Below are positions 1 to 64,000 of a stretch of 64,000 bases of DNA, in pieces. A program made the translations under genes and the position numbers. Location of the stretch: assembly GCF_009856605.1 (NCBI RefSeq), contig NZ_CP047242.1, positions 3,602,001-3,666,000 on the forward strand, written 5' to 3'. A model generated the notes under the pieces. That model saw only the letters and a program-made list of their open reading frames with translations. It ran no database searches and had not been told where the DNA came from. Position 1 is the first letter of the stretch, and every line of letters begins with the position of its first letter. This DNA is from Trichormus variabilis 0441. GTDB lineage: Bacteria > Cyanobacteriota > Cyanobacteriia > Cyanobacteriales > Nostocaceae.

Positions 1-700
1 AGAAGGGAATCAATAAGAATAAATCATACCAGCGCCACAAAATAGCATTTAACCAGCTGAACCCTGGATGGCTACTTCTGATATAAATCACGCGTCCTAG
101 TAACTCTAAGCCAAATAAGCAAACAAATGGTAAATCTATCAGCCAAAAATAATTGATGAATTCGTTGTTTTCCCCGATTTGGCGGTAATAATTTGTGGCA
201 ATTAAAGGACTGATTTTCTGGTTAAAAAAGGTAATTTCTTGTATCCAGCCTTTTTGGGATAGGTATGGCTGACTCCAAAAGGTAGCAAATGATTGTTTGG
301 CTGAATCATTGCCGATGCGATCGCGCATTCGCTTTTTGATTCTTTCTAAAGTCCCACTTTTGCCTACGGCGGCAAACGGGTTACCTTCAATCATCTCGTT
401 GCTAAGACGACTAATCTCTTGTAATTGAGTTTTTACTTCTGGTGATGTGATACCTGTTTGACTTACTTGTGCTTTTAAAAGGTTGATTTTATTTAAATAA
501 TTTTGCGTTTCTCTGTGCTGTTCAATACCCTTAATGGGGTCATAAACTTTAGTTATCTCTGGCACTTTCCGCAAGTAAAAATCCCGCCACGGCACATAAC
601 TTAAATCAAATAAAACTAAGAATAAGTTTAATGTGGCGATGGTTGCCATCAATCTTTCAAAGTATAAATTCTGTTTTTTCGGTAATTTTCGATTAGCCAT
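1..700 (-). CDS. Conserved membrane protein, unknown function (C-terminus outside window)
   Basis: An open frame runs from an ATG at 700 to the window edge without a stop (233 codons visible). The start reads MANRKLPKKQN. A hydrophobic segment at about residues 18-36 is followed by a soluble, helix-rich stretch rich in K, E and Q (about 40-165). A second hydrophobic segment (near FINYFWLIDLPFVCLFG) and a third (RWYDLFLLIPF) lie toward the edge. This suggests a membrane protein with a large loop between the first two segments. It resembles conserved cyanobacterial hypothetical proteins, but I cannot name a family. The next gene points away, so the two share a divergent upstream region at 701-954. 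Confidence 0.75.
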   Translation of the reverse strand, partial: MANRKLPKKQNLYFERLMATIATLNLFLVLFDLSYVPWRDFYLRKVPEITKVYDPIKGIEQHRETQNYLNKINLLKAQVSQTGITSPEVKTQLQEISRLSNEMIEGNPFAAVGKSGTLERIKKRMRDRIGNDSAKQSFATFWSQPYLSQKGWIQEITFFNQKISPLIATNYYRQIGENNEFINYFWLIDLPFVCLFGLELLGRVIYIRSSHPGFSWLNAILWRWYDLFLLIPF

Positions 701-954
701 TTTTAGTTTTAGATTATACAAATTACCATAACTAAACCATTCTTAATTCTTATACTTTGCATAGTAATCTAACCAGGATATTTCTTGTGACTGAGGAAAA
801 ATTTTTTATTATATGTTAGTTAGATTAAAACTAAAAAGCTTTATCATTCGTCAAAAATTATGAACAATTTAGACAAATACTGTAAAGCAAAGTAAAATTA
901 TCCTCTTGTTTACCTCTATCAATTTTCTTGGTTTAACTCAAAGGAGTTTTAAAT

Positions 955-1740
955 ATGTGGTGTGGGTTTGGAAAATCAAGTGCAATAGTTGCTACCGCTT
1001 GCGTAATTAGTACTAGTTTCGTAATTTCAAATACAACTTTTGCGGCTCGTCAGCGTAATTATACGCCACAGGAATTTCGTACAGTTTTACGAGGTTTAGG
1101 CTATAATGTCAAGGTCACAAACACGCCCCTCACTGACGCAGAAACTAAAAAAGCTATCAGTGAATTTCAAAAAGGTTACAAACTTACCCCAGTTGATGGA
1201 ATCGCAGGACCAAAAACCCAAGATTTTGCTGCAAATATCGTTCAAATCTTGCAAGCAAACTTAAATGCAGTCCTGAAAACAAATCCCCCTTTACCCCGTG
1301 ATCAATTTTACGGTCCTAAAACCGAAGCAGCCATTAAAGAATTTCAGACAAAACATAAGCTAGAAGCAACTGGTATTGCTAATTTAGCTCTCCGTCAAAA
1401 GTTAGACGAAGAAGCTAAAAAAGTCATCAGTCAACCGAGTACTGAGCCAACAGCGAAGCCGTCACCATCACCAACATCTAAACCAACAACATCACCGACA
1501 GCGAAGCCGTCACCATCACCAACATCTAAACCAACAACATCACCGACAGCGAAGCCGTCACCATCACCAACATCTAAACCAACAACATCACCGACAGCGA
1601 AGCCGTCACCATCACCAACATCTAAACCAACAACATCACCAACATCTAAACCGACGGTATCACCTTCACCAACAGCTTCGCCGGCAACTACACCTACAAC
1701 ATCACCCTCACCAACAGCTTCGCCGACAACTACACCTTAA
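955..1740 (+). CDS. Secreted peptidoglycan-binding (PG_binding_1) protein with Pro/Thr/Ser repeat tail
   Basis: This 261-residue protein has an N-terminal signal peptide (about residues 1-30, ending near TTFAA). One or two peptidoglycan_binding_1 modules follow at about 35-155, recognisable by the paired motifs AISEFQKGYKLTPVDGIAGPKT and AIKEFQTKHKLEATG. These modules bind cell-wall peptidoglycan. The C-terminal 95 residues are low complexity: four perfect copies of a 16-residue unit (AKPSPSPTSKPTTSPT) and then shorter variants, ending in TTTP. The tail probably acts as a flexible wall spacer. The ATG has an AAGGAG site about 9 bases upstream. No catalytic domain is visible, so a structural or targeting role is more likely than hydrolysis. 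Confidence 0.85.
   Translation: MWCGFGKSSAIVATACVISTSFVISNTTFAARQRNYTPQEFRTVLRGLGYNVKVTNTPLTDAETKKAISEFQKGYKLTPVDGIAGPKTQDFAANIVQILQANLNAVLKTNPPLPRDQFYGPKTEAAIKEFQTKHKLEATGIANLALRQKLDEEAKKVISQPSTEPTAKPSPSPTSKPTTSPTAKPSPSPTSKPTTSPTAKPSPSPTSKPTTSPTAKPSPSPTSKPTTSPTSKPTVSPSPTASPATTPTTSPSPTASPTTTP
1453..1644 (+). repeat. Four tandem 48-bp coding repeats
   Basis: A 48-bp unit, in frame from GCG at 1453, occurs four times head to tail. It differs only in the last codons of copy 4 (CCG to CCA). It encodes AKPSPSPTSKPTTSPT. The near identity indicates recent slippage or unequal exchange. Confidence 0.9.
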
Positions 1741-1887
1741 TAAGACCAGAAAACCTTTATCAGCTAATGCGCGCCTAAATTGCATAACTACTAATAAGGG
1801 CTGTTAACTGTTGGCTGTTAACGGTCAACGGTCAAAAGCCCTCACGATGGATTATGTAGCTTAAAAGCAGAATAGCCTACCCAAACC

Positions 1888-2781
1888 TCAATTCTTTTGA
1901 TTTGGTTCTTCGAGGGGTCTACCTTTTGGTATGGGTAATATTGGACGGCGATCATCATAAGGCATGGGAATATACTGAACGCTTGGTCTTCCTCCTTGGG
2001 GTTGGGGATATAAATCCATCAGTTCGTAGATAGAATGGGGCAGTCCTACAGTTATGGGCAGCCCCATTTCTGTGGCTTCTTCAACGGTGATGGGGTAGTC
2101 ATGGGTTACTCGCCCAGTAGTCAAGGCTTCGATAATGGATTCGATATTTTCAGGGTTAACTTTTTGTTTGGGTATATTATCTTTGAGCAGAGTTCGCACG
2201 AAGCGTTGTACTTGCTGAATAGCTTTAGCGGCTAGGTCTGCCATGATTAAAGTCTGGTCATCAATCTCCCCGATTGGTTTATCTTTAACAACTTTAAGAA
2301 TGCTGGCGGCGGGGAAATTACCCAGTTGGGGATCAACCGGGCCTAAGACAGCGTTGGCATCCATAACGATTTCATCGGCAGCTAGGGCAAGCATGGTACC
2401 GCCGCTCATGGCATAGTGGGGTACAAATACGGTAACTTTGGCAGAGTGACGAATTAAGGCTCTGGCTATTTGTTCGGTAGCTAGGACTAAACCCCCTGGT
2501 GTGTGTAGAATCAGGTCGATGGGTACATCTGGGGGTGTGAGGCGAATTGCCCTAAGTATTTGTTCCGAGTCCTCGATAGTGATGTAGCGTGAGATGGGAA
2601 TACCCAATAAACTAATGGACTCTTGACGATGTATGAGTAAAATTACGCGGCTTTTACGTTCTTGTTGAAATTCTTGTAAAGCCCGGATGCGGCGATATTC
2701 TACTTGGCGTTTTTGCCAGAGTGGTTGCAGAGAAGAAAGAAGAAGAAAAATCCAGAATAAATCACCAATACCGAAGCCCAT
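1888..2781 (-). CDS. SDH-family (ClpP-fold) membrane-associated serine protease
   Basis: This 297-residue protein has a hydrophobic N-terminus (GIGDLFWIFLLLSSL) that probably anchors it in the membrane. A ClpP/crotonase-fold domain of the serine dehydrogenase proteinase type (Pfam SDH_protease) follows. Diagnostic stretches are LHTPGGLVLATEQIARAL and HYAMSGGTMLALAADEIVMD. The Ser in AMSGGT is the expected nucleophile and VLGPVDPQLG follows as in the family. The C-terminus is proline-rich. It stands alone, with no stomatin-like partner next to it. The family call is secure but the substrate is unknown. Confidence 0.85.
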   Translation of the reverse strand: MGFGIGDLFWIFLLLSSLQPLWQKRQVEYRRIRALQEFQQERKSRVILLIHRQESISLLGIPISRYITIEDSEQILRAIRLTPPDVPIDLILHTPGGLVLATEQIARALIRHSAKVTVFVPHYAMSGGTMLALAADEIVMDANAVLGPVDPQLGNFPAASILKVVKDKPIGEIDDQTLIMADLAAKAIQQVQRFVRTLLKDNIPKQKVNPENIESIIEALTTGRVTHDYPITVEEATEMGLPITVGLPHSIYELMDLYPQPQGGRPSVQYIPMPYDDRRPILPIPKGRPLEEPNQKN

Positions 2782-2874
2782 AGAATTAATTATTCCAAAA
2801 TAGCGATCGCAATATATTGTGACAAGTTTTAGGCGATCGCAATTCTATCTACAGGTTTATCTGAGAAGCATAGT

Positions 2875-3675
2875 TTACACTAGCTCATCGGGATTCACTC
2901 CTAATTGTCGCAGGCGTTCTGCTAGTTGTTCTGCTTTTCTTTTTGCCTGTTCCGCTTCTTGTTCCGCAATTATCGCTCGTTCTGTAGCTGCAATAGCTTC
3001 TTCTGTCGGCTCAGAAATTAATTCCCCTGCTAAGGTGAACCAACGTAGCCACAACCTGTTAATGTCTCGAAACGCTCCTTGCCATACACCCAAACTTAAA
3101 CCCAACTCTGGCATGAGTACGCGTCCTTCAGTTAAATTTATCGCTTCATAATGACCGCCTACTAATTGAAAAGCTCTCAGTTCATTGGTGTAGCGACTAA
3201 ACACAATATAGTAAGGGATTCGCAAAATCCGTTCATAAACTTCCCATTTGCTGGGTGGTTTAGCTGTTGGGTTTTGAGTAATGCCTAAATCCTCATCTTC
3301 TGTACCTGGAGATAATAATTCCACCACAACGAAAGGATTTGCTGGTTCTTGCCAAGTGACATAACTTAAACGCAAATCTTCGCCTTTATAAAGTTTTTGT
3401 ACTCCCACAACACCGAACCAATCAGGGCGTTTATACCACAGTGGATGATCAAGATCGTAATAAAGATTGAGGTCAGCCGCACTATAAACTAATTCAGGAT
3501 TCCAGTTAATTGGTTGAAAGGTTAAGTATAAGAGTAAGGGCTGTAAAAAGTGAAATTCATCTGGCAAGCCTGGCTCCTCTGGATTGTCGCTAGGTAAATC
3601 ATACATGGTGGGTAGGGTTTCCCACGGAGGAAGGGGCGGATCTGATTGGGGGACGTAGTTAGAGAAAGTAGTCAT
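2875..3675 (-). CDS. Uma2-family (DUF820) putative restriction-like endonuclease
   Basis: The protein has a Uma2/DUF820 PD-(D/E)XK-like core. PDWFGVVGV, PFVVVELLSPGTEDED and YYIVFSRYTNELRAFQL contain the usual acidic and strand motifs. A C-terminal coiled coil rich in A, E, K and R (EEAIAATERAI onward) ends in LRQLGVNPDELV, which is typical of the long cyanobacterial Uma2 proteins. The longest frame begins at a TTG at 3702. The ATG at 3675 (MTTFSNYVPQ) is preferred because the upstream codons overlap the end of a broken paralogue. Uma2 genes occur in many copies in Nostoc, and their cellular role is unclear. Confidence 0.8.
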   Translation of the reverse strand: MTTFSNYVPQSDPPLPPWETLPTMYDLPSDNPEEPGLPDEFHFLQPLLLYLTFQPINWNPELVYSAADLNLYYDLDHPLWYKRPDWFGVVGVQKLYKGEDLRLSYVTWQEPANPFVVVELLSPGTEDEDLGITQNPTAKPPSKWEVYERILRIPYYIVFSRYTNELRAFQLVGGHYEAINLTEGRVLMPELGLSLGVWQGAFRDINRLWLRWFTLAGELISEPTEEAIAATERAIIAEQEAEQAKRKAEQLAERLRQLGVNPDELV

Positions 3676-3685
3676 AGTCAAAAGT

Positions 3686-3944
3686 CTACTCTTGTAGTTC
3701 AATACCTGCTGCTCGTAGTTGTGCTGCTAATCGCTCGGCACGTTGGCGTTCTTGTTCAGCACGGTGACGTTCTTGTTCCACTAACTCCGAACCCCACAGT
3801 AGTAATTGTCCGGTTTCATCCCACCAGCGCAACCAATTACCTGCACGATTTTCCCGCGTACCTTACTAGCTCATCGGTTAGCTTGTAATCATCAGGGAGT
3901 TTTTCCCAGGTGATTTGGTAGTTGGGGCTGATGATGGCTGTCAT
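3686..3944 (-). pseudogene. Truncated Uma2-family gene (N- and C-terminal scraps only)
   Basis: From an ATG at 3944 the frame reads MTAIISPNYQITWEKLP, a Uma2-like start, but it stops after about 35 codons (KSCR then TAA). Another frame then gives NWLRWWDETGQLLLWGSELVEQERHRAEQ and ends AAQLRAAGIELQE before a stop at 3688-3686, a typical Uma2 C-terminal coiled coil. The catalytic middle of about 150 residues is missing. This is best read as an internal deletion of a gene that once stood in tandem with the intact Uma2 gene downstream. Confidence 0.7.
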
Positions 3945-3952
3945 ATAAAGTA

Positions 3953-4005
3953 AGGGTGTAGGGGTATGGGGGTATGGGGGTGTAAGGGTGTAGAGGAGAT
4001 TTTGT
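3953..4005. repeat. G-rich degenerate octamer run
   Basis: Short units of the form GGGTGTAG and GGGTATGG repeat irregularly between the broken Uma2 gene and radA. Similar runs stand at about 17995-18032 and 30209-30236. They are simple-sequence DNA with no coding content. Confidence 0.6.
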
Positions 4006-4022
4006 TTCCTGTCACCTGTTAC

Positions 4023-5546
4023 CTATTGATCTTCGTCTAGGTTGAAGTCCTCTTCTGTTAGTTCTTGGTGAGGGATGGCGGCGATAATTGCATCTATGAC
4101 TTTGGCAACTGGGATGATTTCAATGTCAAAGTCGGGAAATTTTTGCCCTTTAGGAACGATCGCTTTCTTGAATCCCAGTTTAGCTGCTTCTTTTAACCGG
4201 AGTTCCATCTGGGAAACCGATCGCACTTGTCCACCTAAGCCGACTTCGCCAATCAAGACTGTACCAGGATCAACGATGCGATCGCGGAAACTGGCAACGA
4301 TGGCAATGGCGATTCCTAAATCTACGGCTGGTTCTTCTACATTCAATCCTCCAGCTGAGGCGACGTAAGAATCTAATTTGGACATAGGAATTCCTACCCG
4401 TTTTTCTAACACGGCAAGAATTTGGACTAATCGGTTATAATCTATACCAGTTCCGGCTCGGCGGGGAGAGGGGTAGCTGGTGGGGCTAACTAAAGCTTGT
4501 AACTCAACAACTATAGGTCGTGTACCTTCACAAGCTACGACAATGGCTGTACCTGGTGCGGGGTCATCACGGTTACCTAAAAATAACTCACTAGGGTTAG
4601 GGACTTCACGTAGTCCGTTTTGCACCATTTCAAAGATGCCGATTTCGTGCGTTGCACCAAAGCGGTTTTTCACTGTGCGTAATAACCGATGGGAAGCAAA
4701 GCGATCGCCTTCAAAATAGAGTACTGTATCTACTAAGTGTTCTAAAACTTTCGGCCCGGCGATCGCCCCTTCTTTGGTGACGTGTCCGACAATTAACATG
4801 GTAATGTCTTCATGTTTTGCCACTTTCATTAGGGCTGCTGTACATTCCCTGACTTGGGCGACAGAACCAGGCGCAGAGGTCAGGGCTGGAAAAAACACGG
4901 TTTGAATACTGTCAATTACCGCCACATTGGGCTTGAGAGAATCCACCTCTCGTAATATCTCTTCTAAATCTGTTTCTGGCAAAACATATAAATCTGCGCC
5001 CACACCATCAGCTATAGATACTAGAGGTGTCTGTTCTGATTCCTCCCTTTGATCATCTCCGACAACACTCAGGGTTTTTGCCACACCTAAGCGAGAAGCT
5101 CTTAATTTTACTTGTTGCCCAGATTCTTCACCCGTGACATAGAGAATACGATATCTCTGCGCCAATTGATTTGAGACTTGTAGTAATAGGGTAGATTTAC
5201 CAATACCGGGATCACCACCAATCAAAACCATCGAACCTGGAACCACACCACCACCAAGCACCCGATCCAGTTCTCCATAGCCAGACTCCCAACGAGCGAT
5301 TTGGCGATCGGTAATTTGGTCAAATGTTAAAGAAGCTCGTGGTTTTGCCGGCTTAACAGGTGCTTTACCATTATTCTGGGATGCGTGCCAACCACTAACT
5401 CCTCCCTTAAGTACATCTACGGAAGATTGAATGGTAATCTGTTCTTCTAAGGAATTGTAAGTACCACAAGCTGGACACTTACCAAACCATTGGGGAGATT
5501 CTGCTCCACATTCGTTACAAATGTAAAAGGTTTTGGGCTTTGCCAT
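4023..5546 (-). CDS. radA: DNA repair protein RadA
   Basis: RadA (Sms) is a RecA-related ATPase that drives branch migration of recombination intermediates. All parts are present in 507 residues. There is an N-terminal C4 zinc finger (CNEC and CPAC pairs, residues 10-30) and a RecA-like core with Walker A GGDPGIGKST (about 110-119). The RadA-specific KNRFG motif follows, then a C-terminal Lon-protease-like domain that lacks protease function in the family. Length is normal for a cyanobacterial RadA. It is divergent from rpaB across about 175 bp. The start ATG at 5546 gives MAKPKTFYICNECG, matching the family. Confidence 0.97.
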   Translation of the reverse strand: MAKPKTFYICNECGAESPQWFGKCPACGTYNSLEEQITIQSSVDVLKGGVSGWHASQNNGKAPVKPAKPRASLTFDQITDRQIARWESGYGELDRVLGGGVVPGSMVLIGGDPGIGKSTLLLQVSNQLAQRYRILYVTGEESGQQVKLRASRLGVAKTLSVVGDDQREESEQTPLVSIADGVGADLYVLPETDLEEILREVDSLKPNVAVIDSIQTVFFPALTSAPGSVAQVRECTAALMKVAKHEDITMLIVGHVTKEGAIAGPKVLEHLVDTVLYFEGDRFASHRLLRTVKNRFGATHEIGIFEMVQNGLREVPNPSELFLGNRDDPAPGTAIVVACEGTRPIVVELQALVSPTSYPSPRRAGTGIDYNRLVQILAVLEKRVGIPMSKLDSYVASAGGLNVEEPAVDLGIAIAIVASFRDRIVDPGTVLIGEVGLGGQVRSVSQMELRLKEAAKLGFKKAIVPKGQKFPDFDIEIIPVAKVIDAIIAAIPHQELTEEDFNLDEDQ

Positions 5547-5722
5547 TATTAAATCTTAACTAATATTAAATATCTTAATTTTTCCTTAAGTATTGCTCAA
5601 ATTGAAAATCTGATTAATAGCAAGAGTTAGAGCATTTTCCAAATCATTTGAAGGAATGATATCTTAATATTATGGTATTAAAAATTAATCATGAAAATTT
5701 TAGTTAAGGAGCATTGAGAAAC
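5547..5722. promoter_or_regulatory. Shared divergent upstream region of radA and rpaB
   Basis: This AT-rich 176-bp spacer must hold the promoters for both genes. A good Shine-Dalgarno sequence (AGGAG, 5707-5711) lies 11 bases before the TTG at 5723 but only 2 bases before the TTG at 5714. This supports 5723 as the rpaB start. I could not assign -10/-35 boxes with confidence. Confidence 0.5.
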
Positions 5723-6451
5723 TTGGAAAGTCATAAAGAAAAAATCCTGGTAGTAGACGACGAAGCTAGCATTCGCCGAATTTTAGAAACGCGCCTTTCA
5801 ATGATTGGCTACGATGTAGTAACAGCAGGGGATGGCGAAGAAGCTTTAGAAACATTCCGCAAATCTGACCCTGATTTAGTGGTTTTGGATGTGATGATGC
5901 CAAAGCTGGATGGTTATGGTGTTTGTCAAGAATTACGTAAAGAATCGGATGTCCCTATAATTATGCTAACAGCCTTAGGGGACGTTGCCGATCGCATCAC
6001 TGGTTTAGAGTTAGGTGCTGATGACTACGTAGTTAAACCGTTTTCCCCCAAAGAACTAGAAGCAAGAATTCGCTCAGTATTACGACGGGTAGATAAAACT
6101 GGTGCTTCTGGTATTCCCAGTTCTGGGGTAATTCACGTTGGTAATATCAAAATTGATACCAACAAGCGCCAAGTCTATAAAGGCGATGAGCGTATCCGCT
6201 TGACAGGTATGGAATTTAGTTTACTAGAGTTGCTAGTCAGCCGTTCTGGAGAAGCTTTTTCCCGTTCGGAAATTTTACAAGAAGTCTGGGGTTATACTCC
6301 AGAACGCCATGTAGACACCCGTGTGGTAGATGTGCATATCTCCCGCTTACGGGCAAAATTAGAAGATGACCCCAGTAACCCAGAATTAATTCTCACAGCA
6401 CGGGGTACTGGTTATTTGTTTCAACGCATAATTGAGCCAGGAGAAGAATAG
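5723..6451 (+). CDS. rpaB: Response regulator RpaB (OmpR/PhoB type)
   Basis: RpaB is the near-universal cyanobacterial response regulator for high-light and redox stress, normally paired with the kinase Hik33/NblS. The receiver domain (about residues 5-120) has the acidic pair in KILVVDDE, the phospho-Asp in LVVLDVMMP, the switch Thr in IMLTAL and the Lys in VVKPFSP. An OmpR-type winged helix ends with ILTARGTGYLFQRI. The sequence is almost the same as other RpaB/Ycf27 proteins. The TTG start at 5723 gives MESHKEKILVVDD, matching orthologues, and has the better ribosome-site spacing. The longest frame starts at TTG 5714. The kinase gene is not in the window. Confidence 0.95.
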   Translation: MESHKEKILVVDDEASIRRILETRLSMIGYDVVTAGDGEEALETFRKSDPDLVVLDVMMPKLDGYGVCQELRKESDVPIIMLTALGDVADRITGLELGADDYVVKPFSPKELEARIRSVLRRVDKTGASGIPSSGVIHVGNIKIDTNKRQVYKGDERIRLTGMEFSLLELLVSRSGEAFSRSEILQEVWGYTPERHVDTRVVDVHISRLRAKLEDDPSNPELILTARGTGYLFQRIIEPGEE

Positions 6452-6462
6452 AGGAACAAGCG

Positions 6463-6511
6463 TTAACCGTTGACTGTTAACTGTTGACTGTTGACTATGG
6501 ACTAATGACTA
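6463..6511. repeat. Heptamer-type short repeats (GTTGACT/TAATGAC)
   Basis: Degenerate tandem heptamers (TTGACTG, TAATGAC) fill the gap between rpaB and the CCB gene. Such repeats are characteristic of Nostoc and Anabaena intergenic DNA. The same style recurs at about 1800-1835, 20720-20770, 21318-21345, 21808-21850, 45285-45347, 52573-52636 and 59715-59750. Confidence 0.7.
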
Positions 6512-7159
6512 ATGACCAAACCTGATCCCAATCGAGTTTTGCGGCGCTTACCCTTTGTAGTAGGTGGGTTAGGCGCTATACTTTTGCTGATTAACCGTTT
6601 ATTGACACCAGAATTGACAAACTCTCAAGCCCGTGGTGATGTGCTGGGGGTGATTTTGAGTGCTGTACTAATTTTAACGGGTTTAATTTGGCAGCAGGTA
6701 CAGCCGCGATCGCCTGATTCTGTAGAACTCATTGGCGATGAAGGTTTTGTTTTATCAGCAGATTTACCAGAAGCCGTGAAAACAGAACTAGCCTGGGCAT
6801 CTCATTTATTGTTGACTAACACAGTAACGCGATCGCTGGTGGTTTACTATCAAGGCAAAGTTTTGTTACGTCGCGGTATTCTGGGATCAAAGGCAGAAGT
6901 CACACCAGGCGCGATTGTGAAGCGAGTTTTGGAAAAACAACAGCCTGTTTATTTAGTGGCTTTAAATGTTTACCCAGGACGAATTGAATTTGATTATTTG
7001 CCAGAAAATACCCAAGGTGTAATTTGTCAACCAATTGGTAATGAAGGTGTATTAATTTTAGGGGCCAATGCTCCTAGAAGTTACACTAAACAAGATGAAA
7101 ACTGGATAGCAGGAATTGCTGATAAGTTAGCAGTGACACTCAAAAATAGTCATGGATAA
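6512..7159 (+). CDS. Cofactor assembly of complex C subunit B (CCB2/CCB4 family)
   Basis: This 215-residue protein has two N-terminal hydrophobic segments (about residues 13-30 and 43-60). A soluble domain follows with VELIGDEGFVLSADLP and QPVYLVALNVYPGRIEFDYLPENTQGVICQPI. These features match the CCB2/CCB4 family. In chloroplasts its members help attach the covalent c-prime heme to cytochrome b6 of the b6f complex. It lies 60 bp after rpaB on the same strand and may be read through from it. No heme-binding residues can be inferred from sequence alone. Confidence 0.8.
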   Translation: MTKPDPNRVLRRLPFVVGGLGAILLLINRLLTPELTNSQARGDVLGVILSAVLILTGLIWQQVQPRSPDSVELIGDEGFVLSADLPEAVKTELAWASHLLLTNTVTRSLVVYYQGKVLLRRGILGSKAEVTPGAIVKRVLEKQQPVYLVALNVYPGRIEFDYLPENTQGVICQPIGNEGVLILGANAPRSYTKQDENWIAGIADKLAVTLKNSHG

Positions 7160-7189
7160 AGCCAGAAATAATTATGCTGCCAATATTTT

Positions 7190-7276
7190 AGGACTTACGC
7201 ATGAAAACGGAAGAGCAAGGGTTTGGAGAATACCCTTACACCCAGTCTCAACAGAAAATCTGGGTGCGTAACTTCT
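7190..7276. mobile_element. Small MITE-like element with imperfect terminal inverted repeats
   Basis: The left end AGGACTTACGCA (7190-7201) and right end TGCGTAACTTCT (7265-7276) are inverted copies matching at 10 of 12 positions. They enclose about 63 bp with no coding content. GGACTTACGCA-type ends are common on small transposons in Nostoc. No target duplication was established. Confidence 0.45.
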
Positions 7277-7315
7277 ATGTTTAAATCTTGAATTACTCTT
7301 AGGTGATTGATTGCT

Positions 7316-7969
7316 ATGGTAATAACACAGCCACCGGCAGAAACAAGAACTTTGCTCAAAAACATTAGTTGGCAGACCTTCAAGGCAATTCTGGCAGATA
7401 TGGGAAATGAACGAAATTCTAGGTTTGCCTATGACAGAGGAATAGTGGAAATCATGACTCCACTCATGCCGCATGAGAACTTTAATCGCCTGATAGAAGG
7501 CTTTATTATCGTGCTGTGTGAAGAATTTAGTTTAGAAGTAAAAAGTACAGGCTCACTTACATTAACACGAGACGATTTAGAAAAAGGCGGAGAGCCAGAT
7601 AGTAGTTATTATATTCAGAATGAATTTTTAATTAGAGATAAAGAAAATATTGATTTAGCTCACGATCCACCACCAGATTTAGTACTAGAAGTAGATTATT
7701 CTAGACCTAAAATTAATAAATTATCTCTTTATGCCTCAATGGCTATTCCTCAGTTTTGGAAATACAACGGAACTGTATTACAAATTTATAGTCTTTCAGG
7801 TAATGAGTATATAGAAGTTGAGTTTAGTCCCACTTTTGTGCCAGTTTCTGTAAAAGATATTCCCCGATTTATACAAGAAAGTAAAAAAATAGGTCAGCTT
7901 GCAGCAAAAAGCGCTTTTCGCACTTGGGTAAGACAGCAAATCTCTGCGGCTCAACCACCCGTACTTTAA
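7316..7969 (+). CDS. Uma2-family (DUF820) putative endonuclease
   Basis: This 217-residue protein has the short Uma2 architecture. Its motifs are FAYDRGIVEIMTPLMPHENFNRLI, the acidic EPDSSYYIQNEF, PPDLVLEVDYSRP (a PD-(D/E)XK-like motif) and FWKYNGTVLQIYSL. The longest frame opens at TTG 7307. The ATG at 7316 gives MVITQPPAETRT, which matches the usual start of these proteins and is better spaced from AGG at 7301. It is unlike the longer Uma2 protein at 2875 because it has no coiled-coil tail. Codon use looks native. Function is unproven. Confidence 0.82.
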   Translation: MVITQPPAETRTLLKNISWQTFKAILADMGNERNSRFAYDRGIVEIMTPLMPHENFNRLIEGFIIVLCEEFSLEVKSTGSLTLTRDDLEKGGEPDSSYYIQNEFLIRDKENIDLAHDPPPDLVLEVDYSRPKINKLSLYASMAIPQFWKYNGTVLQIYSLSGNEYIEVEFSPTFVPVSVKDIPRFIQESKKIGQLAAKSAFRTWVRQQISAAQPPVL

Positions 7970-8013
7970 CATACCTTACCTGAAAATTATTACAGATTTA
8001 CGATTTACAAATT

Positions 8014-8532
8014 ATGCAAATTCTCTATTGGCTACTTATTGCCTTAATGCTTGTAGGTGTTGTTGGTGCAGTAGTTCCTGCTATCCCTGGAACCAGTTTA
8101 ATTTTAATTGCCATTATCATTTGGGGAATTGTGAGTAGTTCTTTTGCCGCGATTAAAATTCCCTTGATTGTGACAGTTATTGTCTTGATTTTGAGTATTG
8201 GTGTTGATTTTTTAGCTGGGTACTTGGGTGCAAAACAAGCAGGTGCTAGCAAGTGGGGTCAAATTGGCGCATTTGTAGGTTTGTTGCTAGGATTTTTCGG
8301 ATTATTACCCGCTTTACCTTTTGGCGGCCCACTGTTGGGGATTTTATTCGGGCCGTTGGTAGGTGCGATTATTGGTGAGTATATTTACCAAAGGGAATTT
8401 TGGTTGGCTGTGAAAGCTGGTATTGGTATTGTTGTCGGTACGTTGGTAGGAAATTTAATACAAGGGGTTTTGGCGATCGCTACAGTTGCAGTATTTTTAT
8501 TTACAACCTGGCCACAAGTATTTGGTAATTAA
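8014..8532 (+). CDS. DUF456 multi-pass membrane protein
   Basis: This 172-residue, strongly hydrophobic protein has about four or five membrane spans with glycine-rich turns. The family signature GAVVPAIPGTSLILIA lies near the N-terminus. GFLPALPFGG-like turns (LPALPFGGPLLGILFGPLVGAIIGEY) occupy the middle. DUF456 proteins are of unknown function. The gene appears free-standing. A 47-bp copy of its 3' part (8446-8492) recurs at 12229-12275, with decayed mobile DNA in between. Confidence 0.85.
   Translation: MQILYWLLIALMLVGVVGAVVPAIPGTSLILIAIIIWGIVSSSFAAIKIPLIVTVIVLILSIGVDFLAGYLGAKQAGASKWGQIGAFVGLLLGFFGLLPALPFGGPLLGILFGPLVGAIIGEYIYQREFWLAVKAGIGIVVGTLVGNLIQGVLAIATVAVFLFTTWPQVFGN
8446..8492 (+). 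repeat. Source copy of a 47-bp duplicated segment (3' part of DUF456 gene)
   Basis: Forty-one of 47 positions match 12229-12275, including 23 consecutive identical bases at the 3' side (8470-8492). The copies are in direct orientation about 3.8 kb apart. Confidence 0.75.
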
Positions 8533-8543
8533 AATTATCATCA

Positions 8544-8678
8544 ATGTCATTTGATAATCTCTGCAAGCTGTTGTCAGAAAAATATCCCGTTAACTTTGCT
8601 AGTTGGGTTCTTGGAACACCTCAAACAACTGTCAAAGTTCTCAATCTTTTCATTGCTGAATTAACAAAGAGCGCATAA
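8544..8678 (+). pseudogene. N-terminal scrap of a Rpn/DUF4351-type recombination-promoting nuclease
   Basis: The 44-codon frame starts MSFDNLCKLLSEKYPVNFASWVLG and stops at 8676-8678. This opening is characteristic of the cyanobacterial Rpn-like putative transposases that carry a C-terminal DUF4351. The catalytic domain that should follow is absent. C-terminal pieces of the same kind of gene appear at 11862-12246, so one ancestral gene may have been split and shuffled. Confidence 0.55.
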
Positions 8679-8801
8679 GCGTTTTCTGAATTTACTAACA
8701 ATTCAATTGTCAGGGGCATTTTTTTATTTTGTAATACATGGCTTGAGGTGATACAACCTCATCGATTTACTCCTCAAGTCACCCGCTCTGGATAAGCATT
8801 T

Positions 8802-9025
8802 CTCGAATTCGCCAACAGTGTCAGTCAACGTCTCGTTAACCCACTTGTTTGTTTAGGGGATGGTCATGATGGTGTGTGGAATTTAGTCGAAGAGTTTGGT
8901 AAAAAAGAACATTTTGAGCGATTGCAGCTAGGATAAAAATTTCTGGCGCACAGTGGAATGTTGAGAGTGTCAACCACATCCTTTCTGTTTGTTGTGCTGA
9001 TCTTAATGGTTTACTTGCTATTTGA
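8802..9025 (+). pseudogene. Decayed ISKra4-like transposase fragment
   Basis: One frame gives NPLVCLGDGHDGVWNLVEEFGKKEHF and ends at a stop at about 8935. A second frame then gives RIKISGAQWNVESVNHILSV and ends LNGLLAI at 9023-9025. The first matches the GDGxxGxW region and the second the C-terminal RIKISGAQW region of ISKra4-type transposases. The middle is deleted and the frame shifted. The 63-codon open frame at 8958-9149 is a frame shadow over this relic. Confidence 0.7.
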
Positions 9026-9174
9026 GTATTTCCACCAAAAGTGGATGCTCCCCTTGAAAGCGTGGTTTTGGGCTTTTATGGTTACTATTTTGGTGAAGTG
9101 GCTTTCGCTACTATTCCGTTCAGATGATTATCTAATAAGACCGGCCTAAGTCAGGGTTCTCATAATTATTTGGC

Positions 9175-9198
9175 CCTAGACTTCAGATGAAGTCTAGG
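9175..9198. repeat. Hairpin, 11-bp stem
   Basis: CCTAGACTTCA (9175-9185) and TGAAGTCTAGG (9188-9198) pair perfectly around two bases. No T-run follows, so a terminator is not indicated. It lies just after the transposase relic and may be part of its end. Confidence 0.6.
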
Positions 9199-9654
9199 CA
9201 AATTTGATGTATGTAAATTTCCACATCGCATAAATCTTTACTATTTTTAGTATTTCCAGGCTCTAAGTGTGGAGTAAAGAGTTTCTCAGAAGGATACGTA
9301 AATTTTATTAAAAAAAACCGTAAGAAATGTGTGTAAATATGAACAATTGTTACTGAATTCACTTTAGTTTGTAAAATTCGATTAAATTCTTGGTTGTTCC
9401 CCTATAAGCTTTCTAGACATATTTTTATGGATAATGTCTAGTAATTAGCTTTTTCCGGCTTTGTTTTATGAAGAGTGAGGAGTGTTTATGAATTTGACTC
9501 GGCTAAGAATATCTGTAGAGGGTTCAATAACAAATAACAGAGTATAGAGATATTACCTACTCATAATTTTTTATTTCACCCTCTTGTACGCGTAATAGCA
9601 AATTACTTTTGTTTGCTTACAACGCTATCAAGCTTTTCAATTTTTTGTAGTCAA

Positions 9655-9853
9655 GAAGGAATCTGCTTGCACAGATTGAAGGAATGAATGCTAAAAATCA
9701 AGCATTCACTTCAAAAACTGTTACTAATATAGTTTAGTAGCAACTATGCTGTTTGTAGCGTCACCTTAAACAATCTTCATCTAAGCTACTAAAAATAAAT
9801 CTTGCCATTTCATTTTTTTACCTGATGAAGATATTAGTGAGTACCACAAACAG
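9655..9853 (+). ncRNA. Candidate structured leader or small RNA (hairpin cluster)
   Basis: Several inverted pairs follow each other. They are AATCTG/CAGATT around 9660-9677, TGAATGCT/AGCATTCA around 9685-9708, and a nested pair with outer arms CTGTTTGT (9749-9756) and ACAAACAG (9846-9853) and inner arms ATCTTCATC and GATGAAGAT (about 9773-9832). TAGTAGC and GCTACTA offer a competing pairing. No open frame covers it. It could be a regulatory leader, an independent RNA or a decayed palindromic element. Strand is inferred only from the downstream gene. Confidence 0.3.
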
Positions 9854-10245
9854 TCTAGTCTTACCTGTAAAGACAGATTAGAGAGAATAAGTCTAAACAA
9901 AACATTACAAGGTAAACGTGCATTACCTACTTACCAGGTTAGGTGATACAAGTATGAACTTGTTTCTTTGCCAGAATTACAACACCCAAGACACACCATA
10001 AGCTAGCCTTAGGAGCAACAGTTTATGGATTGAGGATTACTCCTACTAATTAGACATTGCTGTACTTTCACTGATACTACATTAGTTTTTTAGGTGATTG
10101 TTTCTGCTTTAGACTTTCTTTACAAAAACTTCTTCTACCCCTCAAACTTTTGGCTTTAAATCCTTCTTCCTGACTTCGAGTTAAATTTGTCAGCTAGTCA
10201 GGAACAGGCTTGTCTATCAGTCACATTATTTCACCTAAAATTGTC

Positions 10246-11532
10246 ATGACTAAAAATCCAGTCAGAAATATTTGCTTGGTCGTGGTTACTGCTTTGACCT
10301 TCACCGCAGTGTCTTCAGGGGAAATCGGCAAAGCGCAAATATCAGGCAAAACCTACTACGTAGACCAAGGTACTGGGAGTGATTATAACTCTGGCACAAC
10401 GCAAACATCTGCATTTAAGACGATAAACAAAGCTAATCAAATAGTAGCGGCTGGTGATACGATCTACGTAAAAAACGGAACCTATCAAGAAAATATTACA
10501 GTCAAGAAGTCGGGAACACCAGATAAATGGATATCATTGCAGGCTTATCCAGGACAAACCCCGAAAGTAAGAGGAACTCAAGATGGCAGTATTAGCGTAG
10601 AGGGGAGTTACGTCAAAGTTATTGGTTTTGATGTGACTTCAAGCGGAGAAGGGTCTGCTATTAATGTTGGTAGAGGCAACCATCACGTACACATCATTCG
10701 CAATATAGTCCATGATTCTGGATGTGGTGGTATTTCTGCTCAAGAAACAGACTATTTAACCATTGAAGAGAACATTTCTTATCGCAATGCCTTCCGGTCT
10801 GGGTATATGTGTTCGGGAATTTCTATTTATCAAGCCAAAGCCTTTGATGATGCCCCTGGATTTCACAACATCATTAGGGGGAATATTTCTTACGCTAATG
10901 AAAATAAAGTTACCACATCTTGGGGAGGGAGAAGTTTTGTTACCGATGGTAATGGAATTATTATCGACGATTTTAGGCAAACACAAAGCCAGAGATTTAG
11001 ACCACGGTACACACCTTGGACTTTAATTGAAAACAACATTGTTTTTAACAACGGTGGCAGAGGCATCCATATCTATGAAAGCGACAATGTAGTAGTCAGG
11101 AATAATACAGCTTTCAAAAACTTAAGGTCTGGGAATTTAGATGGTCACCTAAATGGTGAACTAACTACGTATTTCTCCAGTAATATCCACTTTTACAATA
11201 ACATAGCCTATTCCAGTAGTCTAAATAAGAAAACATTTGTGGATGATTATTCATCGAAAAATCGGTGGGACAATAACTTGTCATACATTGGTTCTACTCT
11301 GGTTAACGATGGACATTCTGATGTTAAATTGGGTGCAAATAACCGCATCAACGTTAATCCTCTATTTATCAATGCTTCTACTGACCCTAAACTAGCCAAC
11401 TTCCGACTTAATCTTGGTAGTCCAGCCATTGATTCAGGTACTACACAAAGTGCAGCTAGTGTTGATTTTGACAAGAATGCAAGACCTTTTGGCGTAGGGC
11501 CTGACATGGGTGCATTTGAGTTACGCAGATAA
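10246..11532 (+). CDS. Secreted right-handed parallel beta-helix protein (pectate-lyase-like fold)
   Basis: This protein of 428 residues has a signal peptide (MTKNPVRNICLVVVTALTF, cleavage near AVSS). A DUF1565-like opening follows (YYVDQGTGSDYNSGTTQTSAFKTI). Successive beta-helix coils of the Parallel_beta-helix/NosD type come next, with turns such as NIVHDSGCGGISAQE and NIVFNNGGRGIHIYESDNVVVRNNTAF. The C-terminal segment (FRLNLGSPAIDSG, then DMGAFELR) is the usual end of such surface proteins. A role in binding or cleaving polysaccharide outside the cell is plausible, but catalytic residues cannot be fixed. The longest frame begins at TTG 10210. The ATG at 10246 gives a proper signal peptide. 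Confidence 0.85.
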   Translation: MTKNPVRNICLVVVTALTFTAVSSGEIGKAQISGKTYYVDQGTGSDYNSGTTQTSAFKTINKANQIVAAGDTIYVKNGTYQENITVKKSGTPDKWISLQAYPGQTPKVRGTQDGSISVEGSYVKVIGFDVTSSGEGSAINVGRGNHHVHIIRNIVHDSGCGGISAQETDYLTIEENISYRNAFRSGYMCSGISIYQAKAFDDAPGFHNIIRGNISYANENKVTTSWGGRSFVTDGNGIIIDDFRQTQSQRFRPRYTPWTLIENNIVFNNGGRGIHIYESDNVVVRNNTAFKNLRSGNLDGHLNGELTTYFSSNIHFYNNIAYSSSLNKKTFVDDYSSKNRWDNNLSYIGSTLVNDGHSDVKLGANNRINVNPLFINASTDPKLANFRLNLGSPAIDSGTTQSAASVDFDKNARPFGVGPDMGAFELRR

Positions 11533-11861
11533 TTTTTAACAGGACGGCTAATTTAGCTAAAACCGACAGAAGCCCCACGCCTGACCCGATAGGGCAGCGT
11601 GGGATGAATGGAGGAGTCGCCAAACCTTTGATTTGGCAACCTATCGATCCCAATACGGTTCGGTTAAGTTCGAGAGCGATTTTTTTCGGGGGAGATGGGC
11701 AAGAATTAACTAAGGGGGTTAAATATTAATCATTCCAAAGCCCCTGAAATTTTGTAGATGCAAGTTCGGTGTAACGAACAGTATGCTGAATATTTTTATG
11801 CCCCAAATAACTCTGAATTGTTCGGGTATCAACAACTCACCGTTCGCGTAATCGGGGATTG
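11533..11861. other. Intergenic remnant DNA after the beta-helix gene
   Basis: It holds the IS605-like hairpin at 11574-11603. After that come about 250 bp with no supported gene, running into the DUF4351 array. The GC-rich start contrasts with the AT-rich remainder, which fits layered insertions. Confidence 0.5.
11574..11603 (+). repeat. IS200/IS605-type right-end-like hairpin
   Basis: The segment CCCACGCCTGACCC-GATA-GGGCAGCGTGGG folds into a bulged hairpin and is followed by GATGAATG. Hairpins of this form, often preceded by GAAGCCCC as here, occur at the 3' ends of cyanobacterial tnpB elements, where they overlap the guide-RNA scaffold. No tnpA or tnpB frame is visible nearby, so this would be a remnant end. 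It could also serve as a terminator for the beta-helix gene. Confidence 0.4.
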
Positions 11862-12246
11862 TTAGATTTTACTAGTTTGGCTGACTTACTCTTTTGGTTA
11901 GATGCACATTCCGGGAGGGTATGATGCGTGAGTCAGTTATTTATCAAGAAATTCTGGCTGAGGGTGAACAAATAGGTGAACGACGGGAGCGATCGCTCAT
12001 TCTTCGTCAACTCCAAAAACGAGTAGGAGAATTACCTGAGAATGTGGGCGATCGCCTAGAAACTCTCTCCTTAGAACAATTAGAAAATTTGGGCGAAGCA
12101 CTGTTAGATTTCACTAATCTGGCTTATTTATTCTTGTGGTTAGAGGCGCATATCGGAAGGGTATGATGCGCGAGTCAGTTATTTATCAAGAAATTCTGGC
12201 TGAGGGCGAACAACGAGAGCGATCGCCTGTAGGGAATTTAATTTAA
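11862..12246 (+). pseudogene. Tandem array of DUF4351 C-terminal modules (Rpn-family relic), 242-bp period
   Basis: Three partial copies stand head to tail. Copy 1 keeps only the end (LDFTSLADLLFWLDAHSGRV, stop at 11922-11924). Copy 2 is a complete 81-codon module from ATG 11921 to the stop at 12164-12166: MMRESVIYQEILAEGEQIG, then LRQLQKRVGELP, then LEQLENLGEALLDFTNLA. Copy 3 starts at ATG 12163 and breaks off after GEQRERS into PVGNLI and a stop at 12244-12246. Each ATG overlaps the previous TGA (GTATGATG). The modules match the DUF4351 domain of Rpn-like nucleases but lack the nuclease domain. Confidence 0.65.
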
Positions 12247-12275
12247 GGAATGTTGGCGATCGCTACAGTTGCAGT
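12229..12275 (+). repeat. Second copy of the 47-bp DUF456-gene segment
   Basis: It matches 8446-8492 at 41 of 47 positions and shares a 23-base identical core (12253-12275). It sits at the break point of the third DUF4351 module, so the duplication marks the right edge of the rearranged region. Confidence 0.75.
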
Positions 12276-12417
12276 TTTCCTTGAGTTCTTAGACATCTGA
12301 TTTACGATTCTTGCAGCAAACATTTATAAATAAATACTTTACAAATTACTGTATTTTAAAATACCTGGTATTGTGAGTGTAAATAACTCATCTTCTCAAT
12401 ATTTTTACTAGGAGCCT

Positions 12418-13155
12418 ATGATAACTGTTTCTAAACTGACCTTTTTGCAAGGGACAGTTGCCGCGTTAGTGTCTTTACCTGTAGCTGCTGCTAGCATATC
12501 AATGTCAGCGAATTCTGCCCAAGCAGCATTTCTACAAGGTGGATTTGTATTAAGCCCTGGTACTAATGTTGGGTTTGGTAGTAGCAGTGTCACACTAACA
12601 AAAAATTCCCTAGAATTTTTCCCTCAATCAATAACACCAATTGCTATTCAGCCTCTGATAGGAAGCTTCACGGAATTTAATACAGGTAATATTCGCAATA
12701 ATATTTCCTTTGGAACGCCTGTTAAGCCTGAAAATTTATTTATTGACCTTGGTTCACTTCCTATCAGTGGTGTGATTTTACCTAACACTGATACTACCTC
12801 TTTGACAGATGGAAAGAACACTTTCACTCTCACCAACTCTACATATAAAATGATTCCCGTAGGTAATAATGTTGTGGTTGATGTTTCGCTCAGTGGTTTT
12901 TTCACAGGTGATAATCCAAATGCGATCACAAACAGTGTTGGGATCATATCCTTCTCAATTGGCAACACCACAATTACTGATATTGAAGAAATTCTTAACA
13001 AAGGTAGTGGTATCTCCGGGTTGACTTTTTCTGGAGCCTTCTTTACTAATGTATGTGGCAGGTGCGGAAAGATTCCTGAACCAGCCACAATTTTGGGTTT
13101 GGGATTAGTAGGTGGGGCAATGGCTATCTCTCTCCGTCGCAAAAATGTAGCTTAG
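12418..13155 (+). CDS. PEP-CTERM sorting-domain surface protein (1)
   Basis: This 245-residue exported protein has an N-terminal signal region (TFLQGTVAALVSLPVAAASI, ending near SAQAAF). A beta-rich body without a recognised domain follows, then a C-terminal PEP-CTERM signal: IPEPATILGLGLVGG, a hydrophobic stretch and the basic tail LRRKNVA. The PEP-CTERM tail is recognised by exosortase, which is not encoded in the window. The ATG is preceded by ACTAGGAGCCT, a strong ribosome site shared with the paralogue 1.4 kb downstream. Cysteines occur only just before the sorting motif (CGRCGK). It may take part in extracellular polymer or sheath formation. Confidence 0.85.
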   Translation: MITVSKLTFLQGTVAALVSLPVAAASISMSANSAQAAFLQGGFVLSPGTNVGFGSSSVTLTKNSLEFFPQSITPIAIQPLIGSFTEFNTGNIRNNISFGTPVKPENLFIDLGSLPISGVILPNTDTTSLTDGKNTFTLTNSTYKMIPVGNNVVVDVSLSGFFTGDNPNAITNSVGIISFSIGNTTITDIEEILNKGSGISGLTFSGAFFTNVCGRCGKIPEPATILGLGLVGGAMAISLRRKNVA

Positions 13156-13836
13156 TAAACCTGACTTTTCACGGAATGTTGGCAGGTCTCTTTATTTCTG
13201 TGCTTAATTATCTAACGTGAGAAGTCATATTATTAGAATTTTTGAAAATTTATACAAATTATTATTAAGTTCATCAATATTAAGTTATTATCAAGCTTTT
13301 TTAATAACACTAATTATTTAGTGAGTAGATTTAGCAGTCGGAGTTTTGCCAGTGACTAATACTCGTGTACTAATTGCTGTCATTAACTACTTAAATAATT
13401 TAATTTGAAGGGTGTTTGCATATTGCGGGAGTTACAATTTTCGCGTAAGTATTCAAGTCTGAAAAATACCTATCTTAGGAGAGTTGATTTTCCAAAGTGA
13501 GTATTTATAATGATTGAAATTTTCAATTATATTGATTGATTAAATCGTTTTCATAGGCTAGCTTGAGGTTTAATTTTATCCGCAGAAATTTTTACGCCAA
13601 TAGAAATACAAAGAACATCTATACCGACAGTGAAGAGTTTGTAAAGTCACATAGGTGAATATTGCACACTCCGTTGTACTTATGTAATTCTACTATCAGG
13701 TAATAAATCAAGTAATCTTCTGTACCTTAACGTATTTTATATATTTACTGTGTAAAGTACGTGATCTAAGTCTTGCCCGTGTTTACTTAATACTCAAGAC
13801 AATACTGACGTTTACCATCTTTTTTATTAGGAGCCT
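13156..13836. other. 681-bp spacer between the two PEP-CTERM genes
   Basis: This is AT-rich DNA with no supported gene. A weak inverted pair (ACCTGAC/GGCAGGT, about 13158-13187) just after the first gene may act as a terminator. The last 20 bases carry the ATTAGGAGCCT ribosome site of the second gene. The length suggests that the second gene has its own promoter and a long leader. Confidence 0.5.
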
Positions 13837-14508
13837 ATGATGGTCATTTCTAAATCCAACTTTTTGAAGGGAGCAGTTGCAGCATTAGCGACTGTACCCG
13901 TAGTTGCTGCTGGTGTATTTACCTCTGCTGGTGCTGCTCAAGCTGCTCAGTTGGTTGGTGAATTCTCCTTTTCCAGTGATCCTACCGTTTCCGCGACCCT
14001 GACATCAAACTCTGTCTCATTCGTAGCGCCAAAAACATTCACTATCAATCAGAGTTTATCCACTGGTAATTTTACTGGTTTCACAAGTGGCACAATCAAT
14101 AACATTACCAGCTTTAGTACTAACACAATCGTTAATCCTTTCCTAACTTTATTGGGTGGTGCTCTTAGTGGTAGTACTTTTATTGCAAATACTGCCTCAT
14201 ACGATATCAGACAAGCTGCTCCAAACTTAGTAGCCATCGATATTACGACTATAGGAACATTTAAGAACGCTCTCACGAATGAAGAGTCCGATGGGGAAGG
14301 GGTTTTAACTTTACAAACAGGCGGTCGAGGACTGACAGCATTTGATGTTGAAACCCTTCTTACAGGAGGAGGTTCAGTTTCAACCACTTTTTCAGGCTTC
14401 TACTTTGGTACTCCAAGAGTTTCTACCCCTGAACCAGCTACCATGCTAGGACTTGGGCTAGTTGGTGTAGGTGTTGCTATGTCTCGTCGTCGCAAGACTG
14501 TTGCTTAA
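13837..14508 (+). CDS. PEP-CTERM sorting-domain surface protein (2)
   Basis: This 223-residue paralogue of the preceding protein has the same plan. There is a signal peptide (NFLKGAVAALATVPVVAAGVF, cleavage near AAQAA), a Ser/Thr-rich beta-type body and a C-terminal TPEPATMLGLGLVGVGVAM with the basic tail SRRRKTVA. No cysteine is present in the body. The leader around the ATG (TTATTAGGAGCCTATGATGG) is nearly the same as in copy 1, so they probably arose by duplication and may share translation control. An intrinsic terminator follows at 14536-14571. Confidence 0.85.
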   Translation: MMVISKSNFLKGAVAALATVPVVAAGVFTSAGAAQAAQLVGEFSFSSDPTVSATLTSNSVSFVAPKTFTINQSLSTGNFTGFTSGTINNITSFSTNTIVNPFLTLLGGALSGSTFIANTASYDIRQAAPNLVAIDITTIGTFKNALTNEESDGEGVLTLQTGGRGLTAFDVETLLTGGGSVSTTFSGFYFGTPRVSTPEPATMLGLGLVGVGVAMSRRRKTVA

Positions 14509-14535
14509 ATGTTGCTTAAATAATGTCCTAAATTC

Positions 14536-14571
14536 AAAAAAGTTGCTTTTAAAAATAAAAAGCAACTTTTA
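14536..14571 (+). terminator. Rho-independent terminator after PEP-CTERM gene 2
   Basis: AAAAGTTGCTTTT and AAAAGCAACTTTT form a stem around an A-rich loop, ending in a T-run. It lies 30-60 bp past the stop codon at 14508. The symmetry means it could also stop transcripts from the opposite strand. Confidence 0.75.
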
Positions 14572-14683
14572 TATAATTCCCTGATCTAGCTTGAGTAATA
14601 CAGTCTCAGTTAGATCAAATTTTTTTTAATTTTAACTGCGTGAGTTTCACATACCAAAGTTGGTATTTTTTTAATCAATCTTC

Positions 14684-17167
14684 CTAAGCAATGATAACTC
14701 CATAATTAAAAGCCTTGCTAAACTCATCAAAAGATAAGTCAATGAATCCATCGTCAGCACCAGTCCTAGTCTTGCCATCTTTGCCCCAAGGATTACGTAC
14801 CACAAATCTTTTCTCACCACTAGTATTGGTGTAAACATTCGTCACAGAGTAAGCATGATTCCCTACAATATAGCTCGTGCTATCACCCATTCTGGCTGCT
14901 GTTACAGCTTTCCCATTAGCTAAAGCAGTCTCGATAGTAGAGAAACAATTAATATTGGTGGGATCAGCAGGAGTAAAGTCACGTCCAGTCACAAATTGAA
15001 GAGGACGAGAAAGCGCATCTCCATTGCCAATGATATTATAACCAGGCTTGCCTTCTCTCCATTCGCGCCATTGGGCATAAGCTTTTTCTACTAAAGCTAC
15101 CCAGAGAACACCGCCATTAGTTTTAGCAGCTACACTTGTAGCGATACGACGATCAATTGTTACATATTGTGCTTCACCAGGGTCAAAAATTGTCGTTGAG
15201 TAAAAACGCACAGTATAAGTGTTATCACCATTATCTGTAATCATACTATTGATGACGGAACTAGAAGCATTGCCTGCATCATTAGACTGACGACCAAAGG
15301 TTGCACCCAAAGCTGCTAAAAATGCACAATCACCTAGTTGTCCTTGGTCAATATCACCAATTCGTGCTTCGTTAGCACTACCAAAAAGATTACCTGTCGC
15401 CAGGGTGTAGGTGAGAGTCTTACCATTAAAGACGGGTGTTGGTGCTACTGTGCCTAAGAACCAACGACCAACTAGACTAGATTCAAAATCGCTAGCCGCC
15501 ATATCTACAGACGCACCATTAGCAACCTGTGTAGATAGCCATTTTACAGGGTCTTGCATACTAAAACGAGTGCTAGCACCTACCAATGTTCTGAGGTCTT
15601 TTACTTCATTAGCATCTACCTTAGAATCATCTTGCACATTTCTGAAGATATCCAGCATATCCTGGCGACTTAAGTTACCGTCAGCAGCTAAGTTGCGTGT
15701 TAATGTAATGAGTTGTTGGTCGAGAAGATTTTGACTGAACCAATCTTGAACAGTAGCCGATGCTGTTGTGGTTGGTGTGGTCGTGACTGTAAATGTCTGC
15801 TTGACTGTATTACTAGCAGCATTAGTCTTGTCGTAAGCTATTCCTTGAAGAGTATATGTGCCAACTGCCAGATTCAAGCTACTTAAAGACAAACTGTAGC
15901 TGAAACTTGCCTTATTTGCATTGCTAGAATCGGCAGTAAATTTAGTAGCATCAGCCACATCTATCCAACTTCCGTCTGCTTTTTGAATGCGGAAATCTAC
16001 TTTAGAAATGTCGCTCACACCGTTTTTGTCCGATACCCAAGCACTGTTGATACTGAGGGTGTCTGTTGGTTTGAGGCTGGTGTTGTTCAGCTTAAAATCT
16101 AGTGCTGTTGGGGCAAAATTTTCAAATACCTTGAGTTTGTAATTAGTATTGCCACCTTGTGAATAGACTCTAATGAAATAATTGCCAGCATCTAGAGTTG
16201 TGCGGATCGATTCACTACCGCTTCCAGTTCTGTAAGCACCAGTAACAACTTCGCCGCCATCAAACAAGCCATTGCTGTTAGCGTCTCTAATAATCTGTAC
16301 ATCTGCACTGGCACTCAAACCATCAACAACGAGATTCAGGTTACCACGAGCAGACAAACTGAAACTGTAGAAATCATTGATATTTGTTGAATCCACCCTA
16401 TCTGTAAAAGTCTGAGTCTTTTCAGATAAAGTTATTTTCTTCGCATTAGTTAATGTGAGTCCAGGATTCTCAATCGTCAGACTTAAGCGTACTGTATTAC
16501 TAGCAGCACCAGTCTTGTCATAAGCTATGCCTTGGAGAGTATAAGTGTCAGCAGCTAAATTCAAGCTGTTGAGAGACAAACTATAGCTGAAACCGGCCTT
16601 ATTTGTATTGTTAGGATCGACAGTAAATTGAGTAGCATCAGCTACATCTATCCAGCTTCCGTTTGCTCTTTGTATACGGAAATCCACCTTAGAAAGGTCG
16701 CTGATACCATTTCTATCTGATACCCAACCACTGTTGATATTAAGTGTATCTGTTGCTTTGAGAGTGCTTTCATTTAGCTTAAACTCTAGTGAAGTTGGGG
16801 TAAAGTTTTCAAATACCTTGAGATTGTAGTTAGTATCGCCAGTGTTGGAATAGACTCTGATGAAATACTTACCGGCATCTAGCGTCCTGCGAATTGATTC
16901 ACTACCAGTTCCAGTCTTGTTAGAAGTGTTGAGAACTTCGCCGCTATCAACTAAACCATTGCTGTTAGTATCTCTGATTAACTGCAAATCTGCATTAGCG
17001 CTCAAACCATCAACGGCAATATTAAGACTACTACGAGCGGACAAACTGAAACTATAAAAATCATTAGGATCTGTCGAATCCACACGATCTGCGAAAGTCT
17101 GAATATTAGAAGATACAGTGAGCTTTCTAGCAGTAGTTAATGTGTTACCTGCATTATCAAGAGTCAT
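14684..17167 (-). CDS. Calpain-like (C2 family) cysteine protease with two PPC-type repeats
   Basis: This 827-residue protein has two tandem units of about 227 residues. Each begins with a pre-peptidase C-terminal (PPC)-like domain: DPNDFYSFSLSARSSLNIAVDGL in unit 1 and NINDFYSFSLSARGNLNLVVDGL in unit 2. Each PPC is followed by an Ig-like segment (WVSDRNGISDLSKVDFRIQ and its twin). The C-terminal part is a calpain protease: Cys614 in QGQLGDCAFLAALGA, His771 in GNHAYSVTNVY and Asn792 in VVRNPWG, so the triad is complete. No classical signal peptide is seen. The acidic DxNxNGxxD loops (RDTNSNGLVDSGE) suggest calcium binding. The gene stands alone. Confidence 0.85.
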   Translation of the reverse strand: MTLDNAGNTLTTARKLTVSSNIQTFADRVDSTDPNDFYSFSLSARSSLNIAVDGLSANADLQLIRDTNSNGLVDSGEVLNTSNKTGTGSESIRRTLDAGKYFIRVYSNTGDTNYNLKVFENFTPTSLEFKLNESTLKATDTLNINSGWVSDRNGISDLSKVDFRIQRANGSWIDVADATQFTVDPNNTNKAGFSYSLSLNSLNLAADTYTLQGIAYDKTGAASNTVRLSLTIENPGLTLTNAKKITLSEKTQTFTDRVDSTNINDFYSFSLSARGNLNLVVDGLSASADVQIIRDANSNGLFDGGEVVTGAYRTGSGSESIRTTLDAGNYFIRVYSQGGNTNYKLKVFENFAPTALDFKLNNTSLKPTDTLSINSAWVSDKNGVSDISKVDFRIQKADGSWIDVADATKFTADSSNANKASFSYSLSLSSLNLAVGTYTLQGIAYDKTNAASNTVKQTFTVTTTPTTTASATVQDWFSQNLLDQQLITLTRNLAADGNLSRQDMLDIFRNVQDDSKVDANEVKDLRTLVGASTRFSMQDPVKWLSTQVANGASVDMAASDFESSLVGRWFLGTVAPTPVFNGKTLTYTLATGNLFGSANEARIGDIDQGQLGDCAFLAALGATFGRQSNDAGNASSSVINSMITDNGDNTYTVRFYSTTIFDPGEAQYVTIDRRIATSVAAKTNGGVLWVALVEKAYAQWREWREGKPGYNIIGNGDALSRPLQFVTGRDFTPADPTNINCFSTIETALANGKAVTAARMGDSTSYIVGNHAYSVTNVYTNTSGEKRFVVRNPWGKDGKTRTGADDGFIDLSFDEFSKAFNYGVIIA

Positions 17168-18114
17168 AAGCTATGCCTGGTTATACCTGGTTCAAAAAAA
17201 AGTCGCCATGAGTTTCCGTAGGGACACAAAGCATTGCATCCTTACATTTCGTTAAATTGATATGTTGTAAAAACTTTTTGATTTGTTATTTATTTGCTAG
17301 TCAAGACTGTTTGGTAAAACACACCCTGATGAATATTTAAAAGTTCAATCCCAACCAATATTAGATAGAGTGCAACTTAATGTTGCTTTCAAATCTTCAT
17401 ATTTAGCTAGGGTGCATTTACCCAATGTGAACTCAATGTAAAATTACAGTACAAACACTGAGTTTAAGAATAAATATGTAATTAAGTTAAAATAAATATT
17501 TTTAAGTAAAGAATAATTACTTATTACAGATAAGTAGCTTTTTATGCGTGAAATTTTTGCTGTTTGTAACATAGGGAAACCTTAGCCGAGTCGAGTAGTA
17601 GATGGGAACTTAGTTAGCAGCAAAAAAGACTTGGATAAACTATCCAAGTCTTTTTTTTCAATATTCAGGGGAAATATTAAAAAATATTTCAGGGATATGA
17701 TAACACCAAACGCGGATAATCTCGGTTTTAATGTCTTTTGGACTAATATTTTTCCGAAATAATTAAAAAACCTGTGATTTTCAGAGTTTTTTTGTGTCTA
17801 CGGCTTAAGGGATTAAGTAATATCACTGATATCCCCTCACCTTCTGTCCTCATTATCCTAGCGGTGGGATAGGGAAAAATAGAGGTTTTACTTCTCCGTC
17901 GTCACTAACAGAATGTGAGTTCGACGAACCTAGACTCAACCCCTTCCCCTGATAGGTGTAGTTTTTTACACTACACCCCCAAAACATGGGTTTAGGGTGT
18001 AGGGGTATAGGGGTATAAGGGTGTAGGGATTGATGAAACTATTATTCGTTAGTGCGAGAGTTATCACTCATCACTTTCTTAAAAACTATACCTATGAGAA
18101 CCCCTTCCCTGCAA
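17168..18114. other. Intergenic region upstream of the calpain-like gene
   Basis: About 950 bp without a supported gene. It includes the calpain promoter side (17168-17450), a strong isolated terminator hairpin at 17622-17658, a G-rich octamer run at about 17995-18032, and one half of the palindrome into which the IS1182-type element inserted (18104-18114). Confidence 0.6.
17622..17658. terminator. Strong isolated bidirectional intrinsic terminator
   Basis: AAAAAAGACTTGGATA (17622-17637) pairs perfectly with TATCCAAGTCTTTTTT from 17641 around a three-base loop, followed by more T. No protein gene ends nearby on either strand. The calpain gene starts 455 bp away and reads away from it. An isolated terminator of this strength suggests an unannotated short transcript ending here. 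Confidence 0.7.
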
Positions 18115-19932
18115 GGATACTGTTGGCGAATTGATAGAGGGCAAAACCAATCATCACAAAATAGAAAATCAGGAATACTATGAGGCAGTGGGAGCAATTC
18201 GAGCAAAGTGAGAAACGCGAGTCTGACTGCGTGGGACATGTTGCCACCAATCCCACATCCGACTGAAGTTGATAGCAGCAGCAGTAATGACATGCTGCAA
18301 GAGAGTTTTGGCAAGACCAATGTAGCGACAACGGCGTAATTGGTAGCGACCAGTAGCTTGGGAAATCAAGCCTTCAACGCCAGCACGTTGGTGATAAATT
18401 TGTTGAAAAGATTCAGTTTTTTGGCGAATGCGAGCATCATGTAATGCAAGATGTAGTTCCTGTGGTTTGAGGGTCAGAAGACGCGGTAGTTTTTTGGAGC
18501 GAGTGCATTTTGAGCGACTTGAACAAAGCGAACAATCGGATTTGTCAAATTGTATTTTGACTACTGGATTGTCATGGCTATCGACAGTTGTACGCCAGGA
18601 CTTACTTTGTTTACCCATTGGGCAATCAACACGCATCAAATCCCAATGAATAGTGAAGCAATTTTGCTCAAAGCCGGATTGTGCTGTTGCTTGCCAACTA
18701 GTTCCGGGGGGAACTTTTCCTACTAAATCAACATGAAAATGGGATTGACTATCGACTAAGTTTTGAGCATTGACATAGCCAGTATCGACAACATGTTCTT
18801 GTGGCAAAAGATTGTTCTGGTTTAAACGAGAATGAATTACTGGTGTCATCTCAACATCCGCACTTGTGGCCACGGACGTTTCCACATTGATAATTAAGTT
18901 TGGCAGTATGGGGTGACAAATTTCTGTCAGATGCAGATTATAACCAGTCCAGTTGATTTCTCGCTTGCTGGAATTGCGTGCATCAACATCGTAAGGAGAT
19001 TCAATCTGTAGTCTATTTGGTGGTAAGTTATCTTGTTCTCGCCAATAGACTTGTTGCAATTGAATATAGTATTGTTGCACCCAAACTATACGTAATGTTT
19101 CCACTGATGGAATCTGCCACAGCCAATTACAAGTTGAGTCTGCATACAAAGCGGATAGCAAATGATGACCATCCTCACCAATTTTTCGCCTCAATTTCTC
19201 ACGTTCGGCTTTTGATTTGGGCAAGCGGTATTGCTCAAATCTCAGGGAGTAACGTTCAAACCAATCAACGTCAACTCTCGATTTGAGCCAATCAGGGGCA
19301 AAATAAGCCAAGTCATTTAAGGTATGACGTAAAGTTTCTCCCACTAATTCCAAACGATTTAACTGTCGTACTGCGGCTAATACGTGAGTTGAATCAGTTC
19401 TGACACGGCCGCGATTTTTGAGCCAACCTAGTTCTTGGAAACGAGCTAGCATTTGGTTGAGTAACTCTCGCTCTCGTCCTGCTTTGATTAATCGCTGACG
19501 AAATTCTGAAAGTACTGAATAATCAAACCCTGGGTCATTTAATTCCAACGATAGTGCGTATTTCCAATCAATATGACCCCTCACTGCATCCGCCGCTTGT
19601 CTATCCGTTAAACCTTCGATAAATTGCATTACTGTCACTAATGCCAGTTGTCCTGCTGATATTCCACTTTGACCACAATCTGCGCGGTAAAGTTTGACAA
19701 AATCCTCATCCTTATATAACACTCCTATTTCATCCCGCATCTTCATATATATGTTCCCTTTGGGAAATGAATTCCGGGCTACTTGCGCTGTTGTTTCAGG
19801 AATCTGCGACATATCACGCGGGTGCAGGGTCATAATCTTTGTAGATGCTACGCTCAATATACTTATTCTCTTTTTTCCACTGTTCCAAACTCTTGAGGGG
19901 CTTAACCCCTCAATAATTCGCCAACAGTATCC
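18115..19932 (-). mobile_element. Intact IS1182-family insertion sequence (1818 bp)
   Basis: The terminal inverted repeats begin GGATACTGTTGGCGAATT (18 bp perfect, 18115-18132 and the complement at 19915-19932). The target duplication TGCAA is at 18110-18114 and 19933-19937. Removing one copy restores CTTCCC-TGCAA-GGGAAG, a perfect-arm palindrome, so the element entered the loop of a hairpin. The single transposase gene reads on the minus strand and is complete, so the element may still be mobile. Confidence 0.88.
18178..19833 (-). CDS. IS1182-family DDE transposase
   Basis: This complete transposase has 551 residues from ATG 19833. The longer TTG start at 19857 is less likely because it lies close to the inverted repeat. 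The DUF772 domain (AADAVRGHIDWKYALSLEL, then FDYSVLSEFRQRL) is followed by a DDE core: RTDSTHVLA (first Asp), VVDTGYVNAQNL (second Asp) and the C-terminal RAGVEGLISQA (Glu). A zinc-finger-like cysteine set (KSDCSLCSSRSKC) precedes the last part, as usual in this family. No stop or frameshift is present. Confidence 0.92.
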   Translation of the reverse strand: MTLHPRDMSQIPETTAQVARNSFPKGNIYMKMRDEIGVLYKDEDFVKLYRADCGQSGISAGQLALVTVMQFIEGLTDRQAADAVRGHIDWKYALSLELNDPGFDYSVLSEFRQRLIKAGRERELLNQMLARFQELGWLKNRGRVRTDSTHVLAAVRQLNRLELVGETLRHTLNDLAYFAPDWLKSRVDVDWFERYSLRFEQYRLPKSKAEREKLRRKIGEDGHHLLSALYADSTCNWLWQIPSVETLRIVWVQQYYIQLQQVYWREQDNLPPNRLQIESPYDVDARNSSKREINWTGYNLHLTEICHPILPNLIINVETSVATSADVEMTPVIHSRLNQNNLLPQEHVVDTGYVNAQNLVDSQSHFHVDLVGKVPPGTSWQATAQSGFEQNCFTIHWDLMRVDCPMGKQSKSWRTTVDSHDNPVVKIQFDKSDCSLCSSRSKCTRSKKLPRLLTLKPQELHLALHDARIRQKTESFQQIYHQRAGVEGLISQATGRYQLRRCRYIGLAKTLLQHVITAAAINFSRMWDWWQHVPRSQTRVSHFARIAPTAS

Positions 19933-20018
19933 TGCAAGGGAAGAGGCTTATGTCTAAACTTGATCCTTACTAGAAAATAGTCTAGGGCTAAGGTCGCAAT
20001 AGACTCGTCGATCGCCCA

Positions 20019-20681
20019 TTAAACTGATTGTAGAGATTGTTGAGCTTCCAGAGCGATCGCCTCTACTTCATCATTAACCAAAGTCTCTAAAATAGATTTA
20101 GCTTCTGCACCACCCAAACGAGCTAAGGCTTGTGTGACTCGATAACGAATTTGCCAATCGGAACTGCTGGCGTAGGGAACTAACAGAGGGACTGCTTGCA
20201 AATCTCCCAACTCACCCAGAGAACTAATAGCAGCAGTTTGGACTAATTCCACCTCTGAAGATAGTGCTTCTTTGAGTAATTCAAACGATCGCGGATCTCC
20301 CAATTCTCCCAATGCAGCAATAATGCTAAATTGCACCAACCACTCAGGAGTGTTGTGATATAGCTGTTGTAGGTCTTCAAATGCAGCGTGTAACTTCAAC
20401 GCACCTAAACAATCTGCGGCGGCTGCTTGTACATCAGCTTCCGGATCACTTAATAAACCACGCAATATATCTAACGATAAATCTAAATCATGAGTGCCGA
20501 GGGTATCGAACTGACTTACTGCTGAGTACCTAACACGGGAATTACTGTCAGTAATAGCAATTTGTACTAATTCAAAAGCGATCGCTTTATCAAATTCCCG
20601 GATGTGATTTACCGCACGCAAGCGATCGCCCAAATGTTCTGAACTGAGTGCTTCTCTTACAGACTCAGGAGTAATACTCAT
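20019..20681 (-). CDS. nblB: HEAT-repeat protein NblB (phycobilisome degradation)
   Basis: This 220-residue protein is made almost entirely of PBS-lyase/HEAT repeats, about five to six helical pairs such as DPEADVQAAAADCLGALKLHAAFEDL and VELVQTAAISSLGELGDLQAVPLL. This size and composition match NblB, which is related to phycocyanin lyase CpcE. NblB is needed for phycobilisome breakdown under nutrient stress, probably by acting on the chromophore or its attachment. It has no CpcF-type partner and no phycobiliprotein genes nearby, which argues against an ordinary lyase. The nblR regulator lies 40 kb away in this window. Confidence 0.8.
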   Translation of the reverse strand: MSITPESVREALSSEHLGDRLRAVNHIREFDKAIAFELVQIAITDSNSRVRYSAVSQFDTLGTHDLDLSLDILRGLLSDPEADVQAAAADCLGALKLHAAFEDLQQLYHNTPEWLVQFSIIAALGELGDPRSFELLKEALSSEVELVQTAAISSLGELGDLQAVPLLVPYASSSDWQIRYRVTQALARLGGAEAKSILETLVNDEVEAIALEAQQSLQSV

Positions 20682-20765
20682 TTAATTATCCTAATTTACA
20701 AAGGGTTTTAAAAAACTTATTAGTCCATAGTCAATAGTCCAAAGTAAAAAACTGTTGACTGTTGA

Positions 20766-21224
20766 CTAACTATTAGCCATTGCTCGGATAATATCACCAC
20801 GGGTGAGGATGCCAATCACTTGACCCGCATCATCTAGTACTGGTAGACGGTGAACATTGCGATCGTGCATCAATTGAGCAGCTTGTTTCACAGACTTTTC
20901 AGGGGAAACGGTAACAGGATTTTTACTCATCACTTCGCCCACAGTCTGTCCTAAAGCCTTATGCAAATCGCGTTCATAAACAGCAGGATTCTGTAAATAG
21001 ATGACACTATCTAAAAACATGATGTACGCAGGAGGAGTCACACCAGTTTCTTGCCACATCAGATCAGTCTCTGAGATAATGCCCAACAATTTACCGTCAT
21101 TATCCACAACAGGTAAACCACTGATGCGTCGTTCTGCCAGAATCTTGATAGCTTCTTGTAGCGGCGTTTCTGGCTTGACAACAACTGGGTTGTGACTCAT
21201 TACATCGGCAACGGTTTTAGGCAT
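20766..21224 (-). CDS. Tandem CBS-domain protein
   Basis: The 152-residue protein consists of two CBS motifs: VADVMSHNPVVVKPETPLQEAIKIL with GLPVVDNDGKLLGIISETDL, and VGEVMSKNPVTVSPEKSVKQAAQLM with RLPVLDDAGQVIGILTRGDII. CBS pairs bind adenine nucleotides and act as energy sensors. No fused effector domain is present. A 30-residue insert containing YIMFLDSVIYL lies between the motifs. The longest frame starts at TTG 21248. The ATG at 21224 begins MPKTVADVM, directly before the first motif, and is preferred. Confidence 0.85.
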   Translation of the reverse strand: MPKTVADVMSHNPVVVKPETPLQEAIKILAERRISGLPVVDNDGKLLGIISETDLMWQETGVTPPAYIMFLDSVIYLQNPAVYERDLHKALGQTVGEVMSKNPVTVSPEKSVKQAAQLMHDRNVHRLPVLDDAGQVIGILTRGDIIRAMANS

Positions 21225-21317
21225 TGGTTTACTGACACTCTTTTCCAAAGTCTCTGGGATTATTGTAGAAAATTCAGGTACTCTACTGAATTTGGTTAAT
21301 AGATTGTTACGGTAATG

Positions 21318-21746
21318 TTAGTTGTCAGTTGTCAGTTGTCCAACTCTCTTCAATGCAGCAATAATTTCGCTATTCGCCTCAGGAAATGTAAAATCTCCTA
21401 GCTCATCTACAGTTACCCAGCGAACTTCATCACATTCTAGAGGCTGAGGAATACCTTTCAGTAAGCGACAATGATGCACTGTCAAAGTAACACGCAAGTG
21501 AGTATAAGTGTGATCAATAGTTATGAGAGATTCACCCACTTCAATAAATATCCCTAGCTCTTCATAAATCTCTCGTTGAATACATTGTTCTACGGTTTCC
21601 CCTGGTTCGATTTTCCCGCCAGGAAATTCCCACAAACCCCCCATCACGCCCCCTGGACGACGGCGGTCAATTAATATTTGCTGCTGGTCGTTCCAAATGA
21701 CGGCAACACCGATAATTTTGTGTGGTGGAGTAGTGGTTGTGTTCAT
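21318..21746 (-). CDS. NUDIX hydrolase, MutT-type (8-oxo-dGTP diphosphatase-like)
   Basis: The NUDIX box is complete: GGKIEPGETVEQCIQREIYEELGI fits GX5EX7REUXEEXGU. The preceding VIWNDQQQILIDRRRPGG and MGGLWEFPGG are typical of MutT proteins that clean oxidised nucleotides. The open frame extends upstream to 21842, but those codons overlap heptamer repeats. The ATG at 21746 gives a 142-residue protein of normal family length (MNTTTTPPHKIIGVAVIW). The gene is monocistronic. Confidence 0.85.
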   Translation of the reverse strand: MNTTTTPPHKIIGVAVIWNDQQQILIDRRRPGGVMGGLWEFPGGKIEPGETVEQCIQREIYEELGIFIEVGESLITIDHTYTHLRVTLTVHHCRLLKGIPQPLECDEVRWVTVDELGDFTFPEANSEIIAALKRVGQLTTDN

Positions 21747-21854
21747 ATTGTTTGGTGATGGAGAGATTAGGAAGAGGAAGGAGAGTAGGGAGTAGGGGAG
21801 ACGAGAACTAATGACTGACAACGGACAACCGTCAACTGACAACTGACCAATAAC

Positions 21855-21891
21855 AAAACTCGGCAGATTTATTGGATATCTACCGAGTTTT
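21855..21891. terminator. Intrinsic terminator-like hairpin
   Basis: AAAACTCGGCAGAT (21855-21868) pairs with ATCTACCGAGTTTT (21878-21891) with one mismatch. A-runs and T-runs flank it on both sides. It lies downstream of the DUF760 gene on the minus strand and just upstream of the NUDIX gene, so it probably insulates the two. Confidence 0.6.
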
Positions 21892-21936
21892 TACTTATTA
21901 AAAATATAACTTAAATACTGTTCATATAATTTGCCT

Positions 21937-22047
21937 GTTTGTAGTTGACCCTACGAATGAAGTAAGTTCGCGCCAGCTTCTCGTAGGGAACAGGGAATTT
22001 ATCATCCCTCGTCTATTTAATTAAGCACTGAAGTGCTGACTACAAAC
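21937..22047. repeat. Dispersed palindromic repeat with GTTTGTAGT/ACTACAAAC ends
   Basis: Terminal arms GTTTGTAGT (21937-21945) and ACTACAAAC (22039-22047) enclose an inner palindrome AGCACTGAAGTGCT. The arrangement resembles short non-autonomous repeats of Nostoc genomes. No coding content. Confidence 0.5.
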
Positions 22048-22056
22048 TAGACGACC

Positions 22057-22401
22057 TTATTCGGCTTCGCTGTGCTTACTCTCACTTCCTTGTAAGACTG
22101 TTTCAAAGCTCATTCTTTGTTCAGCGTTCCGCAAGAAGTAACCACTAATCATTGCTGAGGCTAGCAGTCGTCCCAAATGTTCTCGGCTGGTAGTGATGGT
22201 AACTCCAAAATGTTCTGGAGGTAGGTTGCCCAATAATCCGATGATATTCCGTTCCATTACCTGAAAAACTTCTGGTGATGTGGGTTTAGAAAGTTGGGTA
22301 ACTGTCTCTGGACTTAATGACTTAACATACTGCCACAGCAGATTAGCTGCTTCTGAGTCGCTATTAAAAAATTCTGAAACTCGGTTAGATTGATTACTCA
22401 C
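22057..22401 (-). CDS. DUF760 family protein
   Basis: This is a small soluble cyanobacterial and plastid-type protein of unknown function. The core EAANLLWQYVKSLSPETVTQLSKP, then VMERNIIGLLGNLPPEHF, then TTSREHLGRLLASAMISGYFLRNAEQR is the DUF760 pattern. The open frame reaches up to 22530, but a perfect AGGAGG lies five bases before a GTG at 22401 (VSNQSNRVSEFF). This gives a 114-residue protein of normal length, so the GTG start is chosen. The plastid relatives of the family point to an organelle-conserved role. Confidence 0.8.
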   Translation of the reverse strand: MSNQSNRVSEFFNSDSEAANLLWQYVKSLSPETVTQLSKPTSPEVFQVMERNIIGLLGNLPPEHFGVTITTSREHLGRLLASAMISGYFLRNAEQRMSFETVLQGSESKHSEAE

Positions 22402-22649
22402 TTTTTCCTCCTGCAATAATACTGGTGGGTGTGACGATAATGGCTTTAAATATATGATCGATATATGTCTGTTATCTGACTGCTTTAACCATTTGGTGTT
22501 CCTGTCAAATAATGTAACAAACTCATTCATACATCAAAGTGGGCGTAACCGTACCATAAGCAGGGGATTTTCTCACCTGTTAGTCCATATTAAAAAGTCA
22601 GTAGTCAGATGTAAATCCTGTGTTTACATCTGACTACTGACTACTGTAC

Positions 22650-22669
22650 AGACGCAATTAATCGCGTCT
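22650..22669. repeat. Copy 1 of a 20-bp palindrome (AGACGCAATTAATCGCGTCT)
   Basis: This is one of three copies in the window; the others at 43472-43491 and 61674-61693 are perfect. It lies immediately after the sigD stop codon and could help end that transcript. Confidence 0.6.
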
Positions 22670-22673
22670 CTGA

Positions 22674-23672
22674 CTAACTAGCTAAATACTCACCCATGTT
22701 GGCTTTAGACTTACGCAGTTTGGTGAGCGCTTCCCGTTCGATTTGTCTGACCCGTTCGCGGCTGATGTTAAGTATTTCGCCGATTCTTGCTAGAGTTAGG
22801 GCTTGCCCATCGATTAAGCCAAAGCGGAGTGTGATTACTTCTTTCTGCTGGGGCGTTAATTGCTCCATCAGTACCTCTAGGTCGTTGGATAGGGAAGATT
22901 GCATGACAAAATCTTCCGGAGAAGCGCCTGGATCTTCCAACATTTCTCCTAGTTCGGTGTCGTAATTGTCTCCTAAGCGTAAATCTAAGGATAAGGGGAG
23001 ACGAGCTTTTTCTAAATATTCCCTAACTTGTTTGGGTGTGAGTTCTAATTCGTTGGCTAGTTCACCGGCTGTAGGCGCACGTCCCAATCTCTGGGAGAGC
23101 TGACGCTGGGCTTTTTTGATTTTGTTCAGCTTCTCGGTGATATGGATGGGTAGGCGGATAGTGCGTGCTTTTTCGGCGATCGCCCGCGTGATGGCTTGAC
23201 GTATCCACCAATAGGCGTAAGTCGAAAATCTATACCCCTTGGTGGGGTCAAATTTCTCTACACCTCGTTGCATTCCAATACTGCCTTCTTGGATGAGGTC
23301 TAATAAATCGACGTTACGTTTAATATATTTTTTGGCAACGGATACAACCAGCCGCAAGTTGGCTTCTACCATTTTGCGTTTGGCAACTTCGCCATCGGCG
23401 ATCGCCCCCAGCAAATCTGCTGAATTGATATTGGCAGCTTTTGCCCACTCTTCTATGCTTGGTTCACGCCCTAACTGGGTTGCCAATTCCTCTCGCACTT
23501 CTTGCAACGTTGTGGAACGCTGTACCTGTTTACCATAACGAATTTCTTCTTCATGACTTAAAAGTGGTACACGTCCTATCTCACGCAGGTAAGTCCGCAC
23601 GAGGTCTGTGGCTGTTGGAGCGGTCTTCATGGCGCTACTCTTTGGTGATGATGTTTCTGTTGGTAGGGTCAT
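22674..23672 (-). CDS. sigD: Group 2 RNA polymerase sigma factor (SigD-like)
   Basis: This 332-residue sigma-70 family protein lacks region 1.1, as group 2 factors do. Region 1.2 ([21 protein letters not shown]), region 2 ([29 protein letters not shown], then [25 protein letters not shown]), region 3 and region 4.2 ([22 protein letters not shown]) are complete. Group 2 factors of cyanobacteria serve stress, light and nitrogen responses. The symbol rests on its position beside carB and dps, as remembered for Anabaena PCC 7120, so it is less certain than the family. A second start at M15 is possible. Confidence 0.85.
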
Positions 23673-24532
23673 TAACTGAATAGATGCTCTTTGCCGTTGC
23701 TACCCAGTTAACCTGGGATGTTGTTGTTTGATCGTTTAGGGTTTATACATCCGATGATGTCGGCTGTTATAGGAGTTTCAATAGGTCTTTAACTGCTAGA
23801 CGTTACAGAGATTCCGTATTTCGCACAACTATCTTTAGTTAGATAAAAGGTATTGAAAATAACATTTTTAAGTTGAACCTTGTATTAACAATTGTAACAT
23901 TTATGAGAGGAAATGGTTAATTTAAAGGCTGAAAACTTTATAAATTCAGTAAAATGTAGCTTTTGTTACATAAAATCAAAGATATTTGACGATTTCGCTC
24001 ATTCATCATTCGATAACACCTTGAGATTAAGATTTGTTTATGGGAATATTTAGCAACAGCAGTTGCTTTCAAAAACTTTCTAGGAGATTGTTCCGCGACT
24101 GAGTGGAATAATTGAACTCTTGACACAAGGCTTTTTCAAGACGCAAGAGAGAATCCTGTTGCTAGCGGCCTAGCTTTCTAGAAGTATATTCGATTAGCTT
24201 TTCCGCAGAGAGTTACTATTGCCTCATATTTGTTAAAATATCTCAATGAAAACAATAATTATTTTTCTATAATAATTACTTAATTTTCCTTGTAAATACT
24301 GCTTAATGCAGATTTCGGATCTTGGGGACTGGGGATTGGGGGAAGTTAGGAATTGGGGCAGGGGGCAGGGAGAAAGTCTTTGATTAAGTACCTAACCCCC
24401 CAACCCCCTTCCCTACGAAGGAAGGGGGAGCCGAACTCACCTCTTTTGTCTTTGCTACGCAACACTAACGCGAACGTAGGATAGGGGTAGGGGGAGAGGT
24501 TCTTTCAAGATTACTGGAACTGAATTGGTGTT
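23673..24532. other. 860-bp intergenic region between sigD and carB
   Basis: The part near 23673-23940 should contain the sigD promoter. Further on are G-rich simple sequence (about 24320-24375) and a hairpin CCCCCTTCC/GGAAGGGGG at 24404-24428, then pyrimidine-rich and purine-rich repeats up to the carB stop. The hairpin may end carB transcription. Open frames here are short and unsupported. Confidence 0.55.
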
Positions 24533-27500
24533 CTAGAAATTCGGGCAATACTCTTGGATGGTTTTTACGTCCAAGGTGGTATTTTGCATAGAACGGATGG
24601 CTGCGACAGTTGCTTTAGCCCCAGCGATAGTGGTGATGATGGGGATTTTATACGCTAGACCTGTCCGGCGGATTAATCTGGCATCAGTTTGTGCTTCTTC
24701 TCCAGAAGGTGTGTTAATAATCAGCTGGATTTTTTGATTTTTGATGGCATCGATGACGTGGGGACGGCCTTCATGAAGTTTCAAGACTAATTCCACATTC
24801 AAGCCGTTTTCTAACAAAACTCGACGCGTACCAAAGGTAGCCATCACTTTAAAGCCTAAGTCGATAAATTCCCTAACTACAGATACGGCGGCGGATTTAT
24901 CGCGATCGCTCATCGAGACAAAGACTGTTCCTGTTAGTGGCAGACGTTCTCCAGCACCTAATTCTGCTTTGGCGAAGGCGCGACCAAAGTCGCTGTCGAT
25001 TCCCATTACCTCGCCAGTGGAACGCATCTCTGGGCCTAAGATTGTATCAGTTCCGGGGAATTTATTAAAGGGTAATACAGCTTCTTTGACGGCAATGTGG
25101 CTAGGGATAACTTCTTGGGTAAAGTTTAACTCTTCCAAGGTTTTTCCCGACATAATCAAGGATGCCAATTTTGCCAAAGATATACCAGTGGCTTTGGATA
25201 CAAAAGGTACAGTCCGAGAGGCGCGGGGATTGGCTTCCAAAATATAAACTTGGGGTGAGTAAGAACTAGCACCAACAACGGCGAACTGAATATTCATCAA
25301 TCCCACTACGGAAAGCGCCTGTGCTAGTTGTACTGTCCAACTACGAATTTGATTGAGAACGGCTGGTGGGAGGGAAATCGAAGGTAGAGAACAAGCGGAA
25401 TCTCCTGAGTGAATACCCGCTTGTTCGATGTGTTCCATGATGCCACCAATCACGACACGTCCTGTATGGTCGGCGATCGCATCCACATCAACTTCAATGG
25501 CATTTTCGAGGAACTTGTCGATTAAAATTGGGTGTTCTGGTTCTACCTGCACCGCAAAGGTCATGTAGCGTTCCAATTCTGCATCGGAGTAGACAATTTC
25601 CATCGCCCTACCACCCAAGACATAACTCGGACGCACCACCACCGGGTAACCAATACGCTTGGCAACAATCAGTGCATCTTCGTAACTCCGGGCAATTCCG
25701 TTTGGTGGTTGGGAAATATTCAACTGTTGGAGGATTTTCTCAAATCTTTCCCGGTCTTCGGCGCTGTCGATTGAGTCGGGGGAAGTACCCCAAATTTTGG
25801 TAATTGCCGTTTCTTCATTCCCATTACCGATTACCAATGACCCATTCCCTACCTGCCTGAGATATTCCTGTAAAGGCAATGCTAACTTCAACGGTGTTTG
25901 TCCGCCAAATTGGACAATTATCCCTACGGGGTTTTCAGCTTCGATGATGTTGAGGACATCTTCTTTGGTTAAGGGTTCAAAGTATAGGCGATCGCTGGTG
26001 TCATAATCGGTGGATACTGTCTCTGGGTTGGAGTTGACCATGATTGTTTCATAACCAGCCCCTTTGAGTGCATAGGCGGCGTGACAACAACAATAGTCAA
26101 ACTCGATTCCCTGACCGATGCGGTTGGGGCCACCGCCCAAAATCATCACTTTGGGTTTGCTGGCGGGGATAACTTCGGTTTCTTCTTCGTAGGTGGAGTA
26201 GTAATAGGGTGTAAACGCTTCAAATTCAGCCGCGCAGGTATCGACGGTTTTGTAAACGGGGGTAACTCCTAATTCTTTGCGGTAGGCGCGGACTTCATCT
26301 TCTGTGGTTTTGGTGGCAAAGGCAATTTGGCGATCGCTATAACCATCCCGTTTGACTGCATACATCTGCTCTCGCGTCAACTGTTTGAGAGGTGTGCGCT
26401 TGAGGAATTTTTCCACCTCTAACAGTTGCTGCATTTTATCTAGGAACCAAGGGTCAATGGCGGTGAGTTCGTAGATTTCTTCCGGACTCATCCCTAATTG
26501 CAACGCATGACGCACTGCAAAAATCCGGTCTGGGTTTGGTGTCCGCAGTTGGGCGCGAATTTGTTCACCACTAGGTAATTTTTCGGCTTTGTCGCAACCC
26601 CAACCAGCCCGGCCTGTTTCTAGGGAACGCAGGGCTTTTTGGAAGGATTCGTTAAAAGTCCGACCGATAGCCATTGCTTCCCCGACGGATTTCATTTGGG
26701 TAGTCAGGACTGGTTCGGAACCAGGGAATTTCTCAAAGGCGAAGCGGGGAACTTTGGTAACAACGTAATCAATTGTCGGTTCAAAGGATGCAGGGGTTTT
26801 CTTGGTGATATCGTTTCTAATTTCATCCAAGGTGTAGCCCACAGCTAACTTAGCAGCCATTTTGGCAATGGGGAAACCAGTGGCTTTGGAAGACAAAGCC
26901 GAACTGCGGGAAACGCGGGGGTTCATTTCAATGACAACCACATCCCCATTTACCGGATTCACCGCAAACTGAATATTAGAACCACCAGTTTCTACGCCAA
27001 TCTCACGGATGATTTTAATCGCCATATCCCGCAGGCGTTGGTATTCCTTATCGGTGAGAGTTTGGGCGGGGGCGACGGTGATAGAATCGCCTGTGTGGAT
27101 ACCCATCGGGTCGATATTTTCGATGGAACAGATAATTACAACGTTATCTGCAAGGTCGCGCATCACCTCCAACTCGTATTCTTTCCAGCCGAGTAGGGAC
27201 TGGTCGATAAGAATTTGGGAAACGGGACTTGCATCTATCCCGACTTGCGCCATTTCCTCAAATTCTTCTTGGTTGTACGCAATACCACCACCCGTACCAC
27301 CCATAGTAAAAGCAGGGCGAATAATTAAAGGATAAGTGCCGATGCGACGGGCGATCGCTTTAGCTTCGTCTAAGGATGAGGCTGTACCACTGGGGCAAAC
27401 TTTTACCCCAATCTTATCCATTGCTTCATTGAATAGTTTGCGGTCTTCGGCTTTCTCAATTGCCGGTAACTTAGCACCGATTAATTCAACGTTATACTGA

Positions 27501-27826
27501 TCCAGTACGCCATTTTTTGCTAAAGCAACAGCGATATTTAAGGCAGTTTGTCCACCCATTGTGGGTAGTAAAGCGTCTGGACGTTCTCTAGCAATGACTT
27601 TTTCTACTAATTCCGGTGTTAGTGGTTCAATGTAAGTGCGATCGGCTGTTTCCGGATCGGTCATGATGGTCGCAGGATTGGAATTCACCAGCACTACTTC
27701 ATAACCTTCTTCTCGCAGTGCTTTACAGGCTTGAGTCCCGGAGTAATCAAACTCACAGGCTTGTCCGATCACAATTGGGCCAGATCCCAATAATAATATC
27801 TTCTGGATGTCTTGACGGCGGGGCAT
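24533..27826 (-). CDS. carB: Carbamoyl-phosphate synthase large subunit
   Basis: CarB (1097 residues) makes carbamoyl phosphate from bicarbonate, ammonia from CarA-bound glutamine, and two ATP, feeding arginine and pyrimidine synthesis. Two homologous ATP-grasp halves are visible. The first begins [29 protein letters not shown] and the second [21 protein letters not shown]. Each has its [19 protein letters not shown] or [19 protein letters not shown] loop. The C-terminal MGS-like allosteric domain ([31 protein letters not shown]) is intact. carA is not adjacent, as is common in cyanobacteria. Confidence 0.97.
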
Positions 27827-28503
27827 AGTCGTTGGGTTGGAGTACGAGAATACAAATCCTGATTATTTTAAGGGTCTTTCCCCTTATTCATGTTGTTTAT
27901 TATCAAGTTTTCTAGGTTTGATAACACAATAGCTGCCAGCTAGTACAACAAGGCAAAAGTCAAAATGATCATATCTCTATATAGTGCGCTGGTTAATCAT
28001 TTCAAAGCGTCTGTGCTTTTTTGCACTCATTGCACTGAGTTATGTATTCATCCTTTGGTAGTATCCCAATACTACCCCTTTCGGAGAAACATAAATTTCA
28101 TCAGTTTTGTCAGTAATTTAATTTTTCGATTTACTTTGCTTAAAAGTAGTGATATTTTACCCCACTTATCACATAGGGAAAAAACTTCAATCATCCCCAG
28201 GTCAGGCATTTATAACGTAAATTATATGAATACAATAGACTCAAACTTACTGACCATTTTCTCGACTGCATCATATTTAATGAAACAAAGACAAATAACT
28301 TTTAAAAATCTTCTAGTTCCGTAGGGTAGATATTGCCTACCAAAACCATAATACGCCGGGAAATGTCCACTCTATATATAAACAAAAAAATGGCAGATAA
28401 GTATCAATACTCTCTGCCATTTTTTATATTCTTTTAAGATCCGTTCTTGTTAAGGATAATTCCTATCTATTGTAGAATCAACTACCTTTAGGTTAAGTAA
28501 AGG
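27827..28503. other. 677-bp intergenic region between carB and dps
   Basis: It is AT-rich. A 119-codon open frame on the plus strand (27965-28324) has no recognisable family, an unlikely composition and no ribosome site, so I do not call it. The only clear element is the terminator at 28385-28425. The carB promoter must lie in the first 150 bp. Confidence 0.5.
28385..28425 (-). terminator. Intrinsic terminator downstream of dps
   Basis: AAAAAATGGCAGA (28385-28397) and TCTGCCATTTTTT (28413-28425) form a perfect 13-bp stem. It is 80-120 bp beyond the dps stop on the minus strand and would work in both directions. Confidence 0.75.
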
Positions 28504-29058
28504 TTAATTCTGAGCAGGCTGAACAAATCCTAAGGTTAAGCTATCTTTAGCTAAGAAGTGAGCTAAATGATAAGCTCTTTCTTCGGTTTTTAACAGAATT
28601 TTTTCGTAGAGGTAGCGTGTACCGCGATCGCCTAAACTTTCAGCCTGAGCCGCTTGGCGACGGATAACGTTGATAATAGCCTGTTCTGCTGCTAGGTCAT
28701 TTTCTACCATCTTACGGGAAGAATATACGCCATCAGATTCTTGTTCAAAACAGGTTAATTCTGCTAACTTGCTGAAAGATGCAGCTGGTACGCCACCCAA
28801 TCCGTTCAAGCGTTCGCCAATTTCATGAACGTGGTCTTGCACTTCATTGTAGCTGGAGTTAAAAAACTCATGCAGTGAATAAAATTCAGCGCCTTCAACT
28901 ACGAAATGGTGTTTTTGGTACTGCAAATAAAGTGCTTGAAAACTAGCTAGAAGAACATTTAGTCCTTCTGTGACTGGAGCAGTTACACTCCGATCCAGTA
29001 GCACTGGATTGTCGTAAACCTGACCAAAATTTTGTAACAAAGTTTGTGTATCAGCCAT
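28504..29058 (-). CDS. dps: Dps-family ferritin-like protein with three-histidine ferroxidase site
   Basis: Dps proteins form 12-subunit shells that oxidise and store iron and protect against peroxide. This 184-residue member has the expected helices: [18 protein letters not shown] (His51 and His63) and [13 protein letters not shown] (Glu82). At residue 78 the usual Asp of the ferroxidase site is His (VHEIGER in place of VDEIAER). This is the pattern described for the zinc-binding, His-rich site of Thermosynechococcus DpsA and for NpDps4 of Nostoc punctiforme. The gene is monocistronic and is followed by a strong terminator. Confidence 0.92.
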
Positions 29059-29522
29059 TGTTCTCCTCGCTTTTGGGCAGTTATATTTGCTAACTGCTTA
29101 GTTACTACATATTAACATCTAAAAAATTAAAGCAAGCCTAATAAATAGCACAAATTTCTGATTTTTCTGTTGTCAAAATGCCAATTTTTAGCTTTTAGTA
29201 TGGTGAATTTATACTCATTATTTAATGTTTAGTTACTACTCTTATTGCAAGAATTTCTAAACATTACTTTGCTATCTCAGAGTCGCTCCGCCTTGCTAGT
29301 AGATGAGAGTGGTCTGATTTAGCAAAAATTGGCTACAAACTAGAAATAAAACAGAAAAATTGTCATTTCCTAGACATCACACTCTACTTGCAAACAATGG
29401 TGTTCTCAGGAAAAATTATCAGAAAATTTCTCTCACAAGGTATAGAAGGGTTTTCATTCTATCCGCAAGCGATACGCCTACGCGTTATCTTGAATCATGA
29501 AGCTCTCTGGAATTCATAAATC
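29059..29522. promoter_or_regulatory. 464-bp divergent region between dps and the SDR gene
   Basis: It must carry the promoters of both genes. The dps ATG has a GAGGAGAAC ribosome site (29062-29070 on the complement). The sequence is AT-rich with no clear regulator box that I can defend, and no gene is present. Confidence 0.45.
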
Positions 29523-30218
29523 ATGAAAGGTAGACAAGTTCTACTTACAGGCGGTACTGGTGGACTAGGTGTAGGTGTCACACCAGTCGTCCTCGCCCAA
29601 GGTGCAAATCTGACCATTACTTACCGCAATCTCAAGGAAGTTGAACGCCTCAAGGAAGTTCTCCCGCCGGCGGATTTTGCCAGAGTTACTTTTCTTCCCG
29701 CTAACTTGGAAGAAGAATCTTCTGTTGATAATCTCATTACCCGCATCGGTAGGGTAGATGTATTAATTCATCTTGTGGGTGGCTTTTCGATGGGCAAAAT
29801 CCATGAATACAGTTATTACAGTTGGAAACGAGAATTTGATATCAATTTAAATACAACCTTTCTGGTATGCAAATATAGCCTCAAAAGTATGTTAGACCAC
29901 GGCTACGGACGCATTATCACCATAGGTTCTAAGGCTGCTGTGGAACCATCAGGAGGATTAGCCGCCTATTCTGCGGCGAAGGCGGGTGTGGTAGCTTTCA
30001 CAAAAGCGATCGCTGATGAAACTAAAGGTACGAACATCACCGCTAATGTCATCCTCCCCACAATTATTGATACCCCCGCTAACCGTCAAGCGATGGGTAC
30101 AGAGAACGCCGACAAATGGGTAAAGCCTGAGTCTATTGGCGAATTGATCTGCTTTTTAGCTTCAGAAAAAGCCAAAGATATTCGCGGCGCTGCTATTCCG
30201 ATATATGGAGGGGTGTAG
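29523..30218 (+). CDS. Short-chain dehydrogenase/reductase (SDR)
   Basis: This 231-residue classical SDR has the cofactor motif LLTGGTGGLGVGVTPVVL near the N-terminus, VDVLIHLVGGF (the NAG-type position), a catalytic Ser in TIGSKAAV and the YxxxK pair in AAYSAAKAGV. The C-terminal IRGAAIPIYGGV is typical of FabG-like enzymes. It probably reduces a carbonyl with NAD(P)H. The substrate cannot be inferred, and FabG-like proteins are numerous in cyanobacteria. It converges with speY. Confidence 0.82.
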   Translation: MKGRQVLLTGGTGGLGVGVTPVVLAQGANLTITYRNLKEVERLKEVLPPADFARVTFLPANLEEESSVDNLITRIGRVDVLIHLVGGFSMGKIHEYSYYSWKREFDINLNTTFLVCKYSLKSMLDHGYGRIITIGSKAAVEPSGGLAAYSAAKAGVVAFTKAIADETKGTNITANVILPTIIDTPANRQAMGTENADKWVKPESIGELICFLASEKAKDIRGAAIPIYGGV

Positions 30219-30277
30219 GGGTGTAGGGGTGTAGGAGAACAATTTTTTACTCCTCACTCCCTACTTCCTACTCCCTA

Positions 30278-31429
30278 CTATTGCCTAATAGGTGTACCAC
30301 AGGGATAAGTAGCAACTTCTCCGTTGGTTGCTACTTTCTCTACTGGTTGATCTTTCGCTGCTAGGTAGTCTGTGCGGAGTTTATCGTATAATTCTTCCCG
30401 TCTGTCATACAACCGCTTCAGAGGACGGGGTGGGCATTGATTGAGGATGTATGCTGTTACCAAAGGTAAGGCGATCGTGCTATCTGTGTAACAAACAATG
30501 GTGCTGGGTAGTTCGTCTGGGTCGATCTTACCCCAGCTTACTGCTTCTGCTGGTGTCGCTCCAGATAAGCCACCAGTATCAGGACGCGCATCTGTGAATT
30601 GAACGAAGAAATCATGTCCCCGTTCTTCTAAACCCAAAACTTCGTGAATCTGCGGTTGGGTTTGTAGCAAAAAGTTTTTCGGACTACCACCACCAAGAAT
30701 TACAGCCGCACTTTTGCCTTCTCCTTCTCTGGCATTGTAGGCGATCGCAGCTGTTTCGTTCACGTCAATGGCTGGATCTAATACTAGTTGGGAACCTTCC
30801 AACGCCAACGCCGCTACGTTCATCCCGATGGAACTGTCACCAGGGGAAGATGTGTAAATGGGTACGCCATACTCATAAGCTGTAGCCAGCAAGCAGGAAT
30901 GTTTCACCCCTAATTGCTTTTCAACTTCTCTCACATACTTACCCAAAAGATAATGAAACTCCGCCGTTCCCATCCGTTTTTGAAAGGGTTCTGCTTGCAA
31001 AATCTTGCGGATGAAAGCGTCAGTTTCTAGCAGGACATCGTAACCAAAGATGATGTCGTAAATTCTGATAGTCCCTTCTTCACGCAGCTTGACATCATCT
31101 AAAAACGGGTTCCCAGCAAACAACTCAAAACCTAACCCGTAGTGCATATCATGGTAAAGATTTGCACCAGTGCTAATCATCCAATCAATAAAGCCATTAC
31201 GAATTAGGGGCGCAAGTGCAGACACGCCAAAACCGGCAGGTGTCATCGCACCGGAAAGACTTACACCCACAGTCACACCATCTTTGAGGATATCACAAGC
31301 CAATAATTGGCTGGCTTCCCGCAAACGTGCTGAGTTGTAGGCGGTGAAGTAATTATCAATCAAATCCACCACACTGATATCTGTTGACATCGGTATAGGT
31401 GCAATTTTCTTACCCAAATGTTTTGCCAT
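30278..31429 (-). CDS. speY: Deoxyhypusine synthase-like homospermidine synthesis protein SpeY
   Basis: This 383-residue member of the deoxyhypusine synthase fold keeps the active-site Lys in [14 protein letters not shown]. It also has NAD-site stretches such as [18 protein letters not shown] and DAIKDGV-like segments ([24 protein letters not shown]). Bacteria lack the eIF5A substrate. In Anabaena a homologue (SpeY) is reported to be required for homospermidine synthesis, which affects diazotrophic growth. That makes polyamine production the likely role. It is monocistronic and converges with the SDR gene. Confidence 0.87.
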
Positions 31430-31783
31430 TTTCAGACTCCCGAATCGTAACCTTGCCGAATTTAATGTTAACTATGTTTCAGCAATTTCTCGCATCGCCT
31501 GAATGTAAAAATCACTCGCGCTTTGTGCAGAATATAGGAAAACAAAATTTTCAGTATCTGTAGGGTCGTATGATGGTTGTGCTGGGCAATGCCCACCCTA
31601 CATATATTTCTTATACATTTAAGGTTTGCCACGCTGCTACAGTGGTGAGTTAAGCTATTACACATTTAAATCGTATATTTCGCACTCAGGTTGTCCAAAG
31701 TCCAAGCTAGCCTTTAACTCTGGACTCTTGACTATGGACAGCCCTGACGCAAGAATATTTGATTTAGGTGCATATCACCTTAT
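31430..31783. other. Intergenic region upstream of speY
   Basis: No supported gene. A palindromic dispersed repeat lies at about 31559-31604, with arms GTAGGGT and ACCCTAC and an inner GGGCAATGCCC. Related GGGCATTGCCC-like sequences recur near 46590. Heptamer-like TCCAAAG/TGACTAT repeats follow at 31690-31740. Confidence 0.5.
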
Positions 31784-32185
31784 TTAATAACTTGATATAC
31801 GAATTGCTTGTAGTCGCTGCAATATTGTCAACAAATGACCATTATCTATCATTTGCGCTAAATGACCACTACAAAAACGTTCTTTACGAACGTGGCTAGT
31901 CAATAATTTCTGTATTGTAGAAATATCAGCTAAATTTAATAGTTCGGGATTAGTTACAAAACGATTAGCTTCATCCTGCCAATTTGTCCAATCAAAAGAT
32001 ATGACAAAATTTCCTGCGTAAAGTGCTGTTATGAATCTATTAAATTCCTTAGAATAGCAGTAAGGGTCTAAGGTTAAAGGTTCAGTTTGGATGTCATATA
32101 GTTGGCAATTTTGACTGGAAAATAATGTTAGAAAAGTGAGTACATTATCAATGTTTTGTAGCGTAACTAAACTGGACATAACCAT
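31784..32185 (-). CDS. Small conserved protein, probably DUF6508 family
   Basis: The 133-residue soluble protein contains YSKEFNRFITALYAGNFVISFDWTNWQDEANRF and LLTSHVRKERFCSGHLAQMIDNGHLLTILQRL. This arrangement, with the C-terminal RERFCxGHLxxxxxxGxxxxxLxRL motif, matches small bacterial proteins grouped as DUF6508. Function is unknown. The ATG at 32179 (MSSLVTLQN) is an alternative start. Its orientation is divergent from cobO. Confidence 0.6.
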   Translation of the reverse strand: MVMSSLVTLQNIDNVLTFLTLFSSQNCQLYDIQTEPLTLDPYCYSKEFNRFITALYAGNFVISFDWTNWQDEANRFVTNPELLNLADISTIQKLLTSHVRKERFCSGHLAQMIDNGHLLTILQRLQAIRISSY

Positions 32186-32453
32186 AAACTAAAGACTGTA
32201 TAAATTGCGTGCTAGAAAGCAATTAGAGAGATTTACTAGATATATTCTTATACACATTACAAGGCTAAATCATTCGCGCAACATTGCCCATAGGAGAAGA
32301 TTTAGCCAAGTATCAAAATCAATAGGTGAAAAAACTAATTTTTTCACCAAGTCTTTTTCTTTTCTCTGCCAGATTCCCCTCAAGTTCTCATCGATCTAAA
32401 CACAAGTTTTTCTTGGGTTTGTTAGTTGTAACATTTATTTTCTGTATTTCCTG

Positions 32454-33146
32454 ATGAATTTGATGACAAGCGATACACCAGAAGCATTAGAATCAGATAA
32501 GGAAATTGAGCGTCTCATTGATGAAATAATGGCATCAACCCAAAACCTTTCTGATGAACAATACCGCACCAAAATGCAGCGCCGCAAGGAAGTACAAGAG
32601 CGCCGCATATCTCAAGCTGTGCCAGAAAAAGGGTTAATTATTGTTAATACTGGTAACGGTAAAGGCAAAACCACCGCAGCACTAGGTATGGTATTACGAT
32701 CGCTCGGTCATGGGTATAAAGTAGCGATCGTCCAGTTCATCAAGGGTGGTTGGGAACCTTCAGAAAAAAGCGTGTTTAGCTACTGGGAAGACCAAATCGA
32801 GTTTCACGCAATGGGAGAAGGCTTTACTTGGGACACCCAAGACCGCGATCGCGACATTGACAAAGCTCAAGCCGCATGGGAAAAATCATTAGAGTTCATC
32901 CTTGATCCTAAGTACCAGTTAGTTTTGTTAGATGAAATTAATATTGCCCTGAAAATGGGCTATTTAAGCGTAGATGAGGTGCTGGCTGGCTTGGCACGTA
33001 AACCCACAAGTAAGCACGTAATTCTTACAGGTAGAGGCGCACCAGCCGCCCTCATTGAACGCGCAGACTTAGTTACAGAAATGACACTGATTAAGCACCC
33101 TTTCCGTGATCAAAACGTTAAGGCGCAGCCAGGGATTGAGTATTAG
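32454..33146 (+). CDS. cobO: Corrinoid adenosyltransferase (CobO/BtuR type)
   Basis: The enzyme transfers the adenosyl group of ATP to cob(I)yrinate a,c-diamide or cob(I)alamin in coenzyme B12 synthesis. The P-loop GLIIVNTGNGKGKTTAALGM and the following LRSLGHGYKVAIVQFIKGGW are diagnostic. LVLLDEINIALKMGYL, HVILTGRGAP and the terminal MTLIKHPFRDQNVKAQPGIEY complete the family. The N-terminal 45 residues are a charged extension. ATG 32463 (MTSDTPEALES) is an equally possible start. No other cobalamin gene is adjacent. Confidence 0.93.
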   Translation: MNLMTSDTPEALESDKEIERLIDEIMASTQNLSDEQYRTKMQRRKEVQERRISQAVPEKGLIIVNTGNGKGKTTAALGMVLRSLGHGYKVAIVQFIKGGWEPSEKSVFSYWEDQIEFHAMGEGFTWDTQDRDRDIDKAQAAWEKSLEFILDPKYQLVLLDEINIALKMGYLSVDEVLAGLARKPTSKHVILTGRGAPAALIERADLVTEMTLIKHPFRDQNVKAQPGIEY

Positions 33147-33181
33147 TCGTGTATACACGTTGTATACAACACCCTGTTTTT

Positions 33182-33209
33182 GTAGAGACGTTGTATACAA
33201 CATCTCTAC
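33182..33209. terminator. Palindromic terminator-like hairpin between convergent genes
   Basis: GTAGAGACGTTGTATACAAC continues into ATCTCTAC, giving a nearly perfect inverted repeat that touches the stop codon of the minus-strand gene. It lies 36 bp after cobO and could end both transcripts. It belongs to the AGAGACG palindrome style repeated in this genome. Confidence 0.5.
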
Positions 33210-33835
33210 TGACTACACATTTGTAGAATGCGGCGATCGCCAGGACTTATTCTGTTAATGGGATGATAATCTTGCAATGCTAGAGAGTACGCATAGCTCG
33301 TTGGCTCATCTTCAGAAAATTTGGGTAATGTACTAGCTGTAGCTACTTCAGGTGAAATACCAGCATCTGGTGTGGCGGTAACAGTCATTGCCAATTCTCC
33401 AGATGTATCAAGTTTGCCTTGAAAACAACTAAACTCAGAATTAGGCATATACAATGCGCCTACTAGTCTACCTTGCTGCTTTTTAAACAGAACATAACCT
33501 TGTCCTATTTGGTCTGGTTGTGGCGATTGTCCATAAAGATAAATGCCATCTTTCTTTGGTAAACTAAACTTCGGTGCGATCGCTGTTTCTTTTTCGGCTT
33601 TTTGATTCTTTGTTTGTGCTAAATCTTCACTAACTGGGCTGAAGCTCATCAAGGTAGGAGTCAGGGAACTATGTGGTTGGCCATACGTCGATAGGGTTAT
33701 AGAAGTAAGTGACGATACTTCCCTACTCTGTACAGGCTTGATTTCTGCGCCCACTACGGAAAGAGTAAAAAGCAGACCAATAGCGGGGATTCTCAACTGA
33801 CGCAAGGGTGAAGATTTAGAAATATTGTTAAGCAC
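33206..33835 (-). CDS. Secreted protein of unknown function
   Basis: This 209-residue protein has an N-terminal signal peptide (RIPAIGLLFTLSVVGAEI, after a basic start). A conserved-looking segment follows: DGIYLYGQSPQPDQIGQGYVLFKKQQGRLVGALYMPNSEFSCF, then a C-terminal YSLALQDYHPINRISPGDRRILQMC. The paired C-terminal and mid cysteines (SEFSCFQG, LQMCSQ) may form a disulfide. It resembles conserved cyanobacterial hypothetical proteins. I recognise no catalytic motif. Confidence 0.72.
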   Translation of the reverse strand: MLNNISKSSPLRQLRIPAIGLLFTLSVVGAEIKPVQSREVSSLTSITLSTYGQPHSSLTPTLMSFSPVSEDLAQTKNQKAEKETAIAPKFSLPKKDGIYLYGQSPQPDQIGQGYVLFKKQQGRLVGALYMPNSEFSCFQGKLDTSGELAMTVTATPDAGISPEVATASTLPKFSEDEPTSYAYSLALQDYHPINRISPGDRRILQMCSQ

Positions 33836-34149
33836 CCGACTCCTCCTGTGACAAACTTATACGACTGCCTCTGCAACTTGTCTTAAACCATAAGTAAATT
33901 TGCAACCTTTAAGTCTCGGTCAAAGGTTTGATATATTTCTTCTAGAAAAAATATTTTTTAAAAACTCAGGTTTTCTAGATTTTTCCGCAAGTTATCTCAA
34001 ACTATCAGTGATTATGAAACTTTTGCTTCCCCCAACAGATTCACCCTATGAGGTGATGTCAACTGCGATTGAATCATTGATGAAGTTTACGGTCTTGCTG
34101 TGAAATTTCTCTGTTAAAGAAATTCATCTTGCTAGGTACATAGAGATAT
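33836..34149. other. Intergenic region at the left edge of the ATPase segment
   Basis: It contains an inverted pair TCTAGAAAA/TTTTCTAGA (about 33941-33982). A 29-codon frame starts at ATG 34014 (MKLLLPPTDSPYEVMSTAIE) and ends at 34103. It may be the truncated start of a gene, but I do not recognise it. Confidence 0.4.
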
Positions 34150-34473
34150 ACAACAGCAAGTATCTTCATTTCGGAAAGCGTATGGTTTAATTTTTCCCAA
34201 ACCTCTTGACGCTGCCATTTGCGGTAGTAGTTGTATACCGTTGAACTTGGTGGAAAGTCTCCTGGCAGCTATTCCGCTCACATCCAGTCTTCAAATGATA
34301 ATAAATGGCATAGCATTGCATATTTCACGCATATCTGTTGTGTATGAATGCCCACCAGGTTTATTTGGTGGAATCAACTTAGCCAGGATTTCCCACGACC
34401 TATCAGTTAAGTCTGTGGGATAAGCTTTCGTACCATGAGCAACTATGTAGATAAACTGTGTGAAGTATCTCAT
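34150..34473 (-). pseudogene. IS5-family transposase relic
   Basis: On the minus strand, KAYPTDLTDRSWEILAKLIPP and PGGHSYTTDMREICNAMPFIII are followed in a shifted frame by TFPPSSTVYNYYRKWQRQEVWEKLN. These match the N-terminal third of IS5-type (DUF4096) transposases. The catalytic core is absent and the frame is broken, so the element is dead. It marks the left boundary of the segment with the P-type ATPases. Confidence 0.75.
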
Positions 34474-34551
34474 TCCTTACATAGCTCCTCTCTCTTCGCT
34501 TTTAGATTTACTTTAATGAATAGCCTCTTAGTAGGGTAAAGTCTTGATCAG

Positions 34552-37296
34552 ATGAGCAATTGGTATCAACTTGATGTCGCCGAAGTGCTGCACAGGCTGG
34601 GTAGTGAAGCTTCCTGGGGGTTGAGTACGCCAGAAGCTAGTCATCGTTTAGAAAAATATGGTTTCAATGAATTGATTGAGCCAGGACTGAAACAATCTTG
34701 GCAAATTCTTTGGGAACAACTCAGCGAAACACTGGTAATTATTTTGATTGCGGCTGCGGTGATTTCGGCTCTTTTGGGTGACTATAAGGATGGCTTAGGC
34801 ATTATTGCCATTATTTTGCTGATTACTTTTTTAGGTTTTAGCCAAGAATACAGAGCGCAAAAAGCGATCGCCAATCTCAAACAGCTTTCAGCACCAAATG
34901 TCAAAGTCCGCCGTGATGGGCGTGTACAGGAAATCTCCGCCCGTCGTCTTGTACCAGGGGATATTGTGCTAATAGAAGCAGAGGATATTGTCCCAGCCGA
35001 CTGCCGACTACTTTCTATTTCCGGTTTGCGGACTCAAGAAGCTGCTCTGACAGGAGCAGCCGAACCAGTAGATAAAAATATCCAGAGATTGACAAACTCA
35101 GAGGTAATGCTGGGCGATCGCCACAATATGGTTTATATGCAGACCATTGTTACCTACGGTCGGGGTGAGGCGGTAGTTACTGAAACGGGTATGCAGACTG
35201 AGTTGGGACACATTACCAACATGATTCAAACAGTAGAACCAGAACTAACTCCTTTACAAAAACGTCTGGATGTGCTGGGAAGGTGGTTAGCGATCGCCTC
35301 TTTCGCTTTGGTAGGAATCATCTTGGCTTTGGGATTGTTACGGGGTGAAGAGATCAAGTTAATGTTTCTTACCGCCATCACCTTAGTAGTTGCGGCTTTA
35401 CCGGAAGGATTACCCGCAGTGGTCAGCATTGCCTTGGCATTGGGAGCGCAACAGATGCTCAAACGCCGGGCGTTGATTCGCAATCTACCCGCCGTAGAGA
35501 CGCTAGGATCTGTGACTACCATTTGCTCTGGCAAAACAGGTACTCTGACTGAGAACCGCATGGTAGTGACTGTTTTAGATGTAGCAGGTCGTCGCTTAGA
35601 TTTAGCTGCCCATATGCGTTGGGCATCACCTGTTGTAGATCCTAGTCAAGCCAGCCCATTCTTACTCAGTCAACCACCTGCCCTAGCTTTATTATTAGCT
35701 GGTGCTACTCTGTGCAATAACGCCAGATTAGAGCCAGACTGGGAAGAACCGCGTTACTTTCGTGCCGTCGGCGACCCCATAGAGAATGCTTTAGTGATGG
35801 CTGCTGCACACCAGGGACTCTGGAAAGGTGAACTAGAACAGACCATGCCCCGTGTAGGTGAACTGTTATCTGACTTTGAGCGTCAGCGCATGACCACAAT
35901 CCATCAATTGCCGACGGCGTTAGCGGAAATTTCCTGTGCATTGGAGACAGTTTGGCATTGGCATAGGGAGATCGGGGAAACTGCTCCTTATATTGCTTTC
36001 ACCAAAGGCCGAATCAAGAGTCTGCTGGATGTTTCTAGCCAAGTTTGGGTGGATGGATGTGCTGAAGAACTCAATGAAGTTCGACGCGAACAGATTTTAA
36101 CTGCTTATCACCAGCTGACACAAAATGGTTTACGGGTTTTGGGATTATCTTTTCGGTTGTGGCAATCACTTGATATTGCTGAGATAGAACAGGACTTGAT
36201 ATTTATTGGTTTGGTGGGGATGAATGATCCAGCAAGACCAGAAGTTAGGGATGCCGTACTACTTTGCAAGCAGGCTGGTATCCGTCCGGTAATGATTACG
36301 GGAGATCACCCCCTGACAGCTCAATATATTGCTCAAGAGGTGGGGATTGCTACAGGCGATTTTATTCTCACCAGTAATGATCTCTCCCACCTATCCCCAG
36401 AGGCGTTGGGAAATCTCGTCGAAGAAGTATCAGTTTACGCCAGGATTTCCCCAGAACATAAGTTTAATATTGTGCAGTTTCTCCAAAGACGGCGGCATAT
36501 CGTCGCCATGACTGGCGATGGAGCTAACGATGCACCTGCTTTGAAAAAAGCTGATATTGGCATAGCAATGGGCATTAACGGTACTGATGTCGCCAGAGAA
36601 GCAGCCGATATGGTGTTGCTAGACGACAACTTCGCCACCATCGTTGCTGCTGTCAAAGAAGGGCGAATAATTTACGACAATATCCGCAAGTTTATTAAGT
36701 ACATCTTAAGTAGCAATGTTGGCGAACTCTGCGTGATGCTCCTAGCTCCTTTTTTGGGAATGCCACTACCATTGTTACCACTCCAAATTCTCTGGATCAA
36801 TATAACTACCGACGGTTTACCAGCCCTAGCTTTAGGCGTAGAACCTGCGGAAAGAGACACCATGAATCGCCCTCCTCATCCCCCCCATGAAAATATTTTT
36901 GGACGAGGCATGGGCAGAGATATTATCTGGATAGGTTTACTAATGTCTTTTGTCTCCCTAGTCACAGGATATTTGTATTGGCGTAGTAGCAATCCAGGCT
37001 GGCAAACAATTTTGTTTACTACTGTCACCCTATCTCAGATGGGTAACGCCTTGGCCATTCGCTCAGAACGAGACTCTCTTTGGCAAATTGGGTTGCTATC
37101 CAACAAGCCAATTTTGGCAGCAGTAATCCTCACGCTGGTTTTGCAACTGGCTGTCATATATCTCCCTGTTTTACAGAACATTTTTGCAACAGTAGCCCTA
37201 TCACCATTAGATTTGGGTGTTAGTTTGATTCTAAGTACCCTGGTCTTCTGGGGTGTGGAACTGAAAAAATGGCTGATGCGCCGCAGGCATTTTTAA
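34552..37296 (+). CDS. P-type cation ATPase homologue lacking catalytic residues (pseudo-pump)
   Basis: This 914-residue P2-type (SERCA/PMR1-like) ATPase has no stop or frameshift. Cation-site motifs in the membrane are intact: [18 protein letters not shown] (M4) and [17 protein letters not shown] (M6). The hinge motifs [11 protein letters not shown] and [22 protein letters not shown] are also intact. However, the phosphorylated Asp is Gly327 ([10 protein letters not shown], codon GGC). The actuator TGES is T167-G168-A169-A170, and the nucleotide-site KGAP is KGRI. It cannot run the normal phospho-cycle. A regulatory or binding role, or very recent inactivation, is possible. It is the first gene of a four-gene plus-strand cluster. 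Confidence 0.88.
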
Positions 37297-37472
37297 ACAA
37301 CCATCATAGCGGTTTGCAGTTGGGTAAAATATAGCCTATTTCTAGGGGCGTACAGATGTTCGCCTCTTTATGAATTCTATTCACCAGGATCTAATCCAAA
37401 AGACACATAACTCATTTATGCCCAAAGCCAGTGTATTTTCATCTCTGATTATAAAAAGATTGAAAGTGAGAT

Positions 37473-38342
37473 ATGACAATTTTCACAAAAAACTCAGTTC
37501 CTCTTAGAGCAAGAGTAGAAACTATGTCAGCCTTTTCTTTGCCATCTGTAAATCCTTCTAGAGCAGATAGCGAAGTTATTTTACATGCAAAGGTAGAGGC
37601 ATTTTATTATGATAGATTTTTGGCCTTACGTAATGTTTACCTTCCTATCTACAAAAACCTAATTACAACTTTAATTGGACCTTCTGGCTGTGGTAAAAGC
37701 ACATTACTCCGGTGTTTTAATCGTCTCAATGATCTTATTCCCCAAACTCGCTTACAAGGGCAAATTATTTTTAAAGGACGCAATATTTATCATCCTCTAG
37801 AAGATGCCGTAGTTCTACGCCGCAACATTGGGATGGTCTTCCAAAAGCCAAATCCCTTTCCAAAATCTATCTATAATAATGTTGCCTTTGGTCTCCGCAT
37901 TCAGGGATATCGAGGAGATATAGATGAAATCGTTGAGCATTCATTACGTCAGGCTATCCTTTGGGATGAGGTCAAGAATAAACTTAAAGAAAATGCTCTA
38001 TCTCTTTCTGGTGGTCAGCAACAAAGGTTGTGTATCGCGCGAATGCTGGCTGTACAACCAGAGATAATTCTTATGGATGAACCTTGCTCTGCTCTTGATC
38101 CAACATCAACCAAGCAAATTGAAGCATTAATAAAAGAAATTAAGCAACAACATACTATTGTGATTGTTACCCATAATATGCAACAGGCTTCACGAATCTC
38201 TGATATGACTGCATTTTTCAATACTGAAATGATAGAAGGAAGCCGTACTGGTGAATTAGTCGAATATGATCACACACCTGTAATTTTTCAAAATCCAACA
38301 AGAGAAATTACTCGGCAATATGTGAATGGTTATTTCGGTTGA
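37473..38342 (+). CDS. pstB: PstB-like phosphate ABC transporter ATPase, orphan
   Basis: This 289-residue ABC ATPase has Walker [11 protein letters not shown], signature LSGGQQQRL and Walker [43 protein letters not shown] is diagnostic for PstB, and [18 protein letters not shown] continues the family pattern. A 35-residue N-terminal extension precedes the core (possible later start at MSAFSLPSV). PstB normally energises PstA/PstC, but no pstS, pstC or pstA gene is nearby. It lies 176 bp after the pseudo-pump and 216 bp before the DUF5132 gene, and may work with permeases encoded elsewhere. Confidence 0.87.
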
Positions 38343-38558
38343 ATTTTAAATATTTTTCAATGGTATAATTTCATCTATTTATGGGTAGATTATTCTAATT
38401 TTTTATTGGAATGATTCGATAAATAAGCTGCATCATTTTACAGGTAAATCAGCAAAACAATTAATGAAATAAGAGTTTTTACAAAAAAATACTATGAGGA
38501 AATTATCTATTTTTTATTGATACAATAAAGGTGTAAACATTCAGGAGACAATGATGTT

Positions 38559-38846
38559 ATGTCACCTAAAATTTTACCAGATGTTGAAAATTTAGTAGAA
38601 GACCTTGGCGTTCCGGGTATTGCCGCGATAGTGCTTCTGCCAGTTATCGTTCCAGTAGTAACGGGTGTTGGTAAACCAATAGCTAAAACAGCCATAAAAG
38701 GCGGAATTCTCCTCTATGAAAAGGGTAAAGGAGTAATTGCCGAAGTTGGTGAAACTTTTGAGGATACTATGGCTGAAGCCAAGGCTGAACTCGCTGAACA
38801 ACAATCTGAAGCTCACATGGAGACAATTGAACCATCTACTAAATAA
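38559..38846 (+). CDS. DUF5132 small membrane-associated protein
   Basis: The 95-residue protein has a hydrophobic segment (GIAAIVLLPVIVPVVTGVG, about residues 19-37). An amphipathic stretch (KPIAKTAIKGGILLYEKGKG) and a very acidic tail rich in A and E follow. This matches DUF5132, in which a glycine-rich helix is followed by KxLIKGGxxLYEKG. Function is unknown. An AGGAG at 38543-38547 lies 11 bases before the ATG, and an overlapping 14-codon frame begins at ATG 38551. The gene sits between two ATPase genes, which suggests it may assist a transporter. Confidence 0.75.
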   Translation: MSPKILPDVENLVEDLGVPGIAAIVLLPVIVPVVTGVGKPIAKTAIKGGILLYEKGKGVIAEVGETFEDTMAEAKAELAEQQSEAHMETIEPSTK

Positions 38847-38986
38847 GTACACTATCAACTCTAAGGAAATCTATGCTAGTGGTTGAATGTTGTAGTGTAC
38901 AGGTATAAAAATGCAATTTTTTTTGCAAGATGGGTGAAATATCCATCTTTTTTAGTATTTAAAATTTTTTAAAGTATCTAGAGTAT

Positions 38987-41725
38987 ATGAGACACAATTG
39001 GCTCAATTATGGTGATTTTCAAATATTGCTGAGACGGGTGTTACATAGAAATAAAAAGCCAAAAGTAGAATCTGATATTTCTACAAAATTATCAGCAAAA
39101 CTTCTTGATATTTCTACAAAAGATTTAGAAATATTACTGCGATCGCTCAATACATCCATTGAAGGTTTAAGTGAAATTGAATCGGAAATTCATTTAGAAA
39201 AATACGGATTAAATGAAATTGCCCGTGAGAGACCACCAAAATGGTATATTCAGATATTTAAAACTTTTCAAAATCCTTTAGTTATTCTCTTGATATCTTT
39301 GGCAATCGTCTCCTTGATGACAGGTGATATCAAAGCCGCCGTGATTATTTTCATCATGGTTGTCTTTAGTGTGTTGCTACGTTTTTCTCAAGAGTTTCGT
39401 TCTAGTCTAGCCGCCGAAAAACTCCGAGAAATGGTCAAAACAACTGCAACTGTTAGCCGCAAAGATCAGCGTCAAGATATTCCCCCAGAAATGCTTCAAG
39501 AATATGGTATTACTCTCCATCCCCATGAAGCAGAAAGAAAAGAAATTTCCATCAAGTTTTTAGTCCCAGGAGATATTATTTACCTCTCAGCCGGAGATAT
39601 GATTCCCGCAGATGTGAGATTAATTACTGCTAAAGATTTATTTATCAGTCAGGGTGCGTTAACAGGAGAATCTCTACCCGTAGAAAAACATCCTACTTTA
39701 CCCGCAGGTCAAACCCAAAGCGAAAACCCACTAGAATTAGTGAACATTTGTTTTATGGGTACTAACATTGTTAGCGGTACAGGTACGGCAGTAGTGGTAC
39801 AAACTGGTAGCAATACTTACTTAGGTGCATTAGCTCAAACTCTGGTCGGTCAGAAAACACTCTCTAGTTTTGACAAAGGAGTAAATGGCATTAGCTTCTT
39901 GCTATTGCGGTTTATGCTGGTCATTGCACCTTTAGTATTTTTCATCAATGGCTTAATTAAAGGTAATTGGACAGAGGCTTTCTTTTTTGCGTTATCTGTA
40001 GCTGTAGGGTTAACGCCAGAGATGCTACCGATGATTGTAACGGCTAATTTGGGTAGAGGTGCGATCGCTATGTCTGAGAAAAAAGTGATCGTCAAAAATA
40101 TCGACTCCATCCAAAGCCTTGGTGCAATGGATATTCTTTGTACCGATAAAACAGGTACTCTCACCCAAGATAAAATTATTTTGGAAATGCACCTGGATGT
40201 TTATGGTGAAGAAAATGACGAAGTTTTAGAGTATGCCTATCTCAATAGCTTTTATCAAACAGGGTTAAAAAACTTACTAGATGTAGCTGTACTCGAACAC
40301 ATCGAGTTACACGAATCTCTGAAAGTTGAAAAAGATTTCCGCAAAATTGATGAAATTCCTTTTGATTTTATCCGCCGTCGGATGTCGGTAGTAGTAGAAG
40401 AAACTCATCACAAGCATATATTAATTTGCAAAGGCGCAGTCGAAGAAATTCTGCAAGTTTGTACCCAAGTCCAAGGTAATGAACAGATTGTACCGATGGA
40501 TGAATCAGCCCACACCCAAACGCTGCAATTAGACAAGGATTTAAATGAAGATGGTTTACGGGTGATTGCTGTTGCTTATAAAGAACTACCACCCGACCAA
40601 CTCACATACTCAGTTGTCGATGAGTCTAATCTGATTCTACTAGGGTTCATTGCTTTTCTCGACCCTCCTAAAGAATCAGCAGCCCAAGCAATTAACGCCC
40701 TGAATCGCAATGGCATCCAAGTAAAAATCTTAACAGGTGATAATGAAATTATTACTCGCAAAACCTGTAAAGATGTGGGTTTATACGTTCACCACACACT
40801 CTTGGGTAACGAAGTTGAAAAATTATCTGATGAGGAATTAGCAGAAATAGCAGTCACAACAACTATTTTTGCCAAACTATCTCCCCTACAAAAAGCTAGA
40901 ATCATTCAAGTTTTACGCCGTAAAAATCACATAGTCGGCTTTTTGGGGGATGGAATTAATGATGCAGCAGCTTTACGAGAAGCTGATGTTGGTATCTCTG
41001 TGGACACAGCCGTAGATATTGCCAAAGAGTCAGCAGATATTATCCTGTTAGAAAAAAGCTTGTTGGTACTGGAAGCAGGTGTAAATGAAGGGCGCAAGAC
41101 CTTCGGCAATATTGTTAAATATATCAAAATGGGTACAAGTTCCAACTTTGGCAATATGTTCAGTATGTTGGGAGCAAGTGCCTTGCTACCATTTTTACCA
41201 ATGAATCCAGTACAAATACTTTTAAATAATCTACTCTACGATTTTTCCCAAACTGGCATTCCCTTCGATCATGTAGATCCAGAATACCTAACTAAACCGC
41301 GTAAATGGCAGATTAATGATATCCAGAAGTTTATGCTCTACATCGGCCCCATGAGTTCGATTTTTGACTATGGGACATTTGCTTTAATGTGGTTTGTCTT
41401 TGGTGCTAACTCGGTAGAAAAACAAGCACTATTTCAAACAGGTTGGTTTGTCGAAAGTTTATTAACCCAAACCCTCATTGTTCACATTATCCGTACTGCG
41501 AAAATTCCCCTCATTCAAAGTACAGCAGCGTTGCCTACGCTACTAGTGACCGTGACAATTATGACACTGGGAATTTATATTCCTTTCTCTCCGATTGCAT
41601 CCGGTTTAGGATTTGTGCCTTTACCCGCCAGCTATTTTCTCTGGTTAGGGTTGATTTTATCTAGTTACTGTGTATTGACACAGTTAGTAAAAACCTGGTT
41701 TGTGAAAAAATACGGCTACAACTAA
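38987..41725 (+). CDS. mgtA: Magnesium-translocating P-type ATPase (MgtA, P3B)
   Basis: This 912-residue pump has all catalytic motifs: TGES (GALTGESLPVEK), the phosphorylation loop DILCTDKTGTLTQDK, KILTGDNEI and FLGDGINDAAALREADVGIS. The N-terminal cytosolic part with LNEIARERPPKWYIQIFKTFQNPLVILL and the membrane motif VGLTPEMLPMIVTANL are typical of the MgtA/MgtB group, which imports Mg2+. The end FPMNPVQILLNNLLYDFSQ-like region (FLPMNPVQILLNNLLYDFSQ) is also characteristic. Unlike enteric mgtA, I see no recognisable leader riboswitch in the 140-bp upstream gap. It closes the four-gene cluster. Confidence 0.93.
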   Translation: MRHNWLNYGDFQILLRRVLHRNKKPKVESDISTKLSAKLLDISTKDLEILLRSLNTSIEGLSEIESEIHLEKYGLNEIARERPPKWYIQIFKTFQNPLVILLISLAIVSLMTGDIKAAVIIFIMVVFSVLLRFSQEFRSSLAAEKLREMVKTTATVSRKDQRQDIPPEMLQEYGITLHPHEAERKEISIKFLVPGDIIYLSAGDMIPADVRLITAKDLFISQGALTGESLPVEKHPTLPAGQTQSENPLELVNICFMGTNIVSGTGTAVVVQTGSNTYLGALAQTLVGQKTLSSFDKGVNGISFLLLRFMLVIAPLVFFINGLIKGNWTEAFFFALSVAVGLTPEMLPMIVTANLGRGAIAMSEKKVIVKNIDSIQSLGAMDILCTDKTGTLTQDKIILEMHLDVYGEENDEVLEYAYLNSFYQTGLKNLLDVAVLEHIELHESLKVEKDFRKIDEIPFDFIRRRMSVVVEETHHKHILICKGAVEEILQVCTQVQGNEQIVPMDESAHTQTLQLDKDLNEDGLRVIAVAYKELPPDQLTYSVVDESNLILLGFIAFLDPPKESAAQAINALNRNGIQVKILTGDNEIITRKTCKDVGLYVHHTLLGNEVEKLSDEELAEIAVTTTIFAKLSPLQKARIIQVLRRKNHIVGFLGDGINDAAALREADVGISVDTAVDIAKESADIILLEKSLLVLEAGVNEGRKTFGNIVKYIKMGTSSNFGNMFSMLGASALLPFLPMNPVQILLNNLLYDFSQTGIPFDHVDPEYLTKPRKWQINDIQKFMLYIGPMSSIFDYGTFALMWFVFGANSVEKQALFQTGWFVESLLTQTLIVHIIRTAKIPLIQSTAALPTLLVTVTIMTLGIYIPFSPIASGLGFVPLPASYFLWLGLILSSYCVLTQLVKTWFVKKYGYN

Positions 41726-41770
41726 ACAACACCTCCAGCAACCGCCTTGAGTGGGGTCAGGATTCCACGC

Positions 41771-41854
41771 TCAGAGGTTTGACATTCCATATTTCTGGCA
41801 ATATTCAAGAATCGTCCGATCTGAGGAAAATTTGCCAATTCGAGCTATATTCAT
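41771..41854 (-). pseudogene. 3' terminal fragment of a glycogen phosphorylase gene
   Basis: From 41854 down to the stop at 41773-41771 the minus strand reads MNIARIGKFSSDRTILEYCQ and then KYGMSNL. This closely matches the C-terminal end of glycogen/starch phosphorylases (IARxGKFSSDRTIxEYxxxIW). The upstream 800 codons are missing. The fragment lies at the right edge of the ATPase segment, next to sigB2, and probably arrived or was left behind during the rearrangement. Confidence 0.7.
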
Positions 41855-41953
41855 CAGTAAGATTGGCAATGTGCTTCAAGCCGGGATCGTTTCACAGAGA
41901 AGTAAACCCCTAAAAAAATCGCCCCCTGAATGAGTTCAGGAGGCGCGGAGATT

Positions 41954-41980
41954 TGTACAGACGTAGCGGTGCTACGTCTT
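41954..41980. repeat. Palindrome AGACGTAGC-GGT-GCTACGTCT downstream of sigB2
   Basis: A nine-base inverted repeat around GGT lies just after the stop of the minus-strand sigma gene. It is similar in style to the AGACGCG palindromes elsewhere in the window and may help transcription stop. Confidence 0.5.
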
Positions 41981-41986
41981 GATAAT

Positions 41987-42970
41987 TTAGCTGGCGACGT
42001 ATTCTTTGACATTGGCTCGACGGCGACGCAGATGAGCTAGTGCTTGATGTTCTAATTGGCGGACGCGTTCACGACTGAGGTTCAATCGTTCACCGACTTT
42101 CGCCAAGGACAATTCGTTACCGTCTAGTAAGCCAAAGCGCAAGGCTACGACTTCTCGCTGTTGGGGTGTGAGTTCTGCCAAGAGAGTATTCAAGTCTTGG
42201 CGCAAGAATTCTTGAGTGGTGTAATACTCTGGTGATGGGCCTTCATCTTCGAGCATTTCTTGCAGTTCTGTATCCTGGTTGTCACCAACTTTCACATCGA
42301 GAGAAACTGGTTGACGCGCCATGTTCAGATACTCACGAATCTGAGCAGGTTCTAGTTCTAGTTCTTTGGCGATTTCTGCCGGTGAAGGAGAACGCCCCAA
42401 GGTTTGAGCTAGTTCGCGTTGAACTTTTTTGATTTTGTTTAGTTTCTCGGTAATATGGATAGGTAACCTGATGGTACGACCTTGTTGAGCGATCGCACGG
42501 GTAATCGCTTGGCGAATCCACCAGTAAGCGTAGGTTGAGAATTTGTAACCCCTCATCGGGTCAAACTTCTCTACGCCTCTTTCTAGTCCTAGAGTTCCTT
42601 CTTGGATTAAATCTAGGAACTCCATGTTCCGCTTTTGGTATTTCTTGGCAATCGCCACTACCAAACGCAGGTTCGCTTCAATCATTTTTTGCTTGGCTCG
42701 CTTACCCTGAGTTACAGTCTGTTTCACCTCTGTTTCAGACTTTTGAACGTGGTCAGCCCACTCTGGTAAACTCGGTTCTCGATCCAATTTTTTCGCTAAA
42801 GCCTCTTTAGCGTCAATCAGCGACATCATTTGCTGCACCTGCTTCCCGTAAACAATCTCTTGCTCACGGGTGAGCAGGGGTACACGACCAATTTCGCGCA
42901 GATAGGTTCGCACCATATCAGCCGTGAATTTGGTATTTGTGTCTTCTGTGTGGGTGTTAACAGTAGGCAT
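41987..42970 (-). CDS. sigB2: Group 2 RNA polymerase sigma factor (SigB-like)
   Basis: The sigma-70 group 2 protein (327 residues from ATG 42970) lacks region 1.1. It contains region 1.2 ([21 protein letters not shown]), region 2 (NLRLVVAIAKKYQKRNMEFLDLIQEGTLG, then [19 protein letters not shown]), region 3 and region 4.2 (KVGERLNLSRERVRQLEHQAL). The open frame continues to a TTG at 43018. The ATG gives MPTVNTHTEDTN, a familiar start, with AGAGG about 11 bases upstream. It is related to but clearly distinct from the SigD-like protein 19 kb away. The symbol follows remembered Anabaena PCC 7120 gene order and is tentative. Confidence 0.82.
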   Translation of the reverse strand: MPTVNTHTEDTNTKFTADMVRTYLREIGRVPLLTREQEIVYGKQVQQMMSLIDAKEALAKKLDREPSLPEWADHVQKSETEVKQTVTQGKRAKQKMIEANLRLVVAIAKKYQKRNMEFLDLIQEGTLGLERGVEKFDPMRGYKFSTYAYWWIRQAITRAIAQQGRTIRLPIHITEKLNKIKKVQRELAQTLGRSPSPAEIAKELELEPAQIREYLNMARQPVSLDVKVGDNQDTELQEMLEDEGPSPEYYTTQEFLRQDLNTLLAELTPQQREVVALRFGLLDGNELSLAKVGERLNLSRERVRQLEHQALAHLRRRRANVKEYVAS

Positions 42971-43532
42971 TGGTGCGTTGTCCTCTACTCCGTAAACACA
43001 ATCAATATTGAGTAACAAATTTAGCTAGTAAACATCGTCCGCATCTCACAGAACTCAAGGCGCTACCAAACTTAAACAATTTCATGTATCCGTTTTCTAG
43101 AAGGCGCTGCCTTGAGATAGGTTCCCCTACCATCCGACAATGTTTTAATGTCTTACAAGCACAGTGGTCAATTTTCCAGAATTCTTTCTCTATTTCAGTT
43201 ACTGGCAGTAACTGGTCAATACGAAGTCAGTATGAGTTCCACTTAGTTTTATATTAAGACAAATCAGGTGGATAGTAAAGTAGCCAAAAGAAGGATATGG
43301 ATTATAGTGTAAAATTGCTTTTTTTATAAAAAGATTTTTAAGTTCCTTAGAAAAGCTAACTATACCTATAGTGACGCGAAAACCCCCTCTTCTGTTGCCT
43401 GCCAGTAGGGAGATAACCGAACTGTATGGGGTAAGGGTTTACTACTTACGTAGTTAGTTGTCGGTTGTCAGAGACGCGATTAATCGCGTCTGTACAGTTG
43501 TCTCTGCTGCTCTGCTCCCCCTGCTTCTCACA
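42971..43532. promoter_or_regulatory. Intergenic region upstream of sigB2
   Basis: This holds the sigB2 promoter side (42971-43330), then the 20-bp palindrome at 43472-43491 and heptamer-like TTGTCGG/TTGTCAG units. No gene is supported. The 350 bp of unique sequence before the sigma gene is long for a leader, so upstream control is likely. Confidence 0.45.
43472..43491. repeat. Copy 2 of the 20-bp palindrome AGACGCGATTAATCGCGTCT
   Basis: This perfect palindrome is identical to the copy at 61674-61693 and differs by one base from that at 22650-22669. It lies 40 bp after the stop of the HerA-like gene on the minus strand. Confidence 0.75.
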
Positions 43533-45272
43533 CTAGAATCCCAAATCGGCTTTGGCTAGTTCAGCTGCTGCGAATACTTCTGCGTCTGGTTTTTCTTCCC
43601 ATGCTGCATCGCCAATTTCCGCATAGAAGGTTGAATCATAGGGGCGAGTCCGGACTACCACAGGCATAGGTACGGCATGACCTAAAATTAAAGCTTGTTG
43701 CTTGGAGTCTAGCTTGGCTAAAACTGACCTGAGACCACCAGCCCCTGATACGCCGGTGAAGATGGCATCAATGTCTTTGTCGTCATTTAGTAAGGCGGTG
43801 ATGCGTGTCCCAATTTGGGACATAACTTCATTATCTATGCCTGAAGGTCGTTGATCAACTACCAAAAGGGTGACGAAATATTTACGCAGTTCACGGGCAA
43901 TTGTGCCGAATATAGTACTTTGAACGATCGCCGGGTCTAGAAAGCGATGCGCTTCTTCTATTGTAATCATTAATGGCGTTGGGCGATCGCTGGGATTTTT
44001 GCTTTGTAGGAATTTATCAGCTTTGCGGACGTAATGCTCATGAATCCGTCTGGTGATCATGTTAGTCACCAGCATATAAGAGAGCATATTCGACTGGGAA
44101 CCAAATTCTATAACGACATTTTTGCCGGCTTCTAAAGATTGTAAAATTTTATTAATATAATTTTGGGGGCAAACTGCCCGCATATATTTAAGACCATCTA
44201 AGCGTAAGAGTTTACGCTGTAACGCCATAATTGAGCCTTTGTGTCCCCGCTTCTCATCACAAAACATCTCAATTTCTTCATTAGTCATATTCAGCAGTTG
44301 GACAATCCAAGATTTGCCGAATTCACTATATAAGATGTTGGCGTTATCTAAGGCTGCTTCCGATAAGCCTAAATCTCGACTACATAATTTAATATCTTCG
44401 ACTTCGATTTGCTCATAACTCAAATAAAGTTCTTGGGAATCTCTGACACCCCGGCGCTTGGTTGATTCCGGGTCGAGGGTATATACTTCGACTCTCCCCG
44501 GAAACAGTTGCTTGAGTCCCTTAACGGTGTTGACATTCTTTCCTTCCGCTACTGCTTCCCAGCCATATTCGGAGTGCATATCAAATATCAAGTTAACCGC
44601 CGCATTCTTACGAATCACCCCAGCTAAGAGTAAGCGGGTGAGGAAAGATTTACCCGTACCCGATTTACCAAACACTCCGTTACTACGTTCGACAAACCGA
44701 TTTAAATCAATACATACGGGAACATCCATATCTAAGGGTTTACCAATGGAAAAGTTTTTCCGTTGGATGTCGTCTTCCCAACCAAACACTCGCCGAAAAT
44801 CATCCACGCTGGCTTCATAAACTTGGCTGAAGTGACTGGGGATAGTTTTCACGGGGAGTAATTCCATCGTCGTACTAGTTTGGGGTTGAAAAGAAGCCAA
44901 ACCTGTGGAAGATGGGACAAAAGGATTTACAGATTTACCATCTGTTGCTGTCAAAGACTCATTAGATTCAGGGGTGAACATTAGCATTGGTGAGAGGTTA
45001 ATCGTTCCATAAGTCCCACTCCCGGCTAAAACGTCCCGTAAAAAAGTGTCCTCCCAACTGGGGGGACTAGCAATAATGCGCGCGTTAGCAGTTCCCAAGG
45101 CTACATCTGTCAGCATACAGAAAAAGCGCGATCGCATCCCTTGGACTACCAAAAACTTACCTACCCGCATATCCTCAACGGAAATATCCGGGTGTAAGCG
45201 CACTTCTAAACCCTCAGTGAGAGAACCTTGAATTACTGAACCTAATGGTTGTTGTGGATTGTCATTGGTCAT
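43533..45272 (-). CDS. HerA-like DNA-translocase family ATPase
   Basis: This 579-residue ATPase of the HerA/FtsK class starts with a HAS-barrel-like domain (about residues 8-100, GSVIQGSLTEGLEVRLHP). The Walker A motif is GKSGTGKS at 202-209 (NGVFGKSGTGKSFLTRLLLAG). Walker B is in TPLMITIEEAHRFL, and an arginine-finger region lies near GTIARELRKYFVTLLVVDQRPSGID. The family translocates DNA, in archaea together with NurA nuclease, and is widespread in cyanobacteria without NurA. No nuclease gene stands beside it. The gap to the GST gene upstream is filled with heptamer repeats. Confidence 0.85.
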   Translation of the reverse strand: MTNDNPQQPLGSVIQGSLTEGLEVRLHPDISVEDMRVGKFLVVQGMRSRFFCMLTDVALGTANARIIASPPSWEDTFLRDVLAGSGTYGTINLSPMLMFTPESNESLTATDGKSVNPFVPSSTGLASFQPQTSTTMELLPVKTIPSHFSQVYEASVDDFRRVFGWEDDIQRKNFSIGKPLDMDVPVCIDLNRFVERSNGVFGKSGTGKSFLTRLLLAGVIRKNAAVNLIFDMHSEYGWEAVAEGKNVNTVKGLKQLFPGRVEVYTLDPESTKRRGVRDSQELYLSYEQIEVEDIKLCSRDLGLSEAALDNANILYSEFGKSWIVQLLNMTNEEIEMFCDEKRGHKGSIMALQRKLLRLDGLKYMRAVCPQNYINKILQSLEAGKNVVIEFGSQSNMLSYMLVTNMITRRIHEHYVRKADKFLQSKNPSDRPTPLMITIEEAHRFLDPAIVQSTIFGTIARELRKYFVTLLVVDQRPSGIDNEVMSQIGTRITALLNDDKDIDAIFTGVSGAGGLRSVLAKLDSKQQALILGHAVPMPVVVRTRPYDSTFYAEIGDAAWEEKPDAEVFAAAELAKADLGF

Positions 45273-45284
45273 TAGTCATTAGTC

Positions 45285-45347
45285 AGTTGTCAGTTGTCAG
45301 TTGTCAGTTGTCAGTTGTCAGTTGTCAGTTGTCAGTTGTCTTCCCCT
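45285..45347. repeat. Nine tandem copies of AGTTGTC
   Basis: Nine perfect heptamers occupy 45285-45347, preceded by related TTAGTCA units. They lie just upstream of the HerA-like start codon, within its leader. Perfect identity suggests active slippage, and copy number probably varies between strains. Confidence 0.9.
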
Positions 45348-45382
45348 GCTCCCTCTGCTCCCCCTGCTTCCCTCGCCACTAC

Positions 45383-46174
45383 CTAATCAATTTGAATAGA
45401 CGTAGGCGCGCCACCGGTGGGTGGTTTACCAATTAGGGGTTTGCGGAATTGGGTGTAGATGCGATCGCGCCAGGCAAAAAAGGCTGCATAATCAGGGTTA
45501 TCGGCTAATGATGGTACACCTTTACCTGCAATACTGGCGGGTAAGTCTAAATAAGAACCCTCTGGGAATTTTAACAGTATTGATAAACCAGCTACGGCTA
45601 AATCAGCCAAAGTGGGTTCGTCCCCGGTTAAATAAGGACTATCTGCTAACAATAGTGTAAGTGCTTCTAGGTCTTGTTTTAAATCTGCGATCGCTGACTT
45701 AACCACATCTGGACTATAACCAACACCAAATCCCAAAACTGTCAGCAAATCTGTGGGTACGCCTTCAACTAAGGTTTTGAGTACGTCTGGTGTGGAGGTG
45801 GGTAATAAAGCTTTGCGGAAACTTTGGTCTTGACTGATAGCTGAAAATAGTGCTTTTCTTCCTTTAATACCGATGGACTCATCAGCCCATTCTTCTATTA
45901 ATAAAGTTAAACCTCTTTGTTTGGGGTCTGTTGGTAAAAGAGGACGGTCTGGATATTCTAAGTCTAAATATTTGGCGATCGCTGTTGAGTCGGAAATATA
46001 TCTGTTACCATCTTTCAAGACTGGCACTTGTTTTTGTCCAGTTAACCTGAATAACTCTACCTGTCCAATTCCTGGGGTAACCTCAATTTTGCGATATTCT
46101 AATCCTTTGTAATCGAGAATTAGCCGTACTTTTTCTGAGTATTGGGAGAACTCCCATTGGTATAATTCTAACAT
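45383..46174 (-). CDS. Glutathione S-transferase family protein
   Basis: This 263-residue protein has an N-terminal thioredoxin-like domain (MLELYQWEFSQYSEKVRLILDYKGL, cis-Pro in QKQVPVLKDG, then DSTAIAKYLD). An all-helical C-terminal domain follows with the conserved YLTGDEPTLADLAVAGL motif. The usual CPxC or Tyr site is replaced by SQYSEK, so a Ser-type or non-conjugating GST is likely. The helical domain is longer than usual, with an insert near PTDLLTVLGFGVGYSPD. Substrate is unknown. Confidence 0.85.
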   Translation of the reverse strand: MLELYQWEFSQYSEKVRLILDYKGLEYRKIEVTPGIGQVELFRLTGQKQVPVLKDGNRYISDSTAIAKYLDLEYPDRPLLPTDPKQRGLTLLIEEWADESIGIKGRKALFSAISQDQSFRKALLPTSTPDVLKTLVEGVPTDLLTVLGFGVGYSPDVVKSAIADLKQDLEALTLLLADSPYLTGDEPTLADLAVAGLSILLKFPEGSYLDLPASIAGKGVPSLADNPDYAAFFAWRDRIYTQFRKPLIGKPPTGGAPTSIQID

Positions 46175-46792
46175 AATTTATCTCTCTTTACGGAGTAATC
46201 AATCAACTTCCTAATTGTAACTGTACTTTCAGTAAATTTCCGGTGTAAATCATTAATTTCCCACCTCATTTATCAGGGAGATAAAGTCTATTTTTTCCTA
46301 TTTATTTTTGTCAAATATCGATTTTTGTTTTATATTATTTTGGGAACGCCTATTTGCACTTAATCATCATTTGCACAGTAATTATATTTTGTTTTTACTG
46401 CTATAGTCTCAGCTTGTGCTGAAAAAAAACTAAATAGTTTCCTTTACCTATTACCTGAATCCAAAAAGTGTAATTAAGCCATGCTGCGTCAATAAAAATC
46501 AAAGCAGACTGCTATACATAAATCCTATTTGGTTATGGAAAAATTTAAGTATCTGTGGGCTGGGAATTACCCACCACAAAAGTAATACGATGGACAATGC
46601 CCATAGGCATATTTCAGAAATCCAGGATGAATCCCATATATTATTTCTGTGTTAAATACAAATTAGTTATCAGATTTTTCCACACACAGCATATTTTTGA
46701 ATACAAATCTTACTTCTGTGGTTAGATTTTGTTGGTTGGAAAATGTTATAAATCTTTATGTAACCTAATTCAAATTAAAACAAACAAAAATT
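46175..46792. other. 618-bp divergent intergenic region (GST / fasciclin)
   Basis: It is AT-rich. A dispersed-repeat remnant lies at about 46550-46615, with GTGGGCTGGG/ACCCACC and GGACAATGCCCATAGGCAT. Its core resembles the GGGCAATGCCC repeat near 31590. No gene can be supported. Promoters for both neighbours must lie here. Confidence 0.45.
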
Positions 46793-47578
46793 ATGAGGGT
46801 GAATCAAAACAAACTGCTGACCAATTTGGTAGGTGTAGTGACGTTAGCAGGCGCTAGCCTCTCAATCACCTTACCATCGGGAGCAAGAGAAGTATTAAAT
46901 CCCAATCCTACTATTTTCCAAGAAGCTCACTATAATCGGGGTCAACGGATTCAAGCAAATGTTAACCAGATAACAAAAGACAACAGCAAGAAACAGGTAG
47001 CACAAAATACAGGACGTACTAATCCTAGACCAAGTATTTTTAACGAGCCTCCCTATAACCGTGGTAGCCGTACTTCACCCACTCCAGTTACTCCTCCAGA
47101 AACCCAACCTACAACAGAAACACCCACAACACAACCACCAGCAGCAGAAACAACTAACACAGACTCGAAAAATCTGTTAGCGTTGGTGCAATCAAATAAC
47201 TCTTTTACCACTCTCAACAAAGCATTACAAGCAGCCGGACTAACAGAAACTTTACAAGGCAAAGATAACTTAACAATTTTTGCTCCTACCGATGCTGCAT
47301 TTGCTAAATTGCCACAAGATGCTCTACAAGCATTATTACAACCAGATAATAAAGAAGTATTACTCAAGGTGCTAACTTACCATGTTGTTCCTGGTAATGT
47401 TTTATCCACTGATTTGAAATCTGGTGAAGTGAAAAGCGTCGAAGGTGGCACAATTAATGTAAAAGTTGATAAGCAAGGTGTCAGCGTCAACGATGCGAAA
47501 GTAATACAAGCAGATATCAAAGCCTCTAATGGCGTAATCCATGCGATCGATACAGTAATTTTGCCTGCTGATTTGTAG
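46793..47578 (+). CDS. Secreted fasciclin-domain protein
   Basis: This 261-residue protein begins with a signal peptide (NLVGVVTLAGASLSITLPSGA). A spacer with two related motifs follows: NPNPTIFQEAHYNRGQR and NPRPSIFNEPPYNRGSR. A Pro/Thr-rich linker (about 98-120) leads to one FAS1 domain (about 125-261): NNSFTTLNKALQAAGLTETL, NLTIFAPTDAAFAKLP, VLTYHVVPGNVL and SNGVIHAIDTVILP. FAS1 domains mediate adhesion at the cell surface. The duplicated xxNPxPxIFxExxYNRG motif is found in several cyanobacterial exported proteins. A terminator pair lies downstream. Confidence 0.87.
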   Translation: MRVNQNKLLTNLVGVVTLAGASLSITLPSGAREVLNPNPTIFQEAHYNRGQRIQANVNQITKDNSKKQVAQNTGRTNPRPSIFNEPPYNRGSRTSPTPVTPPETQPTTETPTTQPPAAETTNTDSKNLLALVQSNNSFTTLNKALQAAGLTETLQGKDNLTIFAPTDAAFAKLPQDALQALLQPDNKEVLLKVLTYHVVPGNVLSTDLKSGEVKSVEGGTINVKVDKQGVSVNDAKVIQADIKASNGVIHAIDTVILPADL

Positions 47579-47657
47579 AATTTTGGTAGCCAAGATGATT
47601 GGCTAAAAATTAAAGCTCTAGTACTCAACCGAATTAATTTTGACAGGTTATTCTCCT

Positions 47658-47688
47658 GATAGCCGACTTTTTTAAAAGGTCGGCTATC
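47658..47688 (+). repeat. Hairpin GATAGCCGAC.../...GTCGGCTATC
   Basis: A ten-base perfect stem with T/A-rich inner bases stands 80 bp after the fasciclin stop. It has no downstream T-run, so it may support but not complete termination. Confidence 0.55.
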
Positions 47689-47730
47689 TATGACCTATCA
47701 TAATGTGTTTGCTGGACTAATAGTAAAAAA

Positions 47731-47766
47731 TCCCCCTTCAAAAGTTACTGTGAAGGGGGGTTATTA
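47731..47766. terminator. Bidirectional terminator between fasciclin and YqaE genes
   Basis: CCCCCTTCA (47732-47740) pairs with TGAAGGGGG (47751-47759), with A-rich DNA on the left and T-rich on the right. It sits between two convergent genes. Confidence 0.7.
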
Positions 47767-47810
47767 TTTAATGTCCTCATTAACCTAATTAAACAGAGTT
47801 AAATTACGAA

Positions 47811-47969
47811 TTACTTCTTGGCAATTACCCAAACTGCGTGAACAATTCCCGGAATATAACCGAACAAAGTCAAAAGTATATTAATCCAAAAATCCTTACC
47901 TATACCAACTTGTAGAAATACTCCCAAAGGTGGGAAGAAAATAGCACATAAAAGCCGAATTAAATCCAT
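47811..47969 (-). CDS. YqaE/Pmp3-family small membrane protein
   Basis: This 52-codon gene reads MDLIRLLCAIFFPPLGVFLQ, then VGIGKDFWINILLTLFGYIPG, then IVHAVWVIAKK. It is a clear member of the Pmp3/YqaE (UPF0057) family, with two membrane spans and the FFPPLGVxLxxG and GYIPGIxHAxW motifs. Members are induced by salt, cold or membrane stress and help maintain membrane potential. A GGAGG stands a few bases before the ATG at 47969. The gene is short and easily missed. Confidence 0.92.
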   Translation of the reverse strand: MDLIRLLCAIFFPPLGVFLQVGIGKDFWINILLTLFGYIPGIVHAVWVIAKK

Positions 47970-48063
47970 ATTGACCTCCTTGTTAGTTAATCCTTATTAA
48001 GGAAACGTAAAACATATGGCTTGAGAATGAAAACCCCCATCCAACCACCACATACAAAACTAG

Positions 48064-48411
48064 TCATCCGCCACTAATTTTGGCTTTGTAGCCTAACTTA
48101 ATCAAAATCTCTAAAATTTTCTGTTTATGTTCACCTTGAATTTCAATTTCGTTATCTTTAACCGTTCCACCTGTACCACATTGAGTTTTTAACTGTTTTA
48201 CTAAATCTGCCAATACTTCTGGTTTAGTTTGAAAACCAGTTATCACAGTGACAGTTTTTCCTTTGCGGCCGGCGCGAGTAGCCTGCACTCTGACATTTTG
48301 TTGTTGTGGAGGTAGTTCGGGAGTTGGTCTTTCTAAGGCGGCGGAGTTATCGTTGCCAAATTCACGATACACAAAGCGCTTGTCAGAAGATTTGGAATTG
48401 GAAGAAGACAT
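48064..48411 (-). CDS. SUI1/eIF1-family translation factor (YciH-like)
   Basis: This 115-residue protein has a disordered N-terminus (about 1-40) and a SUI1 domain: RAGRKGKTVTVITGFQTKPEVLADLVKQLK, then QCGTGGTVKDNEIEIQGEHKQKILEIL. It is homologous to eukaryotic eIF1 and E. coli YciH, which is linked to accuracy of initiation and to stress. It lies divergent from trpB across about 210 bp. Confidence 0.92.
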   Translation of the reverse strand: MSSSNSKSSDKRFVYREFGNDNSAALERPTPELPPQQQNVRVQATRAGRKGKTVTVITGFQTKPEVLADLVKQLKTQCGTGGTVKDNEIEIQGEHKQKILEILIKLGYKAKISGG

Positions 48412-48619
48412 AGAATTTACTGAATACGAAAAATTAGATTTGTCAGTGTTCGGTTGTTTTGGAATTTTGGGGTATATTTTTGGGCTATATATCTATTACA
48501 AATTAAGAATTGGCAATTACGAACTAGTTTAATGTCTTTCTTGTGAAGCTACACTGTATTATCTGTGCCTCAGACTTTCCTATAATAATTAAGTCTATCC
48601 CATCATCAAAAATCATTCC

Positions 48620-49861
48620 GTGACTACCACTCCCCTTTCTCCAAGTACCCCCTCAAATGCTCAGGTTCCCGATATCCAAGGACGCTTTGGACGCTTTGGC
48701 GGTAAGTATGTGCCGGAAACCTTGATGCCGGCTTTGGCTGAATTAGAAACAGCTTATCAAAAATACCGCCATGACCCTGGTTTTCAAGCAGAACTGCAAC
48801 AATTATTACGGGACTACGTAGGACGTGCGACACCGTTGTATTTTGCAGAACGCCTCACTGCCCATTATGCCCGACCAGATGGTACAGGAGCGCAAATTTA
48901 CTTAAAACGCGAAGATTTAAATCATACAGGTGCTCATAAAATTAATAACGCCCTTGGTCAAGTATTATTAGCCAAGCGCATGGGTAAGCAGCGCATTATT
49001 GCCGAAACCGGTGCTGGACAACATGGTGTAGCAACGGCTACAGTTTGCGCTCGGTTTGGGTTGGAATGTGTGATTTATATGGGTGTTCACGATATGGAAC
49101 GCCAAGCTTTGAATGTGTTTAGAATGCGGCTGATGGGGGCTGAAGTTCGTCCAGTAGAGGCTGGGACTGGAACTCTCAAGGACGCTACATCTGAGGCAAT
49201 TCGGGATTGGGTGACGAATGTGGAAACTACTCACTACATTTTGGGTTCCGTCGCCGGGCCTCATCCTTACCCAATGATGGTACGGGATTTTCATGCAGTC
49301 ATTGGGCAAGAAACTCGCGCTCAAGCTTTGGAAAAATGGGGTGGTTTACCCGATATTCTCTTGGCTTGTGTGGGTGGCGGGTCTAATGCGATGGGCTTAT
49401 TTTACGAGTTTGTGAATGAGTCATCCATTAGGTTAATTGGAGTAGAAGCAGCTGGGGAAGGTGTCAATACAGAAAAGCACGCTGCCACCTTGACAAAAGG
49501 GCGCGTTGGTGTATTACACGGGGCGATGAGTTATCTGCTGCAAGATGAGGATGGCCAGGTAATTGAAGCGCACTCGATTAGCGCGGGGTTAGATTACCCT
49601 GGTGTGGGGCCAGAACACAGCTATTTGAAGGATGTTGGTCGTGCAGAATATTACAGTGTGACGGATGAGCAAGCTTTGGCTGCGTTCCAGCGATTATCCC
49701 GCTTGGAAGGAATTATCCCAGCCCTGGAAACAGCCCATGCGATCGCCTACTTAGAAACCCTCTGTCCTCAACTTGACGGTAGCCCCCGCATTATTATCAA
49801 CTGCTCTGGACGCGGTGATAAAGATGTCCAAACTGTAGCTAAGTTTTTAATCCCACAATAA
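48620..49861 (+). CDS. trpB: Tryptophan synthase beta subunit
   Basis: TrpB (413 residues) joins indole and serine to tryptophan using PLP. The PLP lysine is Lys107 in [14 protein letters not shown]. The phosphate-binding loop is [29 protein letters not shown] and [14 protein letters not shown] are typical of the standard (TrpB1) form that pairs with TrpA. The start is a GTG at 48620. A 20-residue N-terminal extension precedes [15 protein letters not shown], as usual in cyanobacteria. trpA is not adjacent. Confidence 0.97.
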
Positions 49862-50148
49862 ATCTATCTAAAGATAGATATTTTGTTAAAGATTTATAAA
49901 TTTACGCAGGCTGTTTTGCAGCATTTTTCGGGAAAATTTAGCGAAAAATCAGACTTATAGGGGAGGGCGATCTGTGCGATCGCCTTCTTATTGATGAAAA
50001 TCTATGAATTTAAAAGTTATCAGAGAATATTCAAAGGGATAAGGATAGAACCAAAGATATACAGAGCCACAGCAAATTTGTTCAAATCCAGGCGGTTTGT
50101 TTAGATGAACTGGAAGTTTACTCTCAGCAACTACGTCTGTGATTGCCA

Positions 50149-50943
50149 ATGCTTAAAACAACAATTTACGCCGTTGCGTTAGGAACTTTCGCTCTCACCA
50201 GTGGAGCGAGTGCAGTTTCTCTCCAAATTCAACCTCCTGCACCCAAGTCTTCATCTATTTCCAGCGATCGCCTTCTCGCACAATACAGTTTTCCGAGACA
50301 ATATAATCGTCTTCCCGCAAGATATCCTGGGCAATCTTACCCCCAAAGACCCTATAATCCCTCAGGTGGACAAAATAATCCTTCCAGCCCTTCAGGTGGA
50401 CAAAATAATCCTTCCAGCCCTTCAGGTGGACAAAATAACCCTTCCAGCCCTTCAGGTGGACAAAATAACCCTTCCAGCCCTTCAGGTGGACAAAATAACC
50501 CTTCCAGCCCTTCAGGTGGACAAAATAACCCTTCCAGCCCTTCAGGTGGGCAAAATAATGGCAACTCAGCCTCTATAGAACAGGCAGTTTTCGATCAAGT
50601 TAATCAATACAGACAGTCCCAGGGCCTACCAGCATTAACCCGGAACGCTAGCATTGACGAGCAAGCCAGAACTCACAGCCAAAATATGGCTAGTGGTAAA
50701 GTTCCCTTTAGCCACCAGGGATTTGATCAGCGTGTGAAAGCGCTGAATATGCCCAACAAATCCGCAAGTGAAAACGTTGCTTATAACCAAGATAAAGACC
50801 CAGCAACACGCGCAGTGCAAAGTTGGCTCAAAAGCTCAGGACACCTAGCCAATATTAAAGGTAATGCCAACTTGACTGGGGTTGGTGTTGCTGTTAACGG
50901 TCAAGGTGTAGTTTATTTCACCCAAATTTTCATTCGTTCTTAG
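50149..50943 (+). CDS. Secreted CAP-domain (SCP/PR-1-like) protein with glycine-glutamine repeats
   Basis: This protein of 264 residues from ATG 50149 has a signal peptide (TIYAVALGTFALTSGASA). A low-complexity linker contains six copies of the decapeptide SGGQNNPSSP. A C-terminal CAP domain follows (about 145-264): AVFDQVNQYRQSQGLPALTRN, ARTHSQNMASGKVPFSHQGFDQRV, SENVAYNQ and GHLANIKGNANLTGVGVAVN. The CAP His/Glu positions are present (HSQNM, SENVA, GHLANI). These proteins are exported, but a general enzymatic role is unproven. A related gene follows 361 bp downstream. The longest frame starts at TTG 50143. Confidence 0.87.
   Translation: MLKTTIYAVALGTFALTSGASAVSLQIQPPAPKSSSISSDRLLAQYSFPRQYNRLPARYPGQSYPQRPYNPSGGQNNPSSPSGGQNNPSSPSGGQNNPSSPSGGQNNPSSPSGGQNNPSSPSGGQNNPSSPSGGQNNGNSASIEQAVFDQVNQYRQSQGLPALTRNASIDEQARTHSQNMASGKVPFSHQGFDQRVKALNMPNKSASENVAYNQDKDPATRAVQSWLKSSGHLANIKGNANLTGVGVAVNGQGVVYFTQIFIRS
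50371..50550 (+). repeat. Six tandem 30-bp coding repeats
   Basis: The unit CAAAATAAYCCTTCCAGCCC continues to a full 30 bp. Copies 1-2 carry AATCCT and copies 3-6 carry AACCCT. This block pattern shows recent expansion of each type. It is in frame and encodes QNNPSSPSGG. There are no spacers, so it is not CRISPR. Confidence 0.9.
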
Positions 50944-51304
50944 AACATTGAGGGTGGGGGATGATGAGCGTCAGAAATCATTACTGCCTCATTACCCTCA
51001 TTTCTTTCTTCACTGGGCGAACAGTAATATGGGGCGAGGTTCCATCGAATTCACGTTTTTTGAGAAAAATTTATCAAAGCGGCGGGAAACTCCATCCCCT
51101 TGTAGGTGACGAATTTTAACCATAAGATGGTTTTATATGCTACAAATGGCGAACGAAATCGTTAGACGCTTAGATGCGTGTGCAGTTTTAGTAATTTGTC
51201 CCCAATTTTAAGGCTGATTAAACTGCAAAAGTATCCTGTTATATAACTTAGACAGTAGAAGTTAGAGTATAGGTCTTATAAGTATGTACACAAAGTAATT
51301 CTTC
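50944..51304. other. Intergenic region between the two CAP genes
   Basis: No gene supported. A short GC-richer segment (GGCGGGAAACTCCATCCCC, about 51081-51099) resembles tails of IS605-type elements, but without a partner end it cannot be assigned. The rest is AT-rich and should contain the promoter of the second CAP gene. Confidence 0.4.
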
Positions 51305-51856
51305 ATGTCCCGACAACCTGCTTTTGGCATCGCTATAAGTATGCTTGTCCTTGCCGGAGGATTAATGGCTCCTCTAATACCAGGTCACTCTTCTACAAAA
51401 CACGCCACTGGTGATTCACCGTTGTCGATTTTTTCTCATCAGGTTGCTACCACTACTACTACAACCTTTCAAACTACTGCTTTGGAAAAATCAGTATTTG
51501 AGCAGATTAATCGGTATCGGATGTCTAGAAGACTACCAAAGTTGACCTTAAATGCGAGGATCACTCAGCAAGCAAGAGTTCACAGTCGAAACATGGCTAG
51601 AGGTAGAGTTCCGTTTAGCCATCAAGGATTTGAGCAACGAGTGAATGCTATTCCTCTTCGCTACAACAGTGCTGCCGAAAATGTGGCTTTTAATCGGGGA
51701 TATGACGATCCAGCAAACGAAGCTGTGATTGGTTGGATAGATAGTCCTGGTCATTTAAAGAATATCAAAGGCAATTTCAATATGACTGGTATTGGCGTTG
51801 CCACTAATGCCCAAGGGGAAGTTTATCTGACACAAATTTTCTTGCGTACTCGATAG
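51305..51856 (+). CDS. Secreted CAP-domain (SCP/PR-1-like) protein
   Basis: This 183-residue protein has a signal-anchor region (GIAISMLVLAGGLMAPL) and a CAP domain (about 60-183): SVFEQINRYRMSRRLPKLTLN, ARVHSRNMARGRVPFSHQGFEQRV, AENVAFNRGYDDPANEAVIGW and GHLKNIKGNFNMTGIGVATN. The domain is close to that of the preceding gene, indicating duplication, but the glycine-glutamine repeat linker is absent here. All CAP signature residues are kept. It is probably exported to the periplasm or cell surface. Confidence 0.87.
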   Translation: MSRQPAFGIAISMLVLAGGLMAPLIPGHSSTKHATGDSPLSIFSHQVATTTTTTFQTTALEKSVFEQINRYRMSRRLPKLTLNARITQQARVHSRNMARGRVPFSHQGFEQRVNAIPLRYNSAAENVAFNRGYDDPANEAVIGWIDSPGHLKNIKGNFNMTGIGVATNAQGEVYLTQIFLRTR

Positions 51857-51938
51857 ATGGAATTGTGGGTTTTTTAGACAATAATAGTGTAGTGTCGGTG
51901 ACTCGTCGGCAGATACTGCATATATTATTGAGTGATTC

Positions 51939-52568
51939 ATGACATTACAAGATTTCCAAGTTGGCGATCGCGACCTTAGTGACGCTGCTGTTGACCAATA
52001 TTTACAATCAGAGGCGATCGCTGTCGATACAGAAACGATGGGATTGTTACCCCAGCGCGATCGCCTGTGCTTAATTCAACTATGCAACCCAGAGGGTAAG
52101 GTAACTGCAATCCGTATAGCCAGAGGGCAAACCGCAGCGCCTAATCTCAAAAAACTCCTAGAAGCAACAAACGTCCTCAAAGTTTTCCACTTCGCTCGGT
52201 TTGATGTGGCTACCTTGCGTCACCATCTGGATATTCATGTCCAGCCAATTTTCTGCACCAAAATCGCCAGTAAGTTAGCCCGCACTTACACCAATCGCCA
52301 CGGACTTAAAGATTTGGTGTATGAGTTGGAACAAGTAGAACTAGATAAAAGCGCTCAAAGTTCGGATTGGGGAAACGCTGCAAATTTAACTGACGCACAA
52401 CTCAGTTACGCCGCCAATGATGTCCGCTATTTACTCAGCGCCCAGCAAAAGTTAGTCGCCATGCTCAAACGCGAAGAACGCTGGGAACTAGCACAACAAT
52501 GCTTTCAAGTCCTACCAACAATTGTTTCTCTAGATTTATTACAGTTCAAGGATTTGTTTGAACATTAA
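51939..52568 (+). CDS. RNase D-like 3'-5' exonuclease (DEDDy)
   Basis: This 209-residue DEDDy exonuclease has Exo I IAVDTETMGLLP, Exo II VFHFARFDVATL and Exo III YAANDVRYL, with the Tyr that defines the DEDDy type. It is shorter than E. coli RNase D and lacks the HRDC domain, as in other cyanobacterial members, so it may act on tRNA or other small RNA 3' ends. It follows a CAP gene by 82 bp without an obvious link. Confidence 0.88.
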   Translation: MTLQDFQVGDRDLSDAAVDQYLQSEAIAVDTETMGLLPQRDRLCLIQLCNPEGKVTAIRIARGQTAAPNLKKLLEATNVLKVFHFARFDVATLRHHLDIHVQPIFCTKIASKLARTYTNRHGLKDLVYELEQVELDKSAQSSDWGNAANLTDAQLSYAANDVRYLLSAQQKLVAMLKREERWELAQQCFQVLPTIVSLDLLQFKDLFEH

Positions 52569-52572
52569 ATTA

Positions 52573-52636
52573 ATCACTAGTCACTAGTCATTAGTCAAAT
52601 GTCCAAACCAATGACCAATGACCAATGACCAATGAC
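52573..52636. repeat. Heptamer repeats (TAGTCAC / AATGACC)
   Basis: TAGTCAC/TAGTCAT units are followed by four copies of CCAATGA between two convergent genes. Same class as the AGTTGTC array at 45285, with a different unit. Confidence 0.75.
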
Positions 52637-52638
52637 TA

Positions 52639-53094
52639 CTAAACTTCCTTCTTCTGATTCTCTAAATGATTTTGCATTCGAGAAACAACGTTGTAGTCAT
52701 CCGCACCTGCGGGAGTTCTGGACTCAATAATTCCTTCGGTAGGGCCACCAATCGCCTTCCATGCAGCTAAACCACCCTTGAGTTCAGAGACGTGGTTAAA
52801 ACCAGCCGAACGCAGGAGATTTACTGCTTGGGAGGTTTGCTCATCACCTGCACCATAAACATAAATATCACGGCTTTTTTCTAAGGACGATGAGGCTCTG
52901 TCTACTAAGTCCTCAATGGGCATTGCCATCGCACCCATAATATGTCCATTGTTATAGGTAGAGCGATCGCTTACATCTAATATTGTAAAAGCTGGTTCGC
53001 CCCACTCTAAACGAGATTTGAGTGCATGAACATCAGATTGTGGTTCAATGGGTGGTTGCTGAGGAATAATACGGCCTAATGGATTATTAGTCAT
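52639..53094 (-). CDS. Rhodanese-fold protein without the catalytic cysteine
   Basis: This 151-residue rhodanese domain has ILDVSDRSTYNNGHIMGAMAMPI, the loop DIYVYGAGDEQTSQA and GFNHVSELKGGLAAWKAIGGP. The active-site loop should contain Cys, as in CxxGxRS, but reads YGAGDEQT. The whole protein contains no cysteine at all, so sulfur transfer is impossible. It may be a binding or regulatory rhodanese. No sulfur-metabolism gene is nearby. Confidence 0.87.
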   Translation of the reverse strand: MTNNPLGRIIPQQPPIEPQSDVHALKSRLEWGEPAFTILDVSDRSTYNNGHIMGAMAMPIEDLVDRASSSLEKSRDIYVYGAGDEQTSQAVNLLRSAGFNHVSELKGGLAAWKAIGGPTEGIIESRTPAGADDYNVVSRMQNHLENQKKEV

Positions 53095-53184
53095 AACCTA
53101 ACTATTAACTGCTAATGGAATTAACAGCAATTTAGCTAACTTTATCCGCTCATTTTCTCTGGCTGTGGTATGAATATCGTCTAT

Positions 53185-55485
53185 TTATCTCTTTTGGTAG
53201 ACTAAAAATAATTCATCCTCAATTTTTCGTTTTAGTCTACTATCCAAGGCATATCTTAGACAATCTCTTAGTAATTTATTAGCTTCAAAATATTGTTGTA
53301 ATAGTCGAACCTGTTGCTGATTAAATTGCCAGTCATAACCAATATTACGATATTTAATTATCTTGCTTCTCAATTGCTGGTTCCATAATTTACCATTTTC
53401 ATACCACCAATATACTACTTTTTCAAGGTTACCTTCTGCGCTGGGTAATCCTCTTTTTAGCTTTTGTAATTCTTCTCTAAATTCAGCATCGTTAACTACA
53501 TTAATAGCTTCATCAAAATTAATATTGAGAGCGTAGATATAATTAAAAGCATGAGCATGATGCAGATTTTGTTCAAAACCAAGTTCTAGCTCACTCACAC
53601 AGTTCAGAGTACTAAAAAGCAACTGATCCAGAGCTAATTCAGAATTAAAAGATAGATTATTAAATAAATCTCCTGCTAACACATCATTGGCACTATGGGT
53701 AAAAGTGCAACTACAAATTATGTAAAAGGCACGAGCAGCAAATACTTGCTGTGAATTAACCACTTCACTAGTTTTTTGATGCAGCCAAACTAAATAACTT
53801 TGAATCTTTTCATCAGCAGCTACAAGTTCATCAATTTTATCTTTCATTAATTGCAGTATTTCATCAGGGTTGTCTAGCATACTGACAATTAAAAATAATA
53901 AGTTATGCCAACGCTCCTCACCTATGTGGTTAATTAATAACTGCCAATTATAATTTTGAGCATCATCAACAATATATTTTGCAGTGAGATATTCTTGAAA
54001 TGCCAAATGGGAAAAAGAATCAATCCCCCTAGCCCGTTCTACTAATAAACCATCTTGTGCTTCAATTCCTTGCAGAACAGCTATACTGTGCTGCTGTAAA
54101 TCAATGGTATTTGATTGGTTGGATAAATAATCACATATTAGGTTTTGAATTTTATCTGAGGTAAAAAAATAATCTCCTTTCACAAAAGTATGGACAGCAA
54201 GGTAACAAAGCAGCTTTTTCTTATTTGCTAAATTTAAATGTGCATAGAAATCATCTCTTTTGATACCTCTAGTTTCATCCCATCTAGCCAGTAAAATATT
54301 CAGTGCCTGTTCATATAAGTTTGCCGGCTTATAGGGAAATTGCATCTTAACTCTAAATACTAGACACAAAAGATGTAATAAAATTGGTGTATTAGCTAAT
54401 TCTCGGATACGCTGATTTTCTGGTAAGTTTAGTTGCTGGGTAAATATATTGCAAGTTGATTCACCTTCTTTGCTTGACAGATGAGCTACTGCCATAAACC
54501 ATTGCCTGACAAAAACATCTCTTTGTTGTTCTTGAAAATCTGCAATTTCTACCTCAGTGAAACCTTGAAATCTATATTTTTGGGCAGAAACTCGGCAAGT
54601 AATTACAAATTGATTTTTATAAAATGTCTGAATAAACTTGCGGATTTCTCTGATAACTTTATCTACATGACTCAATGGCACTTCATCTAAAGCATCAAGT
54701 AAAATTAGTGCTTTACCGCCAGCAAGTACTGCTAAAGTTGATTCTTCTTCAACTCCATTGCAACTAAATTCTTGAAGTAAGTACTGTAGAAGATTTAACT
54801 CACTCTCACGTTGAGTATCTTCAGCAAATTCCTTTAACCTAATAAAAATAGGTACTTGATTGGGTCGTAATTTACCATGATTACATTCCATTGCTAGATA
54901 CTGTAAAAATGTTGTCTTACCAGACCCAGGTTTACCCAACAGCATCAACTTTGAATAGCGCGATATGGCATCTAACCCTGCTAATGCTCTTTGATGGTTT
55001 CCTTGTCCAAACCCCTGAAAGTTAGACTCAAGACACCAATCGTTCATTAGGTCAGAAATTTCCCGCCATTGCTGACTGGTTATCTCCTCCAAAATACTCA
55101 CAGGAGTGTAAATTTCACTTAAGGGAATTGCCTGAGCAATATCTAACATTTGTAGAGTACAGCACTGGTCTTGAATTTTCTCCTGACGCTTTTGGCGCAC
55201 TTCCCTTACCAACACATCAAGGTCAATTCCTTTGGGTTGTAATGTAGTCTCTGATATTGCTTCCTCCGCTAAACCAACAACTTTTTGCCATGATAGTCCT
55301 AGTTGTTGGCAAATTTGCACAAAACAGCTGCGAGATACTGGCTCTCCCGCGAAAAACTTGGAGACTGGTTGACGTGTAATCCCTAACGCAGCTGCTAGTT
55401 TTTGTTGAGTCAAGGTTTTGTCGGTTAGGGCTGTTTTCGCGGCTCTAATACCTTCAGGCGAAGCTCTCAGTCCTTGGCTGGTCAT
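53185..55485 (-). CDS. HTH-NACHT STAND NTPase (putative defence or signalling protein)
   Basis: The 766-residue protein begins with an XRE-like helix-turn-helix (about residues 15-75, LTQQKLAAALGITRQPVSKFFAG). A linker follows, then a NACHT NTPase with Walker A GKPGSGKT at 184-191 (LMLLGKPGSGKTTFLQYLAME) and Walker B in ALILLDALDEVP. The DSFSHLAFQEYLTAKYIV segment is typical of NACHT proteins. The C-terminal 200 residues are helical and match the NCH2-like tail of cyanobacterial NACHT proteins. Bacterial NACHT proteins of this class (bNACHT) have antiphage activity in some cases. No effector domain or partner gene is visible. The HTH suggests DNA binding. Confidence 0.82.
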   Translation of the reverse strand: MTSQGLRASPEGIRAAKTALTDKTLTQQKLAAALGITRQPVSKFFAGEPVSRSCFVQICQQLGLSWQKVVGLAEEAISETTLQPKGIDLDVLVREVRQKRQEKIQDQCCTLQMLDIAQAIPLSEIYTPVSILEEITSQQWREISDLMNDWCLESNFQGFGQGNHQRALAGLDAISRYSKLMLLGKPGSGKTTFLQYLAMECNHGKLRPNQVPIFIRLKEFAEDTQRESELNLLQYLLQEFSCNGVEEESTLAVLAGGKALILLDALDEVPLSHVDKVIREIRKFIQTFYKNQFVITCRVSAQKYRFQGFTEVEIADFQEQQRDVFVRQWFMAVAHLSSKEGESTCNIFTQQLNLPENQRIRELANTPILLHLLCLVFRVKMQFPYKPANLYEQALNILLARWDETRGIKRDDFYAHLNLANKKKLLCYLAVHTFVKGDYFFTSDKIQNLICDYLSNQSNTIDLQQHSIAVLQGIEAQDGLLVERARGIDSFSHLAFQEYLTAKYIVDDAQNYNWQLLINHIGEERWHNLLFLIVSMLDNPDEILQLMKDKIDELVAADEKIQSYLVWLHQKTSEVVNSQQVFAARAFYIICSCTFTHSANDVLAGDLFNNLSFNSELALDQLLFSTLNCVSELELGFEQNLHHAHAFNYIYALNINFDEAINVVNDAEFREELQKLKRGLPSAEGNLEKVVYWWYENGKLWNQQLRSKIIKYRNIGYDWQFNQQQVRLLQQYFEANKLLRDCLRYALDSRLKRKIEDELFLVYQKR

Positions 55486-56039
55486 ACTCTCAGCTAAAAT
55501 GTGTTATTAAATACGATTTTTTTGGTAGCTGCACGCAGACACACTCCGGACAAATACTCATATCTCCCCGTAGGTAGTTTTTTTATGAGTTAAATCAGAG
55601 TAGGCTATATCACGGATTTTTTGGATGGGATTGTTGCGTGGCTTTGTTTGGAAGCCAACTAGATTGATTTAGAGAAGTTCTACAAATTGGGAAACACACT
55701 GAAAACTATTAACTTCTCTCAACAGTGAAGATTCGTCATTTTAGCACGTAAGCAGAAAGACATACCAAGGTTATACAAAAGTCATACATTTTGTTTGCAT
55801 AATCATGGCTGAACTTTTCATAAATTTAATGGAAAATTAAGTGTAGCTAAGTAATACAGAAATAATGTATTCCTGTCAGATATTGTCAGTCTACGTATTC
55901 ACTAGAGGTAGACTTCAACCAACGCTCCTTACTAGAAGCGCTCATAACACAATCACCTTAACGGCTGTCTCTTGTGTAGGAGCATAACAAACAGCAAAAC
56001 GCTAGATAAACAATAGGCTATAACAATCGCTGAAATAAT
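55486..56039. promoter_or_regulatory. 554-bp divergent region between the NACHT gene and the response regulator
   Basis: It separates two divergent regulators and must include both promoters. The region is AT-rich with no tandem repeat, no gene and no obvious mobile DNA. Because the NACHT protein has an HTH, an autoregulatory operator could lie within the first 150 bp, but I cannot point to one. Confidence 0.4.
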
Positions 56040-56756
56040 ATGGTGATGCTTTCCGCTACAAACCCCAAAATTCTTGTTGTAGATGACGATTTTGGAGTCC
56101 GTAACCTCATATATCGCTTTTTAAGTCGCAAATATCAAATAGAGTCTGCGGCTGACGGTAAAACAGCTTTGTCATTGTTTGAGCAATTCAACCCAGCCTT
56201 GGTGATTCTTGATTGGAATCTTCCCGATACTAGTGGCTATAGTCTTTGTCAAGAAATGCAGAGCCGTAATAACGTCTTGGTGATGATCTTGACTGGAAGA
56301 ACAGAGGAAGCTGACAAAATTAAAATCCTGGCGGCTGGTGCTGATGACTTCATTACTAAGCCATTTAGTTTGGCTGAAATTGAAGTTCGTGTCCAAGCTC
56401 TTTTAAGACGTATCCGCTCTATTAAACCTTCTCCTTCACAACGCTTGATCTTTAAGCAGCTAGCAATTAACCCAGAAGGAAGAGAAGTAACTCTGAACGA
56501 TAAACCTCTGAATCTCACCGCTTTGGAGTTTAATATTCTCCATTTCTTAGCTAGTCATCCTGGTCAAGCTTGGAGCCGTCCTCAATTGATTCAAAAAATT
56601 TGGGGTTGTGACTATGTAGGAGATGGACGGGTGGTTGATGTACACATCGGACAGCTACGTAAAAAGTTAGAATCTGATACCAGTATACCGGAGTTTATTA
56701 AAACTGTTCGCGGTTACGGTTATAAGTTTGAAATACCAGAATCTACACCAATTTAA
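56040..56756 (+). CDS. Orphan OmpR-family response regulator
   Basis: This 238-residue receiver plus winged-helix protein has a complete receiver: PKILVVDDDFG, LVILDWNLPD (phospho-Asp), VMILTGRTEE (Thr) and DFITKPFS (Lys). The DNA-binding domain is of OmpR/PhoB type (LTALEFNILHFLASHPGQAWSR, then VVDVHIGQLRKKLE, then FIKTVRGYGYKFE). No kinase gene is adjacent. The start is ATG 56040 (MVMLSATNP). A second ATG two codons on is possible. Confidence 0.9.
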   Translation: MVMLSATNPKILVVDDDFGVRNLIYRFLSRKYQIESAADGKTALSLFEQFNPALVILDWNLPDTSGYSLCQEMQSRNNVLVMILTGRTEEADKIKILAAGADDFITKPFSLAEIEVRVQALLRRIRSIKPSPSQRLIFKQLAINPEGREVTLNDKPLNLTALEFNILHFLASHPGQAWSRPQLIQKIWGCDYVGDGRVVDVHIGQLRKKLESDTSIPEFIKTVRGYGYKFEIPESTPI

Positions 56757-56902
56757 GCCAGGAAAACAAGAGTTTACCTGAATAAAAAAGTTCACTCACA
56801 CATTTCTATCAGGGTGTGGCTATTTATAATTTGACTGTTTATTTACATCTTCTTTTTTGATACTTGCAATCAGGGTCTTCTAGATAAAAAACATCCAAAA
56901 TG

Positions 56903-56970
56903 TAGAGTGCGTCAGTATGAATAATTTCTCGGCACAGCTAAGCTTTCTCTCACTGACGCGCCCTACTAAC
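56903..56970 (+). repeat. 68-bp inverted-end element, copy 1
   Basis: The ends TAGAGTGCGTCAGT and ACTGACGCGCCCTA are inverted copies. The whole 68 bp matches the reverse complement of 63835-63902 at most positions, including an inner AATAATTTC and CAGCTA. This is a small non-autonomous repeat, possibly a MITE. Confidence 0.7.
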
Positions 56971-56992
56971 TAAATCAGCAACGTATTCAAAA

Positions 56993-58081
56993 TTATTTTT
57001 CCAAACCTAACCTTTGACTAACCAACTCAGCCGCTAATACGATCGCCTCCTTCATACTAGTAGCATCAGCAATACCTTTACCGGCAATATCAAAAGCTGT
57101 TCCGTGGTCTGGGGAAGTACGGACAAAAGGTAAACCTATAGAAGTATTCACAGCCCGGTCAAATGCCATCAGTTTGACAGGAATTAAACCTTGGTCGTGG
57201 TACAGTGCCAGGTAGCCATCAGCAGAGTGCTGCACAACCCCATTACCATACCAAGCTTGACCAGGCTTAACCCACATCGTATCCGGGGGAATCGGCCCAT
57301 CTAGCTGGAAATTTGGGCGTTTTTGTCGTTCTGACTCTAACCAAGGAATTAACCAATCTAGTTCTTCTGTTCCCAGTTGTCCTTGTTCGCCACTGTGGGG
57401 ATTTAAACCAGCGATCGCAATTCTCCCACTAGTGATGCCAAAATCTTTCTCTAAACACTCCACCAACAAATCTAATTTTTGCGTCAGCAATGGCGGTGTT
57501 AGTGTATCCGCCACTTGACGTAAAGGTATATGGGTAGTTGCGAGTAAGGCTCTCAGTGTCCAACCAGTGTGAGGCGATCGCGCGACAAATAACATCCCAA
57601 AGCGATCAACACCAGACTTTTCAGCTAGCAGTTCCGTTTGTCCTGGGTAATTATAGCCTGCGGCTTTCCATGCAGATTTAGCTATGGGGCCAGTCACAAT
57701 TCCATCAAATTCACCCGCTAGGGTTTGGGCGATCGCATATTCCATATAAGTGAAACTGGCTGCACCACTAGCCGCGTTACCAGTTCCTACATTTATCTGT
57801 CCCGCAATTTCTTGATCAATAGTTACATCAATGATTTTTAATAAATTAGGATCAGCCAAAGGCGCTAAATTTTCAGTCAAGCTTAGTTGTTGATACGTCT
57901 TTATGAGTAAATTTTTATTACCTACTACAGTTAAGTCATAGTGATGACCGATTTCTAAATCAGCCAAAGCTTTTAAAATCACTTCTGTCCCGATTCCGCC
58001 AGGATCTCCCACTGTTAGAGCTAAACGTGGGCGATATTTTTCAGGTGTATTTACTGTCTGATTTTGATTTAATTGGTACAT
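56993..58081 (-). CDS. pdxA: 4-hydroxythreonine-4-phosphate dehydrogenase
   Basis: PdxA (362 residues) oxidises 4-phosphohydroxy-L-threonine in the DXP-dependent route to pyridoxal phosphate. Diagnostic stretches are [45 protein letters not shown] (metal-ligand His replaced locally by Gln as in TELLA), [19 protein letters not shown] and [14 protein letters not shown]. Metal and substrate residues in NPHSGE and YHDQG are present. The start at 58081 gives a 17-residue N-terminal extension. pdxJ is not adjacent. Confidence 0.93.
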
Positions 58082-58361
58082 ATAAGTACTTTAGAGAAGA
58101 ATTTTTTGCTTGATTCCATCTCCCAATAGTAGGGATTGACTATCAAACTAGTTTAAAATTGTTTACACAGGTCTAATCCAAATACAAGGGGCTAGGGATT
58201 AGAGGCTAGAAGAAGCAGGAGGGCAGAGAAGCAGATGAGGGAGAATGAACAAATTATCATTCAATACTCATTACTCAGCACTCATGAATTAGCACTTCTG
58301 ACTCCTGTGCCTGGATAAGACCAAAAAATCAAAATTTATTCGTCAAGGAGAATCACATTAA

Positions 58362-58466
58362 ATGAGCGGCGAACTTCTGAATGCAGCTTTGTTATCTTTC
58401 GGCTTAATCTTCGTAGGTTGGGCTTTGGGTGCTTTACTATTGAAAATCCAAGGCGCAGAAGAATAA
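58362..58466 (+). CDS. petM: Cytochrome b6f complex subunit VII (PetM)
   Basis: This 34-residue protein reads [20 protein letters not shown] and continues [14 protein letters not shown]. It is the single-span PetM subunit of cytochrome b6f. The sequence is nearly the family consensus. AAGGAG lies about 12 bases upstream of the ATG. It is monocistronic and lies upstream of ycf39. Confidence 0.96.
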
Positions 58467-58730
58467 TTTATCCGTATTTGCCTGCTTTCAACAGATGAGA
58501 AACCTGAATCGCTCTGGCAAAATAGCGTGTCCGGGTATTCCTCCGAAAAAGCAGGCTACGGCAGTCCACCCAGCGCTTCATACCGCGTGTGTGGCTGCAT
58601 TCACCGGAAAACTTTGTTTTAGCGATTTTTTCAGTATCAATTCTGTTCCTTAAAAACCATTAATTTTTATTTACAGATATAATTCTGTTAAGATTCTTTT
58701 CATAAAAGTTTAAAATTTGTTACAACCCTC
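58467..58730. other. Intergenic region after petM with an unusual GC-rich segment
   Basis: The stretch 58480-58620 is noticeably GC-richer than its surroundings. It has inverted pairs GCCTGCTTT/AAAGCAGGC and GCAGTCCAC/GTGTGGCTGC. Its minus strand holds a 37-codon basic frame (MKRWVDCRSLLFRRNTRTRY), but this has no recognised homologue. It may be a structured RNA, a relic of coding DNA or a dispersed repeat. Confidence 0.35.
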
Positions 58731-59717
58731 ATGACATTATTAATAGTCGGTGCCACTGGCACCTTAGGAAGACAAGTGGCTCGTCGGGCGATCGATGAGG
58801 GATATAAAGTGCGTTGTCTTGTCAGAAGCCCTAAAAGAGCAGCTTTTTTAAAAGAATGGGGAGCCGAACTCGTCAGAGGAGATTTATGTCAACCCCAGAC
58901 TCTGGCAGAGGCGCTAGAAGGCGTAACAGCAGTAATTGATGCAGCTACTTCTCGCGCTACAGATTCGCTGACAATCAAGCAGGTGGACTGGGAAGGACAA
59001 ATAGCCCTGATCCAGGCAGCAAAGGCGGCGAGTGTAGAACGTTTTATATTCTTCTCTATTATTGATGCCGATAAATATCCAGAAGTCCCACTGATGGAAA
59101 TTAAACGGTGTACAGAATTATTTTTAGCTGAATCTGGGATAAATTACACTGTTCTGCGCTTGGCTGGCTTCATGCAGGGGTTAATCGGTCAGTATGGCAT
59201 CCCCATTTTAGAAGGGCAACCTGTGTGGGTAACTGGCGCATCTTCCCCAGTCGCCTATATGGATACTTTAGACATTGCTAAATTTGCTGTGCGGGCGTTG
59301 AGTGTGCCAGAAACAGAAAAACAAGCTTTTCCTGTAGTGGGTACTCGTGCCTGGAGTGCCGAAGAAATCATTAACTTATGTGAACGCTTATCTGGCAAAG
59401 AGGCTAAAGTTAGACGAATGCCCATCAACCTACTACGAGCTGTGCGCGGTCTGGCTAAGTTCTTTCAGTGGGGATGGAATATAGCCGACAGACTGGCATT
59501 TACCGAAGTTTTGGCTAGTGGTAGACCGCTAAATGCTTCAATGGACGAAGTTTACACAGTCTTTGGGTTAGAGAAAGAACAAAGTACTACTTTAGAAAGC
59601 TATTTACAAGAGTATTTCAGCCGGATTCTGAAAAAGCTCAAACAGTTAGATTACGAGAAAACTAAAACTAAAAAGCAGAAAGACAAAAAAACTCCCTTTA
59701 AAAAAGTCAATAGTTAA
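58731..59717 (+). CDS. ycf39: Ycf39 (NmrA-like, atypical SDR; photosystem II assembly)
   Basis: This 328-residue NAD(P)-binding protein has LIVGATGTLGRQVARRAIDEG at the N-terminus, VRGDLCQPQTLAEAL and the motif YTVLRLAGFMQGLIGQYGIPI. It matches Ycf39 of cyanobacteria and red algal plastids. In Synechocystis, Ycf39 with high-light-inducible proteins supports delivery of chlorophyll to newly made D1. The atypical SDR active site (no YxxxK) fits a binding role. The C-terminus has a lysine-rich tail (KTKTKKQKDKKTPFKK). Confidence 0.9.
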   Translation: MTLLIVGATGTLGRQVARRAIDEGYKVRCLVRSPKRAAFLKEWGAELVRGDLCQPQTLAEALEGVTAVIDAATSRATDSLTIKQVDWEGQIALIQAAKAASVERFIFFSIIDADKYPEVPLMEIKRCTELFLAESGINYTVLRLAGFMQGLIGQYGIPILEGQPVWVTGASSPVAYMDTLDIAKFAVRALSVPETEKQAFPVVGTRAWSAEEIINLCERLSGKEAKVRRMPINLLRAVRGLAKFFQWGWNIADRLAFTEVLASGRPLNASMDEVYTVFGLEKEQSTTLESYLQEYFSRILKKLKQLDYEKTKTKKQKDKKTPFKKVNS

Positions 59718-59855
59718 TAGTCGCCAGTCAACAGTCAGTAATCAACAGTTTTTTACCATAGAGTATAGACTTTTGATGCCAAACTAATGACTGGTGATCC
59801 AAAATGTGTAACGATTACAAAAGACAAAGCGTCGCTTAAACTTGGATATTTGAGT

Positions 59856-60773
59856 GTGCCGAAAGTAGGCATTATATACAACGACATTAAACCGGTAGCC
59901 GGTCGTGTTGCTATCGAGTTAAAAGATAAGCTAACCACAGCCGGTTGGGATGTATCTATCACATCTAGTATCGGTGGCATATTGGGCTACTCTAATCCCG
60001 AAAGCCCTGTGTGCCACACACCAATTGACGGTTTGACACCCCCTGGTTTTGATTCAGAGATGAAGTTTGCCATAGTGCTGGGGGGCGATGGTACTGTTTT
60101 AGCCGCATCGCGTCAGGTAGCGCCTTGCGGTATCCCGATTTTGGCCATCAATACCGGACACATGGGGTTCCTAACGGAAACTTACCTAAATCAATTACCC
60201 CAAGCTATAGATCAGGCGATCGCCGGTGAGTATGAAATCGAAGAACGAGCCATGCTCACAGTCAAAGTGCTACGAGGAGAATCAGTACTTTGGGAGGCTC
60301 TATGCTTGAACGAAATGGTTTTGCATCGTGAACCATTAACGTCAATGTGTCATTTTGAGATTGCTGTAGGTCGTCATGCGCCAGTTGATATTGCCGCAGA
60401 TGGGGTAATTGTTTCTACGCCTACAGGCTCCACCGCTTACTCTTTAAGCGCAGGTGGGCCAGTTGTCACCCCCGGCGTACCCGCATTGCAGCTCGTTCCT
60501 ATTTGTCCCCATTCTTTGGCTTCTAGGGCTTTGGTATTTCCCGATACTGAACCAGTCAATATTTACCCGGTGAACATTCCCCGGTTGGTGATGGTAGTCG
60601 ATGGCAACGGGGGATGCTATATTTTTCCCGAAGATAGAGTATATCTGGAGCGCTCGCCATACAGTGTCAAATTTATTCGCCTCCAACCACCAGAATTTTT
60701 CCGTATTTTGCGAGAAAAACTGGGTTGGGGTCTACCGCATATCGCCAAACCAACTTCAGTAGAATTACCTTAG
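59856..60773 (+). CDS. nadK: NAD kinase
   Basis: NAD kinase phosphorylates NAD to NADP. The GGDGT motif ([20 protein letters not shown]), [19 protein letters not shown] and [21 protein letters not shown] are all present. The open frame begins at ATG 59787. A GTG at 59856 gives [13 protein letters not shown] and a 305-residue protein, the same length and start as cyanobacterial orthologues. The upstream 23 codons overlap heptamer-like repeats, so the GTG is preferred. It is the second type of cyanobacterial NAD kinase with the long C-terminal [15 protein letters not shown] end. Same strand as ycf39. Confidence 0.93.
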
Positions 60774-60855
60774 TCAATAGTCAATAGTTATTCCCCTTTC
60801 CCCCACTCCCCATTTATTGCCTATACAATTAAACATCCTAATATCCCCAAATCTT

Positions 60856-61542
60856 ATGATAGCTACTCATAGCCCCTGTGTTTTGGTGATCGAAACTGAT
60901 GATAGCCTAGCGAATCAACTGTCTTTTGATTTACAAGAAGCTGGCTATGATGCTATTTTGGCGAGCGATGCGACTACTGGGTTACAATACTGTCGCGATC
61001 GCCAGCCTGCTTTAGTTGTATTGGACAGAATGCTGGCGGGTGAATCTGGTCTTTCTTTGTGCAAAAATCTCAGGAATACCGGAGTGCGATCGCCAGTATT
61101 AGTTTTAATGGCTAGGGACACAGTTGATGATCGGGTTGCTTGTCTAGAAGCAGGGGCTGATGATTATATTCTTAAACCTTATCGCCCAGAAGATTTTTTA
61201 AGACTGATTCGCCTCTACTTGAAACCAGATGTCGATACCACAGAACAGTTACGCTTTGGTGATTTGATTTTAGACCTAGCTAATCGCCGCGCTGTTTACA
61301 GTGGACGAAATGTCGAGTTAACAATGAAAGAATTTGAACTTTTAAAATACTTAATGGAACATCCCCGTGAAGTATTAACCCGCGAACAAATTCTCGAAAA
61401 CGTCTGGGGTTACGATTTTATGGGTGAATCTAATGTTATAGAAGTGTATATTCGCTACTTACGCTTAAAAATTGAGGATGAAGGTCAAAAGCGTCTAATT
61501 CAAACGGTGCGAGGCGTTGGTTACGTCCTTAGAGAGTCCTAA
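60856..61542 (+). CDS. nblR: NblR response regulator (non-canonical receiver)
   Basis: This 228-residue OmpR-type regulator (start ATG 60856, MIATHSPCVLVIETDDS) retains the Asp in LVVLDRMLAG and the Lys in YILKPYRP. The acidic pair is ET rather than DD, and the switch Thr is Met (VLVLMARDT). These departures match NblR, which works without phosphorylation and drives nblA expression and phycobilisome breakdown under starvation. The winged helix is intact (LTMKEFELLKYLMEHPREVLTRE, then VRGVGYVLRES). The longest frame starts at TTG 60817. Confidence 0.85.
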   Translation: MIATHSPCVLVIETDDSLANQLSFDLQEAGYDAILASDATTGLQYCRDRQPALVVLDRMLAGESGLSLCKNLRNTGVRSPVLVLMARDTVDDRVACLEAGADDYILKPYRPEDFLRLIRLYLKPDVDTTEQLRFGDLILDLANRRAVYSGRNVELTMKEFELLKYLMEHPREVLTREQILENVWGYDFMGESNVIEVYIRYLRLKIEDEGQKRLIQTVRGVGYVLRES

Positions 61543-61913
61543 AAATTTAACTTCGTAGTAATGCAAATTACATTCTATAATTAAGCACTCCCACTCTCTC
61601 ACAGGTGGGATATTTGCTTTATGGCAGGTTATACCAATTCAACTAATGATTGCAACACATCTTTGGATGAAGAAGACGCGATTAATCGCGTCTCTACGGA
61701 TGGTTATTTGTCGCATTCTTTTTTCAAATTGGTATTACATCCAAATTTATATGGTTTGTCAACCATCAACTGTCAACACGAAAAGATATGCAGGTCAAAA
61801 CAAGGGCAGCTTAACCAGTCTCCTCAAGGTGCTAGAAAACATAACCGATAACCGTGGGCTTTTTCGTTTAATTTCTGTAAAATCGAAGTCTAAATTACAA
61901 AATTAAAAATTGT
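61543..61913. other. 371-bp intergenic region after nblR
   Basis: It contains a weak hairpin TCCCAC/GTGGGA at about 61590-61611 (possible nblR terminator), the palindrome copy at 61674-61693, and heptamer-like CAACTGT/CAACACG units. Overlapping open frames of 76-86 codons cross the palindrome and show no family features. Confidence 0.5.
61674..61693. repeat. Copy 3 of the 20-bp palindrome AGACGCGATTAATCGCGTCT
   Basis: It is identical to 43472-43491. It lies between nblR and the DUF192 gene and is flanked by GA- and CT-rich sequence that extends the inverted repeat by a few bases. Confidence 0.75.
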
Positions 61914-62435
61914 ATGATGCGTTGGTTAAGTTTAATTCCGATGTTATTGAGTATTCTACTGATGGCTTGTTCTTCACAAAACACAGCCGAAACACCTACA
62001 GATACTGCTAGTCCTCCGCCTGCACTAGTAGTGAATTCTGGACAAACGCTACCAATTTCAGCTAAAGCAACTGTTCCCAATGGCACAACTATTGAATTAG
62101 AAGTGGCAAAAACACAAGAACAGCAGCAAATGGGACTGATGTATCGGCCAGCTTTACCAGATAACAGGGGAATGCTGTTTTCTTTTCCTTCTCCACAACC
62201 AGCTAGATTTTGGATGAAGAATGTACCGGTTGCTTTAGATATGGTGTTTTTGCAAAAGGGCGTAGTCAAGTATATTCAGGCTGCTGCACCTCCTTGCCTT
62301 AGTGAGCCTTGTCCTACATATGGCCCTGACGTACTTATTGATGCAGTCATAGAGTTACGTGCAGGCAGGGCAGCTGAGTTAAATTTGCAGCCAGGCAATA
62401 GTATCAAAATTGAGTTTTTAAATAACCGTAATTAA
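61914..62435 (+). CDS. DUF192 lipoprotein
   Basis: This 173-residue protein has a lipoprotein signal peptide with a lipobox (LLSILLMACSS, Cys at about 19). A Thr/Pro-rich linker leads to a DUF192 domain: IELEVAKTQEQQQMGLMYRPALPDNRGMLFSFP, then RFWMKNVPVALDMVFLQKG, and a C-terminal segment VIELRAGRAAELNLQPGNSI. The two cysteines in APPCLSEPCPTYG may bind metal or form a disulfide. DUF192 proteins are widespread and of uncertain role. Start ATG 61914, with a second ATG directly following. Confidence 0.88.
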   Translation: MMRWLSLIPMLLSILLMACSSQNTAETPTDTASPPPALVVNSGQTLPISAKATVPNGTTIELEVAKTQEQQQMGLMYRPALPDNRGMLFSFPSPQPARFWMKNVPVALDMVFLQKGVVKYIQAAAPPCLSEPCPTYGPDVLIDAVIELRAGRAAELNLQPGNSIKIEFLNNRN

Positions 62436-62974
62436 AAGTGTTAAATCTCTCAATGGCTTGTATTCCAAGGTAAACCTGATTTTTACTTCATGATCTTTGC
62501 GTAAAAAAAACATCAAGTATACGTAAAAAGCAAATTCTGCGGTTACTATTTAGTATGATGTCAAACACAACGAAATCTATACACTCTCAAGTGCGATCGC
62601 AGCCGAGAGAAACTTTATGCAAAAAATCTTTCTTTTGGCATAAGTGTAACTAGTTGTTTGTAAGGCAGTATTAGCTATGGAATCTTTGCTACTAAAAGTG
62701 TATCTAGGTGACACACTAAAGTAAAAAAAGATAAAACCTATTTGACCAGAACAACTAACAGCTGGAAAATAAAGCATCTAGATGAAATGACGGCTAAGAT
62801 TAGCTATAATTCTCTAGTTTTCATTAAAAAATAGCTGTGTTTGCAGAATTTAAAAAATTGCTCTAGTGATTATCCGGTCATCGTATATTCACGGGTGAAG
62901 TGATATTTGCAAAGTATAGGGAAAAGGGAAAACACTAAATGACGATTCAGACTAAACAAGGAGGTGAGTTACAG
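62436..62974. other. 539-bp intergenic region
   Basis: AT-rich, with TA-rich clusters and no supported gene, repeat or terminator beyond short A/T runs. The right end contains the AGGAGGTGA ribosome site for the next gene (62958-62966). Confidence 0.4.
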
Positions 62975-63166
62975 ATGTCACCATCTACTTATTCAAGACT
63001 AATTCATTTTCTACAGGAAGATTTAGCAATTTCTGCGGCATCTTTGGCTGTGGCACTACGCCATCGAGAACAAGATCCAGGGCCTTTGCCTATGATTCTT
63101 TGGCAGTACGGTTTAATTAGCTTAGAACAGTTAGAAAAAATTTATGATTGGTTAGAAACAGCGTAA
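62975..63166 (+). CDS. DUF2949 small protein
   Basis: This 63-residue cyanobacterial protein reads MSPSTYSRLIHFLQEDLAIS, then AASLAVALRHREQDPGPLPM, then ILWQYGLISLEQLEKIYDWL. It matches DUF2949, of unknown function. The open frame reaches to ATG 62939, but AGGAGGTGA lies 9 bases before ATG 62975. That start gives the usual family length, so it is chosen. A strong terminator follows at 63287. Confidence 0.8.
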   Translation: MSPSTYSRLIHFLQEDLAISAASLAVALRHREQDPGPLPMILWQYGLISLEQLEKIYDWLETA

Positions 63167-63286
63167 GCTATGAAGTTCTCGTTTAGGAGAATTAAGGTAT
63201 GTTACACCCACTCTGTCTTGTACCAAGACTGAGACACAAAAAGTTGGCTCCCGTCAGTTCTACTCATTTAAATACAAGCAAACTAG

Positions 63287-63320
63287 AAGAGCGAGTTGGA
63301 TGATTAACTCGCTCTTTTAA
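63287..63320 (+). terminator. Intrinsic terminator downstream of the DUF2949 gene
   Basis: AAGAGCGAGTT (63287-63297) pairs with AACTCGCTCTT (63306-63316), followed by a short T-run. It stands 120 bp after the stop codon. Confidence 0.75.
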
Positions 63321-63418
63321 TTTAGCTTTCATGAACTTTTTACATCATGACAGAGAAAAAAGGAACTAGAGAGAATTATTTCCTACCCAATACCCAATCC
63401 CCATTACCCCAATCCTTT

Positions 63419-63697
63419 TTAATCAGGAGTTGCAACTTGCTGATCATGATGGTTGATTGACCAACGATGTTCTACTGATAGGGAAGAACCTAGACAAGAG
63501 TTTTCTAAGTGTTTTTGCTGGGCTGCTGCTTTTCTTAGTGTAATAATTAATTGATTTACTTGATGCCGCAAATCAGGGTTTTTACTGACTGCTGACATAG
63601 TTTGTCTTTCTAATAATTGGAGTATGAGTTCATAATGGATGGGTGAGGGTAGGGGAATTTGCTCCATGTAGTCAATTGGTGATGTTAAATTAAGCAT
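63419..63697 (-). CDS. Small cyanobacterial protein, probable DUF5340
   Basis: This 92-residue protein contains MEQIPLPSPIHYELILQLLERQTMSAVSKNPDLRHQVNQLIITLRKAAAQQKHLE, the pattern I associate with DUF5340, small helical proteins known only from cyanobacteria. The C-terminal 25 residues are divergent. The start is ATG 63697. Function is unknown. Confidence 0.65.
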   Translation of the reverse strand: MLNLTSPIDYMEQIPLPSPIHYELILQLLERQTMSAVSKNPDLRHQVNQLIITLRKAAAQQKHLENSCLGSSLSVEHRWSINHHDQQVATPD

Positions 63698-64000
63698 TTT
63701 GTGATGCTTAGTAGTTGTATGTTATTAAGTTAATTTTTACACAATAAATAAATATTAACTATATTTTTTGATATTTAAATAGCTTTATAAAGTTTATTAG
63801 GGAACACCAAAGAATAAATTATTCCAAATTTACGGTTAGTAGGGTGCGTCAGTGCAAGAAAACCTAGCTGTACCAGGAAATTATTCATGCTGACGCACCC
63901 TACATATTAGACATTAGATAATGGAATTAAAACACTCAGAAGTGTAGGTACTGGCAAGTACACCATCCGCTAGAATTGCGGTACCTACTTTTCTGGTCGT
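63698..64000. other. Right-edge intergenic DNA
   Basis: It contains the second 68-bp element at 63835-63902. No coding sequence is supported before the window ends. Confidence 0.45.
63835..63902 (-). repeat. 68-bp inverted-end element, copy 2
   Basis: Ends TAGGGTGCGTCAGT and GCTGACGCACCCTA are inverted. The reverse complement of this segment aligns along its full length with 56903-56970, in opposite orientation. Confidence 0.7.

Follow-up and report, generated by a model that had tools for sequence, protein, structure and literature searches.

The window, the whole 64,000-nucleotide stretch of Trichormus variabilis 0441 DNA analysed here, encodes a P2A-type ATPase (termed the pseudo-pump) with glycine in place of the phosphorylated aspartate. 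It appears to belong to a clade that lost phosphorylation by one Asp-to-Gly change and was, as we consider reasonably likely, kept as a cation- and nucleotide-binding sensor, regulator or scaffold; the probable task of its product is to sense or regulate ions, not to pump them. At the sequence level, the clade combines a single origin, purifying selection, an invariant M4-M6 site and a largely kept nucleotide pocket with relaxed P and A domains. The locus contains the following features.

34178..41902: 7.7-kb block absent from congeners (empty site at L137 and L138, nearly so at L139)
34180..34531, − strand: left block edge, remnant of a dispersed transposase element of the IS4/5 family
34552..37296, + strand: predicted non-phosphorylatable P2A-type ATPase (pseudo-pump), 914 aa, SERCA/SPCA-like
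35056..35061, + strand: codons 169-170, Ala-Ala in the place of Glu-Ser in TGES
35404..35406, + strand: codon 285, the PEGLP Glu of M4, a cation-site residue kept in 38/38
35530..35532, + strand: codon 327, GGC (Gly), in the place of the phosphorylated Asp in DKTGT
36715..36813, + strand: codons 722-754 (M5-M6), with cation-site residues N722, E725, N750, T753 and D754 kept
37473..38342, + strand: orphan PstB-type ABC ATPase, 289 aa (TIGR00972 360.8 bits, cut-off 343.2)
38559..38846, + strand: small DUF5132 protein (PF17195) of 95 aa with a single hydrophobic stretch
38987..41725, + strand: MgtA-like P3B ATPase, 912 aa (TIGR01524 1243.6 bits, cut-off 610.75), with DKTGT and TGES intact

The pseudo-pump gene (34552-37296) is a single open frame of 914 aa plus stop with no internal stop, as a sequence-only reading of this DNA had stated, and the reread sequence likewise bears out its Gly327 (GGC) for the Asp of DKTGT and TGAA for TGES. 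The protein reads ICS-G327-KTGTLT at DKTGT, LTG-A169-A170-EP at TGES and FTKGRI at KGAP, so that both the P-type hallmark Asp and the TGES/TGE dephosphorylation motif are absent. The motifs ALPEGLPA (M4), NITTDGLPA (M6) and a further stretch of 11 residues are kept, in agreement with the same reading for PEGLP and TDGLPA. That reading had also counted the change of KGAP to KGRI as a third loss; KGRI is indeed present, but the Lys is kept and only the residue that follows is free. At this lysine position the clade with Gly327 (Gly clade) has K in 34/38 and R in 4/38 members, and the KGAP change, taken alone, is weak evidence for lost catalysis. Among the 18 P-type ATPases found in the host genome, 17 have DKTGT and only the window protein has GKTGT.

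Family scores place the protein well inside the P-type superfamily (TIGR01494, 304.2 bits, cut-off 62.3), with PF00122, PF00689, PF00690 and PF00702 all above cut-off. It falls below the P2A equivalog cut-offs of TIGR01522 (684.9 bits, cut-off 798.3) and TIGR01116 (585.0, cut-off 703.4), as does the active sister P0032 (715.3 and 634.6 bits, respectively). An AlphaFold2 model built from 110 sequences has the P2A fold: its five best alignments, to SPCA1 and LMCA1, span 804-850 residues, and it looks like ordinary pump states; an input of 32 close sequences gave a poor P domain with a pTM of 0.46.

A homologue search, of which the best 120 (window protein included) were listed from at most 7999 scored candidates, yielded at least 38 clusters with Gly. 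At position 327 of 135 aligned homologous clusters, 38 including the window protein have Gly, 97 have Asp and none has another residue; the 38 clusters sum to 150 member sequences, with residues read at the cluster level. A second search with a profile of 32 Gly proteins found no further Gly protein among its best 120, and ranked the 38 Gly proteins on top, with the active P0032 tied with the last of them. Whether such proteins form a clade, a question raised by the sequence-only reading, was answered alike by two programs after the trait columns had been taken out of the alignment. FastTree united the Gly rows with a support of 0.999 (41 Gly rows, three of them from loci, among 90), and IQ-TREE, run on the 38 Gly and 20 of the 97 Asp rows, did so with an ultrafast bootstrap of 100 and an SH-aLRT of 99, in 200/200 bootstrap trees. 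The sister group consists of eight DKTGT/TGES proteins, three of which are named Xenococcaceae or Pleurocapsa, and all 12 Gly-clade members with an organism in their record are cyanobacteria. In our reading, the clade is an ancient branch of the P2A ATPases whose members are known here from cyanobacteria alone.

On the tree, one change suffices for Asp to Gly, and the TGES Glu requires at least three separate losses. The Glu is present in 97/97 relatives and kept in four of the 38 Gly members (P0019, P0022, P0024 and P0027); since these still have TGES, the Asp would have been lost before the Glu. Phosphorylation thus appears to have disappeared first, the dephosphorylation residue drifting away later. 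A single loss of the Glu was rejected, in that one Glu-less clade gave a p-AU of 0.00015, the group having been defined once the first tree had been inspected. The Gly codons at 19 loci are GGC (8), GGT (8) and GGG (3), and the use of three codons indicates that Gly is held at the protein level.

Conservation within the Gly clade is concentrated at the binding sites. The window protein shows the P2A cation-site pattern PEGLP, NxxE and NxxTD, and the residues E285, N722, E725, N750, T753 and D754, which we take to be the cation site by SERCA numbering, are each found in 38/38 members. Among the presumed nucleotide- and Mg-site residues, assigned by the same numbering, D408, D559, R562, D585, K637, N659 and D660 are likewise present in 38/38, and K485 (34/38), R528 (37/38), D656 (37/38) and T329 (36/38) vary in part. 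Positions released are E169 (Glu in 4/38), S170 (Ser in 18/38) and 487 (Ala in 3/38).

We also compared the entropy of each domain relative to the whole protein with the range from 200 random draws of 38 active proteins, with domain borders presumed from the P2A topology. The draws keep neither taxonomy nor tree shape, making these contrasts descriptive, and the active set covers more phyla than the Gly clade, making them relative, though mean pairwise identity is similar (0.673 for the Gly set, 0.683 for the Asp set). More constrained than in active proteins are M5-M6 (0.315 vs 0.485-0.608, little over half as variable), the N domain (1.397 vs 1.549-1.674), M7-M10 (0.944 vs 1.012-1.127) and the N-terminus (1.392 vs 1.415-1.619). 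Less constrained are P1 (0.388 vs 0.169-0.262), P2 (0.855 vs 0.594-0.662), the A domain (1.145 vs 0.853-0.937) and, slightly, M3-M4 (0.678 vs 0.561-0.664), whereas M1-M2 lies inside the active range. The N domain also holds new invariants, such as W424. On the whole, this pattern is what would be expected for membrane binding and headpiece contact rather than turnover. The relaxation of M3-M4, a region that includes part of the ion path, is at odds with a simple account in which the whole ion path is held tighter, the M4 Glu being nonetheless invariant. P0028 shows further changes in the DKTGT region (CCGQRGTLT) and has Asn for one Mg-site Asp, P0023 has SGKKGT, and T329 and G584 are kept in 36/38 and 35/38 members, respectively; in one sub-branch the headpiece is thus eroding, which would fit a role less dependent on nucleotide.

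P-type pumps need the DKTGT Asp to form E1P and the TGES Glu to hydrolyse E2P. By this established chemistry, a protein without the Asp would form no aspartyl-phosphate and hence run no E1P/E2P cycle; with no phosphate to remove, the TGES Glu would be free to vary. We propose that the pseudo-pump, unable to enter E1P, moves between ion-free, ion-bound and ATP-bound E1-like forms. Its membrane part would bind a divalent cation, probably Ca2+, and its headpiece Mg-ATP, so that its shape would follow cation and nucleotide levels. Binding both ligands without E1P would suit a sensor of cation and nucleotide, or a scaffold. The signal might be passed on within assemblies in the membrane, of which the small DUF5132 protein would be one member and, at some loci, active P-type ATPases another, with the pseudo-pump as sensor, regulator or scaffold.

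The genes around the pseudo-pump were compared in 19 genomes that carry it, 15 from a family scan and four (G510, G586, G631 and G639) from an order scan. The family scan used a looser pattern that matched 25 of 217 genomes, of which 10 were dropped on translation; nine of these matches read CPGK.GTLT and one CWGKIGTFT, in frames of 38-92 aa without PEGLP. The order scan gave matches in 7/388 genomes and a phylum scan, which included many small genomes, in 2/386, both being samples. In the window, pseudo-pump, pstB, DUF5132 gene and mgtA follow one another on the + strand. The same four genes lie together in G759 (L099), being 69, 74, 70-72 and 79% identical, with mgtA reversed; the pseudo-pump there is P0022, named Nostoc, which still has TGES and sits on a distant branch. 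The orphan pstB (37473-38342) has no adjoining pstS, pstC or pstA and encodes one of five PstB-level matches in the host genome; an orphan pstB also adjoins the pseudo-pump gene in G704 (L095). The PstB proteins of the window, L099 and L095 are 72-74% alike and 59-62% identical to the PstB of the pstSCAB operon in G510.

The sequence-only reading had called MgtA adjacent and suggested, among other roles, a dominant regulator of it. In fact pstB and the DUF5132 gene, 1.7 kb in all, lie between, and an mgtA gene or piece stands beside the pseudo-pump in 4/19 genomes (G000, G759, G639 and G631), so that regulation of MgtA does not hold up as a general role. In G639 the mgtA piece, at a contig end, stops 78 bases upstream of the pseudo-pump gene. 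We also rejected MgtA as a necessary partner in general, given these four genomes and the truncation in G631. There (L068 8028-9314), the mgtA match ends after ~407 residues, 2 bases before an intact pseudo-pump. A broader form of the idea, in which the pseudo-pump joins an active MgtA or P2A pump encoded nearby in a hetero-oligomer, as its non-catalytic subunit or its dominant regulator, seems to us rather unlikely. In its favour, 7/19 genomes have a DKTGT P-type ATPase gene, or part of one, no more than 3 kb away (mgtA in the four genomes named above, a P2A gene in G016, G799 and G800), and the N domain varies relatively less than in active proteins and has gained invariants like W424. MgtA, a P3B Mg2+ ATPase, was moreover solved as a homodimer joined through its headpiece, an example of how P-type ATPases can pair (PMC10925321). 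However, 12/19 genomes have no such neighbour in the stretch examined, several contigs being short, and the neighbour varies in type (P3B or P2A), the G631 pseudo-pump being intact beside a truncated mgtA.

Phosphate genes (pstB, pstS type, pstSCAB or phoD) occur within 7 kb in 6/19 genomes (G000, G759, G704, G510, G586 and G044). We scanned 17 loci from -500 to +30 bases of the gene for tandem Pho-box-like repeats, with a presumed consensus and shuffles as control. Only L070 exceeded the shuffles (1 mismatch, 0/100), on the strand facing a divergent pstS; with the signal in that locus alone, phosphate control of the pseudo-pump is not claimed. At L061, L101 and L102, which belong to a single genus, a DKTGT P2A pump is encoded 2.3-2.7 kb from the pseudo-pump, and FTR1, ferritin-like and multicopper-oxidase genes are close by. 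A DUF1345 gene is directly upstream in two genera (G019 and G029; L065 5434-6108 and L066 11739-12413), and in G510 (L069 4492-13499) a TrkA-domain gene ends 10 bases before the pseudo-pump, which is followed by a full pstSCAB operon.

Two further readings keep a transport function. A nucleotide-gated passive cation path (uniporter or leak), working downhill without phosphorylation, would suit an M5-M6 region little over half as variable as in active proteins, with all examined cation-site residues kept; but the site constraint fits mere binding equally well and the AlphaFold2 model resembles ordinary pump states, and we judge such a path improbable. It is very unlikely that the protein is still an ATP-driven pump, be it through an atypical nucleophile or through direct hydrolysis that bypasses a phosphoenzyme. 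The nucleotide-pocket and Mg-site residues are largely kept and dN/dS is like that of active pumps, but Gly has no side chain, the preceding Ser also occurs in the CSDKTGT of active relatives and is no novelty, and the freedom to vary of the TGES Glu, and of the residue that follows KG, is what loss of the phosphoenzyme cycle would lead one to expect.

The gene is under purifying selection. Nei-Gojobori dN/dS was 0.082-0.170 over 11 pairs, with 0.094 for the window gene against Amazonocrinis CENA67; upstream codons that are not translated may have entered into the maximum of 0.170 (L096/L097). Within one genus, three species that carry both genes allow a direct comparison: the pseudo-pump gave 0.086, 0.105 and 0.091, and the DKTGT paralogue 2.3-2.7 kb away in the same genomes 0.108, 0.094 and 0.069, a match in the very comparison with active paralogues that the sequence-only reading had proposed. 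Its central idea, a selected loss of catalysis with an unbroken frame, accordingly stands, with one clade, paralogue-like dN/dS and an invariant ion site. Sequencing error or a decaying pseudogene, which that reading had tied to a change absent from all close relatives and accumulating stops, could draw on this being the only changed copy among 18 in the genome and on the absence of the window gene itself from congeners, but 38 Gly clusters in one clade, with intact frames and low dN/dS, make it so improbable that we rule it out. In one of the 19 genomes, G797 (L100 9006-12112), the pseudo-pump gene is in two frames, reflecting decay or an assembly sequence error.

The limits of the block were traced by comparison with congeners. 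In 12 of these, no match to the pseudo-pump above 47% was found, and flank searches in 11 recovered the right flank every time, with the matching part beginning behind mgtA. The flanks in G003, 92 and 96% identical, stop at window position 34177 and continue from 41903, separated by 104 bases; those in G011 stop at 34177 and continue from 41913, separated by 246 bases; and G002 has a nearly empty site at the block position. The left-edge remnant (34180-34531) has dispersed copies at other places in the genome, to which it is 81-83% similar and one of which encodes a piece of an IS4/5 transposase, and in Amazonocrinis CENA67 the pseudo-pump gene adjoins a DDE_3 transposase. No inverted repeats marking transposon ends were found round the block. 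Transfer into the window's lineage would explain the patchy distribution, with the pseudo-pump received within an ion-homeostasis cassette; the alternative is loss of the block in the congeners instead of gain. The right edge (window 41740-41902) is absent from congeners, too, and is a possible second remnant of a mobile element; for a 60-aa frame in it, Pfam returned nothing up to E = 1.

The most recurrent neighbour, and a candidate partner of the pseudo-pump, is the DUF5132 protein, encoded nearby in 10/19 genomes (G000, G016, G020, G704, G715, G716, G759, G797, G799 and G800); in the nine others, four of the pseudo-pump genes are near a contig end. In total, 59 DUF5132 matches were found in 20 genomes (the 19 with the pseudo-pump and G083), and none in 14 named control genomes. 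Besides the ten at the pseudo-pump, at least 24/49 lie within 5 kb of another P-type ATPase: 15 of the 33 loci with flanks have a DKTGT P-type ATPase of 743-798 aa at that distance and in 18 none was recognised, while of the remaining 16 at least nine are near a P-type ATPase among the matches listed. DUF5132 genes in cyanobacteria are thus often found by P-type ATPases (at least 34/59 in the 20 genomes), frequently right behind the 743-798-aa DKTGT type. Only ~2-3% of the window's chromosome is as close to a P-type ATPase as 5 kb; the hits come from related genomes and are not independent, and no p-value is given. The loci concerned are:

window 38559-38846; L104, L106-L109, L112-L116, L120, L122, L125, L131 and L136: DUF5132 loci by P-type ATPases

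DUF5132 proteins are ~95 residues long and contain a single hydrophobic stretch, which opens with GxPG in 9/10 aligned. This recalls mycobacterial PacL1, a protein with a single membrane helix whose gene accompanies that of the P-type ATPase CtpC and without which CtpC is neither stabilised nor gathered in membrane patches (PMC9374683, PMC13043812); its helix has a conserved GxxG (PMC13043812). In both the PacL/CtpC platforms (PMC9374683) and the present loci, a small one-helix protein from a family of unknown function accompanies P-type ATPases, but PacL is a DUF1490 protein with active P1B metal exporters, whereas DUF5132 occurs here with a non-catalytic P2A partner. In three DUF5132 proteins, Pfam gives only PF17195 at E up to 10 and no DUF1490; the resemblance is therefore one of kind rather than of demonstrated kinship. 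A full-text search, with most subscription papers outside its reach, found no paper on DUF5132.

As a tentative possibility, these observations might be joined into one account: a single ancient cyanobacterial origin of dedicated cation receptors that bind Ca2+ and ATP without turnover and tune or recruit real pumps via DUF5132 as a PacL counterpart, spread as a four-gene cassette with the orphan PstB and MgtA that would link Ca/Mg and phosphate balance.

Compared with known systems, the pseudo-pump shares its scaffold and cation site with the P2A Ca2+-ATPases SPCA1/PMR1, Listeria LMCA1 and SERCA, but the Gly clade differs from them in having no phosphorylatable Asp, no TGES Glu in 34/38 members, and relaxed P and A domains. 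MgtA, in the same block, has complete catalytic motifs and is ~27% identical to the pseudo-pump. The nearest parallel found is human TMEM94 (ERMA), compared with the Gly clade by description only; its status is reportedly disputed in another study (PMC13322241). This P-type-like protein lacks TGES and, as one structural study argues, does not undergo a phosphorylation cycle, but unlike the Gly clade it keeps a candidate phosphorylation Asp (D417) (PMC12134183). Transceptors for metal pumps are brought up in a 2023 review that surveys unanswered questions about P-type ATPases, and its accessible text makes no mention of an Asp-less clade (PMC10654040). Full-text searches, most subscription papers being outside their reach, returned no published account of an Asp-less P-type clade and, for SGKTGT in an ATPase, no paper beyond one unrelated match.

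P-type ATPases are defined by the aspartyl-phosphate, and the Gly clade appears to unite a known scaffold with failure of this defining test, the phosphorylatable Asp. Pseudokinases and other pseudoenzymes have changed the understanding of their families. A clade without the aspartyl-phosphate but with a tighter M5-M6 would be a natural experiment on a catalysis-free pump scaffold, where the uses at issue are sensing, scaffolding and passive conduction. The DUF5132 link, if confirmed, would extend small-protein partners of pumps well beyond mycobacteria.
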